Positions 1 to 64,000 of a stretch of DNA of 64,000 bases are shown piece by piece (position 1 is the first letter of the stretch; each line of letters begins with the position of its first letter). The notes below the pieces were generated by a model. That model was not told the DNA's origin and made no database searches. It worked only from the letters and a program-made list of their open reading frames with translations. The stretch is from contig NC_090968.1 in the NCBI RefSeq assembly GCF_040807025.1, positions 5,879,906 through 5,943,905 on the forward strand, written 5' to 3'. Source of the stretch: Struthio camelus (lineage: Eukaryota; Chordata; Aves; Struthioniformes; Struthionidae). A program made the position numbers and the translations under genes.

Positions 1-39
1 TTGTAACCCTGGGTCTTCTAAGCAAGCAGAAAGACAACA

Positions 40-460
40 AGCTCAGAGGAAAAGACGTGTCGGGGGAGCCGCAGGACTGGGGGGAAACGCGCAAAGCGGG
101 AGGCCGCGCGGCCTCGGAGGGCGGCCTCCCTTCGGCCGACGTGCCAGCAAGCTGCCCGTCCCCCGCGAGACGAGAGCGGCCCCGGAGCGCCGGCCGCCGC
201 AAGGAGCATCCAGCCCCGGAGGTGGTCATCTCCTGCAGCACTTTTCCTTTTACCTTAAAGTGATTCAGCTCTGGCGGCGCTCATTAAGGAAGGAAGGAGC
301 GAAGGTGGACCTCGGAGGCCGCTAGTTACACGGAGCCCACGTAGAAGGTGGCGTTTCCACCGGGCCCCTCCGGACGGCTGAACGGGAAGCGTTTGGGGCG
401 CTAAGCAGCCTGGAAACAACCCGTGGCGCAAAGCCGCCAGCAGACGAGGGCAATCTAGGA
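40..460. promoter_or_regulatory. CpG-rich segment at the left edge
   Basis: CpG dinucleotides are dense from about 50 to 440, with runs such as CGCGCGGCC, and fall off sharply afterwards. This is the look of a CpG island or its shore. No TATA box, convincing splice site or coding frame marks a gene here. Short open frames exist on both strands but have composition-driven residues (A, R, G, P). It may belong to a promoter that lies mostly to the left of the window. Confidence 0.5.
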
Positions 461-1330
461 GCGCTTTGCTGAAGTGGTTTTACACTCTAATCAAAGGCAG
501 AGAGCAGCTGCTGTGTCTCCATGCAATTACAGACAGAGGGAACAGGTAATTCATGAGAAAAATGGAAACTCAAAGGATATTCCTGCTGTCGAGCGGGTAT
601 CCGAAAACGGGCACCTCCGGGCAGAAGCAGTTCATCGAAAAGGCTTCGCCGCTAGCTGCGGGGAGCACAAAGTTAACCCTGACTCACAAGCTCCGTCACT
701 TATTTTGGTGACAGTCCATCTACAAATGATTAATAAAGACATAAACATCGCTTCATGGACATGCCAAGCATGTTGGAGGCATGACTAGCATGTACTACAG
801 GCAGCTAAGAGGACATCGGAAGTTGTTATGCCTCAGTCTGCAGCAGCAAAAATAGCCCCAGAGATTGTAAACAGCGGTTTATTGAGCTGTTGGGTTCTCT
901 GGCAATTAATTCTCCATTTATTAAAACATCTATTCATCATTTATTTACCCTTCATGTGCTATTTATAAGTATGTTCTTAATAAAGTGTGACTAGGTCTTA
1001 ACAGAATTGCATCGCAGTGGAGAGGATCCAGAGCCCATCGCTGTCAGCGGGAGTCTATTCATACAGACTTACGTATCTTCCCCATCTTTTTGTACTACGG
1101 CTTCTCTGTCTCTATTTGTTTCTGTCTCTCTTTCACTCTCCTGGGATAACACCATCTTTCAATCCACCCTGACACATTCGTTTCCTGAGGGCAATTTAAA
1201 CTGAGAATGATTCCCTGATTGCTCACTTTTCTACCTCCTCTCTTATTCTGCAGGGTTTTTTTTTTTGAAGGATCATAAAATAACATGTTTAGAAATAATT
1301 GCGTGATAGGGATGTTTTCCTGCCATGTGA
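461..1330. other. Gene-free; AT-rich conserved-looking block at 830-1010
   Basis: No gene is seen. The stretch 830-1010 is AT-rich and carries several TTAATT/ATTTATT motifs, as homeodomain-bound enhancers often do. An AATAAA at 979-984 followed by a GT-rich stretch could act as a plus-strand polyadenylation signal, but no exon leading to it can be seen. A pyrimidine-rich run lies at 1090-1140. Confidence 0.3.
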
Positions 1331-1960
1331 GCTTTGCTCATTTCCTCTCGAGACAATATATCCTCAGCACGTTTTCAAGGAAGGCTTCCCATGATAGAGA
1401 CAGCAGGCTATCCGGGGCTTTGGCACGGACGGGGTGACGGGAGCGGCTGGGCAAGGCGATCCGAGCTGTCACGAGCCCTCGAGGAGCCGGGGGCACCAAC
1501 GCTGGGTGCCAGGAGGAGGGATCCTGCAGCCTCTCCCCCTCCGCGCGGGGCGGGCCGGGGTGAGATGTGGTCACTGGGATCAGAGCTGATCCGGTATTAG
1601 GCACCTCCTCATTCGCTTCCCTTTTAGGGGCGCCAATTTGCTGCCACCAGGGGAAACGGCCCCTGGCTTAAGCGACAACCTGCTCTGAGCCCTGCATTGA
1701 TTTATTTTGCGGGTTAGCAAGCAAAGCGAGGGGCAGCCAAGCCCGAGGCCAACCACAAGCCGGTCCAAGGACGGGATGCAAAACACCCGACTTCCCCTTC
1801 AACCACAAAACCTACTCCTGGAAGCGGGACCAGCACCCACACACCAAGCCCCTTCCCCAGCACTGAGCTACTTTCTCCGGGAGCCGGCAGGGACAGCGGC
1901 CTCTCCGCGCCGGCACGCTGACCCCGCGCTTCCCGCTGATCCCACCCGAACATCGATTCC
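1331..1960. other. Gene-free, moderately CpG-rich stretch
   Basis: GC content rises between about 1,420 and 1,580 and again near 1,880-1,960, with scattered CpG. Open frames on both strands are short and low-complexity. I see no promoter element or splice signal that stands out. Confidence 0.3.
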
Positions 1961-2420
1961 ACTCGAGAGCTCAGGAGCATTTCTGTTTAGCTGTAAATTT
2001 ATATGTATTAGATTAGATTATATATTGCAAGTGCAAATAAACCCCATGCATTGCCCAATAGCTGTTTGATTTAGTCCTCAGCAACGAGCAGGCATACTTT
2101 AAAGCAACACCTACGGAGAGACAAGAATCATGAACAGGTCTGTGGTTCCTCTTACTCTCTTTTACCTTTTACAGACCATCCAGATACCATTATCTCCTAA
2201 TAAATATCCCCTCTGACACAGTCATCATGTAACTCATTACAGCCTCTACAGCGCATGAATTATGTGGCTAAGGTTCATATAACTATGAAGATATTTATGG
2301 CAGTCCATACTGTTTCTTAGGAAAATATTGATTTGTTAATAACTGAATGACTATATAGCCATTAAATCAGACCGGTCTATTGTACACTCTTGGCATTAAC
2401 GAAAGAATACGTTTACTTTT
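1961..2420. promoter_or_regulatory. AT-rich block, possible conserved enhancer
   Basis: The block has repeated ATTAGATTAGATTA-like motifs near 2,005-2,025, CAAT/ATTA motifs, and a perfect 10-bp palindrome AGACCGGTCT near 2,370. The dense homeodomain-type cores in an otherwise GC-moderate context resemble a conserved non-coding element. Conservation itself cannot be judged from one sequence. Confidence 0.25.
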
Positions 2421-3690
2421 TACATTTTTATTTTATATGTATTTTATCTGTGAATTGCGGAGAGGAGAGTAAAAGAGGGCAGGCACAGAGAAGCAAGCTT
2501 TTGCTCCTGGAGTTTTCTCTGCAAAATCTAAGCAGGGATCTCTCTGCCCCCCTTAAACAGCCATGCAGGGACTGATTATTTTGGGGGATCAAGAGCAACT
2601 CTCACGAGTCGGGGGCATTAGGAATGGCTTCGCTGAAGGTGGTGGAAGTGGAGTCACACAGGATCTTGGGCACCAGCTTAAAACCTCCCTATTTGGGCCT
2701 CTCTAATTTTGAAGGCAATGGGACTGATTCTTCCCCCAGCCCTTGCCCTGCTGAGGGCAGTGCTGCTACCTCAGGTTTATGCAGCTGTGACAGAGGGAAG
2801 AATCTGCCCTACTAGGATTTTTTGGAGGTGGAGAGAGACAGGGGATCACAGCATCATCTAGGAACTTCTGAACTGCTAAAATGAGGCTTGTAGTTCACCA
2901 TTCTAGTGTTAAGGCCTCAGATAACAGTGCAGGCAGCAAGCGTGGATTTTTTTTGTTTTAAAAAGATATACAACTTACTTCTTTTATTGATTGCTTGCTT
3001 TTCATTTTATATCCTTTCCCCTTGCCTGAAATAAGGCAAATGAGTCCTTGCCACAGGCTCTAAACTTTATACTCCGGCACTATCTCCTCCCTTATCCAAC
3101 GGGAAGCGAGCAGTAGAGCCGTGCCGCATCATGCGCCCTGCTAAACCCGTTATGGCTTTTCTTCTACAGAAGAGAGGCAAATCCTAGCAACTCGTTAACA
3201 ACAACGAGGTTTTACAGAGCATCTTGCATCCTCGGGCAAAGAGCTGCCCAGCACACTTGACGGGCCGTTTCGCCCGCTGCTTGCAAAAAGCCCCGGTCGG
3301 GCCAGGGGCAGCAGCTCCCGGCAGCACCAGCGCTTGGACCGCAGGGACTTACATGGGCTGCTGCTCCGATTTAGGGGGGCATTTGTCATGACTGTATCTC
3401 ATCACCTCCGCCCACAGCAAGCTGTCTGAGTTTTTTGTTTTTGTTTTTTTAAATGACAGGAAGTAAAGGAAAGTATTTCATCAGTTTGCGAGGCCCCTGC
3501 CAGCCTGCTGCACCCCTGGCTGCGCAGTGCCAGGGCGAGGGACAAGCACCTCTGAGCCACGCAGTGCAGCAGAGTCAGACACAGGTGCACATGTGTATAG
3601 GCATATGCATACGTACCTGAGGTAGTCTCAATATCTGTTACATTTGAAAAACGTATTTCCTTTACTCTTGCACACTTTGATGTGTAAAAC
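2421..3690. other. Gene-free stretch, nothing recognised
   Basis: No coding exon, RNA gene or mobile element is recognisable. There are short T-rich and A-rich runs near 2,945-2,965 and 3,430-3,450. All open frames are under 70 codons and of random character. Confidence 0.4.
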
Positions 3691-3699
3691 TAGTTACAG

Positions 3700-3945
3700 C
3701 AGCTGGAGAAGAGACCGTGCCCCAGGGCAGAGCCCTCCACGCCTGCCATGCCCCGCGTGCAGCGGCGCAGCCCTGCCTTTGCAAGATGCCGAGGGGAGCG
3801 CAGGGGACCGCGCGCTGCACAAAGGCCGTGCCAGCCGCCACTGCCGCCGCCAGGGCAGGACCGCGCTGCACGCTGCGCTGTTTAGCGATGCCATCTAGCG
3901 GGGCCCCAGCTGCGAAGGAGCCGCTCGTCGATCGCTAAGCAGCTC
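3700..3945. promoter_or_regulatory. Small CpG-rich cluster
   Basis: From about 3,710 to 3,940 there is a GC-rich, CpG-containing patch with overlapping open frames on both strands that reflect base composition. It ends in a CTCF-like motif, listed separately. It could be a small regulatory island. Confidence 0.3.
3889..3904 (-). promoter_or_regulatory. CTCF-like site
   Basis: The plus strand reads TGCCATCTAGCGGGGC. This fits the reverse complement of the vertebrate CTCF core (CTGCC-M-Y-CTAG-Y-GG type), so the motif points along the minus strand. CTCF sites of this form anchor chromatin loops and insulators. The assignment rests on the motif alone. Confidence 0.45.
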
Positions 3946-4000
3946 ACACCTTATTATTATGCACAGCAATGCCTGAGAAATCCGATGCATCATATCAAAC

Positions 4001-6300
4001 GCTCCCTCCTCCTGCAATGAGCAAGTTTTTACACGAGGTGCATCCAGTCCCCTGTCTAATCCCTCCAGCTGCTTTACACAGACCGTGACGCAAGCAAACT
4101 CTGGATGCCCAAAGCAGCCCGCGATGCCAGGCCGGCCCAGCTGCAACTCCACCGTTTCCTCTGGCCAGGCCGGGAGAAGCACCTTGTCAGGCACTGGCTG
4201 CCTTCTTTAAAGAGTGACGGGTCAGGGCGAGGGGGGAAAGGGGGGAAAAGCCCTGCCAGGAAGATCTCGGAGCAAAATCCCCTGCAAGGGTGCATGCTGC
4301 CACTCTCCAGAGCAGCTTCCGGCCACATGCCCAGCGGCGCAAGGCAGCACCAGTCCAGAGGGTAGAGAGGCACCTGCAGCACTGACCCTCTCCTTCCGCT
4401 ACTTTTGCCCTTAGGTCGCACTGGATTTGCCCAGTGTGGTTCATACCGCATCCACTGCATCGCTATGCCCGGCCCAAAAAGGACAGACTTGTTAGCAGAG
4501 ACCGTACAAGCTCCTCCAAGCAGCCCTGGCGGGCCCCGGGGGGGACACTGTCCCTCCTCACATCTGCAAAAGCTGGAAGCGACGCTGGGGCAAGTCTCGC
4601 TTTCTGAATGCGCGTGCAGCGAGCGCAGAGGGCTCTGCCCCTTCCCTTGGCTGTCCCAGCACCACCAGATCCCTCTGCTACCGAAACGGAGAGCAAGACC
4701 TACCTCTCTCTTCTCTCCTGTGCTCTTCCTGCAGCCAGACTTTGGTCCCTTCCAGCGTCTCCTTCCAACTAGGAAAAACGTTGCACAGGTCAGCCTTTGG
4801 CCCCTGGTCTTGGCCAATGTGTGTTTGCACAGTTTAACTGTCCTCCACTGGCGAGGACTGACAGATAACTCTTAAGCATGCATGAAAGAAACAGGCACTA
4901 AGTTAAACTCCTGCTGGCGAGATGCAAACTTCCCTCCCAAGCGTATTCACGGGCTCTTCCAAAGGGCACCTTCCCTCAGCAGCTCCTTTGCCTGGGGCAA
5001 TAAAACCCACGTGCACAGAGACTGGGTACCCCCATAGATGTGGGACGGGGAGCAACCCGCCCGAGGACACCGGAGATGAGGCCACCTCTCCGTCCTTAGT
5101 CTGGCACAGAACTCTTCACCCCAAACAACTAAATAGGTTCATCACTGACCAGGGGCTGGACCCCGTGGGCTCCTAGAGGAGAAAGAGAGACTGCTGAGGG
5201 CTACGGCTACTTCCCAGCTTGCCCGCTCGCTCCTGAGCCTGGGAGCGCGTGCCCCGAGACGTTTCTGCCGTCGCAAGAGGAAACGCGCGCCCCAGAAGCA
5301 GGGCTGAAAGGGCAGCGGCTTGCCCAGGGCTGAGCAGGAAGCCGCTGTTTGTCCCACGCGCAGTGCTGCTTGGGTAAACCTGATCTCTTCACCAGCAGAG
5401 CAAAAGCCAAGAGCACCTGGGCTAGGCACTGAGCATCCAAGGAAATGGCTTGTGGTGGGCAATAAATGTTTTAACAAACAGCAAGCTCAGGAAGAAAGGA
5501 AAGGCACAATGCAAGAAAGCTCTCTGATTGCCATCCAGCTTTTACTAAATGATTCATGTCCCTCCCTGCCTATTCCAGGAAGGCCCAATTAACAATGTTT
5601 TCTTCTAATCGTTGCAAGATTGGAAACTTTCTGTTGCGCCCAGAGCCTGGAAGCAGGATGGGAGCCGGACTGGCACCGCTCCGTCCCACACAGGGAGAGC
5701 AGAGCTGCAGGGTACCGTGAGGCCGCTGCGCACGGAGATCGCATCTCCCCTCGCTCCGCAGCCACGAGCCAGACGAGCGCGAGCCCTTGCCTGGAGCCTC
5801 TTGCAGGTCACACAGCCAGAGAGAGAGGGAGGGACGGCTGTTTTCTGCATCGCACTCAGTGCCCTGTGCACCAGCCCTTTCCCTGCTTTTGGATAGGTGC
5901 TAACCCTCGGTCCCAATGCAAACATTTCCTTGCAGGGGCTGAGCCCGTCCTGGTGGGGAGGCAGTTCCTTCCCCTGGCAGGGGGTCAGAAATAGCACAGC
6001 GGAGCTGCCAAATCCCACCCACAGCAGCCAGGGATCGGAGGACTTTCCCTTTTAGAGTGATGCAGGGAAGATCGCACAGTCGGAGCGGCTCCAGGGGCTG
6101 GATACAGCCTTACAGTGCTTGGAAAGGGGCCGAGCTCACTGGGAGTCAGACATCCCTGGAGCAGGTTGCATCAGAGCAAGCGCTGGCAGATGCCCATGCC
6201 CGTGCCCGGAGCGGCCCCTCGCCTGGTGCGCTCCACCAAGCCCAAACCCAGCAAAGCTTTAGTACAACAGCACTGTCAGCAGCATTCAGATTTGAAGTTT
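4001..6300. other. Gene-free stretch, nothing recognised
   Basis: GC-moderate DNA. Overlapping open frames on both strands (one of 247 codons on the minus strand at 4,074-4,817) have no recognisable domain and no supporting splice context. The segment 5,515-5,615 is AT-richer and may be a small conserved element. No repeats of note. Confidence 0.4.
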
Positions 6301-6560
6301 TCCAAACATGCATTTAATTTGGAATTAATGGGATGATTTCCACCCCCTCCATGCTAATTGAAAGAAAGAAAATGATTATTAAACACAGATTCTCTACGTT
6401 TTGACAACTAGATACTAAATATCCATCTCGCACATGGCTGCTAATTCCCAATAAATATGTTTCTTTCAATAACCAGCTGGTTTTAATTTAACAAACAAAT
6501 AGCTGTCTGGTAAAATCCAAATTAATTGAATGTTTGGAAACCTTAATGGAAAATAGCAGT
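6300..6560. promoter_or_regulatory. Homeodomain-motif-rich block, probable conserved enhancer
   Basis: Within 260 bp there are many AATTA, TAAT and ATTA cores, plus a perfect 12-bp palindrome AACCAGCTGGTT at 6,471-6,482 built around a CAGCTG E-box. Clusters of this kind are typical of deeply conserved developmental enhancers. Function and conservation are inferred. Confidence 0.35.
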
Positions 6561-8690
6561 TATGTTTCAGCCCCCACCCCTGCCCTGTGCAGCCTCTCGC
6601 CCCGCTGCGGAGGGAGGTAGGCCTGCTCCTGGGCGCAGGGCAGGGAAAAGAGCTGGTGCCCTTCGCTGTGGTCACCCCAGTCCTTCCGCACAGCCCCACG
6701 AGCGCACAGAAAAACCCAACTGCTCCCACCATGCTGCCTCTCCCCTGCATTTCCAGCTCTTCCATACCTTGCACAACAATAATACTGCTGAACTCATACT
6801 ATGCCAGTTTGCACAGCACCTTCCTTACTCCTGATGCCAAGTAATAGTTTGTAGCTAACTACAAGGGAATTAAAAAAAAAAAATTAGACTAGATATGAAT
6901 TATCCCCCTAACCTGACTTTTCTGGCAGTAAATTGTAGCACTCTTTGCTGCCCCTGGGAGAAACAAGACAGCCAAGGAAGCAGAGTACAGACATCTTGGC
7001 TGAGAGGGAAAGCAAGGCCAGGCAGCAGTGAAACAGCTCTGCAGAAACATACCAGGTGGGGGTCCTGCCAAAAGGCCAGTGGAAAGGAGAAGTCACCACA
7101 CCACAGCTCTGCCCCCAAACCAGCCCCCGCCCCTCAGTGCTTGGAGACCTTTTGTAGGCTTGTGTCATCATTAGCAACTTCCTTCTGGGCTTTTCAAAGC
7201 AAATTGTTAACAGCTGAGCTACAGCTCGCAGGTTACCTCCAGTATTGGTATCGGCCTGTTGCAAAAGCAGTCATGCTACTGCCAGCCCTGGGACTGGAGC
7301 CTGCACAGCAGGGGCGTCCGCTCTCTCAGCAGGGGAAATCTGGCAGAAAACCCACTGCAAGGAGACAGGCAGAGCTGCCCACGGTGCCACACGTTAACCC
7401 TGCTCACATCTCCACAGCCCCAGCCCTTCCAGAGAGAAAGTCCAGGAAATTACAGCAATAAAGCGTCCCCACCAATTGAACAGCTTTCTCTAGAGAATGA
7501 GGGAAAGTGGCCCAAATAGCACCTAGCAGGAAACGTAGCACTCCACAGCCTCTATCCACAGTGCAATCGCGCCACCGCTGAAGCACGGCCTTCGCTTCCC
7601 ATTAACGACCCCACTGCATGCAGCAGGCATTCGCGGCTGGCACTGCTATGCCTCTGGGTTATTGTTTTAAATTTGAGTCATTACAACAAATTACTGTGCT
7701 TAGTGCCTTTCACGACATCCATGGACTCCTGTTGTCACTCAGGCACCTCCATTTGGGGTTTATATTTGGAACCAGCACAGAAAGATGCATGGCACAAAAC
7801 GCACCCTGGCACGTTCACAGCCCACCCTGAAGAGGCGGGCAAGGCCACCACACCGCATTTGTCACGGCTTGTGACAGCTCAGCAGACCTGCGTGGACATG
7901 ACGTTGCAGCATCACCAAAAACCTGAACAAATAACAGCCCTCACCATAAGCCCCATCCAGCAAACCGCATCGGTCCGATACCGCTCAGCACCAGGGTGAC
8001 GTCAGGTAGTTTTTATTTGTTCTTACAGTCAAGGATCTCCAAGCGCTCCTTAAGTACTGCTGTTATTTATCCATTTTTTCCCCCCAATGTTTTTATGACA
8101 CACTTAGATGAATAGTTACATCAAGCCCCAGTAAGGCACTCCCCACACTCCTTGGGCATCCAGCAGCAACTCAAGCCCCAGCACCTGGAGACTTGCCAGT
8201 GCATCACCAGTTCTCATCCTGCCTTAGCAGCTTTGCTGAGAACCTACCTTGCACTACCTGGCCCAGAAGGTAGAGTTTGGAGTTACCACGTGATGCCCCA
8301 GCACAGCATGCCAGGAACCAAAGATATTAATACCTCCATTTGGCTAATGGAAAGGAAAAGGAAATAAACGCACAGAAAGATAAAGGGACTGGCTGAAAAT
8401 GACAAGACAGCAATGATTCCTTTTATTTCTCTATTTAAGTGTCTGGCTCCATCACTAAAGCAGGACCAGTATGAAAATGCAGAAAGCAGCAGAGATGAGG
8501 GGAAGGTGCAGCTGCAAGTGACAGTCCAGCCATGCTCTGCCTCTCACGGCTCTTCTGGCTCACCAAAGATCAGTGGATTAAATGCTGGTGCAAAAAAACC
8601 TTACAAGACATCATGCGAAACTGCTGAACCAGTGAACTGCCTCCTGAGGAGTCTGAGCCATGCCAGCTGTCATGGAAATCACCATCTTTG
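6561..8690. other. Gene-free stretch left of the repeat-RNA locus
   Basis: No exon or RNA gene is recognised. The longest plus-strand frame (188 codons, 6,895-7,461) has no recognisable domain and no splice support. A perfect cyclic-AMP response element lies within it and is listed separately. The segment 8,010-8,120 is T-rich. Confidence 0.4.
7997..8004. promoter_or_regulatory. Perfect CRE palindrome TGACGTCA
   Basis: TGACGTCA is the full consensus for CREB/ATF-family dimers. It contains a CpG yet lies outside a CpG island, where CpG usually decays, so it may be under selection. No promoter elements are seen beside it. Confidence 0.3.
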
Positions 8691-8726
8691 TGAAAAGGTT
8701 GTAGCAACAGTGAGATGCATATTTCT

Positions 8727-8732
8727 TTTATT
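8727..8732 (-). terminator. Candidate polyadenylation signal AATAAA
   Basis: The minus strand reads TTTAATAAAAG. The array and the region from its left end to this point contain no earlier AATAAA or ATTAAA on the minus strand. A T/GT-containing stretch follows at about 8,690-8,715, where cleavage would be expected. This places the 3' end of the predicted repeat RNA near 8,705. Confidence 0.45.
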
Positions 8733-8821
8733 AAATCTGAGTGTGATGAACATAGTGTGAGCTTGTGTGCGTACTGCATGGAGCAAGCCACAAACACAGA
8801 AGTGCAGGTGCTGTTTCAGAG

Positions 8822-8831
8822 CCTGAAACAA
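8822..8831 (-). other. Candidate 3' splice site of the repeat RNA
   Basis: The minus strand reads TTGTTTCAG and then GCTC, a fair acceptor with a modest pyrimidine tract; the exon would begin at 8,822. It lies between the array and the AATAAA, so any donor-like GTGAGTA in the array could join to it and give a terminal exon of about 115 nt. Splicing is a prediction only. Confidence 0.3.
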
Positions 8832-9599
8832 CATATAGGTGATGGCAGGCGAGGCAGCCCAAGGCACAACTTGCTTGCAGCACTTTGCTCTCCTGCCCCA
8901 GGATTCCATTTGTTTCAAAGGCAGGACTGCAGCTCTTCTAACCTGCTATTGGACACCCTAGCCAGCACACCCACCCTCCCGCAACACATACTCACCCACA
9001 CAGGGCACAGCCCCACCTCCTTCCCCCCCAAGGGGGCTTCTTCACTCGAGACTAGCCTTGACAAAGGCTGCCCAGCACCTTCAAGCCTTGACAAAGGCTG
9101 CCCAGGCTTCTTCTGCCCGAGGCACCAGCCCTCAGTGATTTCAGCTCTTTTAGGCCCACCATCGCGCACCCTAGCCAGCACACCCACCCTCCCGCAACAC
9201 ATACTCACCCACACAGGGCACAGCCCCACCTCCTTCCCCCCCAAGGGTCTTCTTCACTCGAGACTAGCCTTGACAAAGGCTGCCCAGCACCTTCAAGCCT
9301 TGACAAAGGCTGCCCAGGCTTCTTCTGCCCGAGGCACCAGCCCTCAGTGATTTCAGCTCTTTTAGGCCCACCATCGCGCACCCTAGCCAGCACACCCACC
9401 CTCCCGCAACACATACTCACCCACACAGGGCACAGCCCCACCTCCTTCCCCCCCAAGGGTCTTCTTCACTCGAGACTAGCCTTGACAAAGGCTGCCCAGC
9501 ACCTTCAAGCCTTGACAAAGGCTGCCCAGGCTTCTTCTGCCCGAGGCACCAGCCCTCAGTGATTTCAGCTCTTTTAGGCCCCCCCCCCCCCCATTGCGC

Positions 9600-10089
9600 A
9601 CCCTAACTCCACACAGAACACACATGGCCAAGTTCAACCCCCATATACATGCAGACACACACACAGCCTCAGACCAACTCAGTTCACGTATGTTGACACT
9701 CACCATAGACACACACCCAAGACTCCCAATCCTGCACCACCAGGCAGGCAGGCAGGACACAAGCAGCCCACCCCAGAGCAGGCCTGTATCCCAGGGTACC
9801 TCAGCTGCCCACCTGCCACCCCACAAGCCACCCCTGCTGCCAAGAGCCAGGCCACCCACTAGTGACTGCTCCCACATCCTGGCAGAACAAGTACTCACCT
9901 ACCTGCCACTCCCCAGTGCCACAAGGCACAGCCCCACCTCCTTCCCCCCCAAGGGGGGCTTCTTCACTCGAGACTAGCCTTGACAAAGGCTGCCCAGCAC
10001 CTTCAAGCCTTGACAAAGGCTGCCCAGGCTTCTTCTGCCCGAGGCACCAGCCCTCAGTGATTTCAGCTCTTTTAGGCCCACCATCGCGC
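9600..10089. repeat. Long (490 bp) array unit, copy 1
   Basis: The left part of the short unit is replaced by a longer stretch, preceded by a run of 14 C. That stretch contains CA-rich DNA, a GGCA tetranucleotide run and two minus-strand donor-like motifs: GTGAGTG (plus-strand ACTCAC at 9,698-9,703) and GTGAGTA (9,893-9,898). From GGCACAGCCCC onward it matches the short unit. Short units may derive from this form by internal deletion. Confidence 0.95.
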
Positions 10090-10310
10090 ACCCTAGCCAG
10101 CACACCCACCCTCCCGCAACACATACTCACCCACACAGGGCACAGCCCCACCTCCTTCCCCCCCAAGGGGGCTTCTTCACTCGAGACTAGCCTTGACAAA
10201 GGCTGCCCAGCACCTTCAAGCCTTGACAAAGGCTGCCCAGGCTTCTTCTGCCCGAGGCACCAGCCCTCAGTGATTTCAGCTCTTTTAGGCCCCCCCCCCC
10301 CCCATTGCGC

Positions 10311-10800
10311 ACCCTAACTCCACACAGAACACACATGGCCAAGTTCAACCCCCATATACATGCAGACACACACACAGCCTCAGACCAACTCAGTTCACGT
10401 ATGTTGACACTCACCATAGACACACACCCAAGACTCCCAATCCTGCACCACCAGGCAGGCAGGCAGGACACAAGCAGCCCACCCCAGAGCAGGCCTGTAT
10501 CCCAGGGTACCTCAGCTGCCCACCTGCCACCCCACAAGCCACCCCTGCTGCCAAGAGCCAGGCCACCCACTAGTGACTGCTCCCACATCCTGGCAGAACA
10601 AGTACTCACCTACCTGCCACTCCCCAGTGCCACAAGGCACAGCCCCACCTCCTTCCCCCCCAAGGGGGGCTTCTTCACTCGAGACTAGCCTTGACAAAGG
10701 CTGCCCAGCACCTTCAAGCCTTGACAAAGGCTGCCCAGGCTTCTTCTGCCCGAGGCACCAGCCCTCAGTGATTTCAGCTCTTTTAGGCCCACCATCGCGC
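10311..10800. repeat. Long (490 bp) array unit, copy 2
   Basis: Same structure as the copy at 9,600, again after a run of 14 C. The start-to-start distance is 711 bp, which equals one long unit plus one short unit with its C tract. This suggests the pair was duplicated as a block. Confidence 0.95.
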
Positions 10801-11869
10801 ACCCTAGCCAGCACACCCACCCTCCCGCAACACATACTCACCCACACAGGGCACAGCCCCACCTCCTTCCCCCCCAAGGGGGGCTTCTTCACTCGAGACT
10901 AGCCTTGACAAAGGCTGCCCAGCACCTTCAAGCCTTGACAAAGGCTGCCCAGGCTTCTTCTGCCCGAGGCACCAGCCCTCAGTGATTTCAGCTCTTTTAG
11001 GCCCACCATCGCGCACCCTAGCCAGCACACCCACCCTCCCGCAACACATACTCACCCACACAGGGCACAGCCCCACCTCCTTCCCCCCCAAGGGTCTTCT
11101 TCACTCGAGACTAGCCTTGACAAAGGCTGCCCAGCACCTTCAAGCCTTGACAAAGGCTGCCCAGGCTTCTTCTGCCCGAGGCACCAGCCCTCAGTGATTT
11201 CAGCTCTTTTAGGCCCACCATCGCGCACCCTAGCCAGCACACCCACCCTCCCGCAACACATACTCACCCACACAGGGCACAGCCCCACCTCCTTCCCCCC
11301 CAAGGGTCTTCTTCACTCGAGACTAGCCTTGACAAAGGCTGCCCAGCACCTTCAAGCCTTGACAAAGGCTGCCCAGGCTTCTTCTGCCCGAGGCACCAGC
11401 CCTCAGTGATTTCAGCTCTTTTAGGCCCACCATCGCGCACCCTAGCCAGCACACCCACCCTCCCGCAACACATACTCACCCACACAGGGCACAGCCCCAC
11501 CTCCTTCCCCCCCAAGGGTCTTCTTCACTCGAGACTAGCCTTGACAAAGGCTGCCCAGCACCTTCAAGCCTTGACAAAGGCTGCCCAGGCTTCTTCTGCC
11601 CGAGGCACCAGCCCTCAGTGATTTCAGCTCTTTTAGGCCCACCATCGCGCACCCTAGCCAGCACACCCACCCTCCCGCAACACATACTCACCCACACAGG
11701 GCACAGCCCCACCTCCTTCCCCCCCAAGGGGGCTTCTTCACTCGAGACTAGCCTTGACAAAGGCTGCCCAGCACCTTCAAGCCTTGACAAAGGCTGCCCA
11801 GGCTTCTTCTGCCCGAGGCACCAGCCCTCAGTGATTTCAGCTCTTTTAGGCCCCCCCCCCCCATTGCGC

Positions 11870-12359
11870 ACCCTAACTCCACACAGAACACACATGGCCA
11901 AGTTCAACCCCCATATACATGCAGACACACACACAGCCTCAGACCAACTCAGTTCACGTATGTTGACACTCACCATAGACACACACCCAAGACTCCCAAT
12001 CCTGCACCACCAGGCAGGCAGGCAGGACACAAGCAGCCCACCCCAGAGCAGGCCTGTATCCCAGGGTACCTCAGCTGCCCACCTGCCACCCCACAAGCCA
12101 CCCCTGCTGCCAAGAGCCAGGCCACCCACTAGTGACTGCTCCCACATCCTGGCAGAACAAGTACTCACCTACCTGCCACTCCCCAGTGCCACAAGGCACA
12201 GCCCCACCTCCTTCCCCCCCAAGGGGGGCTTCTTCACTCGAGACTAGCCTTGACAAAGGCTGCCCAGCACCTTCAAGCCTTGACAAAGGCTGCCCAGGCT
12301 TCTTCTGCCCGAGGCACCAGCCCTCAGTGATTTCAGCTCTTTTAGGCCCACCATCGCGC
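11870..12359. repeat. Long (490 bp) array unit, copy 3
   Basis: Same structure as the other long units, with a preceding run of 12 C instead of 14. It lies 1,559 bp after copy 2, which fits one long and five short units. Both minus-strand donor-like motifs are retained. Confidence 0.95.
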
Positions 12360-12813
12360 ACCCTAGCCAGCACACCCACCCTCCCGCAACACATACTCAC
12401 CCACACAGGGCACAGCCCCACCTCCTTCCCCCCCAAGGGGGGCTTCTTCACTCGAGACTAGCCTTGACAAAGGCTGCCCAGCACCTTCAAGCCTTGACAA
12501 AGGCTGCCCAGGCTTCTTCTGCCCGAGGCACCAGCCCTCAGTGATTTCAGCTCTTTTAGGCCCACCATCGCGCACCTTAGCCAGCACACCCACCCTCCCG
12601 CAACACATACTCACCCACACAGGGCACAGCCCCACCTCCTTCCCCCCCAAGGGGGCTTCTTCACTCGAGACTAGCCTTGACAAAGGCTGCCCAGCACCTT
12701 CAAGCCTTGACAAAGGCTGCCCAGGCTTCTTCTGCCCGAAGCGCCGAGCCGCTGCACTCCCACTCTTCTCGTCTTCTCCCGTCAAACAAAACACCACTTC
12801 CGGCACATGCCCC

Positions 12814-12820
12814 TTTTATA
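12814..12820 (-). promoter_or_regulatory. TATA box (TATAAAA)
   Basis: The minus strand reads GGCTATAAAAGGGG, a near-ideal TATA box with GC-rich flanks. It lies in an otherwise CpG-rich promoter and fixes the direction as leftward, with a start expected near 12,790. Confidence 0.6.
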
Positions 12821-12950
12821 GCCAAGCCGCCTCAGGCCCTCAGACCGCTCGTGCTCAGTGATTGGTGGGCTGCCTGGACCCCCCCCGCTCTCATTGGTCC
12901 GTCATTAGCATGCGGCCCTGCCCGCCGGCGGCCGCGCGGCCCCGCCTTCC

Positions 12951-12964
12951 TTCTGGAACGTTCC
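12951..12964. promoter_or_regulatory. Heat-shock element, three perfect pentamers
   Basis: TTCTGGAACGTTCC contains TTC, GAA and TTC at exact 5-bp spacing, the minimal high-affinity site for an HSF trimer. By base counting, such a 9-base match is expected about 0.5 times by chance in 64 kb over both strands, but only about 0.003 times in a 350-bp promoter. Position in the promoter is therefore the main support. Confidence 0.6.
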
Positions 12965-13075
12965 TGCCTGAGGGACGGCCGCCGCTCCCCGGTCACGTGC
13001 TCGCCTTCCGCCAATCGTTTTAAACTGTGGCGGCGGGAGGTTCCCGCCGGCCCCGCGGGGTCACGTGGAGGGCAG

Positions 13076-13320
13076 CGTGATTGACACCTCCTGCAACACC
13101 CGTTTGCCTCGCTTTTCCCCTGGCCCAAACCTGCCCTGGCACCGCCCATTGGATGGCGGTGAACTGATTACGTCCTCGGATGAGGTACAGGAGTGTGAGG
13201 TGCCCCATATGTCTCTGTCCCTACGGGCAGGCCGGCGTTGCGGCTCCGTCCCCCCACCGGCAGCCTTCTCGGCCGACGGATTGGGCCGCTCGGCCGCGAT
13301 AATTCCTCCTCTGTCTACAG
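13076..13320. promoter_or_regulatory. Right part of the CpG island
   Basis: CpG density stays high to about 13,300, with a further ATTGG at 13,148-13,152 beside a GC box, and GATTACGTCC near 13,165. If the island is bidirectional, a plus-strand transcript would start here. No convincing first exon or coding frame is visible on that side. Confidence 0.4.
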
Positions 13321-13560
13321 CATAGCAAATTTTCAACATCTGATATCTGGGAGAGCACCCTGGACTTTAATTATATCTTATTTTGCAGCTGCACTCAATT
13401 CCTGCTACAGCTTAATAAACAGGTTGCATGAGCCGCGAACGTATTTTGTTAATTTTCCTCGGGAAAATTGAGTTTTTACTGCCATTTTGGCAGTAAAATG
13501 CTTATCATAACAATTATGACAAAGTGGTGAGAAATTGAAAACATCTGCAGCAACAAACTT
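13321..13560. promoter_or_regulatory. AT-rich block with two adjacent perfect hairpins
   Basis: The stretch is rich in TAATTA-like cores and CAGCTG. It contains two inverted repeats side by side: AATTTTCC / GGAAAATT with loop TCG (13,451-13,469), and TTTTACTGCCA / TGGCAGTAAAA with loop TTT (13,474-13,498). Both are perfect. The block looks like a conserved element next to the CpG island. Confidence 0.35.
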
Positions 13561-15010
13561 TGGGACAGAAGGACGTTGGTCAGTCTGGGCAAGTCCGAAA
13601 CGTGCCTGCCGGTGGGAGTAGGTGCCCCGTAATTTTTTTCATGCTAACTATTGAAAAATGCATTTCAGAATCAGCTCATCTGCGATGAGTTTGCTCAGTG
13701 TATGTGGAAATCAGAGCTTGTGTTTTCCCCTGGGGGTCATTGACAGTCATGCAACACCAGGCCGTTGTTTAGAACAGGAACGAGGGAGGGAAACCCCAAA
13801 GGGAGTGAAGAGGCATCTGTACTGGAAATACTGGACTGCGATGTGAGAAGGGGAATTTAATGCCTGGGAATTAGCCAAAGCTTTATTATAACAAAAGGAA
13901 TAAAAATAAGTTGAGGCCTTCATTCTGGACTAGCTCCGAAGCAGTAATATAAATTGTTATTTCCCCCAGTTTCTCATCAGAAGCTCATGTCCCTATACGT
14001 TGCTCGCAGTGTGAATGAACGTCCTGCTCCGCTCCCCACCCGCGAGCTGGCGGTGCTGAAACCCGTTAATGGATCCTCATTTAAATGAATTCGCTGTGAA
14101 TGGGGTTCAGACAAACTTAAACTGCAAAAGCTCCGAGCGATCAAAACAAATCAACCGAGAGGTGAAAGAGGGAAGGTTGGAGCAGAGGTGTGGTGCTACA
14201 GCAATCGTTTTCCTACTTCGTTCTCCTTTTTTTCCCCCCTCCTTCTCCATCGTTTCCTGTGAGATGATTAATTTCAGTCAGAAGTAGCGTGTTGATTTTG
14301 ATGGCGAAGCGATCTGAGGTGTTCGGCTGTCAGGAGAGGCTCTGCATTTAGCCCGTGTAATAGCGCACAGGCGCGGTGACACGAAGCTGCTTTGCACGCA
14401 CCAGCCCCAAAAAGCCGCTCAGTGCTTGTCAGACAAGACCGAGACGGGTGTCTGCCGGCGTCGCCACCAGGCAGCCCAGAGGGTCGAGACAGGAGACCAG
14501 GGGCAGGGACGTGCCAGGAAGAAAGATGCCCAGACAGGAGCTGAAATGGGAATTTGCACCCCTCTCTGTGCCGGTGCACCCAGCCCCATGGGGACCCCTG
14601 CTCCTGGGTGCGCGTAGCCCTCCGAGGGGTACCAAACCCTGTCTCCGTCTGCCGGCACCTGCGGTCAGGGACTGGCTCGCAGTCATAACGTCCCCAGGCC
14701 GGCGCTAGGGAAGGGAGGGTGATGGAGATTGCCTGGGAAAAGAGGCAAAAACCAAGAAAAGCAAAACAGCAGCGTTAAGCAACAGCTGAAAGTCTCGAGG
14801 GTGCTGCAAAGGATGCTGTCCTTAAGTATTTACCCGTCTCGGAGAAGAGCCACTCTGGCTTGGCTGCATGTACAAGAGCTTGGCCTGGGGTCAAGCTCTG
14901 AAACTGCTGAGCCCACAGGGTTTTCAAAGGCCTGCCTGGGAACAGCAGGCAAGTGCAGATACGATCGGTGAATTCAAGTTTTAAGAGTTTTTTTTTATAG
15001 GAACAAAAAA
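13561..15010. other. Gene-free stretch
   Basis: No gene is recognised. A perfect 12-bp palindrome TCATTTAAATGA lies at 14,077-14,088 in an AT-rich patch. 14,340-14,710 is GC-richer with overlapping, composition-driven open frames. Confidence 0.35.
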
Positions 15011-15012
15011 CC

Positions 15013-15049
15013 GCTAGGTGAATATTATGCAATAATATTCACAACTAGC
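15013..15049. repeat. 37-bp near-perfect palindrome
   Basis: Inner arms GTGAATATTAT (15,018-15,028) and ATAATATTCAC (15,032-15,042) pair perfectly around the loop GCA. Outer arms GCTAG and CTAGC (15,013-15,017 and 15,045-15,049) extend the stem to 16 bp with a 2-nt bulge. It could extrude as a cruciform or fold in RNA, but it is too short for a microRNA precursor. It could also be a remnant of a small inverted-repeat element. Confidence 0.7.
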
Positions 15050-15884
15050 AGAGCTGGACAGATGCTCTTCAGAGCAGGTCCTTTGGCAATTGTCTTCAGA
15101 AGATTTGCTGTATAAAAGGAGGCCAGTGTGCTGGAATTAGGGTTAAGGAATCGCCCTTGCTTGGATATGAATTTAACCCTGAAGAGAGTCCAGTATTCCG
15201 TATCACTTTGTTCTGGCAATCAAACCTTTCACTCAGCAGTTTTTGAAGGTCAGAAAGTGAATCTTGACACTTTTCCATCAAAGACAGTTGCCACCACTAC
15301 AGCTTTAACTGTTTCCCTGAACAAAGTCAGATATACCCCCAGACCAGCTTTTTTACACGGGGAGATCTGCTGTGATAGAAACGCAGCTTAAAAAAAGGAG
15401 AAGAAATCGCACCATTTGCCAACACCAACATCCCAATGTGCGTTTCAAGTACAGCGCTAGTCTGATGTTCCAAAAATCTCCTAAGGAGCCCTGACGCTTC
15501 CCTTCCTCCCTGGTATTCATGGGCTCGAACGATGTCTCCCAGCGGGTGATAGCGTGGAGCAGCTGCAAGCATGAACTTCATAGACCCAATCCGGTTCATT
15601 GCCAAAATTTTCCCGTCGTTTTGATGAAACTAATGTTTGGCCACCTATTGTTGCAGGAGTCCAACGAGCGTCTGAAATCAGCTGCATGTACAAGCCACTG
15701 CCTTGTACTGCGCAGGAGACGACGGACACCGTTTCTCACCATTTCGCTGTAATTCTGCGTAGCTGGCCAATAACCTTCATTGCTCCACTCTGAAAATGAA
15801 AGACCATTAATGCGGCAGTAAAAAAGAGAAGAGGAGGGAGAAAATAAAAAATAGTAATAATAATAAAAGGAAGAGACCTTTAGC
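15050..15884. other. Gene-free stretch, nothing recognised
   Basis: Moderate-GC DNA with short open frames of random character. A purine-rich run with TAATAATAATAA lies near 15,820-15,870. No promoter or exon is identified. Confidence 0.35.
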
Positions 15885-16140
15885 GGCGGATGGCTTAGGG
15901 CTTTCGGGGGAGATGGGCGCTTCGGCGCTCTGCTCCAACGAGCACTTTCAGAGGCAGCGAGGGCGTGATGGATGGGGCAGCAGCAAGGCGGATGATCCAT
16001 GCCCGCGCGTGGATCACCCACGCACCCGGCTCCCGCCCGGCCGCGCTGCCTCGCAGGCGTGGGAGACGGGAGGGCACCGCGCGAGCCTCAGCGGGCGCCC
16101 GGCGCTGCCCTCCGGGGCGTCTCCTCCTGCGGTCTGCATT
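15885..16140. promoter_or_regulatory. Small CpG island
   Basis: CpG-rich DNA from about 15,890 to 16,130 with no TATA box and no recognisable exon. It may be a regulatory island of the surrounding landscape. Confidence 0.35.
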
Positions 16141-18940
16141 GAAATACGTACCAAAAGGCCTTAATGCTGCAGCTATTAAAACCGCACGATGGTATTAATC
16201 TGCCACGAAGCACCGATATCGCAGAACTCAGTCAGGTCTGGGCAAGCAGCTGCCTGGGTTATTTAACAAACTGTCACCGCCGGAGCACATCCGCGGAGGA
16301 AATGCCTGATCGCGGCGATGATGAGCTCCGGAGAGGGGGGCAATGCAAAGATGCACGGAGCCTACCCAGCCCCGCAGCGGAGGCAGAGGAAAGCAAGGCA
16401 GGTTTTGCCCTGTTTTTTTCCCCCAGGGAAAAACTGGTGGCAATGGCAGAGCTCGGAGGCAGTTCAAGGCTTGGAAGAGCAAAGGAAGTTGCTATTTTAG
16501 AGAGGTGCTGGTGGAGCAGTTCAGCAAAGCGAGGGAACGTTGTTCATCACCTGCTTTCGTTGGGCCCAAACCGGCTGATCCTATCCTTCGCTCAGGCCCC
16601 CCGCAAGATGTGCAATGTTCTCGGTCTCTGATCAGGAGTAAGACTAAAACAAGCTGAATGTCAAACTGCCTCAGACAAAAAAAAAAAAAAAACACAATAA
16701 AAACACTTTGCAACCTCACTTCCTTGGCACTGGTTCATCTTTGGTGGCTTTTGAAGAAGACTCAGTCATTTTATCTCTCCATCCAATCTAGCACTAAAAA
16801 TAAACTGCTCTTTTCCTACATGTTGCTCAGGTACAAAGCAGCGAGAGAGTGCTTTGTAATTTATTTGAAAGAAAGGACTTATTTTCTTTTTAATCCCCTA
16901 AACAGCATTTTTCCCTTCTGCAATGTGCCAAATCTCTAGGGTTTTTTTTTTTTAATTTTAGAAAAGAAAGTAATGCATGGAATCAAACATTGCCACAGAA
17001 CAAAGCAGAGACGGTTTGTTTGTCCCCAGCAAAAGAAACGCGATGACAGACAGACAGCCTTCCACCACAGGTACCTACCGGATTCGCGCTTTTTTCTCCT
17101 TTCTCTTTGATGCCTCAAATTAAAAAGCAGCAGAAGACTGTAATTAAAAAAATCCTGAGACCCAGTGGGCTTTTTGCATTCATCTGATGCCTCAGCCATC
17201 TTGAGCTGCTTCAAGATGTAACTCTTTGAACTCTATTTCCCCAACAATAGATGTCACCTCCAGACACTCACAGCTGGAGGTGAAAAGTGAGATTTTCCTC
17301 CAGGAAAATAAGGATTGTGCTTGAGCTGGGGATGCCCAACCATGCGCAACAGGAGAGGTGTCTTTTGGATCCTGAAGCGGTAGGTCACGGATTGGGAAAG
17401 CCTCCAATCGTCGGGCTCTGCCCCTCTTTCCATGCACACTCGCGCCCTTCCCCGTCCTCCTCGGGCAGGCCGACAAGAGCCTCCGAATAAAGCCAGGGCA
17501 AGGGCATCCGTCCCATAGGGAAGCCTCCAATCCCCAAATTTGGCAAAGTCAGACCTGCCCCTTCTTGCTTCCTAAAATCCTTCCCGCTCTCACCCTGCAC
17601 CGGGGGGTGCATCCGGGGAGCGGGTCCAGCACGCAGAGCCGGGGAGGCTGCGACGCCTTCGGGCTCCGCTTGCCGCTCTGCAGACGACAGCGAGTGGCCC
17701 CGAGGGGACGCCTGAGTCAGGCACCGGAGGCACTCGCAAATGCATCTGCCACCAGTCCGAGTGCACTTATCCTCAGCCTCGACTGGTGTAAATATGACAA
17801 GAATTTGGTTCTCCTCTTTAATGCTACCCCCTCAACCCTGCTATAAAATGTGACTCATACTGGCTGTTCTCCCAGTGGAAGGTTGTAAGGCTAAATTAAT
17901 GTGTGCAGAGCACTTGGAGATGCTGAAAATTGTTTTATGAATACAGGGTATTAATAATATTAGTGTAGTTACCATAGAAGGAGAAGGTGATTTAGTGCTA
18001 TTTGTGTCTGAGAATTGCCATGTACAAAAATGATGCCATTATCATAATGAAAAGGGGAAAAAAAACACCATCATCCATGATTTATTTGTAGCAAAAGGTG
18101 GCAAGGTGCCCTCACAAACTAGCTCTTCCTTGTCCCTGATGATGCGTGCATTAGGGTAGGGCCAGGAAACCCCACCAGAGACCAGCGCCCCGATGGGCTG
18201 AGTGCGGCACAGGCACACGGCAAAGGACGACCTTGCTGCAGAGGGCTCGCAGGCTGCGCACACGAGGCAGGGGATGCAGAAGCAAGCAAAGCGAGCTGCC
18301 CCAAGTCACACAACGGACAGCTCAGGAGCAAAACGTGTCATGCTGAGCTGGAGAAACAGAGGCAGGTTCACCCGCAGCCCCAAGCACCGCCTCGGCCCCC
18401 GTCGCCCGTCCTCGGCATCTACCGATGCTCCACCTGTTTTAGCCAATGCCCAGCAGGAATTTCACCGGGAACTTCCACCCCAAGGATGAACGCACAGGAG
18501 CTCGGGGTCTGCCTCGGGTCTGCACCCCGTCGGGGCGCCCGTTGCTGGCTGCAGGTGCCCATGCGGCAGCCGAAACGGCTTGCAGCGTGGGTTACGGTTC
18601 AGCAGCTGCTCGCACGGCAGAGTGCCTCGGCGAGGAGCCACCGCAGCAGCACGGCCCTCATCCGCACACCCCCGGCACGCAGCTCGGGGCAGCAGCCACG
18701 AAAGGTTAATCTGGCACGCAAACCAGCCCGTGCTGCAAAACGGGAAACTGCTCCTTGACCACAGAAATCAGAGCAGCTTGCTGAAAGTTGCAGCCAACTG
18801 CCAGGGCGAATCAGTGGGGGGAGCGTGCCCATCAATAACGGAAAGCAAAAGAAGCCAGAAGATCTGTCTCCTGTTAGCCTGATGCTTCAACCTGTGCCCT
18901 GGGGACTGTGCGGCAGGGAGAGAGAGGAAATACAAGCACA
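16141..18940. other. Gene-free stretch
   Basis: No gene is recognised. A poly-A run lies at 16,677-16,690, followed by AT-rich DNA to about 17,150. A GC-rich patch lies at 17,400-17,720 and another at 18,360-18,700. Open frames are short or composition-driven. Confidence 0.35.
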
Positions 18941-18944
18941 AATC

Positions 18945-19260
18945 GTATCACAGGGGAGCAGCACGCCATTATTTATCAAAGTAGAGTGAACAAATACATT
19001 TGCATCCATTAATAGCTCCATGATCAATTGCTGATAAGAACAAACTGCTCCATCCTTCTTGATTGTGGAAAGCTCGGTGCTAATTTGGTATGTGGCATGT
19101 TTCAGCTAATGAAGCCAAGTAAATATGAATCAATTCACCCGGGAAAATAATAATGCCTAAACCTAAACTGGAAAAGAAATAAACCCCCTCTTCTCAATAC
19201 ATTAAATTGATCATCTGTCAGATTCAAGGAGATTTGCTGGAGTTAAGGGGATATGGCAGC
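18945..19260. promoter_or_regulatory. AT-rich block, probable conserved enhancer
   Basis: About 300 bp with many TAAT/ATTA cores, ATTTATC and CATTTGCAT (octamer-like) motifs, and no open frame. This fits a developmental enhancer. A run of 19 T follows at 19,414-19,432. Confidence 0.35.
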
Positions 19261-19539
19261 ATCTCCTGATGCCCAATGGTAGCAGAGAAACAGCCTCTTT
19301 CTTAATTATCTCCCGTGGGAAGACAGAAGAAAACAGTGTTGTAGTAAACACTTTAAAACTACACACATTAATTTATGCCGGCTGTTGCCTTTGTATTTTG
19401 GAACAAGTTTGACTTTTTTTTTTTTTTTTTTTCTAATTGCTTGATGAAATGTCCCATCAATCCTGTCAGCGCAAATAACGCCACTAAATAATGGATGCCC
19501 ACATGCCACCCAAATGAAAAGGCTGCTAATTAGAGCCCG

Positions 19540-19930
19540 CGAGCAGATGCAGAGGAGCGGGGGGAGCGGGGCGAGGGGCGACCTCCCCTGTGCCCACGGC
19601 CCTCGCCCACGTGCAACCCGGGGCCGGGCTGGGGCGAAAAGGCAGCGCGTGCCAAGCTGCGCTCGTCACCGCAGCGCCTGGTGCCCATCAAGCACTTGGC
19701 AGCGCTTTTCTTCCTAGACCGTCTCCGGCTTCCCCACGGACCCGCTTTGAGATCGGCGCCGGGACTGGATGTGCTGCCAAGAGGACGCTGGCGCACGGCG
19801 CTCCTGCCTCGTCCAGGTGCAACTTCACCGCGCAGCAGCTCGCCGACGCGGCTCGGCGCGGTGGAAACCAGCCCGATCCCAGCCCCGGGCCCCCGCTCGC
19901 CTCCCCGGCGGGGAGAGCCAGGTGTTCCTA
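19540..19930. promoter_or_regulatory. CpG-rich island
   Basis: CpG-dense DNA with open frames on both strands but no recognisable protein. It sits between two AT-rich conserved-looking blocks. Confidence 0.4.
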
Positions 19931-20089
19931 ACTCAACGCACGCTTAGCTCCATTAATCCTAGAGAAATATCATTAGCTTTTAGACAGAGAAAAAAAAAAA
20001 GGCAGTAAAGAGAAGTAGAGTATCTTAACACAACCCAGCAAGGTCTCTGCCTGTATTTCAGTTCTACCCTGCTTCGAAGCACCTTCAAC

Positions 20090-20400
20090 TGGAAGAGGAT
20101 AATTCATTAACTTGCTGTCTGTACAGTTGGATTATTCCTTATTATTTTGGCTGCATTGCTGCAGCTAATTCTTGGCAGTGAAAATACACAGGTTTATTGC
20201 TTTTTGAAAAAGGTAGACCAAAGCATTCTCCTTGGAAACAGCACTGATAATTGATTTGTCATTATTAAGAAGATAATTTACTTAACTGCAACAGCAGGCC
20301 CCTATTGAGTATAGGACTAACCACTTCCAGGCCTCAGATTTGCACAACTTGATAAACAAGATTAGCTCAGGCTGATGGAGGCACTGAAATCTCTTAGTCC
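20090..20400. promoter_or_regulatory. AT-rich block, probable conserved enhancer
   Basis: Dense TAATT, TTATTA and TTGATT cores with a CTGCAGCTAATT motif and no coding frame. The texture matches the blocks at 6.4 and 19.1 kb. Conservation is inferred from texture only. Confidence 0.35.
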
Positions 20401-23400
20401 GACAGGGACTGCTTGCTGGAAAGTTTGATGGAGAAGGGTGCAAAGCTCAGACCAAAAGGGTTGCATGTATTAATAAATGCTGGTATGGAAACGCGGTTTG
20501 AAAAGTCGGCGTGGAGGACAGAGTGCAGCTGGCTGAGCTCTGAGGCCCTTTTGCCACTTCGTCCCTCCGTATTTCCTCTGTCACAGCTGGAATCTGGCAT
20601 CTCCCTTCCAAGCGACAGGTCACACACAGACCTGTTTTGGGACGCTCTCTGTACAACACACTAAATCCCACATCGGAGCAACCCAGCTCCTTCAGGTCCC
20701 ATGCAATTTTGATTCAGACTTAGGTTTCCCGGGTTCATCCCGTGCACAGGAACGTGCAGCGTTCCCGCACCCGCACTCGGAGATGCAGAGCGGGGGCTCT
20801 GCGTGTTCATCGTAACCGTTCAAAGGAGGCCTGCACCGAAGTTCCCAGCTTCCTCTAAGCTAACTTTGATCTGTCAGGCCTCCTCCAAAAGCCCATTGAA
20901 GTCAGTGTGAGACACCCTGTGAATGCAGAAAGGGCTGCAGCAGACCCTGGGAGCCTTTAGTCTCTGCTCATGATGGCCTGCAGAAAGCAGGGCTCATTAG
21001 GAACAGCGGCAGCGTCTGCACTCCTTACCTGTGCATCATGCTGTCACCCTGCGAAGAGCCCACGGACTCACACGTGCACATAACAGAGATGTTGTTTAGC
21101 AGCTTGTCAGCAGCTGTAAATTGGCCGAGGAGCGGAGCCGTTTGCATTCTCCACGGGGCTTGAACTGAGAATTAAACGATGGCAGCAACCGCTGCTGCTG
21201 CCTGGCAGAGCAAATCAATTCTCTCCCTCACGCTCCCTTTCTCCGAGCGCCTCCCGAGCCTGGATCATCGCAGTGTTAGCCAGGTAGTGCAACGTTAGCC
21301 AAGCAGGGTCCTTCAGGGCCAGCAGAAAAAGGCAGCGAGAGATCAGGATAATTAACCTGAAAGGCCTCGGGAGAATGGAGAAAGAACAAGATCGGGGCAA
21401 AATTCAGGATGTGAGAGCTCCATCTGTCCGCACACAGCTTTAATTGATCCGGGAGTCAATCAAGGCAGCAGAAGCTTTCACTCAGCTAATCTGTGCTGGC
21501 CGCAGAGCAAGCGCACCGCAGGGCACGGGGGCTCCCGCGGCAGCCCTCTCCACCGCGGGTGAAAGCCCTGGCACGCCGGGGACACACAACCAAACCGTCA
21601 GAAGAAAGGAGGGAAGGTGGAGGAGACGGGCGAAGGGAAAGGCAGGGCAGGAGGACGAGGCCCCGGGGTGTCCCCCGCTTACAGCTTCACATCACCGCCT
21701 GATTTTGTGGTATGTCGAGGCCGGGTTTGTAGAGGTGACAGAGTCATTCAAAGACACCTCAGCACCCGAACTGATCAGGAGCGTCGGCCTATGCAGCAAG
21801 CGCACTGCGCTGCCCGTGGGTGCTTACACGCCGTCGTGAAACCGGCCCAGCGGCTCTGGAGCTGCCGTTCCCGGGACGGGGAGGAGGACGGCTGAGCCCG
21901 ACCAGGGCGCGAGGACGGGCCGTTGCCCAGCTCCGGCTCCTCACCGGCGCTCAGGTACGGCAACCAGAGCCAGACACGTGCAGAAGACGAGGGCTCAGCT
22001 TTCTGGCCCCAATCCTTTCTAATCCATATTCCAGTCTTTGGTTTTTTTATTCTTTTTCCTCCCACCACAATTTAGACATCCACTTCGGACATTCCCCTGG
22101 TTTTCCTCCTGGCTCCTTGCCTTGCTGCACAGCTGCCTGGCCTTCCTCCCCCTCGGCGATGCCCCCCTTCCCCTGGCAGCCCCTGCGGTAGCCGAACCCC
22201 TTCGCCCTCTCACCAGCCAGCTCCGACAGCGATTTCCTCGGCCAGAAGTAATTAGGAGGAACGGTTTGTAAAGGTGGGCCATCAATAACCCACCTTAAAG
22301 TGGTGACACGCGGGAAGCGGGCAGTCCATCACGCGGCAGTGACGGATCGCCCGGCCAGCAGACCACAGAGCGAGGAGTCCGCAGGGACATTAATCATCCC
22401 CGGGCCTGGATAACCCCGAGACCTTGCCAAACATCAGCAGCACTTGCCTTCCTCCCTGCCGCTCGTGTCTTCCCTTCCCCTCGCTGTTTCTTAGCCTTAA
22501 TTCCCACTTTTCTCATCTCCTCACCACATCGTTTCTCCCACCGTTCCCCCCCCCCCGCTGCTCCGGTGAGCCAGAGGTACCGAAACCGGTGGGAACGGCG
22601 TGGGGTGCTGACGGACATCCCTCCCGCATCCTCGGCCGCCTGCACCGCGCGCCCGCCGGCGCACCGCCGCTCGGACGCGTTGGCCTTGCCCATCAGCACC
22701 GAGCGCTCGCGGTGCCAGGCCGGTCCCGGAGCCGGCGGGCTCGTTGCATCCAGATGCGTAATTAGTTCAGTGCGGTTCCCTTTTGCTCGGCAACATCTGT
22801 TTTGCATGGGCGAGGGAGAAGGAGAAAAGTAGTAAACATCATCTTTATTTTAGAAGGAAGAAAACCATTAAAAGCCTCTGCGCTGCCCTTTCCAAGGCCC
22901 TCTGGCTTTCTGATTTCTCTTCAGAAGACGATTCTCGGTTATTGCAGCCAGCTCCGGGGAGCTGTTTTGTTCTGGAGAGCGGTGTACATGCAGAGAAATT
23001 ACGCTGCTCCTGAAGAGCTCTTACGTGCGTTGAGACGCTCTGTCAATGCCCAGCCTGGATGATTAACCCCAGGCTTTGGCTCTCCCATTCAGCCGGAGAT
23101 GGTCTGCGGAGGCGGCTGCTTTCTCCCAGCTTCCGGGAGTGGGGAGAGCGAGGCAGAGACACTGCCGCTCGCCTTCACTTCTCCTCTTTATGGAAAGGTC
23201 AGCTCCAGCGCTGCTGAGACCTCGCAAGGCTGCCAGGAGGCTCTTCAGCCCTGACGCGAGGTGGGGCTGCGGGCACCAGGTTGGGCCAGCCCGTCCTAGA
23301 GGAAGTTCTCTGTTTTCCCACCTTGTTCTGTCTCACTGAGCAGCACGGGGGAGGAAAAAATGCAGCTGGATAATGACCTGCAAACAATCCTTCCCCTTTT

Positions 23401-25265
23401 AAGTGTCTTTTTTAACACATCCCCAGACACCAGCTGGAATTAGAGGTGGGAAAAGCTCCGGAGGGGCCTTGCCTACAGGGAGCGTTTGTGCCCACGCATC
23501 TCTGGCATTTGAGAGGATGGTTTCCAGGGATTCGCTAGGACGGACAACCCTCAGCGTGGATGCTCCTGGGGCGCAGGCAGAGCGAGCCCTCTGCGCCCTG
23601 CCACCCCCCAGGCGTCTGCTCGCGGCGGCTGGAAGGGGCATTTCCACTGCCGCCGAGCAGCACCCCGATGCACAAGCTGCTCCGGGTGCGTAACACAGAA
23701 ACGCACCCCTGCACCCTCACTAATCACTAAGGACATGGATAATAATATTTGATCATTATTAGATGAAGGGTTAAGTAAAAAAACCGTAATGGATATAGAT
23801 ATCTCCCCCACGTATAACAATCATTCCCTTAACCAGTGTGCAGAGCTCCCGACCCCACGGGAAAACATTGGGTTAAGACACTATGTTTGGGCTAATTCCT
23901 TCCTGGAGGAAACGTGCCTGACTGAAAATAAGCACTCCCATCAGCAGCAGCTATAAGCTTATATTCTGCAATGTGATTCCTATCAGGCTTAAGCTTGTTC
24001 CTCGGGCTAACTGTGTCTTACTCAGCGCTTGCCTCCTCACTGCCAGAGGCACCAAGTGGCCGGGCGCACCCTGCCACGCAGCAACGCTTTTGCATTTCTG
24101 TGGCTGCCTCGGCACAGGGAAGGCTTTTCTAAACAGGAGGCTGCTCGCTCTGAATTATGGGCCTGGATCAGGCACCAGGCAATGGCTCAAACCTTGGTGC
24201 AAACCCTCCAGGCCTTCGCAAAGACTCTGGATGGACGCAAGTCTCTGATGGCTGATGGTCTACGAGCTATTGCTTTGGGCTGTATTGGGCTCTTGTTTTG
24301 TCATTACCAGTCAGCAAAGATTAGGCAGCATCAGAGGGGATAACTTGGCAGAGCAAGTCTTTGAAGCCCAGATTAGTACCAGTGGGTTATCTCCTTTTCA
24401 GTTCCTAGGGATGGGATGAGAAGAACAATTAGATCATTAGCGATGCCCTCTAATTGTGGCATGATGAGAGGCAGCAATCAATGCCTCGTGCGGCCTGTGC
24501 AGCAGCCCCAGGAGACAGGCCGCGCTCTGCTCACATCATCGCTTCCCGGGGGCAGGGACCATCTCCTTGTTCTGCGGTTATACAGGATCCACTGCCCTGC
24601 CCTGGCACTCGCATATGCAGAGGCACAAATTGCTTACTTCAGCCTAGGAGAGTACAAGTAACTCTTCAGCTCCATCTCAGGAGGAATTCTCAAGGCAAAG
24701 AATTTGAGGAAGAAATTGCGTTTCTTTTGTTGTTCGCATATTTGGTACCTGTCTTTTCTCTTTCAGGTGCTCCAGAGGTTAATTTTGTATCTACTGTCTG
24801 GTCTGATGATACCCTTGCCCAAGCTACCAAGAGGTTACAGCAGCGCTGGCGGGTGCTCAGGAGGAAACACCGTTAGGGAGAGGGATATCTGACAGCTGCT
24901 GCCTTCCGCCAGCCACCAAGAGCATCTTTAAAAGCAAGGCCACAGTGAGATAAAAATTATAACAGGACTTAGAACAACCGAGTACTTCCACGTGCCTCTC
25001 ACTTAAATGGTTGTTGCTCTGCTGAGCCACGAACCCAGTGACCGGCTGCCCGTGCCGTGCCGGGGAGCGATATGCAGAAAGCGCTGGAGGAGAGGAGCAA
25101 AGCACCTACGCAGGCAGTCGCCTCCTCCTGCTCCTTGCCTCCCTCCCTGGAAAGCGGGGAGATTGCAAAAGCCCGAGCAAGAGCACGATTTGGGACAGCT
25201 CCAAAGACGTCTGAATGGAGGATGTGGATTTTTCAAAGACACAACTGCACCTGCCCAGGATTTGC
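20401..25265. other. Gene-free stretch with small CpG patches
   Basis: No gene is recognised. CpG-rich patches lie at about 21,480-21,960 and 22,560-22,760, the second after a C-rich run near 22,548-22,558. An AT-rich block at 23,700-24,000 contains inverted arms AATAAT / ATTATT. Open frames have no recognisable domains. Confidence 0.35.
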
Positions 25266-25269
25266 TCTC

Positions 25270-26450
25270 ATTAACACGGGTAACGCGGACAGGGGAGGCT
25301 CGTGGTGGAGCTGGTGCACGTTGCTGACAAGCCGAGCTCCCGGAGAGGCGGTTCGTACTGCCCCGTCCCACCGCCAGCGCTCCTGGCAGGATCGAACCCG
25401 CCACCGGGGCCAACCTGGGAGGGCGTCCTGCCGCCGGGGCTGTGCAGACGGCCGGGCACGGGTCCCGGGGCTGCGCGGCGTCCCGGGGGAGCTGGCGCAG
25501 GGGTCCCAGGCAGGTCACGTTCATCCTGCTCCAGTCGCTGGGGCGGGCTGAGGCAGAGGTGTCGCATCGCGGCAGCTCCGAGGTGTCCAAAACGTGCCCG
25601 TTCCCCCCCTGCCCAAAGCTGCCATCAGCAGAAAAGAAATCGGCCGCTGCTCCTTGCCCTCGCGAGACTGCTGCGGTGCGATCCTCCTCCGCGGCGAGGC
25701 AGCAGCACCTGCCGCATCTGCCAAAAAACATCCCCCGAAGAAACAGTGCCGCCATCCAAGCCTGCGCCAACGCCCCAGCACGGCCGAAAGCGGAGCCCAG
25801 ACTTGCCAGGCAAATGCAACAGCCTTGCCAAACCCCACCGCCCCCGCGCAGAGCGCGCGCACGGGGGGCGAGACGAGAGGCACAGTCCCAAAAGCCGGGC
25901 GGGGAAGCGAGTTTCGCCACTGAAGCCCCATCCAGCTCCGAGTGAGCTGGCGGATTTCCACCGCAGCAGCTCCCACCGCCCTTCGGCGGGCGGCCGTCCT
26001 CCTCCGCTTGCGCGACTGTCTCCTGCCATCTAGTGCTCTGCAGCTTCCCGGCAAATCCCGGCCGCGGGCGCCAGCGGGAGCTCGGGGGGAGGCCGAAGGC
26101 CAAGCGTGGGAGCGCCTGGGGCCCGGCCGCACTGCCGCTCCTGCAGCCCAGCTGCCGCCCGCCCCGCCGGCTCGGGCTTGCATGCAGCTGAGCGGCGCGT
26201 TGCATCGCAGCTGGGGCCGCCCGCGTGGCTGCCACCCGGGCACCTCCCTGCGACCGGACAAACGGGTAGAGACAGATCCATCAATCACAGTGATTTGGCT
26301 GCAAACGCATCGCCCGGCCCGTGATGCTTGCACTGCAAAGCACAGGATTGCCGGGGTCCGATCCCCCCGCGGCGCGGCGTGGCACGGCACAGGTCCCCGC
26401 CGGCCGGCCGGCGCTGCCCAGCCCAGCCCAGCCCCGGGGCTTTCCATCCA
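25270..26450. promoter_or_regulatory. Large CpG island
   Basis: About 1.2 kb of dense CpG with (CCGG)-type runs near 26,395. It supports long open frames on both strands (410 codons minus at 25,003-26,235; 331 codons minus at 25,521-26,516; 243 codons plus). These overlap in different frames and consist mostly of A, R, G, P, S and C, so they are best explained by scarcity of stop codons. No TATA box is seen. It is a candidate promoter or polycomb-type island. Confidence 0.55.
26023..26035 (-). promoter_or_regulatory. CTCF-like site
   Basis: CTGCCATCTAGTG on the plus strand matches the reverse complement of the CTCF core, so the motif has the same orientation as the one at 3,889. It lies inside the CpG island at 25.3-26.4 kb. 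Confidence 0.45.
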
Positions 26451-26479
26451 TCGTTTGCCACCACCGACACACTTTCTCC

Positions 26480-26650
26480 AAGTGCTTTTGCTATGATAAG
26501 CAGAGCTATTAGGCAAATTTGTTATTGAACTATTTCATATTAGACCCCTTTTTTGTACTTTCATGGCAACACAACTAATAAAAATGCACTTTATCTTCCT
26601 GGATTTATGAGTTCGTAAAGCCGCTTTTGTGTACCTCAGGGAATCGGGGG
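26480..26650. promoter_or_regulatory. AT-rich block beside the CpG island
   Basis: It contains TGATAAGC (GATA-type), TTATTG and TAATAAAA cores and no open frame. It is probably a conserved regulatory element. Confidence is limited because only one sequence is available. Confidence 0.3.
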
Positions 26651-29600
26651 ATTAGAGGTGTATTAAACATCTCCAGTGAAAATGCCACTCAGGTGAAAAG
26701 GCGGAGGGAAAGGGGGGGAATTCAAGGGCAAGGAATGAGCAGAAACAAACCTGGCAGAAAATATGGTTTTAATATATTGTCCAAAGAATAAAAACCTCAT
26801 AAAAAGTTATCACCAGACAGGAGGAATTCATAATACGGCCGCTTGCGAATTCTGCCCGGGAACTTTCTCTGTAGATGAGAGTCATTAAGTAAAAGCAAGA
26901 TACCGATGCACAGCCTACCTGGAAGGAAGGCAGAGGGGAGGGAAACAATTTCATTAGCACAAATCACTCCTCCCTCTACCAAGAAATGTGTGTACATGCA
27001 AAGCAGGAGACACTGCCAGAGGTGGCAGGGCGCGCTCACGCTCCGAGACTGCCGAGCCCCAAGGTATCACCGGCAATTACCCAAAGCTGCAATCCCTGTC
27101 TGGAGTGCGTGTGCCTCCTTGTCTTTGAAGCTTTCTGTCCTGCCTCTGAGATCATCTCTTTCCAAATATTTTCAAGACTTTTTTTTTTTCTTTTGGCCAA
27201 AGAAGTCAGAATGAAACAAAACCTTGGAGGAAGTCATCTTTTCAGTAAGTAATCACCTTTAGTGAAAAGTCACCAGTACTGCGCCAGCTTCACAAAGCCT
27301 TTGATTTCAGCGAACCTCCCTTCTCACTCTGGTAGAAAGTGTCAGGCCACGTCACTGCAGCTGGAGATCTAATCACCAACTCCAAGGAGTTAGTCGGGAT
27401 TTACAGTGGTATAATACGAGCAGAGCTGCCGACAAAGTGTTTTAGGATCTGTTACCCAGAGAGTTATTTAAGCTACTAAGTTTCTCTGCTTTTCAATGAG
27501 CTTGAGCACAGGAAGGAGTAAATTAGCATTTTTTTTCCCCATCCATTTATCCATCCCTTTCAGGCCCTTCGCCAGCACGGCGGCGTGGTCCCGGGTGCAC
27601 CCCCGTGCAGCAGCAGGGCAGCGGCGGATGCGCGGTGCACCCCTTGCCGACGACTCGCCGGCCGGTGTGTCTCCCCGTGTCCAGCGCGTCAAGACGCTCA
27701 GACCTTCCTCTCTTGCAGGCCAAGAGGGATGGTCGGGGCCCTCGCCCCAGGACGGGAAATTAGCCCCTGGCTTCTGGGCTTGTGCTTTCCCTTCCCTCTG
27801 GCGAAGAGCCGCAGCACTTTGGAGGAAGCTGCCCACCATAAGCACACACTTGATTTGCAGACTCGCCGCTCTCGAGATGCCGGCACGGAGGGGTATATAT
27901 CGCCGTAATTAATCCTCCGGGGGCTCTAATAGCGCAGGCAGCACGGCTGGGCGTAAGTCAGTCTCTACTAAGCAGCTTGTGTTATCTAACGAAGGGCGTT
28001 TCATCCCCGATAAACGTCCCTCGTGACGACTGCTGCTAAACAGACTGTAAATCTGCCGCCACCTCCAAGCACACGCACAGGCGGATATGCACAGGACCAA
28101 GCGTCCTGCCTGCCGGCTGCTCCAACCATAGACCCCGCGTTTTCCTTCTCCACCCAAGGAGGAGATGATTTTGCCCCGGTTGTCGCAGGTTCCTGGGGAC
28201 AGGAGCCACCTCCGCGGATTACAGTCTCACTTGCAGACTCCTGTTATCCCGGACATACCCGTAATTACCCGCAATCAAACGTTGCAGCCCAGACGGGCCT
28301 GGGTTGGTTCTGTCCAGCAACACCTTCGCTCCCCAAATTCATGCCTGCCATAGGGTAACAAGAAGCAAGCACCATCTTCCTTAAGCATCCCGTGATCCAG
28401 CCTCCCTGGGGCTGCGGATACTGTTAATCCAGCACTGGGATGTTTTCCCAGCCAGCCAGCGCCTCAGCACCGATCCGAGCAGAGATGCAGCCTGAGTTTT
28501 TTTTGAACACCGCTCTCTCGCAGAGATTTCCAGCTGAGCCGAGCTAAGGCTCAGCAAGCCCTTACAAATCTCAGCTGGATCTCCTTCTTTCGGCTCCACC
28601 TGAGCGAAGCACTACAAAAGATTTCCTAGCAAGCTGCAGGACACGGCAGGATCACCGGCTCCGCGGCGTGCTGTGCTCTCCCTTGGAGCCGCAGCTCCCG
28701 GAGCCACGTGATCACAGCAAATTCCCTCATTCTGTCTCTCTCTTTTTTTTTTTTTTTTTTGGGAGAGAGAGATCAAAAACCTCTGCGATAATAACAACAA
28801 GCTCTGTGATGATGAAAAGAGAAAATCAGTAATATCTGAAATACCAAGTGAGCAACATCCTTTCTTAGTTCAGTTAATATTACTTGTGACACCCTCACCC
28901 TTACATAGAGAGCTCTGCCACAATAAGGTGGATGAAGGGAGAGAGTCAGAGGCACGGGGCAGGGAGCGGCAGGGCAGTCACATCACAGCAAGTGACTAAA
29001 TTCAGGGAGAGATCATCTGCTGGCGGGAACTGTGATCTCCGTTTATTTTAGAGGCGTGATGCTGCTTTGCACCGACCAAGAACCCAGCTCAGATCTGCCG
29101 GAGATATACATACCTATACACAGAGACACAACACGTACTGAATTAAAAATCACTAGGGTATTGATTTTCATGATTCAGGCCATTAAAACCGTCCAGGATG
29201 GGAATTAATATCTCCCCATGCAACAGCGCTGTCAGGTGCGCTACAGGCACGGGGGAGACGATGGGGCTGGGCTCCGGGGTGCCGCAGCTGGAGATGCAAT
29301 CCCGGACCACGGACCGATGCAGCAACTCCCATAACTTTGAGCGGGTTTGCTGCTGTCCTGGTCTCTGCCGGGGGCTTGTCCGCACACAGCAAACAGGAGA
29401 CTGCCCAGATTTGTTCACCCTCTCTCAACTCACCCCAGAGCAGGCCATTAGTTTGGGCCCGCCAATCTCCCTGGGAGAGGAAGGGCCTCGTTACTGAGGG
29501 AGAGGGGGTTTATCTTTTTATCTTCTTTGGGAAGAAGGCATAGTGAGCTATGGGCTCACTGGGCTCCCAGAATAACAGCAAGGGCATTTTCTAGCAGGCA

Positions 29601-30000
29601 GTGCACGGAGGCAAAAGATTCATTCTGTAATCGGCTCTTCAGAGAATTACAGGGAGAACCCCACCACCTACGGCGGAAATTATCCTCCTTTCCAAAGAGG
29701 TATGCTTTGCTGGATTTACTTACCCACTTCCAGCCAAAGACAAAGGGCAAAGAGAGAGAAAGGAAAAACTGCTCTGTGCCTAAGGAAAGAGTCTGCAACT
29801 TGGGAAATGCAGATTTAGTTCCCTGTCTCTTCCACAAACCCATCCATAACCTCGAGCAAGGTGCCCAGCATGTCCCTCTTCCTGGGGCAATAGGATAACA
29901 GAGCTTTTCTCTATCCCACCTGTGCAAGGAGGGTGAATACATAAAAGTTTGAAAAGTTGAGAAGTCATGGGCATAGGGTGATATAGATAGATTTATGGCT
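26651..30000. other. Gene-free stretch
   Basis: No gene is recognised. A T run at 28,743-28,760 lies between TCTCTC and GAGAGA arms and could fold as a hairpin. GC-rich patches occur near 27,570-27,700. GGTATATATCGCC near 27,892 is TATA-like but has no downstream exon. Confidence 0.35.
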
Positions 30001-33000
30001 ATGACATCGTTCTGGGCGAGGAACGGAGGAAGAAAAAGGTTGCAGTGTTCACGCTGGTCCTTTTAGGGCAGCGTCAGGCAGTTCCTGGAAAGAGCCTGGG
30101 GGCTGCTGCTGCCCCTCGGCTGCGGCGGGGGCTCCCCAGCTGCTCAGACCACCTGGAGACGAGCCCCCTCCCACTACACGAGTCCAGCCCGTCCCTGCCA
30201 GCAGCGGGGAGGAATTTCACGCACCAGGAGAGAGGTGGGCAAACGTCAGACACAGCCAGAGAACAACTGGAAGATGCAAATGGATTTCATCAGCTACAGG
30301 CAATCAGCCGCGTTGCTTCTCATGCCACGGTTCTGTTTAACTTTCAAAACAGTTTTCTCGAGTCTCTCCTTTTCTTTCCACAATTACCTTTCCTTTCTAA
30401 CAATCAGACACTTGCAAACAATCATCCAGAGGACTCAGGAAAGAGTTATGTTAAATATGGAGTCATAATAAAAAAAACCGAGAACTTGTTAAAATATTAC
30501 ATTACCTCCCAGATATATACAATACCACCGAGAACATTCTGCATGCAGCAGCACACACATCCCAGGATTACAGAGAAGCAAATTTGGCTCTCCAGATTAC
30601 CAGGGAATCATCAGAAAGAATCCCCCCATGCATATGTACAATTTTATAGCCCAATTACCTTAGTAATATCTTTTTCTCTGGACACATGCATTTAACTCTC
30701 AGAAGCCTTGCAATTGTACACAGTTACGATTAGATAGATTAGGCAGAGATACAACTCTACTTAGGGATTTTGGTAGTGATGTGCATTTTAAATACAAGCC
30801 TTAAATGCTTTCTCACCAGATGGAATTTCCTCACTTTGCCAGGTAGGAATTTTTGCTGAACATTATTTTAACCAACATTGAGCCTATCTGAAACTGTAGG
30901 CCGAACCCCTCACTGTCGTGAGACGCAGAGCAGGAGAGTTGCCCTTAGGAGGGTAACAACGGAGAGACACGGAAGCGGGCAGGAGCGCTGGGGACACAAA
31001 GGACACGGCTCGGAAGGGAAGGCAAAGATGATGGAAACTTTAAGACTTGGTTTTTTGTAAGCGACAGAACTTTGCTGCAATTTTCCGAGGAGACAGGAGG
31101 CTTCTGCCTCCGGGAGTTTCCTTTTGTCGGCATCGCAGGCAGGAGCGGAGGCTCTGCTGGGCTCTTCTGGATTAAAAGAGCTGCTGTTGCCTCCTGGAGA
31201 CGCTTCAACAATTCTGTTTAGAAACAGTCTCCCTCTGTCACATAACTTCTCCATTCCTCCGCTTCAAAAGAGAGACAGGGAGAGGGCAGTTTGCTGATTT
31301 TCACTAAGCCCAGACTCTTTCTCCCTTTCAGAGGATGACCGCCCACTGCTCATTCCTGCTGGCTGCTGGAACCCCCTGTTTTTTCCTGCAGAAACAGTTC
31401 TGTCTGGGTTTCAATTATGCTTCATGAATCCTGGCAGATACTGAGGCTTTTTGCTTTCCATGCTCTTCAGGAAGATAATGCTTTCAAGCTGCAATGGCAA
31501 CTTCTCCCCCCAAGATTTCAGCAGGTTTTGCAAATGTGAGGGGATGGCCACCACTGTGCAGAAAGCCGTGCCAGGGACTTCAAACCTTAAGCATCCTTTA
31601 GCTGCTGACAGCAGATCATTCTCACATGGTCGTATTAACAGCTACCATTAAAGACATGGCTTCCAGCCAGAGCCCTTTTCCCTAAGATCTAGAGGGAGAA
31701 AAAAGTGAGAAGGGAAACAAGAGCAGGACAAGGTGCCTTGGCAGAGGCGACACAGCAGGCCAGGGAATTAGCAAGCAACTACCAGTACCCAAAGCATCCT
31801 TGCTGTCCATCCATGCCAGTGTGATATGCTCAATGCAGAGCTGCTCGAATAGGGCCCAGACTTTTGAGCAAACTGAGCTTTCACCCCAGGTTACGTCTGG
31901 TCTGAGCATTTGCAGCCTCATCAGCCTGTGCCACCTTCTGCCGGGGGAGGCTGCCAGGGTAACTGCTGCGGCAGGGTTCTCGGAGGGAAGCAAGCAAGGA
32001 AGTGGCGTAAATCACAACGCCAAGCTGAAGGAGCTCTTCTGATTTACAATAGCTGAGGAACCAGGACGACACAATGCAGCACTCAAGGAGCTGAGCGGGA
32101 TTTCCACTTTCTCCTGGAGCAGCTGGCAGTAAGCCGTTCCCCAGGCTGGGGCTCTCGGACCCGAGTTGGCAGCGCAGCTGGTGTGGTTCCCCGAAATAAA
32201 GCGCTCAGCATCCACACCAAAGAGCAAGGCAAAGCCACGCCATAGCCCCAGACAGAGTTTCACGCTGCACAGGAGCTAAGGGCACCCCTTGCTAACACTA
32301 GCGGGATCATGGTCCCGCTCCTGCTGACCACGCCTGAATGCTGAGGAGCTTGAGATGGATTGGAAAGGAGAGGAGTAAGAGCACCTGAACTGCAACATTT
32401 GGATATTAATATGGAAAATGTCTTACTGATAACTTTTTCTCATTATTTCCATGTTATTGTGATTTCATGCAAACTTCTCCTTTCCAGCGCTGCTCCTGAG
32501 TGCCACTACACTTGTTCTGAGCTGGATCTGCCCCCAGCAATGCTAACAGCTTCCGGATCATTTTTATTCATTTTGTGCTTTTCACTCACAGTACTTCATG
32601 TGACTTATGTATCCCCCGAAGCTCATATTTCTGTTTGAATTGCAGGGCAAGTAGTGGGTTTTAACATTCTGCCTGCACACGCATCCTTCTTTCCCTCAAA
32701 ATGAAAGATCATTTGAACTTTGAATTGCATTAGTGTGACATTTTTCTACTAAATTACCCTGGCTGCACTCAACAGTCTGAAAGGAAACAAACACTCTTAA
32801 CTTTGTATAGGTTATGCGAACGTCTAAACGCCAGAGGTAACGCCTGGGGAAAGACCTGCGGGAGCAGCTGGCACTCTCTCCCCTGGAGAGGCAAAGCCCA
32901 TCTGCTCCACGCTCGCTGTCTGCAAGGACAACACGAACCAGGGGCGATGGCAAAGTCAACCCTTCAGCTACTGTACAGTGTGCAGCCAGCAAGACCCAGG

Positions 33001-33720
33001 GATGGGGCTACAAACGTAAGAAAATACTCTCCGGTATTTTGAGATACAGTTCTCAAGCGCCTGCCCTGCTGGCTGTGAGCTCTCTGATGGCAAAAAAGTC
33101 CCTGTTCCCCCCCCAGGGAGGCTTTTGGGTTGCAAGATGCCAGATCCTGCTCTGTGCACATCTGTGTTCCTGTGTCTTCTGTGAGATAGCAGGGCAGGAG
33201 CCAGTTTTTTAGGACAATCATGCAGTATCAACAGGTGGCAAATGTTTTAGGCCTGGAAAAATACTCCAGCAACTGCCTGTGCCATCCCAGCTTCCTGCTC
33301 CCTGCCTACCCACTGCTTTACATCCCCGTTCATCCAGCAGCGCCATCAGTGGTTTGATCCAAGTGACTCATGCACTTGACCACCACATTTTATTTTATGA
33401 GACACTTTTCCACACCCAAACTGGCTTCTCGCAGGATGAATCTCCTGGTTCAGTAGACCTCTGCCTCTCACATTTACAGGCAATGCATTTCCATCTGAAG
33501 AGGAATTTAAAAACTATTAGTCAGGGAACACAGCAGATAGTAACTATAGCAATGCATCAATCACAGCATGGTAATTACACACCACCGGGTTGCCTGTAAA
33601 AGCTGGTCTACCTGGCAGAAAATGGCAGTAATCAGCCTATTGGCAGCAGACAATACAGCATCATTTGTAATTCTTATGGCTGCATGTTCTTCGTTTCACA
33701 GGGGCTGGATGCTAATCAAT
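30001..33720. other. Gene-free stretch, partly AT-rich
   Basis: No coding exon is recognised. A 216-codon plus frame at 30,045-30,695 is of random character. AT-rich DNA lies at 30,330-30,850 and 32,390-32,760. No mobile element is recognised. Confidence 0.35.
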
Positions 33721-33722
33721 GA

Positions 33723-33736
33723 GTTGCCATGGTTAC
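33723..33736. promoter_or_regulatory. RFX X-box-like motif
   Basis: GTTGCCATGGTTAC differs by one base from an ideal RFX-family X-box with a 2-bp spacer. RFX factors act in ciliary and neural genes. The surrounding 33,500-33,770 is AT-rich with ATTA cores. No promoter is seen next to it. Confidence 0.25.
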
Positions 33737-33779
33737 CTGACATCCGTGGCCATCAGTGCACAATGAGATGCACAGATAT

Positions 33780-36700
33780 GAGAGGGGCTTTTAGTCCCCA
33801 CTGCTGGGGAGGAGTTGGGGGGACCCAACTGGGGGTCCCAGCTCCCACCAGCTGGGAGCTCACATTGCTCAGGCAGATGGTTTAAACCCAGCTCCTGGCT
33901 CCTCCTCTGTCATCGAGGTGATGCATCCAGAAGAAACCAACTTTATATTCTGCACCATGCAGCGTCACCTGCCTGGCACCCTGAAGAGGGTCCCCAGAGC
34001 AGCAGAGGAGGCAAGGGCAGAGCCATAGCACATCCTTAGGAAAGGATGAGCTCACCGTGTGGCCTGGCTGGAAAAGGAGGAATAGGGAGTCAGATGACAT
34101 CGTCAAGGTCACACAAGAAGTCTGCACCAGAATCCAGAAGGGAGCATCCCGCACGCCCTAAGTGCAAGAGCATCCTTCCTGGGAGCTGAATACAACACAG
34201 GGGAATGGACAGAGATGTCTTCTAGTGAAAATCAGCCCTGCAATCTCAGCCAAGGATGTCAGAAAGCAAAACCTGCCCCCAGGGTCAGACTTTATTCTAG
34301 TCAGAGATGGGTTACCAGGAATAGAGAGTTTTTTGCCAATAATCACATTACTTCACATGCATCAGTGTTAAAAACAAGAAAATGACACTTAATGTTTGCA
34401 AAATTTAAGTCTAGTTATGAATCAATTTCCTAGATTGTTCTTAAGATAATTAGACTACCTACTGCATGGTGGCATCTGCTGGGAAACCAGGAGGGATTTC
34501 TTCCCCTCTTCTCAGGGTCTCAGAGTCACCGACCTGCTAGGGAACGAAGCACAGGCCAGAAATACTTTTGCTGGTGCTGTGAGCAGCACGTACAGGAATC
34601 AGGGTTTCTGGAGTTAGTGGCAAATTCTAGGAAGCCGTTTGCTCTAGTGCAGCATCTCAACTGTTTTTAATTGAAGGGCCATCTAAGCTTTTTCAAGAAA
34701 ACCTCTCAATAACAGCTAGCCTTTTCTAAAGCCTTCCAAGGATTATCTTGCGCAGCATTGCCATTGTGCTTCATTTATAACCACATAAAAGGGAGGCTGA
34801 ACTTTGAATGCTCATTCTGTTCATCTCTGTTCTCCAATTGCTTGAATGCACAGGCGCATCCATGAAAGGTAAACATCCACAGGGGTTTCGCAGACAAACC
34901 ACAGTTTCACGGATGAAATGAAGTGGAACAGGATGGAAAGACCCCTTGCCCAGCACAGAGAGGTAACGCGTCTGCTGATGACAGCAGGACACAGGCTTCC
35001 GGACCAGCGGTGCTTGACCCAGTGCCCAGACAGTGCGAAGGCTAATGTCCAGAGCAGGCTGTAGGAGTAAAGAAATGGAGCATTTTTCCCCTACTCTGAT
35101 TTTAGGATTGATGCTCCCCCTTTCTGTGCTGTCACTCCTCAGTGAACATGGAGGCCAAGATCCAAGGGCTGCTCTCCACTGATAGGCACACAAAAACAGC
35201 AGAGCCCAGTGCGGGGTGGTGGTGTTTTATAATCATCCAGCCCAAACTATTCACATGCAAAATGCATGAGCTCCATCTACGAGCAGTGCCATCCTCAGGT
35301 GGCTCTCAGCAGGCCCCTTGGCATGGAAGGAGGTCTGATGATGTGAAATAACTAGCATTGTAAACACATTTTAGCATGCCTGATGAGTCGGACCAAAACC
35401 CCCATAGGAGCACAGCCAGGACTGGAAGAGGGGGCTGCCCAGAGCTCCCCTCACAGCCCCCATCAGCAGAGACTCCACGGTCCATCCTGCTGCCTAGTCC
35501 AAGGCCCTCACATTGCACCCCCTCGAGAGGGGTGTGCAAGGTCTTACCCCTTCCCCAGGCTTAAGCAGAGCCACCCACAACTGCTGAGAGTTTCTAAAGG
35601 GAGTTTCCTTCCCTCCCCAAAGCAGAAAGCACCCATGGGAACATAGGTCCTGGATCCCAAAAACCCTCCAAAAGCCACCGAGCAGAACAGAAAGGTGCAG
35701 CCTGCATCAACGCTGTTTACCCGCCAGCCAGCCAGTCAGTCCCTTCACTCTTTGCACAGGAAGGCTTTTGCCCCATCCCCCAGGACCGGATAAGTTGACA
35801 CCCCTCAGCTGTCCCTGCAGACAGGGGCAAGGGAGGCTCACGCGCAGGCATCCCGCCGCAGCGCCCCTTCCCGAGGGCGAGGGCCCACGCAGCAGCAAAG
35901 CGCTCCGCTCCCAGAGAAAGCAACTTCTTGCTCCTTCCCATTTCATTGTTGTTGTTTAAAGTGAGAATTTTTTTTTTTAAAAAGGGAAAAGCCAGCATCG
36001 AGGATGCTTTTGAACAGCACCAGCAGCCTCTCGTGGGCAAAGCGAGCCATACAGCTGCGAGCGCCCAACGTTGGGGCCGGAGCTGCGGGAACGGTGCACC
36101 TTGTCGCACTGCTCAGGGGAACCGGGAGCGCTGGGGAAGGGAAGGCAGACAACCCAGCCCCCAGCCGACCCTCTTCCTTAAGGGGAGGGAGATTTAAAAT
36201 AAAACTAAATAACTAGCCTTTGGTAGGATGCTAACAGCCCATGCTCAGCTCAAGACTCTTGTCTCAATAAACCCCTCAAGCTTAGGCTCACCACCTCCTG
36301 TGTTGTCCTTCTGCTCAGCACGCAGATCTGTTACCAATACTAACCAGAAATTAAGTGCAAAAGACTCCTTATATTAGAAGGACTTTACCCAACAAAATCA
36401 CCTGGTGACTAAGCAATTCAATCAGCTTTCTTTGGAGCCTCTTACCTATTGCACAGTCTAGGCTGGGGGCTGACCTCAAGTCACACTCTGCACAGACAAG
36501 AGGGACCTTATCCATCCTGGTGGGAACCCATTTTCTCCTCCAGAGTCTCCCATTTTGACATTACACCCTCATGGTTTTATCATATAGTGCAGAGCAAGGA
36601 CCATGAAAATCAGATATAACCAAACACCCTCCAGGCTAACCTGGGATTTCCCCGCAGAGCACTGTCTTTAGTCTGCGCTCCATTTGTTAAACACGCTAAA

Positions 36701-38800
36701 GACACTGCAAGAGAGCCCACAAGTACTTTAGAACAAGGACTAAGCAGATGAGAAGGGGGAAAAGTGTTTTGCCTGAGACCACCCAAAGCCAAGAACAGGA
36801 CCAAAGCCAGCAGCTACTTCTGCCAGCTCACGGCGAGCACAAAAGCACTAAACCGTGCTCTGTCCCTTGCCGAGAACAGGCAGCAAAATCTGTCCGTCCC
36901 CACCTCTACGACCTCGTGCAATGATCTTTTCAGCTTTGGTTTTCTAATTTATCACTTCAAATAAGATGGACCCACCTGAGAGGATATAAAGCTTTACTGC
37001 AGGGTGAGCAATTTACATTAAAAAAATTTAAATCACTGAAGAGATCCAGACATACCAAAGCAGCTTCCCCCCCCCCCCCCCACCTCAGATCGGTTTGAGG
37101 CTGGAGTGGCTCTGCAGCCTGGCTTTTTAATCCAGGCCTCAACCAGCCTCTGCTCAGGGACTGGTTTCAGCCGTGGCAGCTGCCCAGACATCCCTTCGCC
37201 TGGCTGTTTTGGGGCACAGCACCCCAATTTGAGTGCGCTTGTGCAGCCAGACTGCAACCAGCAGAGAGCAGTGGAGGCTAAGGACAGCCGGCTCTGGAGC
37301 TGAACAGTCAGAGCAAAACATCCTGCCAGCCCCAAAACGAGACTCATCCACCCGAGACCAGCAGCAAGCAGCACCTTCTTCATGCCAGGACCCCGGCGAG
37401 TCTCCTCCACACACCTTCTCCTAAGAGGACAGCGTTTTGCTGGGTTTCCCACATTAGTCTCAGCCCCCTCCAAGGCTTTGTGCTCATTAACCGCCCAGTT
37501 ACACAGTGCGGCCGAGCAAAGCAGTGCCTAGCAGAGCTCAGGAGCCGGACCAAGCAGGCCAAAACAGCCCTCCTGCCCCTGAGACCCTGCTGCCCCGAGC
37601 GCTTTTCAGGCACGAACTCCCCGTGAGCAGGAGAGCGCGGCGTGGTTCCCACGAGCGCGTTGAGTTGAGGATTCCCCCAGTGCTAATAAAAGGGGGAGAT
37701 TACTAGACCGTGCCGATGCAGGGTAGGCGAGAGGGGCCTTATTCCCCGCTCAGCGGCCTGATTTCACAGAATCTGCAGCAAGTTGGTATCTTGGGGGTGT
37801 TTCTCCACCTACCAAACATGATCAAAACCAAACAGCTATGATACCTCTTGAGCTGCCATTGGTTACCTGCAACACAGCTGTCACATCTCCCTTTTCTGTC
37901 CTCTGGAAAGGATTAGGAAAGCAGCCAGGAGGAGGGTTTGCCTCTCTGTTTCTAGCTTATTTTTTCCCCTGGGCTGTTAATTGGAGAATGACACCCACAC
38001 ACAGGTGACTCTGGATAGCTCTATAGTGCCATGGGAGGTGTAACTGCAAGACATACAGTCCTAGGCATACATGCTTTAATCTAATGAGATACAAAACACC
38101 AGTAAACCAGGTCAGAAACAGAGCGAGACAGCACCAGGCTGCTCAGGAGCTCCTGCATGAGCCCATCCTGAGAAAGGCTTATTTAACCCCAAACAGCCCC
38201 TGCAGGCTTGTGCCCCAGGCACCAGGGGACTGAAGAGCAGGCTGCTCGAGGGCTTTTCCCCCAGCACTGAGCAGCTGTCTCTCTCTCTTTCATTTCAGCT
38301 AAGAAAGTCCAGTAACAGCTCCACAAAACCATCTCCTCTGCAGCAGGAACAGTCACCTACAGCCCCAACTGCACCCCTTAGCCAGAGCTGATAATCAGTT
38401 TTTATCTCAGACATCTCCAGCTGCCCAGGAAAGGTCAGAGCACCTTTGCCTCCCTTGGAGGAAGAGGATCTCAGCCGTCCCCATACCTGGCCTACATGCA
38501 CGGAGCCTAGCACAGGCCACCATGGCCATTTCCCTAATCCCCAAATTATCCTCCTAGACTCCTGCTGCACCCCCTGAGAAAATCAGCTCAGATCTCAGCT
38601 CCTCCCCAGCTTCCGCCTCATGCATCTTTCCCAGAGCAACCTTGGCTTTCTTCAGGCTCTTACCTTTCCCTGCTCCCGACTTCCCATCCACTCCAAAGCC
38701 CTCCCTGCCCCTCCGGAGCTCCTTTATGAGCTCTCCCAGCCGGCACCACCCTCAGCTGCTCCCCAGGTGCCCGGAGTCTCACTGATCGCCCTCTGGTCCC
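33780..38800. other. Gene-free stretch
   Basis: No gene is recognised. A run of about 15 C lies at 37,067-37,081. GCCATTGGTTACC near 37,857 sits in a conserved-looking patch (37,740-38,110). Small hairpin arms AGCTCCCA / TGGGAGCT lie near 33,840. Open frames are short. Confidence 0.35.
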
Positions 38801-38869
38801 CGTTAACGCTTTCAGGCTTGCTGGGATGTACTGGTGCGCTCGCCGCTCTGCTCTTGCGGGCCTCCTTTC

Positions 38870-40500
38870 AGCATCCCTCGTTTCCCAAAAAGCAGCTCTT
38901 AGACGCGTGCCTCCTGCCCCGGGTTTTCTCTTGCTGCAGTGGAGAGGCCCGTTGCTGCTGCCACTGCTGCGGTGGCGTCTCGAGGAAAAAGGAGGCTTCG
39001 TCATGCCCCGCCAGCCTCCAGCCCGAGGTCTGGGCACGGCTCTCCGAAGCTCGGCCGGCCGCCGAGCAGCGCGCGGGGAAGCCCCTCCGCCGGGCCGGGC
39101 ACGAGGCAGCGGCGGACGCCGTCCGCCCCTCCGGAGCCGGCAGCATCCCCGAAGGGCTCCTAACAGCGAGGCAGCAGGAGCGGGGTCTCCCCCGTCGTTT
39201 CGGCAGGTGGTGAAGCTGTTTGCAGCACAGCAAGGCCGGGAATAAACGTCGTTCTCCTGGTTTGCCCGGGCGGACCCGCGAGGGGACCCCGTCCCGGTGG
39301 CCGCGGTGCGGTGCTGAGCGTGCTGCCTCCGGCACGAGCTGCACAGCCACGGGGGTAAACGCGCCCCCGTGCACGTTAAAGGATTTGTTTAGCTTACATA
39401 AACTTGGAACCAGTTTAAACTACTCCGAAAAAAGGCAGAAGAGGACGGCTGCTTCAGGTTTTGCTCCGGTTTAATGAAGACAGCTCGTATTTGTGTTTAT
39501 GCAGAGCTTACTTCAGTAAATCCCTGGATTACTGACTGGGGTTATAAATGATTTAAGTTGGTTTAAGGGATTCAAGTTGGCAGCAGTGTAGCTAAATCAG
39601 TAAGTCGCACAAGGGCAAAATAAATAAACAAAACGTGGAGGAGAGCTGTCAGACTGCGCTAAAACCCCTTTCACGTGCCCCGATCCCAGCTCTCCGCGAA
39701 GGAAGCACAGCAGGCTCCTCGCGCCGTCCCGAACCCCCCAAACTGCCCCGTGGGGCCTTTTAACCCCGTTTAAGCATCCTTTATCTGAGATGGGATAAAA
39801 CCTCAGCGCGTAAGCGAGCCTGTCGCCGCCGGAGGGTGGATGCTCCCGCTTTCCCACGGCTGCTGCACGCGCAGGCGCGGCGGACACGCCGCGGAGCTTC
39901 GTCCGGCGCGGGGAGCCGGGGAGGCTTCGCCGAGCGGCGCCCACGGCGCGCCGGGAGCGGGTCCCGGGTCCGGTCCCCCCGCGTTGCCCCGCAGGACGGG
40001 CGGGCGCTGGCGTTGCAGCGGGGACGGGTCCGCCGAGCCCCCACGGCGGCTCCCGCTGCTCTGACTGCACATCTGCGAGGTGGGGAGCTGCTGTAACCAC
40101 AGCCCTGCACCCCATAAAAGCACACAGAGAGACGTATGCGATCGTTATGCAAAGGACTCGCTCCGTTATGGGCTTTGGATTATAGTTGATAATATATGAA
40201 GCTAAACTGCAAAGCACATTTGGGTTTTATGGCCATCGTAAACAAGGACGGCAGCGCGCCTGGGAAGGAGCGCGCGGAGCCCGGCGGCACAGCGAGAGCC
40301 GCGCAGCCCCGGCCTCACTGGGCAATTTTGGGAACGAAGAGGCCAGGCCGAGGGGCAGGTGAGCAGCGCAGCATCCCTTGTCATTGGAAATAGCCCCCAC
40401 ACCCGGCAGACCCACGCCGCCCGCTCCCGGGAGGCCCACGTGGGAGCTTTGGAGCAAGGCGACGGCAGGGGCAGACCCGCTCACCGGCCGGGCGGCGTGC
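38870..40500. promoter_or_regulatory. CpG islands at 39.0-39.4, 39.8-40.1 and 40.25-40.5 kb
   Basis: Three CpG-dense patches are separated by AT-rich DNA at about 39,390-39,620 and 40,090-40,220. No recognisable exon is found. They begin a series of islands that continues to 49.7 kb. An AT-rich, TAATTA-containing patch follows at 40,510-40,570. Confidence 0.45.
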
Positions 40501-40888
40501 GGCTGCAAATCTCCTCTTTTATTGTGATAATTACCAATGCTCTGTAAAAATCAAATTATTCTCTGCAGAGATAAGGCCTAGCCCCACATTGAGGGAGGAA
40601 GGGGCAGATGGGAGGAGGAAAGGAGATACATGGGGACCTTTTATCACTGGGCTGCAGAGGAGAAAGAGATGGGAAATATAAGGAGTGTGGTCAGGAATTT
40701 AGCTGGGTTTTGCAGTCTGCAGAGCAGGGGAGCGATGGCCGGGGAAACAGAGATGACCAGACTGATGCAAAGGCATAGGCAGCTTTGTCCTTGCCTTTGC
40801 TACTTTTACCAGCTTTTCCTCCGAGGGAAATGCTGTTTCGCTCAGCCTGGGCTGGATCTCAAGCTGTGTTTCCTAATAACGTGGCAGT

Positions 40889-40985
40889 CCCGCATGTGTG
40901 CATGTGTGCATGCGTGTGTGCATGCACATATGTGTGTGCATGCATGTGTGTGTTTGCACACGCATGTGTGTGCGCGTGGGTGTAC
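40889..40985. repeat. GT/GC alternating repeat
   Basis: Imperfect repeats of TGTGCATG, GTGTGT and CACATATG make an almost purely alternating purine-pyrimidine tract of about 95 bp. Such tracts can adopt Z-DNA and mutate quickly. Confidence 0.85.
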
Positions 40986-41696
40986 CAGGCTCACAGAGCC
41001 CCTTTTGCAGCCTGTCTGGCCCAGAACAGGTTAATAATCCACCGCGTTGCCCCTGGACTCGGGCGGGGGTCAAGGCGAGCCGAACGCCCCCAGGGCCGTG
41101 CCGGCGGCCGGGGGCCGGGTCCAGGACAGGGCCGGACTGGCACTGCCGGCGCTGCTGCAGGGCGAGCTGCCCTGGTCCCTACGGACCAGAGTTAAGAGGT
41201 GCCAGGAACAGCTTCCAGCCCCGTCTGTGGCAGTGGCAGGTCTTACCCTGGCCTGTCAAAGCCTTATTTTGAAATCCAGCAAAACGGTGTAATTTTTTAT
41301 TTAAACAACCCCCTGGAAAAGCAGCCACATATGTCTGCTCGTCCAGAGAGCAGCCGGCTGCTGACCTGCATTGCTCTGCGATTCCCCGTGGGAGAGCCAT
41401 CCCCGGCCAAAGGGACTGGAAAACACAACGCGGGGTTTTCGCACGCGGCTGCTTCCCGGCCCCAAGCTCTCCGTGGCCGCCCCTCTCCTCAGCTTCCCCC
41501 GGAAAACGGGAGACAAAACCAAAAACCTTTTCCAGCTTGTTTCCTTCCCTGCGCCCCTTGCAGAGGAGCCGGAGGGCCGGCGCCAGGCAGCCCCAGCCGC
41601 CGGCACGCCGGCCCTCCCGGCACCTTTGGGAAGAGCGAGGGATGCGGGAATGTACAGCCCTGCCCTTTGCTGCCGCTTACATTTGGCAGCATGTGT

Positions 41697-41824
41697 CTAT
41701 ACAGATATGTATATATATACATACATATATATGCATATGCATATGCATATGCATATGCATGCATACATACATACACGTATATATGTGTGTATATTGTATA
41801 TTGAATATATATATATATATTCAA
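41697..41824. repeat. AT-rich CATATG/TATA microsatellite with a 24-bp palindrome
   Basis: Repeats of ATGC/CATATG pass into (TA)n. The right end, 41,801-41,824, is a perfect 24-bp palindrome with arms starting TTGAATATATAT. The tract is alternating and self-complementary, so it may form cruciforms and be a breakage-prone site between CpG islands. Confidence 0.85.
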
Positions 41825-41829
41825 TTTCC

Positions 41830-42745
41830 CTGTGAGCCCGAGCGATGGCCAGAAAGGTGCCCAGTGGAAATCCGCAGCCTCGGGAGGCAGCAGCAAACCC
41901 CGCGGGCCCACGGTGCCAGTTCAGCCGTTTGCTGCCGCCCCCCCTCCACTGGCTGCATTTTGGGGGGGAAGCGAGTTATCGCCCAGGCGGAGGGGCTCCC
42001 CTGCACACGGCGGGGACGGGCTGCGCCCGACGGCTCCTTTGCTATCTGCTCGCCAACCACCTGTGTTTTCCTCAGGGGCGTCTGCACACCTTCCTCCTCC
42101 TCCTCCTCCTCTCCCATGCAGCCCCTCCTCACGCCGTCACCCGGCGCCGCGGGGAGGCAGCCCCGACCCGCAGCCGCCCGCCGGCCGCTCGCGCAGCCCC
42201 AGCATCGGGCCGTCGCAGCCGCTTCCCGCCCTGAGCAGCCAGATCCCAAACATCTGCGGGGAGAGCAGAGAGGAGAAGCGACAGGTCTCGCCTCTGCTCT
42301 CCCCCCGCTTCCTACCTCCCGGCTTTCCCCCAAACACTCGGGGCCCCAGAGAGGAACAGGAGGTATTTACCAAGAACTGAAGATCCCTCAGATTGGGCTT
42401 TTTCTCCCAAAACAGTGACTGCAGCTGGCGCAGCCTGCGTGAGGCTGCCACCCGCCGGCAAAGGCCCTCCGCAGCCCCGCTGCTCCCAGCCCGGCTTCGA
42501 GGGCCCTGGAGCGCTTGTCCCGCAGGCTGGCGCCAGAGGAACCATCTGCAGGCCCCTCGCACTGTCCCCTCTCCGGGAAGTCCTGCCTAAGGTCACGCTC
42601 TGCCCCCCAAAACCCCCACCTTTGCGGGGCCCGCGGCAAAGGGAGACGCGAGAGACGCCCAGCCCAGGGCGGTTGCTTCAGCCCCCGGCGCCCGTCGGAC
42701 CCGTCAGCGCCGCAGCGTCTCTCAGCCCTTGGTCTGATCAGAGGA
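41830..42745. promoter_or_regulatory. CpG-rich islands
   Basis: CpG-dense patches at about 41,960-42,250 and 42,410-42,740 carry overlapping open frames up to 293 codons without recognisable domains. A (CTC)n run lies near 42,086-42,112. They are probably part of the island series. Confidence 0.4.
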
Positions 42746-44040
42746 AAACCCCATGCTGAAAGGGAGTGGAGGAGCCCCCAAAGCTCTCCCTAACGGATGA
42801 TGCAACCACGCTTCCCTCCACCCAGCCTCAAAGATCCGGGATGAATTATTCAGCCCTAGAGCGCAGCAGCTCTGCTGAATTATTTAGGGGAATTTGGATT
42901 TGTAGGCCAATGAAGCAGAAGCAGGCTGAGCTGAGCAGCACGTTGAATAATCCCAAGAGAAAGCCAGATCCTTCGTCTTCTTCCTTTTCCCCTGGCAAGA
43001 GGCAGAAAAGCAGGCTATGCAATATTCAGGCTGAGTCTAGGGAGCAAGGCAGGCCGACGGAGTAAGACAAACTGCCCTCTCCGCTTTCTGGAGCAGCATA
43101 TTTTTGCTGCCCGACTGGTTGCTCACATACGTGCAAGGCTCCGGGATGAGCATTACGTAAGAGTGAGCAACACCAGGGAGGAGCAGGCGGGCCGGGAGGA
43201 ACGGGCTGAAAGTGGAAAAACCTCTGCCGCGATCTACCTGGCGAGGACCGCGCCTGAGCTCCCGGGGCAGGACAGCGCCGGGACTCGGGAGATTTCAGTT
43301 TTGCAGCTGTTTGTGTTTCTGAGCCACCCCCAAACGGTAATGCCGGTTCGAGCTCCTCATGTACCTCGGAGTTATCTGCTCGCTGTCACCACCTTCACCC
43401 ACATAAATGCCGTGAGTCAACTCCCTCCGCAAATCACAGGCAGGGTTTGGAGACCACGATGCTCTAAAAGATAATATATCTGAGGGTCTGTGTGCATTCA
43501 CCTTTTGTCTTGCCCGCCCTGAGGAGTCAAATTTTCAAGGTTTTCTTTCTGGCCCTGGGGACTAGAAACTTTATTATCAGGGCTCCTGCAATGAAGTGGC
43601 TCCAGGATGATGCTTTAGAGGAATTCCAAGTCGCAGGAGATCTGAACGAGAAAAGCAAGATGTTGCAGCGTGGCCAGGCTGTCCAGCTAACAGATACCCA
43701 GATCAGCATCACCGATCGATACCGAGAACCACTCAGTGATTTATCACTGTTTTGCAACTCTGCTGGGCAGAGAGGAAGCTGCTTTGTTTAACTGCAAAAG
43801 CAAACTTTGCTCCGAGGCCCTGGGGACGTAGCCTGGGATGTCTCTGTTTTAGCATCAAGCAAAGGAGGAGTCTGGAGAGCTATCAAGCAGCTCAGAAATG
43901 GATGCACTGTTATCATTAATTTTAATGGGAAAGGAGCAGATAAATCCCAGAAGTGGAAGAGGAAATTTCAGCCTGCTTTCATATGCTCGGATGCGATATG
44001 CTTTTCTCATGACCTTTTGTCTTTTTTTCTTCACTGCTAA
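42746..44040. other. Gene-free stretch between CpG islands
   Basis: Lower-GC DNA. A plus-strand frame at 43,492-43,791 is fairly protein-like in its second half, but I see no convincing splice pair and do not recognise it. No RNA gene is seen. Confidence 0.3.
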
Positions 44041-46025
44041 ACAGGTTTGGACCGAAACCGTGGATCGAAACACGTCCGGAGGCTGGGAGGGGGCCGAGGG
44101 CCTGGCCCGGGGCACGGTTCCCAGCCCTCGGGGGCCGCCGCCGCCGCTTCCCAGGGCTGCCTTCGAGGATGCTGCGTCCGGGTGCGGGAGCTTCGCGGCC
44201 CCCGGTGGCCCCGGCCGCCAGAGGTTTGGCTCGTCTCACCCCAAACCCGTTTGCCCCTCTGGCCTCTGCGACGCCTGGCGGCGACGAGCTCCCCGCTGCA
44301 GAAACGACGCGCTCCATAAACGAGGGCATCGCTTCTCTTTGGCGACCCTTGTTTCGCGGAGAACGACCAAACCTTCCTCATCCTCTCCACGGCACTTGTG
44401 CTGTTACAGACCGCCGAGTCCTGGGTTGCTCGCGGCGCGGCGGGGAGGCGAGCGCAGGAGGAGCGAGCGCAGGAGGGTGACGAGCGTCGCGGCCGTGCCA
44501 CGTTCTCGGCCTTTGTTAGTAAACCCGGTCAGGGAGGATACGGGAGGAGGGGATTAGCTAGATGGCTTCTCCCCTCCACCTCAACCAAAACAAAAAACAA
44601 ATTTGCAGCGCCGGCTGGAAAATGCTTTGTGCAGCACAATGAGGGCTGGAGCGCGGGCACGGCACGTCGCGGGTATCAGCTGGTGCCTCGGCCGCAGCGG
44701 CACTCAGCTGATGAATATGCATGCGCCTCCTGCGCTAAAGCCTGGCGAAGGCTTACGGCAAAGCCCTCCTGACGCGGGAGCAGCCGCCAGCAGCCTGAAC
44801 TGCGATCCTCCGCGGCCGCACGCGTAGGCTCGTCTCGCTCTCTTGCACAGCACCACCACGGTGTTTCCCCGCGCGCAGGATGGCCGAGCGGGCTGCTTTT
44901 TTCCTCCCTGCAGGGCAGTCGGCCTAAGCACGCCCATGTCGCCGCGTCATCATGCTGAGCGGGTTTGCGGGTTAATTGCCGTTTGTCGTCTAGCCGCCCA
45001 GCAGAAACGACCAAGCGCCAAACATTCGCTCTGCTCTGCTGCGTTTTGTCTCCAAAGCCCTGGACGGTGCCCAGCGCGGCGCTTCCCCCACAGCGCAGCG
45101 GGCGCGGGTTTTAGGGGGCCGAACCTGGGATAACTGCGGGGCCGCGTTTCCAGCTTGCAATTTGCTCAGGCCCCGGTGAGCGAGGGTGATCGGGGCTGAT
45201 GTTCCCAAGGGCTGAGCACGCGCAGAGCCCCGGCCTGGAGCCCCGAGACCCGGACCTGCCGCCCACCGCAAGGCTCACGCTTTCAGCAGCCCCACGGTGA
45301 TGGTCAGCGCCCGATTCCCCGCGCTGCCCCTCTCAAAACCTGAGCAGTTTTCTCCCCAAACTTGGGCTTGCGGAGGAAGAGGGACAGGCCTTTCAGTGGC
45401 GACTTTGGGAGCAGCCCTTGGCAGGAGGACGCAGCATCTCCTGGCCCCCGAGGCTTTGCCTTGCCCCGAGCGCCCGAGCCCACGCTCCCGGTTATCCCCG
45501 CGCCGCGGCAGCAGCTGCGTCCCCTTCGTCTCTACCCGCTCTGCAAAGCAGCTTGTGCTTCCTCCAGCTCCCTCGCTCCGAGAGCTGGGGGAATCTCGCC
45601 CCCCGGCTCGGCCCCCGCACAGCCACCGCGTAACAACCACGTCGGGGCTCTGCAGGGCCGGGCGGCAGCGCCTCCCCTGCGCTCTCGCCCGCGAGCCCCC
45701 GCCGAGAGCGGGAGCCGGCTCCCCGCGGCAGCGCACCGCCGCTTGCAAGCCGAGCCGCAGCCGGCTCTACCTGTTGCTTCGCTCCTCCGGCCTGCGAGGG
45801 GAACACCCGGCGGGGCGGTTTTGCCGAGCGAAGCAGGACGTGTGCAGGCAAAGGAGCTCGGCCCCGCCGCCCGCCCGGGCCGACGAGGCACCGAGCCCGG
45901 CGTCGTCGGGAGAGCGCGGGGCCACCTCCCGCGGCAGCCGCCTTCCCGCGTTGGGCCCCAGGGCTCCCGCCCGGCGCTTTCACCGCCCCTCCCGGCCTTT
46001 GCACTGGAGCAGGGCAAATAAAGCG
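44041..46025. promoter_or_regulatory. Extended CpG island domain
   Basis: Nearly 2 kb of high CpG density, strongest at 44,050-44,560, 44,640-44,900 and 45,400-46,000. Long frames (321 codons plus at 45,297-46,262) have A/P/R/S-rich composition and no domain I recognise. Island domains this wide usually mark developmental regulator loci; this is inference. Confidence 0.5.
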
Positions 46026-46560
46026 CTCTCTCCTATCGCCCCGTCCTGGGTTTTGCTTTCAATCTGGTGCCTCTGTCACTATTGGGAAATCACTAGGGAA
46101 AATACAGAGTGGGATTATCCCCGGGCACCCTGGCCCGTGGCGGGACTCACCCGCTCCCTCTGGGTGGCTCTGGGGCCTCGCAAAGCCCCGGAGAGCTGCA
46201 GACGCTCCTTTCCTTTTCCCAGACATGCCTCCCCTTTCCAGTATCGCTTCACAGGTCTGTAAGGGAAAAAGTCATTAAGCACACCTACTCCTTGCTTTTA
46301 TCGCTGATGTTATTGTCTTGTAATTCCCTTACATAGCAGTAAATTAGTATGAACTTAGTTTAAGTTATATCCAATTTCAAAGGATTCATAAATAATTTGT
46401 TAGTAAAAGAAAAAAAGGAAAAAACCTTGTCTTTGTCATTTCTGCTTATCCTTTATTCTCAAATATAAGAATAAAGGGACTCTTACGCAATCCATCCATG
46501 CAAATCCACTTAGGGCTGTACTCAGGATGACTTCTCTAAGTGGTTAAGAAAGACCCTAGC
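46026..46560. promoter_or_regulatory. AT-rich block between islands
   Basis: The stretch 46,260-46,480 is AT-rich with TAATT, AATAATTTG and TTAAG motifs and no open frame, contrasting sharply with its flanks. It is possibly a conserved enhancer. Confidence 0.3.
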
Positions 46561-46564
46561 ATCA

Positions 46565-47345
46565 AGCTGAAGGGATCAGCGAGTGACTCACGCCTGGCCC
46601 GTCGGGGCTGGCTCCGGCCCGGCAGCGGCAGGCGGAGGCGCGAGACCCAGCGCGGCCGGCGGCGCAGGCCCCCGAGCGCCGCACGCGCTCCCAGCCCCGC
46701 TCCGGCCCCCGCTCCCCCCCGGGCACAGCTCGCCGGCACTTCATCGCCTCTTCGCAGCGAGGGTCCAAAATGTGGGTTGTTTGGGAAGGATTTTGCTGGA
46801 GGTATTTTTAAACCTCATGTCTTTCTAATAAAGACTGGAGTAAAGGGCACGTTTGCAGGGAGGTCTTTTGCCACCCCTCGGCTCCCGGCGCCGGGGGAAA
46901 GCAAGCCTCCTCCGCGCCCAGCAGAAACCACCTCTAGCCGCCGGGCTGGGCCAGAGGTGTGCAGGCTGTGCCTGTGCGCCAAACTCCTTGATCAGCCCAG
47001 CCTCCCCGGGCGCCTTTGCAACTCTTCTCGAGGGCTACCTGGCCCCGGGAAAGCTTCCGGGCTCGAGGGAGGCGAGGCAACGCCAGGCTCGTTTGCGGGG
47101 GCGAGGACGGGGCAGGCGGGGCGAGTCGGGGCTTGAGCGCGACAGGCGACGCGGAGGCTCCGCGTGAGCCGGCGGAGGAGCCGTGCCGGCCGGTGAGGCC
47201 CGGCGGCGCGGGAGAGCAGCCCGGAGGCGGCCCCGGCCCGCGGCCGGGAGGGGGACGGAGCGGGTCGCGGCCCCCCGCGGCCGCCCGGGTCCCCGTTCCC
47301 GTCCACGGCGAGGACAGGGCAGCGCAACGCCGAGCGGGACCCTGG
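46565..47345. promoter_or_regulatory. CpG island
   Basis: Dense CpG at 46,600-46,760 and 46,860-47,340. An inverted-repeat-like stretch with CTCGAG at both ends lies near 47,030-47,075. No recognisable exon. Confidence 0.5.
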
Positions 47346-47880
47346 AGCAACTCTTGAGCTAAATCGCCCCAAAATAAGCCCAAGCCAGGACAATTCCTGA
47401 AAAGCTACAGATATAACCACTGGCCCATCTGGTACAAATAACTTCTTGGCTTCACCTTCTTGTTTTGTTTCAACTTACTATAGAAACACAAAGCTCCACT
47501 TGACTGAAAGTGAATCATCACTTTTTATGTTCCTTTGCCCCTTGAGTGAAATCCTGCTAAACCTCTCCTCTGGGCTCACATTAATATGCTTTTTCTTCTC
47601 CTTCTTCTTCTTCTTCTTCCTCCTCCTCCTCGCTTCAATTTTTAGGTCCTAAAATAGCAAATTCCAGCTGACTGCTTTCAAGGCAACAGGCAGCCCGCAG
47701 GATTGTGGGAGCGTTGCTCAAACCAGCAGAGAAACTAACTGAGCTGCCAGGAAACAATATTAAAAAAAGAAGGGGGTGTATCTTGTCTGCCCAGTGCTCG
47801 CTCCATAAATCAAAGCGCTGCGGTTTGAGCTGAGCCGAGAGCTCAGCTCTCTCTCGCTCCACCCCAGCGTAACCATTTCT
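47346..47880. other. Gene-free stretch with a pyrimidine-rich run
   Basis: A (TTC)n/(CTC)n run lies at 47,591-47,635, a purine-pyrimidine asymmetric tract that could form triplex DNA. Nothing else is recognised. Confidence 0.5.
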
Positions 47881-48360
47881 GCTCGGTGTCAAATGCCCCG
47901 GCAGCGCGAGCCAAGGGCTCAGATTTGGGAGCGCACTGGCGTACGGCAGGGCAGAAGCAGCCCTTGCTGCTCCGGTTTGCATTGCCCAGCTGTTCGCGCA
48001 GGATGCCAGCGGGGACGTGCCGTCCTCCCGGGCTCCCTTCCCGCTCCGTGCTCTGCTCCGACAGCGGGGAGCCGAAGGCCGGTGCCGCGGCGCAGCGCAG
48101 GCGTGCCTGAGCCAGAGCAGCCCTCCCGCGCCGCATACCTGGCCGGGACGCGGCCATGCGGCACCGCGCGCAGGGCAAGCCCAGATGTGCTGCCAGCTGC
48201 CCGGCAAATTCCTCAGCGCTACGTCAGCTTGTCAATGGCGAGCAGGCCTGCTCGGTGGGAGCAGGCAGGAAACCTGCCTCCGCCTAGGTGAGGAGGAAGG
48301 TGAACAGATTTCCCCGGAGGCCGGCTGAGCAGGGAGGGAGGGACGCGGGAACGTTACTGC
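47881..48360. promoter_or_regulatory. CpG-rich flank of the main island
   Basis: CpG-rich from about 47,890 to 48,230, with overlapping frames on both strands and no recognisable protein. It probably forms the shore of the island at 48.4-49.7 kb. Confidence 0.35.
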
Positions 48361-49720
48361 ACCTCCAAGGCAGCTCCATTGTCCGGGGCAGCGGCCGCCT
48401 TTCCTGCCCCGTGCATGCACGCGCCCGGGCAGTCACCGCAGGGCAGCTCACGCGCGATGCCTCGTTCATGGAGCCAAAGGCCGTTAAGCGAGGCTCAGCT
48501 CGGGCAAGGTAAGGCAGGCACCTTGCAGCTCAGCTGGCTCAGAGCCCTTGGCAGCCAGTACCGTGCCTCGGCTTCCCGTCTGCGCCCAGGGCGGTTCTGG
48601 CCATGGCCCCCACGGCATCGGTCCCCCGCGGCCGGGGCCTGGGGATCGTGTCCTTGCTTCCACCAGCCGGGGAGAGACACGCTGCCCACCCCAGCCCGTG
48701 GTCACCCCAAACGGCGGGCGCCGGAGGCCGTTTCCCACCCCTGCTCCAAGCCAAGCAGAGCAGAAGCACCAGCCCAGACCCCTCCCGGCCTGGGGCAGCT
48801 CCCGGAGAGCCTCCAAAGGCGGGCTAGGAGCGGAGGCCGCCGACGGCCGAAAGCGGGCTGCCCGGCCGGGGGCAGAGCCGGCGGCGGGCGCGGGGCTCGG
48901 CGCTGCCGGCGCCCGCGACACAAAGGCCGGGGGCTGCGCCCGCGCGGGCCAATGCGCGGGGCGCGGGGCGCCAGGCTCCTCCTCCGCCGCGCCGCGCCGG
49001 GGATGCTGCTGCCGGGCACGCACCGCGGAGCCGCGCCGGGGCCCGCCGCCGCCGCCGCCGCCGGGGGAAGCAGCCGGCCACGGAAGGTAGCGGCGGCTCC
49101 CGGGGCGGCGGAGCGGGGGCTGCACGGCCGGGCTGGCGCCTCCCGGCCCCGGGCAGGGCGGAGCGGCCGCAGGGAGCCGGGGCCGGGGCCGGGGCGGCCG
49201 CGCTGCCCGCCGCGGGGATGGGGACGGGGAGGCCGAGCGGCGGCGGCGGCGCTGCGCGGGGAGGCGGCAGCGGCCGCGGGGACAGCGCGGGGGGACGCGG
49301 CGGGGGCCGGCGCGGAGACAAAGCGCGTCCCCCCGGGCAGAGCCCGCGGGGAGAGCCGCAGCCGCCAGCCGGTCTCGCTGCCGGGCTGTGGGCTCAGCTC
49401 CGGCCTTCCACTTCCTTCTTAACGTCCCGAAAACTTCTTGGCGAAGAGCCTCTGCGCGTTCAGGGGGCGCAGAGGGGGGCGCGGGCCGCTGCCGCGCGCG
49501 CAGGAGCCCCCAGACTCCCCAGGCAGAGGAGGAAACGAGCAGATGCCGCTGGTTCGTTGTCAGCTCGGAGCCGCGCTCAGGAAGCGGAGCGGCGGCCCGT
49601 GCCGGAGACGGTGCGCTGGTAGCGCCGGCGCGCGGGGGAAGCGCGGCTGGAGGAGGACGAGCGGGCAGCGCGCAGGAGCGAGGCTGCGGCTCGGGTAGGT
49701 GTCTGGTACCTCCGCGCACA
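48361..49720 (+). promoter_or_regulatory. Main CpG island, candidate promoter and first exon(s)
   Basis: This is the densest CpG island of the window, with a CCAAT box at 48,949-48,953 and a (CCG)n run at 49,043-49,063. On the plus strand a strong donor AAG|GTAAGG falls after 48,508; it is preceded by an ATG at 48,468 in a fair Kozak context that opens a 13-codon frame up to the donor. A second donor CGG|GTAGGT falls after 49,694, and a weaker one after 49,086. A plus-strand gene could therefore start here and splice rightward. Long frames (347 codons plus, 414 codons minus) contain no domain I recognise and are probably composition effects. Direction and gene identity are unproven. Confidence 0.4.
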
Positions 49721-51095
49721 GGTAGCAACGTTATATCGTTACGGGCGAGTGTGCAGCCAGGTACCGCTGGAAGTACTTTAGCATCCGCTCATGTGCACGT
49801 ATGTGCGGCTGTGCACAATCGCGTGCTGATGCGCTCTTCTCTGCATGTGTGTGTGTGCGCGCCTTGTGCGGGCTGGGGGATGTGCGCTGATTTGCGCGCA
49901 CAGGTGTGTGCGTGTTGGGGAGGTTAGCGCTGACCAGCGGTTGCACAGCTCGCGGTGGTGCCTGCCTTATCTTCAGGCTCATCTGGATTTCATATGCAAG
50001 CGCTGCAAAGCCAGGGATTAATTTCTGCCTGTAAAAGCAATGCTCGACCGTCCCTGTGGCAGAAGTCAGCTCAGGGCTATCACTTCTCACCGCGTTGGCA
50101 CTTTGCATCCAATGTCAGAGCAGCCGCACAGCCCAGCAGCCCTGCGCGCCAGCAGAGGCAAGCACAGGACTGGGCCATGGGCTCGGCGTGGCTGTGGCTG
50201 GCTGATGAGTTTGTGCCTTGCTGTCTCTGAGGGGTTTGATGCCTATTCAGACTTTGCAGAGAGCGTCTTTTTCTCATGGTTAGGGGTATTTGGCCAAGGC
50301 TGCGAGTCCCCAGTAGGGTGGCAGGAAGGTCCAGCGCAGACAAGTGTGCACAAGCCTGTGCAGGAGCTCTGATAGCTCCATCCAGCCCCTCCTCCCACCC
50401 CAGCCCTGAGCTCACCCTGCACGCTTGTGCCCGCACCCTCAATCCCAAGCTCTTTTTCCCAGGGGAGTTTGCATCTGCTTTCCTGTCATCCCCTTACGCT
50501 AGCACTTGCGCTACGCTGGCGCTCAGCCCCTGCCAGCAGTGCTGTGCCCCTGCCCCTCAGGACCATCCTCACCCACGGCTGCCGCAGCACACCACTTCTT
50601 CCTCTCTCCCACGGTAACTAGTGAATTGAGGCCTGTGAACTCCTTGCATTTGTGTCTCGGTATGCCGGTGGCAAAGGCGGCAGCGCTGTCCCGTTTCCCT
50701 GAGCAGGCTGCTGCTTTGGCAGTAATTACACATCCACGTTCCCCCAGAGCTGCTTTTCCTCACTGAAGGCTGCCGCAAGCGGAGCACGAGCAGGAACGAA
50801 AGCCCTCGCGTGTCCCCGCTGCCTGGCCTCCTGACGCCATCGCTGCAGACACCGATTAACCCCTCCAAAATAGCTGCCAGGGGAGAGTCTGCCAGGCTCC
50901 CTGCGTGGACCCAGCCTCCCGCACCGGCCCGCCGGCACGGCCGTGCTCCCCTCCCCGAGCCTGCGCGGGGCCCCTCCGCGTGGCACGGCCTGCCCAGCTC
51001 GCACCTACTCCTTGCGGCCAGCTGCAGGCTGGGTTTTTTCAAGGGTTTGCAAAGCCCTCCGCTTAGCCGTTTTGCTTGCCGTCCACTGCGGTATC
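49721..51095. other. Downstream flank of the island, gene-free
   Basis: GT-rich imperfect repeats lie at about 49,790-49,925. The remainder is moderate-GC with CpG-rich DNA near 50,880-50,990. No exon is recognised. Confidence 0.35.
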
Positions 51096-51099
51096 ACCC

Positions 51100-51240
51100 G
51101 TGCAATTAATCACCGGGGCCATTAATCAGTGGGACAAAGAACTGTAAGTGCAAAATCATCAGCACAGTCAGCAGCGGGGCAATTAATGGCAGCTGCAAAA
51201 GTGCACTCAGAAACACAATTGCACCCTATGTGGGATGCTC
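51100..51240. promoter_or_regulatory. Homeodomain-site cluster
   Basis: Two exact ATTAATCA motifs (51,105-51,112 and 51,121-51,128) lie 16 bp apart, and ATTAAT recurs at 51,182-51,187 beside CAGCTG. Compact spacing suggests a cooperative homeodomain enhancer. It is evaluated from motifs only. Confidence 0.35.
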
Positions 51241-53815
51241 TCAGCTCCCCGCCCAGCCTCCAGCCCCGTCTCCGTGATGCGCGCCGGTGGGGCCGCGCTC
51301 GCAGCCGTGGCAGCTCCTCGCCCTCGGAGCCCCAGCTGTGCCCGTGCCCCGCCTGCTCTCCGGGTGACCCCCTCCTCTCGGCGCCGCGGGCTGCTAAATT
51401 GGTCCTGAGTCGTTCTTTTCCACCCACTCTTTAGTCACTCTTCCCTGGCAGGCAGCGCTGCGGAGTGGTGGGAGGCAAATGAATGTGAGATTCAGGCAGG
51501 AAAATGAGGTTTCAAGAAAAGCCAGCTCCCCTGCAAACTCCCGAAGCGGGCTCAGGGACTTCCAGGCAGGCTTTCTGTGCCAAGGGTGCGAGGTACAGAC
51601 CCCCTCCACCCAGGTTGGCTTTGGTGAAGGGGACACTGGAGAAAGGGGGGGAAAGCTCCACCCTGGCAGATGCTCTGCTCCAGTGCAGGGCCAGGCAAAG
51701 ACAGGGCTGTTCATGGGGAAGGAGGGTGACGTTACTGGACAGTTATTGGGGTCTTTGGAGCTGGAAGGAGAGCATCCAAGTCTGCCTTCAATGCAATGCT
51801 CTCAGCTGCCTGGATGAGCAGAGTGGAAAATATAGATAGGGAAGGACATGGGGAGGGAAGGATCAGTGGATGGATGGGGAAAGACCTGGAGGAACCAGGA
51901 AGGCAACTGTTCGGCTCCCCCTCTAAGAAGGGGAAAGCACCCCTGGGGACAAAACCTCATGTCCTGTCACTACAGGGAGTATTTATTTATGTCACCAGGG
52001 ACACCAGCAGGATCCCTTTGCTAGGTCCCCCCGGAGCTGCTCTGTGGGTAGTGCAGCAGAGCCAAGACTGTTGCACCCAGGCACTCTCTGCTAGCTGCCT
52101 GCTGCTCTGCCCTCTTGGGCCTCCCTCGGCCCTTGCTTTGATGATTTTGTTAGCCTTAGATCCCTGTTTTCCCCTCTTTGAAAGCCTTTACTCTGCTGTG
52201 AGCAAGTATGGTCATGCTCAGCACGCTTTCAAGAGAGGTATCTGTGGCATGCAGAGAGGTGGGCAGACAGACGCTCGCGGTGCAACTGGGAGCAAACCCA
52301 GAAGGGCTGGTGCCACCCAGATCACCCCCACTCTTACCGGGCAGCGTGCTGGCCATGGCATTCAGTGTGCACACCGGGAGCCTGGCACGTATCACCCGTC
52401 ATTCGTTCCCAGCGCTGCTCCCCCAGGACCGGATCGCGTGTGCACTGTCCCTGGGGACATTCAAAACCCTGTCCCCACCTCAGACAGCGTGAGCTGAGCT
52501 CCCGGCTTGCCAGCTCGCGCAGGAGGACACTTGCTCTTCCCCGGCAGAGCCCATGCTGTAAAGTACTGCGTGGACAAGTGTGAAAAGATAGTATCACTGA
52601 AACCATTAAAGGAAACGGGTGCTATATTTGCTCCTCGAAGCACAGACTGGTGTAAAAAGGATCACGGTAGGGTGCTACTCAATAACAGAGCCACACGTGC
52701 TTTGATCAGGCAGCACCGCGCGTGCCCTGTGCACCGAGGCATGGGGCTTCAGTCCTACAGAGTTTAGAAAAAACTTAGCACTGACAGGAAACTTGGTGTT
52801 TTTTCTAGTCCCCCTTAATGTTGACTTTTGTGTGTGTGTTTATAAATATTTCTTTCTCTGCCGCGTGCTTCTCTTTGGTTAGCTGGTTGAGAAGTCTTAA
52901 AAGTCACCCCCTGCCTAATTTATGTGACATTACACATTTACCACGTTGCCCTTGGGCTTGTCTTTGTGGTTTTCTCCGGGAGACTGCTCCTAGGCACGCA
53001 GCCACAGAAAGCCCCTCCGTGGAAGTGAAAAGAAAGCTGCAGCGAGAGCCAGGGCGCAGGGAGGAAACGCGAAGCACGCGAGCCTTCGGGTCTGGAGAGC
53101 ACCGCGGTAAAGGCATGCGGCTGGGAGTGAGCAGGACCTAAGTGGATGGTTGCCATTAGGGATTAGTTAAAAATAGCAGGGAACGTACAAAGACTTGGCA
53201 CATGGGTCACAAAGTCTTTTTCCTACACAGATTGTTTGTTACTATCGGGTTTTTATCTTGGCTCACATTTTAAAAGGCCCCTTTTGAGCAGGAAGGCTGC
53301 ACAAATTTATTCCCGAGAAGTCCTGAGCATGGGCACAAATGGCCATTCCCTAGTTTCAGAGGGTAAAATCTGAGGGGAAACATGCCAGTGCCCAAGCAGC
53401 CCCGGGATCGCTCCTGCAGCTGCAGCACTGCCAGGGAGCCACGGCAGCGGGCCCTGTCCCTGCGCTGCTTTTCACCTGGGACCTCTGGGCAACACCAGCC
53501 TATGGTTCAGACCTTCCTCAAACGCAGACGTTTACCTCTCCATTAGCCTCATCAGCAGTATAAGGCCTCTCTGAAAGCCAGTTCCTTCCAGCAGAGGGTA
53601 GCAATGCATGTATATGCTCTGCTGTGCCTTAGAATAAGAGTATTTTTAATTATTAAAGATACTCGTCTTCTGAGCCACTTGCTTTTGGAGAACTGAGCAT
53701 TTCTCCACCTTAGGGCACTGGCGCTGCTCAGGTCCGAGAGCCTGCAGCTGGATGCTCGCCTGCCTCTTGGTGTGAGAGAGAAGGCCTCCGAAAGGCTCAT
53801 TTTAACTTGCCATCT
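51241..53815. other. Gene-free stretch
   Basis: A 233-codon plus frame (51,796-52,497) is within what chance gives in a window this size and has no recognisable domain. A weak candidate exon at 52,548-52,667 is discussed among the findings. No repeats are recognised. Confidence 0.3.
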
Positions 53816-53819
53816 TGCA

Positions 53820-54160
53820 ATAACACAAGGCCATTTGCCATCAATGAAATTTTCTAAGGGAAATTTATCGAGGATTTATAAATGCAGACGGGATACATTT
53901 GGCCACTTGCCATACTGCATAAGCAAAGAAAACTGTCATAGGTTCTAATTCGGCATGAAAATTGGAAGGAACACTTAGATCGTTAATTGCCTTTTAACAA
54001 AACATCAGTGGTAACAGCAGCAAAAGCCAGAACTGATCAACACACTTGCCTCTCTGAAATGCAAGTGCCTGTGTTTGTTTATTTTTTTAGACAATTAAAT
54101 GACATCTCTGTAAGCCAGTTATGGATTATCTTGTGTAAAGGTTAATTGAATATTACTTGC
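53820..54160. promoter_or_regulatory. AT-rich block, probable conserved enhancer
   Basis: TTTATAAA, TAATT and CCATTTGCC motifs occur with no open frame and an even AT-rich texture. It is similar to the other candidate enhancers. Confidence 0.3.
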
Positions 54161-54845
54161 AACTTTGATGTACGTTTCTCTTTTGAGAGAATCGCTACAT
54201 TTGGCAGCCAGGAATTAAAGGTGTGGTTTTCACAACAGGCCAAATTTGAAAAAAGAGGCAGAGGCAAATAGGAGGCAAGAACTGAATTTGCCTTTTTTCC
54301 CCCTTGCTGTGGCTGCTGCATAGAAGACTGGTTGAGCAGAGCAGGGATGAGGATATGTAACACACGCTGGAAAGCGCGAGAGGGAGTTGAAGGAGGAAGA
54401 GACAGTGGCAGCACAGCAGATGCCTTTGCACAGCAAGGACCAAGATTGGCTCTTTGTCAACATGCAGAAGTTGCCTTTTCTCAGCTCCCACTTGGCTGAG
54501 CATCACACAGGGTACAAAAATACCCAGCATTTAGACAAATCACAGGATAAGTGGCATCACAAACAAGAACAGTAGCACAGATAGAAATTGCACAGCTTAA
54601 TTTTGGAGCTCAGGTGCTGCAATGCTGAGGCTTGCCTTGACATGGAAAAGTTTAGTTTGTTGAAAGATCTTTAGCTCCTGCCTCAGAACATTTCATCTGA
54701 GACAGTCTCCTGCTAAGGACAGAGATCCAGGGTTTTCAGCTATGCTAGATGTCCAGAGCAGAGTTATTTTCCCTCCTGTTTCTTAAGGAGAGCAGCTAAA
54801 GCTTCCTACTGCAACAGGCAGTTTCCCGCTGATGATTTAGAATCC

Positions 54846-54875
54846 TTTTCTTTCTTTCTTTCTTTCTTTCTTTCC
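54846..54875. repeat. (TTTC)n microsatellite
   Basis: About seven tandem copies of TTTC, pure except at the edges. It is a simple repeat likely to vary in length between individuals. Confidence 0.95.
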
Positions 54876-57800
54876 ACCTGCTCTCTCCCTCTTCACTTTC
54901 ATTCCTGTCTCTCCATCTCATGCACCATGCTGGGCTCCACTCCTACTACAGCAAATTCTCCCTTTAAGAGTATGTTCTAGGAGAACCAGCATCATCTCAG
55001 CCTCTGGCTGCTAATATCCTTCCTGAACTGCCCATCATCAAAGAGAGGAAAGCCAGAGAGATAGCAGAAGGTAGGTGCAGAGAGCAGCAATTGCCGCAGG
55101 CTCTGCAAGCACTCATGTTGCACATGAACTGGATGGAGGCCCTAGGCCTGGCAGGGCTGAGAAAGAAGCAGCATGGATCTGCTTCCCGAACCCCAGATAT
55201 ACAAAGGAGGTGCCAAAAGCCTAGAGGAGCTGAAGGAGCAGGCAGCAGAAAGAGAGTGGAGCCAGCTGCACCTCCCAAGCACTTACCTACCAGCCGGGAG
55301 GGTGGGCAGGCTGGGCAGCATCATCCAGCCAGAGGATGGGAGGCAGTAAAGGGTAGGGCCTTGCACAGAGTGGCTCCTGGCTGCTTTTCAGCTGCTTAGG
55401 AGGGGAGGAGAGACAATAAAAGATGAGAAGATTGCAAACAGAGCCCTGTCTCCATGGTAGCCTGCAGCTCCACTTCTAAATTTTCACTGTACGTGAAAAG
55501 GCTACTTCTCCTCTGTATATTTTGGGGGGAATTTTGCAGTGGAAAAAACCTTAGATCAACCTTAGATCAGGTATTTCCTGGCAGTTAGTGATGACTAGCT
55601 TGTGGAAGAAACCTTTGGTGCTACCATCTTGTCACAGCCTGGTGTGAAATGGGCTCCCTGTCCCTCATTACTGTGTTAGCTGTAGGTAGCAGGACTGAGG
55701 AAGGAAGACAAGTAAAGCCCCGTGTCTTAACAGTGCAACTAGAGAGCTGGGAGGAAAAGTATTTAGGGCTCATCTCAGGTTACATGAGGCTCTTGCTATT
55801 TTTAACTGGACACTTCAATTAAGCCTCAGGGAATCGGCATAAGAGGTGTGCAGGACACCACGCCTTGCTAGTTTGGCTGCTGACAGGGCTACAGGTATTA
55901 ATGCAGGCTACAGTTATTCAGATTACCACCAGTGCAGATCTCCTCTGCAGACAGGTTAAAGGGCAGTGTCTCTGCGACTTCCCAGCTACAGTTCAGAGGC
56001 ACCTGCAGGGACACACAGAAAGGCTGAGCTGTCTACTGCCTTGGGCAAGCCAGACCCGTGCAACCATCTTTTCTGGATGCCCCCCACATGCTCACACCCT
56101 GGCAGATTGTGTTTTATAGGGTCAGAAATAGATGTGTGAAAAGGGGCCTTGCAGATCTGAAGCGAAAGCCACGCTCAGCTGTCGCCCACCTCGGCACCAG
56201 CTGCCAGCCCCAGACGGTTCCAGGCCCCTAAATAGCTCTCCCGTGGCAGGGACGCGAGGTCCCTTCACCCTCCTCTGAGAGAAGCAGTCACTCTGCACCT
56301 GCCAGCCTTGCTGGGAAGGGCAGCGACGACTGATAACGCCTGCAAGATCCTTGCTGGGATTGTGCACCCCCCTCTCCCCTACAGCACCCTGAGAGCTGAT
56401 CCGCAGCTCTTTGTCATCAGAGTATTGCACAAACCTCTCCCAGAAACTTGTCCTGTTCAGAGAAGAGTCCTGTGAGCATCTGGTAGAGATTGAATTGCTG
56501 CTAGTGGCCCAGGTGAGGTGCCTCGGAGCAAGGGCTCTCGGTGCTAGCCCGGCTGTTTCACGTTGAGCAATTGTGCTTGTTAGGGGAGGGTTGTGAATTC
56601 ACCACAATCTGGACGTCGTGGCTATTTTCCAGTTGCAGAGGGAACTGTGAGCTCTCATTGCCATTCAGGTATGCCTTCCAGATCCCCAAAGAGTCAGCAA
56701 ACCTGCAAAAGACAAAAGCAGGGACCAGAACATTTCTGAGTTTCCAATTAGCAGGGCTTTAATTGCAGTATTAGTTGCTCATTAGTGGGAAAAGCCAGAT
56801 GCTCTTAGGAATTAAATAAGCTGAAAAGATCTTTCTCTCCAACCCAGGAATATTTAACTCTGGCTCATGCAAGTATTTCCTTTGTACTGGGAGCATGACT
56901 GATATGACTTGTGTGGGTGCAGTGCTCGGGTGTTGAATCACTGATGAGCTCCGAAATCTGTATGATGTGAGCTCCTGGCAAAAGTGGGGATGAAACTGCG
57001 AGTAGATCTGGGTATTTCTGGGTGACACAGGTGGGGTTTCTTCACATGTGGTCAAGTGAAGGTTGAGAACTGTTTCCTCACCATAAACTCATGCAGAAAT
57101 TTACAGAGCAGTATGTAACCCTAAGCTGGAGAGCCTTGTAGGTGACATTTAAGCTCAGAAGACAGAGCCAGAAAGTTTTTAGGCTCTGGTCTGAGCTGAG
57201 AACTGGGCAACTAGGGATGTCACAGATAAGACTGAGGGTTATTTGCAGAAATATATGGCATAAGGAGCATAAAGAGGAGCTATGGATCAAGATGGGGTTG
57301 TAATAACAGGGAAAGTAGAGGATCAGACTGAAAGAGCAGTCTAGGGATATTCCCATGATGCCCTACCGTTACTATGTCTGCATCCAGCATGTGCAGAGCT
57401 TTATACAGGGCTGAGCGCTCTTGGGAACGTGTAATGACCCCTCTTTGACGTCGGATGGACCTGGCGTCCCTGCATGCTGAGGGCAAGGCACAGGGATGGT
57501 GGGAGGCTCTGGGACTGTTGGAGCCCAGCTCCTGATAACAATGCAGTTTGAATTTGTGCACTGTGAAGCTATTTAATAACTGCAGCTGTGTGGGGGAGAG
57601 CTGAGGCATTTCGGCACTGGAAATCACTCCTTTCGTTCTGTGGGCAGAAAACATGGACTGGCTTTGTAAACAGTGCTGCCTCTCCGAGGTCGATGCAAAC
57701 AGTGCTTGCATGCTGTACAGGTGAGGCAGGGACTGTTTGCTTCTCCAGTTCCTTGCATGAGGGAAGTGAGGCCTTATTTTAATAACACCATCCTGTTGCT

Positions 57801-58700
57801 AACTGCTGGCCAAGCTCACAGGTGGGAGCAAGTTAAGCAGGTGCTGTTTTGTCCCCTCTTGCAGCATCACTCAGTGACCTTGTGCACGGCAATCAGCTCC
57901 TTCTCAGTCTTGCAGCATACAGCTCTGAGCAGGTTGCTGGGACGCTGCTCACTGCAGCCCTCTCCACCTGTGTATGAAGCAATCAGCAGCCCCAGAGACA
58001 GGGCTTTCCCTAGTACATGTGGCTCTCCAGCCAGATGGGGAGGACACCAAGGCCCAGGCAAAGCAGCCTGTGCCGTGGGGATGTTGAGGAGTACTGCAGG
58101 GACCTGGCTTTTCTGCTCATTCATCTCTTCAGTGGGGCTCAGCTGCTGATTCCCTGAAAATCAATTACACAGTCCCCAGTCCAGCCCTATCCAAATAGGT
58201 CACTCTGCTCATCTCGTGACTTTCCTGTGGGCTTTAACAGACTCTAAACTCCTTGCAGGCTGCCAAGGCAAACACCAGCTTTTCCTGGGAACAAATGCCT
58301 GCTAGCTGAGGTTAAGGCCTTCTAGCCACCAGCTCCAAGCGTTTCTGGTTTGTCTCATTTCTAAGTCCCTCTCAGTAGGGAGACAGAAAGAATAATACAC
58401 CACCACTTTCTCTAAGCCCGCGTATTTGCTTATGTTATTAGTTTGTGCTCGGGCTAACTGTCCAGTAAGCATTTGCTGGTGAGAAAGCACAAGGCTCTGC
58501 AGAAATGCAGACATTTGAAGTCATGAGACTTTGCTGACTTAACGTCAACTTTGTGCAATTGTCCCCAGGCAGGGACAGGATCCTCTCCCTGCATCGGCAA
58601 GGGCTCCTGCTCAGGGAAGCACAGTGGTTTCCCCATGGAAGGATCAGACAACAAAGAAGTAGGCAATGCACAGCGGGTGGTGAGTTGATATCCTCTAAAA
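54876..58700. other. Gene-free stretch, nothing recognised
   Basis: Moderate-GC DNA with short open frames. No splice pair, promoter or mobile element is recognised on either strand. Confidence 0.35.
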
Positions 58701-59735
58701 CTCACTCTGCCAATATGATTCATCGTTAATTTGAGACATTCCTCTTTTTTCTAGTACTGGCTTCCCCAAACATAGCTTAATCCAATTGCCTCAGTGCCAG
58801 CTACATCATCACACTGACAGCTTCACCCTGCTCTCCCATTAAAGCCACTTGTTTTAATTAGGGGGCTTTTGTAGCAGATTCATGTCCAAACCTTTGAGAA
58901 ACTGCAAAACATGTCACCACTAAAGTATGGCCCTGTTCCCTCACAATTAGGCAGCCTCAGCTCCCTGCTCCTAAGGACACTGGGTAGGTGAGGTAGCTCC
59001 CCAGGCCCCAGTAAGACAGAGGACACTGGATGCAGTCCCTCAGGGCTAACCAAGCAAGTCGCTTTAACAGCAATCAGATCGCTGCAAGTGATCCCTTAAA
59101 CGAGCGTGACAGAAGTGGAGGGCCATCTGTGCAGGGCCCAGGTTGAGGCTGGTGTCTCAATCTCGAAGTACCTTGGAGGGATGGGACATGCAGGATGCAC
59201 GTGTATGCAGCTCCCTCAAAGCTCTTTCCAAAGCTGATGCTGAATTTGGCATTGATTTCTGGCTTTTCCAGCAGGGCTGGCAGGAAGAAGGGGTGTTTAA
59301 GCAACCTCCCATCTGAGCAGTTCTCCAGCAGAAGTTTGATGCAAAGAGGCAGAGCTCTATGCTGGTGATGGGTTTCAAAACTGATGAAGAGTCCCTTTTC
59401 TTGCCTTTTTTTCCTGCTTGAGCAATTACACCTTCATCTCCAGGACCTGCAGTAGAATCATCGGTCATCACGTAAGAGCCCAGCTGCCAGGGGACACTGG
59501 CAGAGAGACAGCACAATCTACTACTGCTGCACTGGCATTAAGCCCACCAAAATCACTGCCAAACCCACTGCTGGCTCTGCTAACAAGCTTCAGCCAGTGG
59601 GTGTGAATTCTCTTAGTGTTCATTGAAATAACATTAAGTGTGATGGACTCCTGGGCTATTAGAGTGGATGTAACATGTAATTGAGGCTGGTTATTCTTCA
59701 TCTGGAGTGTCCCCCTTCACTAATGGCAAATCAGG
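58701..59735. other. Gene-free stretch, partly AT-rich
   Basis: 58,720-58,930 is AT-rich with TTAATT cores and may be conserved. The remainder shows nothing recognisable. Confidence 0.3.
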
Positions 59736-59739
59736 ACAG

Positions 59740-59985
59740 AACACATGGTGTGTGCTTTGTGAATCCCTTACTCAATTCACTCCCTGCTTCCCGATCAAAA
59801 TGATCCCAATGAATGTCAATGAATGAATGGGGGACAATGAATTAGAGTGAATGAAAGCCTTGTAATGGGGCCCTTCACTGGCACCGCGGGACAATTGAGC
59901 ACCACGAGGATGGCCGTCTGCCTGGGCGGTGTTTGGATTAATTCCCATTAGCGCAATTAGGGTGAAGATTACAGGGTGGGGGCAA
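59740..59985. promoter_or_regulatory. AATGAAT-rich, ATTA-rich block
   Basis: AATGAAT occurs at 59,808, 59,818, 59,822 and 59,836 within 35 bp. TTAATTCCCATTAG and GCGCAATTAG cores follow near 59,938-59,960. The motif clustering suggests an enhancer; conservation is not testable here. Confidence 0.35.
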
Positions 59986-62900
59986 GGTTGGCTCTGCTGA
60001 TGGGGCTCTCCAAACCCCATTGCTGCCATTTCTCTGGAGACCGAAATGAGCAGGTATCTAAGACCTTGTCTCCAGCTGGGCACAGGAAGAGCAGACTGAG
60101 CTTGTAAATCTGAACAGACACACACATGCTCACATAGCCCAGGGTCAGCCAGTCTCACTGGCCTGAAGCTTGTTAGGGTGTGCGATGTGGGGACTGAGCT
60201 CTTCCAGAAATCAGAACCAACTAATCCTGGTTTTGATTCCAGATTCCAAACCCAGCTCAGTGCTGCACGATTGCTGCAGTCCAAGTTTTGGATCAGCCCA
60301 TCTCTTCATTAAAACACGTTAGGTGCTTTGGGTAGAATATGCACAGCTATTTACCATGGAAATGCCCACATTTTACCCTGGGGCCACAATTTTTAGTGGC
60401 TCAAAGACCCAAGTCATCAAGCAGAACATGGGGACCTCACCTGACAGTAATCTACGGAAAGAGGAAGGAGACTTGTCCTGGATCCAGGCTCTTGGCAGCT
60501 GGTACTGCTTCTGTATAATCTGTGCATCTCCCAACAAACACCCAAATGTGTGGGTGCATCTGCACAGAAATGATGAATAACAACACAAGAGGGAAAAAGA
60601 GTAGGCGAGAGAGCGCAGGGGAGAAGGAAGCTTTCACATAGCAAGGAGGGAAGAACAGGATCAGCAGGGAAGAAATGAAGGCTTTTTACTAAGGTGATCT
60701 GTCTGGCGAAAGCAGAGAGAAAGCAAATGCCTGTGCAACTTTGCAAGGAAGAGGTGATGCGTTTTAGGGAAAGGTTTCAAAGAAACTATGCTGCAAGGAG
60801 CTGTGAGGAGATAAGATTAAATTCCTGTAACTCATTCAGAAAGGAGGTGATGGGGAGCGAGTTGTCTCGCCTGTGTGTAATGGCTGGGTAGGCATGACTG
60901 GATTTTGGAAAGGAATGTGGGATGCCGTTCATTTTTTCCCCCTCTGTTTCTGCAAAAGCAAGAGTAGGACCATCCACACTTTCAGACCTGATCCTCCAGG
61001 TTTGGCCACGTCTGCACAGGTGTTTATCAGCAGACTGTCCTCCGCGTGGTCCCTGCAGGATCCCTGTGCCTCTCAGTGCAGGTCAGGGGCTGATCTTGTC
61101 CTTAGCAGTGATGATTTTCTCTTGCCTTTTATAATTCTCCTGAAAGCAAGGGCAGGGGATGCTGCAGTTAGATGCTGTGCATACTCCAAATAGCTGTGAG
61201 CAGCAGGACCAAAAAGCAAACCCCACTCATGACTTGTTACCACTCCACTTCAATTGATTTTGTTATCAGGCCCTTGAAATCCCATGAAGGGCTACCTAGC
61301 CAGAGTCAGACACAACTCCCTGCCTCCAAGCACAACGTCTCAAATCCATCATTTAACACCCAGTGTGCCCCGTTGCTCCGACCCGCGCAGGCGGGGAACA
61401 AAGGCCGGGGGTCCTGTGGCTCCGGCTCATGGAGACGCACAGTGAGGGCCGACCAAGGCGGGGTCTTGCGCTGTCATCTTATTCCCCCTCCCCATCACTA
61501 GCACATACAAAAGAGCAAGGGGCGCTTTGAGGGTCTAATTTGCCAGAGGCGGCAGAGCAAGAGGGAAAGGCTTGTGTCTGTTCTGGCTTTCTGTCCTCAT
61601 TAATTGGTGAGTGACAGGGCAAATCACATTTTAAAGTAATCACATTTAACACAGAGTCGGGCATGGCCCAGGAGCGGAGCAGATGGAGATTTGCAGCATT
61701 CAGAAAAGTTAATGGCTTCAAGGGCAAAGGCGCGTGCAGGGATGGGGTGATACAGTAGTACTGCCATCACACACTGACAAACACACAATAGACACACATA
61801 CCCCGCAGATACACATGGATCCAGCCCACATCTTCACCCAGAGACACCCTACCCACTTATCCAGGTGACGTGCCCCACTCGCAATGGCGCAAGTTCCCTC
61901 TTTGCACGCAGCACAAGCGCAGGAGCAGTGCTGCGTGCGCGACAGACCCAGCTATGCGCAACGCACACCCCATCCCCAACACTTCCACGCACAGCTGCTG
62001 CACGCTTGCACCCTGCTATGTAGAGGCAGATGCAGATAATGGGCACCCACCATTGCCAAGGCGCATTTTCAGATCCTGCACTCTCAGCATCGTGGGTTTT
62101 TTTTTCCAACCATTTTTACAGTGAGGGTGTCACTTTGCAATATGTCTAACATAACCATGGCTGTTGCCAATCATGCAAAAACCCTTCCAAAAATATGTAC
62201 ATAAAATGACTAGGTTTTGGTTGGCTCAGCAAGCTGATCTGGCTCCCGAGGGAGTCGCGCGGTCACTAGATCTGACGCAGGGAAGACGTAAGCATGCGCT
62301 ATTGAGGCTGAACAAGGAAGGGGGACAAGCCAGGTCCCTCCTTTCGGAGATTCCCTGAAGCTGGAGTACAAGCCTGAGCTCTTTGCTAGCCCGGACACGC
62401 TTAGTTTGCTTCCCTGGGCTCCGAGTGGCCAGCAGTCTGGCTGTCTCCAGAGCCTTTTGCTTTCTGCTAACACTGTGCAGTGAATGCCAACTCCTCTACA
62501 GTTTTCAAAACGTTCGTTTCTAAATCAAAAGAGGGAAGAAGAAGAAAAAAGTATACCCAACCCTCTCAGGCATGCGTAGGAGGGTTGGGATTGATTGAAA
62601 CGCCTCCTGCCAAGAGACTGGAAAGTCCCAGCTAGCTCCCCCCGGCATTTCTCCTGTCTTCTGTAGGCACCCAAGAAACCAAGCGAGCATCCAAATAAAG
62701 GGCCTGGCTGCTGCCTGGCAAGGTGCTCTGGCCACAGCTCCGCACCCTCCACCTGACAGCGAGCCTGGCTCCCCCCCAGCGGCAGGTCTGCCCACCCTCT
62801 GCTGCTATTTGTTTTAGGTATCAAACCTCCCTGACACCTCTGCCATAGGTGTATGTAAATATAATGGCTGCTTTCCCCTCTCCCGCTCGCACATGTTGAA

Positions 62901-63080
62901 TACTGTCTCTGTGATGCTGTAGCTATAGTTGGCAGCTTTTATGCTGTGACACTGCCTTTTTCTTTTACAGGCACATACACAAACGTGGTGTCGGGAACAC
63001 ATGCTCGCAGAGCAGGCTTCTGTGCCAATTATCCTGTTCCCTGTAGCTATTCCTCCTCCTCCATGCACATCATGCCTCTT
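59986..63080. other. Gene-free or intronic stretch
   Basis: If the exon at 63,083-63,248 is real, this is intron or 3' flank of that minus-strand gene. 61,590-61,720 is AT-rich with ATTAATTGG and TTTAAAGTAAT cores and looks conserved. A CA-rich, CpG-containing stretch lies at 61,760-62,050. A purine run lies at 62,525-62,550. Confidence 0.3.
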
Positions 63081-63082
63081 AC

Positions 63083-63248
63083 CCTGTAAAAATGAATGAA
63101 TCCAAAGTCGTTGATCACTTTTAACATATCAGCATCCAGGCAACAGTTCAGACCCTGGTTCTTTGCTTCTCTTAATTTCTCAAAAATGGATTTAGGGATC
63201 AAAGTAGATATTCCAGCTTCCTGGGCTTTTCTTTGACATTTAATCAAT
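63083..63248 (-). CDS. Candidate internal coding exon, 166 nt
   Basis: On the minus strand an acceptor (CTTTTCTTCTG... ending GACCCAG) precedes 63,248, and a good donor AGG|GTAAGA follows 63,083. Between them one frame stays open through 55 complete codons after one leading base, with no stop although the DNA is AT-moderate. The predicted peptide is protein-like: amphipathic helical stretches such as IPKSIFEKLREAKNQGLN and DADMLKVINDFGFIHFYR, not low-complexity. I do not recognise the family. No partner exon is visible within the window, so neighbouring exons may lie to the right (upstream) or be too short to see. This is the best protein-coding candidate in the window. Confidence 0.5.
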
Positions 63249-64000
63249 CTGGGTCCTCAGGGCACAGAAGAAAAGGCTTCGCAGGGATGTGATGGTGGCT
63301 CCGTCGGTAGGAGCAATTAAGAAGTCCATCAGGCAAAACCCTCCAGAACAGGTTGGAAACGGGATATGTCTGCGATGGGCTGGCAAAAGGCAGAGGTTAG
63401 CATGGCCTCTCTTTAACAGCAACACCCAAAGGGATCCCCAGGCTGGAGCGGAGCCGAGGCAGGACAAGCATGGTCCCCGGGAGGGCGTCCCCGAGCACTG
63501 CCCAGGCAGCAGCGTGGAGGGGAGCTGCAAGGAGGACGCCCTGGCAAGGAGTGCCAGGCAGCCCCCCCCACCTCTGTGCTCCTGCCTATCTCTTTCCCTG
63601 CAGGACGTAAGCCCTGCCCCCATCCTGGGGAGAGCTTTTACCCCTGGGCAGCCCTCAGCGCCTGCAGGAAGCCTGTTCAGACAACGGGACCCCCCGCAAA
63701 GCGGTGCACACCCCAGAGAGGAGATCCAGGCAATGCAACAGCCAGGCTGTGGAGGATGAAAGCTTTTAGCTATTTTGCATGCAGTGGAGAGCAGAAATGT
63801 TTCCGATTATTCACACTTCTAAAGTGACTCAGCCACGAAACAATTCCCCTCTCTCATCTTCCTGTGCAATCTGGATTTAGCTCATTTTGATTATGCTCTA
63901 ATTTCTGCCTACTAGCAGCTCTTTCCCCTTCTCCCCACCTCAGCCTTTAATTATCTAGATGGAAGGTGCATCTCCATTATAACCCTGACACTGGGAGCCA
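63249..64000. other. Right end, probably intronic, with an AT-rich block
   Basis: 63,280-63,740 has moderate GC and no second exon that I can support. 63,760-63,985 is AT-rich with TTAATTATC and ATTTTGATTATG cores, resembling a conserved element inside an intron of the minus-strand gene. Confidence 0.3.

Follow-up and report, generated by a model that had tools for sequence, protein, structure and literature searches.

A putative heat-shock-type LTR promoter facing an apparently young tandem repeat array in Struthio camelus

The window analyzed here is a 64-kb stretch of the Struthio camelus genome (64,000 nucleotides; contig NC_090968.1, positions 5,879,906 to 5,943,905). On its minus strand, a group of promoter motifs faces a tandem array (Table 1). 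The coordinates bear out what the first-pass annotation had read at this locus, namely, a TATA box, two CCAAT boxes, and a perfect heat-shock element (HSE) pointing into a homogeneous 3.8-kb array, with the first AATAAA just beyond it. The right edge of the feature, previously drawn at 13075 (8705..13075), moves to about 13142, where an LTR has its 5' end. From the TATA spacing, transcription is expected to start near 12788. A third CCAAT, at 13152-13148, falls outside the LTR. The CpG-island-like segment over the promoter was dropped as proof of activity; it is weak evidence, because such segments are common in the window (33 in all).

Table 1. Features of the promoter and array on the window
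Feature	Position	Strand	Basis or remark
U3 promoter and start of R, ERV-type LTR (5' end ~13142)	12740..13142	-	BLAST to LTR copies, shared family ends, target-site duplications
CpG-island-like segment over the LTR promoter	12651..13400	.	CpG o/e 0.82
Block around the HSE, near-identical to paralogous LTR L009	12903..13016	-	L009 (C27), 1.06 Mb away
HSE, perfect, GAAnnTTCnnGAA	12951..12963	-	
CCAAT box 1	12893..12897	-	intact in 10/29 LTR copies
CCAAT box 2	12861..12865	-	intact in 22/29 LTR copies
TATA box, TATAAAA	12814..12820	-	intact in 13/29 LTR copies
Tandem array, 14 units, each with an LTR-derived core and two short hairpins	8954..12739	-	core positions, alignment
Splice-donor-like motif GTGAGTA, 14 copies, one per unit	8989..12614	-	
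First AATAAA past the array, ~220 nt beyond	8727..8732	-	

Genome searches return many dispersed relatives of the window LTR (242 first-look candidates, 40 of them scored). These relatives are 1.1 to 1.3 kb long and have the same sharp ends; among those scored, 35 of the 47 non-self matches start within query positions 235 to 243. By BLAST, locus L009 matches the window LTR at 87% from 13134 to 12703, and L013 matches at 66% from 13142 to 12941 (E 4e-11). Exact 5-bp target-site duplications are present in 9 of 26 LTR copies versus 0 of 650 cross-copy controls, and duplications matching at 4 or more of the 5 positions in 15 of 26 versus 13 of 650 cross-copy pairs; these counts describe dispersed family copies (n = 26), as a search to the left of the array found no LTR 3' end for the window copy itself. 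Dispersed copies with shared ends and a target-site duplication of fixed length identify the family as ERV-type LTRs, and we take the 5-bp length to suggest ERVL as its putative class. Judged by this homology, the window "promoter" is U3 sequence from one retroviral LTR among many. In Rfam searches, neither the window nor 11 related loci gave a family at the gathering score.

As a pattern alone, the HSE is not rare in 64 kb: it occurs once in the window versus 0.40 to 0.59 occurrences expected, and shuffling the 64 kb yields at least one occurrence in 36 to 43 of 100 trials. The element stands above chance because it recurs at the corresponding position in further LTR copies. Of 29 distinct copies (window included), 18 carry it in perfect form, 10 with one mismatch, and 1 with three, and the extended site has 120 exact matches in the genome versus 0 for a reversed control. 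On these counts, the HSE belongs to the LTR family and has a fixed place in the LTR. Its 13-column window is not outstanding in the alignment of the whole family, where 150 of 595 windows score equally high. All four promoter motifs are intact in 5 of 29 copies, including the window copy and L009 (both C27).

L009 is the only close relative of the window LTR that was found. The two differ at 2 of 114 positions in the HSE block versus 14 of 122 in a comparison segment, and the ratio of HSE-block to distal-U3 divergence is 0.15, compared with 0.68 to 2.69 in 351 other pairs. This conservation suggests either constraint or gene conversion, and it hints that the promoter itself may be under constraint. 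Comparing leader with U3, the two C27 loci give a contrast ratio of 5.05, slightly higher than in other close pairs, where it reaches 4.54 among 351 distinct pairs and 4.75 when near-duplicates are included.

The array spans 3.79 kb, and its 14 units are near-identical over the roughly 180 bp compared, with 84 consecutive alignment columns identical across all of them. Ten of the 13 unit spacings measure 212 to 214 bp and three measure 496 to 498 bp; the three long inserts are identical at 335/335 or 335/336 positions. Such homogeneity implies that the array is either very young or under homogenization, and it leaves no long-kept function readable from the array. By alignment, the unit core matches the transcribed start of the LTR (76 to 81% over 80 to 111 bp), so that promoter and array core would share an LTR origin instead of standing in a chance arrangement. 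Compared with 12 LTR copies, neither the non-core part of the short unit (z 0.6) nor the long insert (z 2.0; observed 54, best of 40 shuffles 63) has significant LTR similarity. A genome search with the array as query gave 31 candidates, all of which were scored; outside the window locus no match was longer than about 110 bp, and no second array was found.

The array is asymmetric in splice-donor-like sites, with 23 sites scoring at least 8 on the sense strand and 0 on the antisense strand; 100 shuffles of the sense strand give a mean of 11.5 and a maximum of 18. The G-rich composition alone yields about half of the donor count in these shuffles, and the donor motifs were amplified with the unit, representing one or two events rather than 14. 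GTGAGTA is exact in the R region of 13 of 26 full LTR copies, and the donor's own G is lost in 7 of the 10 copies with one mismatch. The sense strand of the array contains no acceptor-like site under a simple pyrimidine rule and no AATAAA or ATTAAA. Nor does it contain a G-quadruplex under a strict pattern; three G runs of 12 to 14 are present. The pairs of hairpin 1 are kept in 25-28 of 28-29 copies and those of hairpin 2 in 17-22 of 22-23, which supports the twin hairpins weakly because nearly all base changes are one-sided. Neither one unit nor the 5' leader plus core folded better than shuffles (z 0.91 and 0.56).

The array shows no sign of coding, with neither a kept frame nor a known domain. 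Eight of the 13 unit spacings are not divisible by three, and none of 30 open reading frames (ORFs) tested against Pfam (E thresholds of 0.01, 0.1, and 0.1) gave a match; these 30, taken from 453 listed of at least 70 amino acids, include some ORFs of the array and plus-strand ORFs across the promoter.

We consider it fairly probable that a heat-shock-type LTR promoter feeds a young repeat array at this locus, giving a non-coding RNA with a putative role. An old LTR of an endogenous-retrovirus family, with an HSE, two CCAAT boxes, and a TATA box built into its U3 (by homology), would here have a 3' part that is missing or unrecognizable. A segment containing the 5' transcribed core of the LTR would have expanded to 14 tandem units, recently if their near identity is a guide. 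Stress would bring HSF1 or a different avian HSF to the HSE, and an RNA of about 4 kb would start near 12788 and extend leftward across the array as far as the AATAAA at 8732. This RNA is predicted to be non-coding and G-rich, with a 5' splice site in each unit and without a recognized acceptor or internal poly(A) signal. With these features it would probably bind U1 snRNP and stay nuclear. With an HSE-bearing LTR in front of tandem copies that take in part of its own transcribed end, what had been read as a stress RNA gene seems to be a modified retroviral repeat. From the earlier reading we retain a plausible HSF-type polymerase II promoter directed on one strand into a tandem array, whereas the free-standing gene gives way to the LTR homology and the family-wide HSE.

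The same arrangement could be a silent relic, in which an inactive LTR lies beside a neutral expansion of minisatellite type that has taken in sequence from this LTR, and no regulated transcript is made. This is a possible account, though not the likelier one. The LTR copies are many and dispersed, the near-zero divergence among units is like that of neutral minisatellites, the array has a CpG o/e of 0.23, as expected of methylated DNA, and folding gave no RNA-structure signal. However, the window copy retains all four promoter motifs, its U3 has 32 CpGs, the most of any of the 29 copies, and the block around its HSE has diverged unusually little from that of L009. In vertebrates, LTRs commonly drive first exons, and it is conceivable that this LTR acts as an alternative promoter, with a first exon spliced via GTGAGTA to host-gene exons further left on the minus strand and the array as a by-product. 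The donor motif in each unit, exact in half of the full LTR copies, is consistent with this; the 30 window ORFs tested, among which no coding sequence was recognized, argue against it, and we regard such splicing as quite unlikely.

The promoter-fed array that we favor also has a stronger special case, in which the locus is an LTR-built, independent counterpart of hsr-omega and satellite III whose stress-induced architectural RNA nucleates nuclear bodies. Its layout of HSE promoter, array, and orientation is in place, the HSE block is conserved, and the bird tandem-repeat RNAs LL2R and PO41 form nuclear domains (PMC7151628); even so, a single locus with 14 units and a young array speaks against it, and we hold it to be improbable. 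A bird lineage might then have domesticated an ERV LTR that responds to heat shock, using it to drive a new architectural RNA. Its R segment, together with the hairpins and splice donor in it, would have been copied into an array that, under stress, traps U1 snRNP or other RNA-binding proteins; a third hsr-omega/satellite III-like origin of this kind, built from a retroviral LTR, is a speculative scenario to which we assign a low probability. The first-pass proposal of an independently evolved hsr-omega counterpart as a free-standing gene is not upheld, the promoter being one LTR among many and the array apparently very young.

The hsr-omega gene is a single locus in which a promoter is followed by a tandem array, and the window locus is like it in this layout. 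Drosophila hsr-omega (93D) has known transcripts and a viability phenotype (PMC9530788), unlike the apparently recent array in an LTR described here. Human satellite III RNA of nuclear stress bodies likewise combines an HSE with a tandem array and is a non-coding nuclear RNA, as is predicted here; as PMC9530788 and PMC9032817 describe it, satellite III occupies multiple pericentric loci, has short units, and is transcribed under the control of HSF1, in contrast to one LTR-fed locus of 14 units. In chicken, the lumpy-loop repeat LL2R and PO41 RNA are avian tandem repeats, with a non-coding RNA as predicted here, whose transcription is seen on lampbrush chromosomes; the consulted portions of PMC7151628 and PMC4301066 mention no HSE or LTR promoter for them, whereas the window locus has both.

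Two transposable-element systems offer parallels for the promoter. ONSEN (ATCOPIA78), an Arabidopsis Ty1/copia LTR retrotransposon, carries an HSF-bound element in its LTR, with heat induction and HSFA2 binding shown (PMC3907296); the family-wide HSF site in an LTR promoter is shared, but the element here is an ERV-type LTR in a bird, with a putative HSF site. HSE-bearing Helitrons of Caenorhabditis, DNA transposons with HSF-1 binding shown (PMC6927752), likewise form a family that spreads HSEs, whereas the site here is a putative HSF site in an LTR family. Among the matches listed from the openly accessible literature, none describes an avian LTR with an HSE or a bird heat-shock repeat RNA. 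If the family HSE works, one bird genome would hold at least 120 scattered exact extended HSF sites, a reservoir from which heat-responsive promoters could readily be drawn, much like ONSEN in plants. In that case, the array copy would allow a direct test of the origin of a stress-repeat RNA, with the retroviral promoter first and local amplification later. At loci L009 to L049, only two repeats with a period of at least 40 bp are reported, a 42-bp double inside the LTR at L036 and a 42-bp triple outside the LTR at L011.

The first-pass annotation had described minus-strand promoter motifs leading into a tandem array, and both parts were borne out. TATA, two CCAAT boxes, a heat-shock element (HSE), and then a first AATAAA were all located in the claimed order, and the array occupies positions 8954 to 12739, with 14 units counted via a 20-bp core found twice per unit. 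An LTR promoter, the HSE, the array, and a definite motif direction are all present in the DNA. The perfect HSE pattern alone is expected by chance 0.40 to 0.59 times per 64 kb. The LTR 5' end lies at ~13142. Two CACGTG E-boxes also occur in U3, the promoter part of this LTR, at 12994 to 12999 (kept in L009, a paralogous LTR on the same contig) and at 13062 to 13067 (not kept in L009). The U3 CpG count is highest in the window copy (32, with 31 in copy L048, 28 in L009, and 1 to 24 in the others), and the whole window is CpG-rich, not just this U3.

Positions of the minus-strand motifs in the window
Feature	Position	Strand
TATAAAA	12820-12814	minus
CCAAT	12897-12893	minus
CCAAT	12865-12861	minus
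HSE	12963-12951	minus
First AATAAA	8732-8727	minus

A search of the 1.45-Gb genome with the promoter DNA returned a second locus 1.06 Mb away (87%) on the window's own 8.0-Mb contig, C27, and weaker matches on several contigs. With one LTR locus as the query, 242 first-look candidates emerged, and scoring 40 of them yielded 48 matches. Leaving aside the self-match, 35 of the other 47 start within query positions 235 to 243, three start at 227 or 251, and nine are later pieces. Ends were judged in 26 of 30 fetched copies, three others having no 3' end in the alignment and one an unclear end. The 26 copies span 1,091 to 1,277 bp and have TGTCA-like and TGACA-like ends; their 5-bp flanking duplications are exact in 9 and match at ≥4 of 5 positions in 15 (cross-copy controls, 0/650 and 13/650), counts that include L041, whose end the script placed at a doubtful position. 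Two pairs, L028/L030 and L048/L049, share flanks on C41 and C40, none of these four copies having an exact duplication, so the 26 represent 24 independent insertion sites. The dispersed copies are LTRs of an ERV-type element, and the flank listings suggest that the 26 are solo LTRs. A 5-bp target-site duplication is typical of ERVL. No 3' end of the window LTR was detected on the left side of the array; the 5-bp duplication is known from other family copies. Two copies at 84.37 Mb on C1 (L036 and L037), ~8.5 kb apart and each with an exact 5-bp duplication of its own, share 99.7% identity across their first ~620 bases, a likeness that suggests recent family activity or conversion between copies.

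Judged from the aligned copies, the HSE is a trait of the LTR family. Among 34 oriented copies including the window, five with >95% identity to another (L030, L037, L039, L045, and L049) were dropped. Of the remaining 29, 18 carry a perfect HSE, 10 an HSE with one mismatch, and 1 an HSE with three. This tally may be tilted toward HSE-bearing copies, as the sampling relied on resemblance to the window or L013, both with a perfect HSE. Mean majority frequency is 0.947 in the nine fixed HSE columns versus 0.882 in other U3 columns (27 copies, C27 pair excluded), a level reached by random nine-column sets in 2.7% of draws. Taken whole, the 13-column HSE stretch does not stand out, with 150 of 595 sliding windows scoring as high. 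CCAAT 1 is intact in 10 of the 29 copies, CCAAT 2 in 22, and TATA in 13; all four motifs are intact in five (the window, L009, L018, L026, and L033). The extended HSE site, GAANNTTCCAGAAGGAAGG, has at least 60 exact matches per genome strand, and the reversed control has none on either strand (site sequence alone scored). One of these exact matches falls at the place of L019, a fetched copy outside the alignment. Among the matches listed, the exact extended site recurs in many LTR copies, several of them equal-scoring, at ~1.4 to 7.7 Mb on C40, suggesting ampliconic spread on this presumed W contig, and C29 carries nine exact sites in 3.6 Mb (1.2 to 4.9 Mb).

The window and L009 share 93.5% identity over U3 (303/324 aligned columns), whereas the other 27 distinct copies reach at most 71.2% identity to the window. 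No further close U3 match to L009 was found among the 40 of 185 candidates scored, and beyond the LTR itself, comparison of the 15 kb surrounding the window locus with the 9.9 kb of L009 gave no match over 60 bp. The longest identical run, 104 columns, was reached in 83 of 20,000 column shuffles. Differences number 2 in the 114 columns of the HSE block and 14 in the 122 of distal U3 (Fisher P, 0.003), a divergence ratio of 0.15 compared with 0.68 to 2.69 in 351 other pairs, all higher; this test concerns one pair, the comparison pairs are non-independent, and the block was picked after the run had been noticed. The conserved block could be a product of local gene conversion. A separate 30-bp tandem array (18.3 copies, 93% matches; L009:2517-3063) is found on the upstream side of the paralogous LTR, ~1.2 kb away.

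From the promoter side, the window array's unit spacings are 213, 214, 496, 213, 212, 212, 212, 214, 498, 213, 498, 212, and 212. Tandem Repeats Finder splits the array into three blocks with 99% matches. Over the ~180-bp part compared, 84 consecutive alignment columns are invariant across all 14 units; the units otherwise vary in the length of their G runs, at short-versus-long junctions, and at the promoter-proximal end, with one further substitution near 12577 seen by eye. Mean unit identity is 0.967 without the promoter-proximal unit, computed with rough gap handling, and the three long inserts agree at 335/335 or 335/336 aligned positions. In each unit, 80 to 111 bp show 76 to 81% identity to LTR copies just 3' of the expected transcription start; for the long insert and the remainder of the short unit (95 nt tested), comparison with 12 LTR copies gave no significant similarity. 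The sense strand is 42% G and 23% T, and its RNA folding energy is not below that of shuffles. Eight of 13 spacings are non-multiples of three, and none of 30 open reading frames (ORFs) tested, partly including those of the array, has a Pfam match.

The splice-donor-like motif GTGAGTA occurs on the sense strand in all 14 units. Donor sites scoring ≥8 number 23 on the sense strand and 0 on the other; 100 dinucleotide-shuffled versions of the former have a mean of 11.5 and a maximum of 18. No acceptor-like site (simple pyrimidine rule), AATAAA, or ATTAAA is present in the sense array. Of 26 full copies, 13 have an exact GTGAGTA in R, the transcribed start of the LTR, and 10 have a version one mismatch away (7 without the donor's own G); the motif was therefore probably already in the LTR ancestor. 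L023, L032, and L034 lack it, and the sole match in L009 has one mismatch and is located elsewhere in its LTR.

We propose that HSF would bind the HSE under stress, with transcription starting near 12788 and a transcript of ~4 kb ending near 8.7 kb that may bind U1 and be retained in the nucleus. That the LTR promoter makes such a ~4-kb RNA is a reading we lean toward slightly. The locus may instead be a silent relic, which we consider possible but rather doubtful. As a special case of the LTR-promoter reading, a true stress-body RNA seems improbable. An LTR carrying a working HSF element is described for ONSEN (PMC3907296), and Caenorhabditis Helitrons spread HSEs (PMC6927752). Satellite III bodies are described as primate-limited and omega speckles as seen in Drosophila melanogaster only (PMC9530788), and the tandem-repeat RNAs LL2R and PO41 are reported to form nuclear domains in birds (PMC7151628, PMC4301066). 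As an object, the locus differs from all of these, and neither an HSE-bearing avian LTR nor a bird heat-shock repeat RNA was found among the literature matches listed.

The L048/L049 and L028/L030 pairs are near-identical copies of the same insertions on C41 (89.9 Mb) and C40 (70.4 Mb), both at 0.992 identity over the first ~620 bases, a pattern that would fit Z and W chromosomes with little differentiation; the emu is a bird described as having largely homomorphic sex chromosomes (PMC8310711). The source is probably a bird and may be a palaeognath. Elsewhere in the window, a minus-strand ORF at 37036 to 37527, with no Pfam match, includes a hydrophobic run that looks like a signal or membrane segment.
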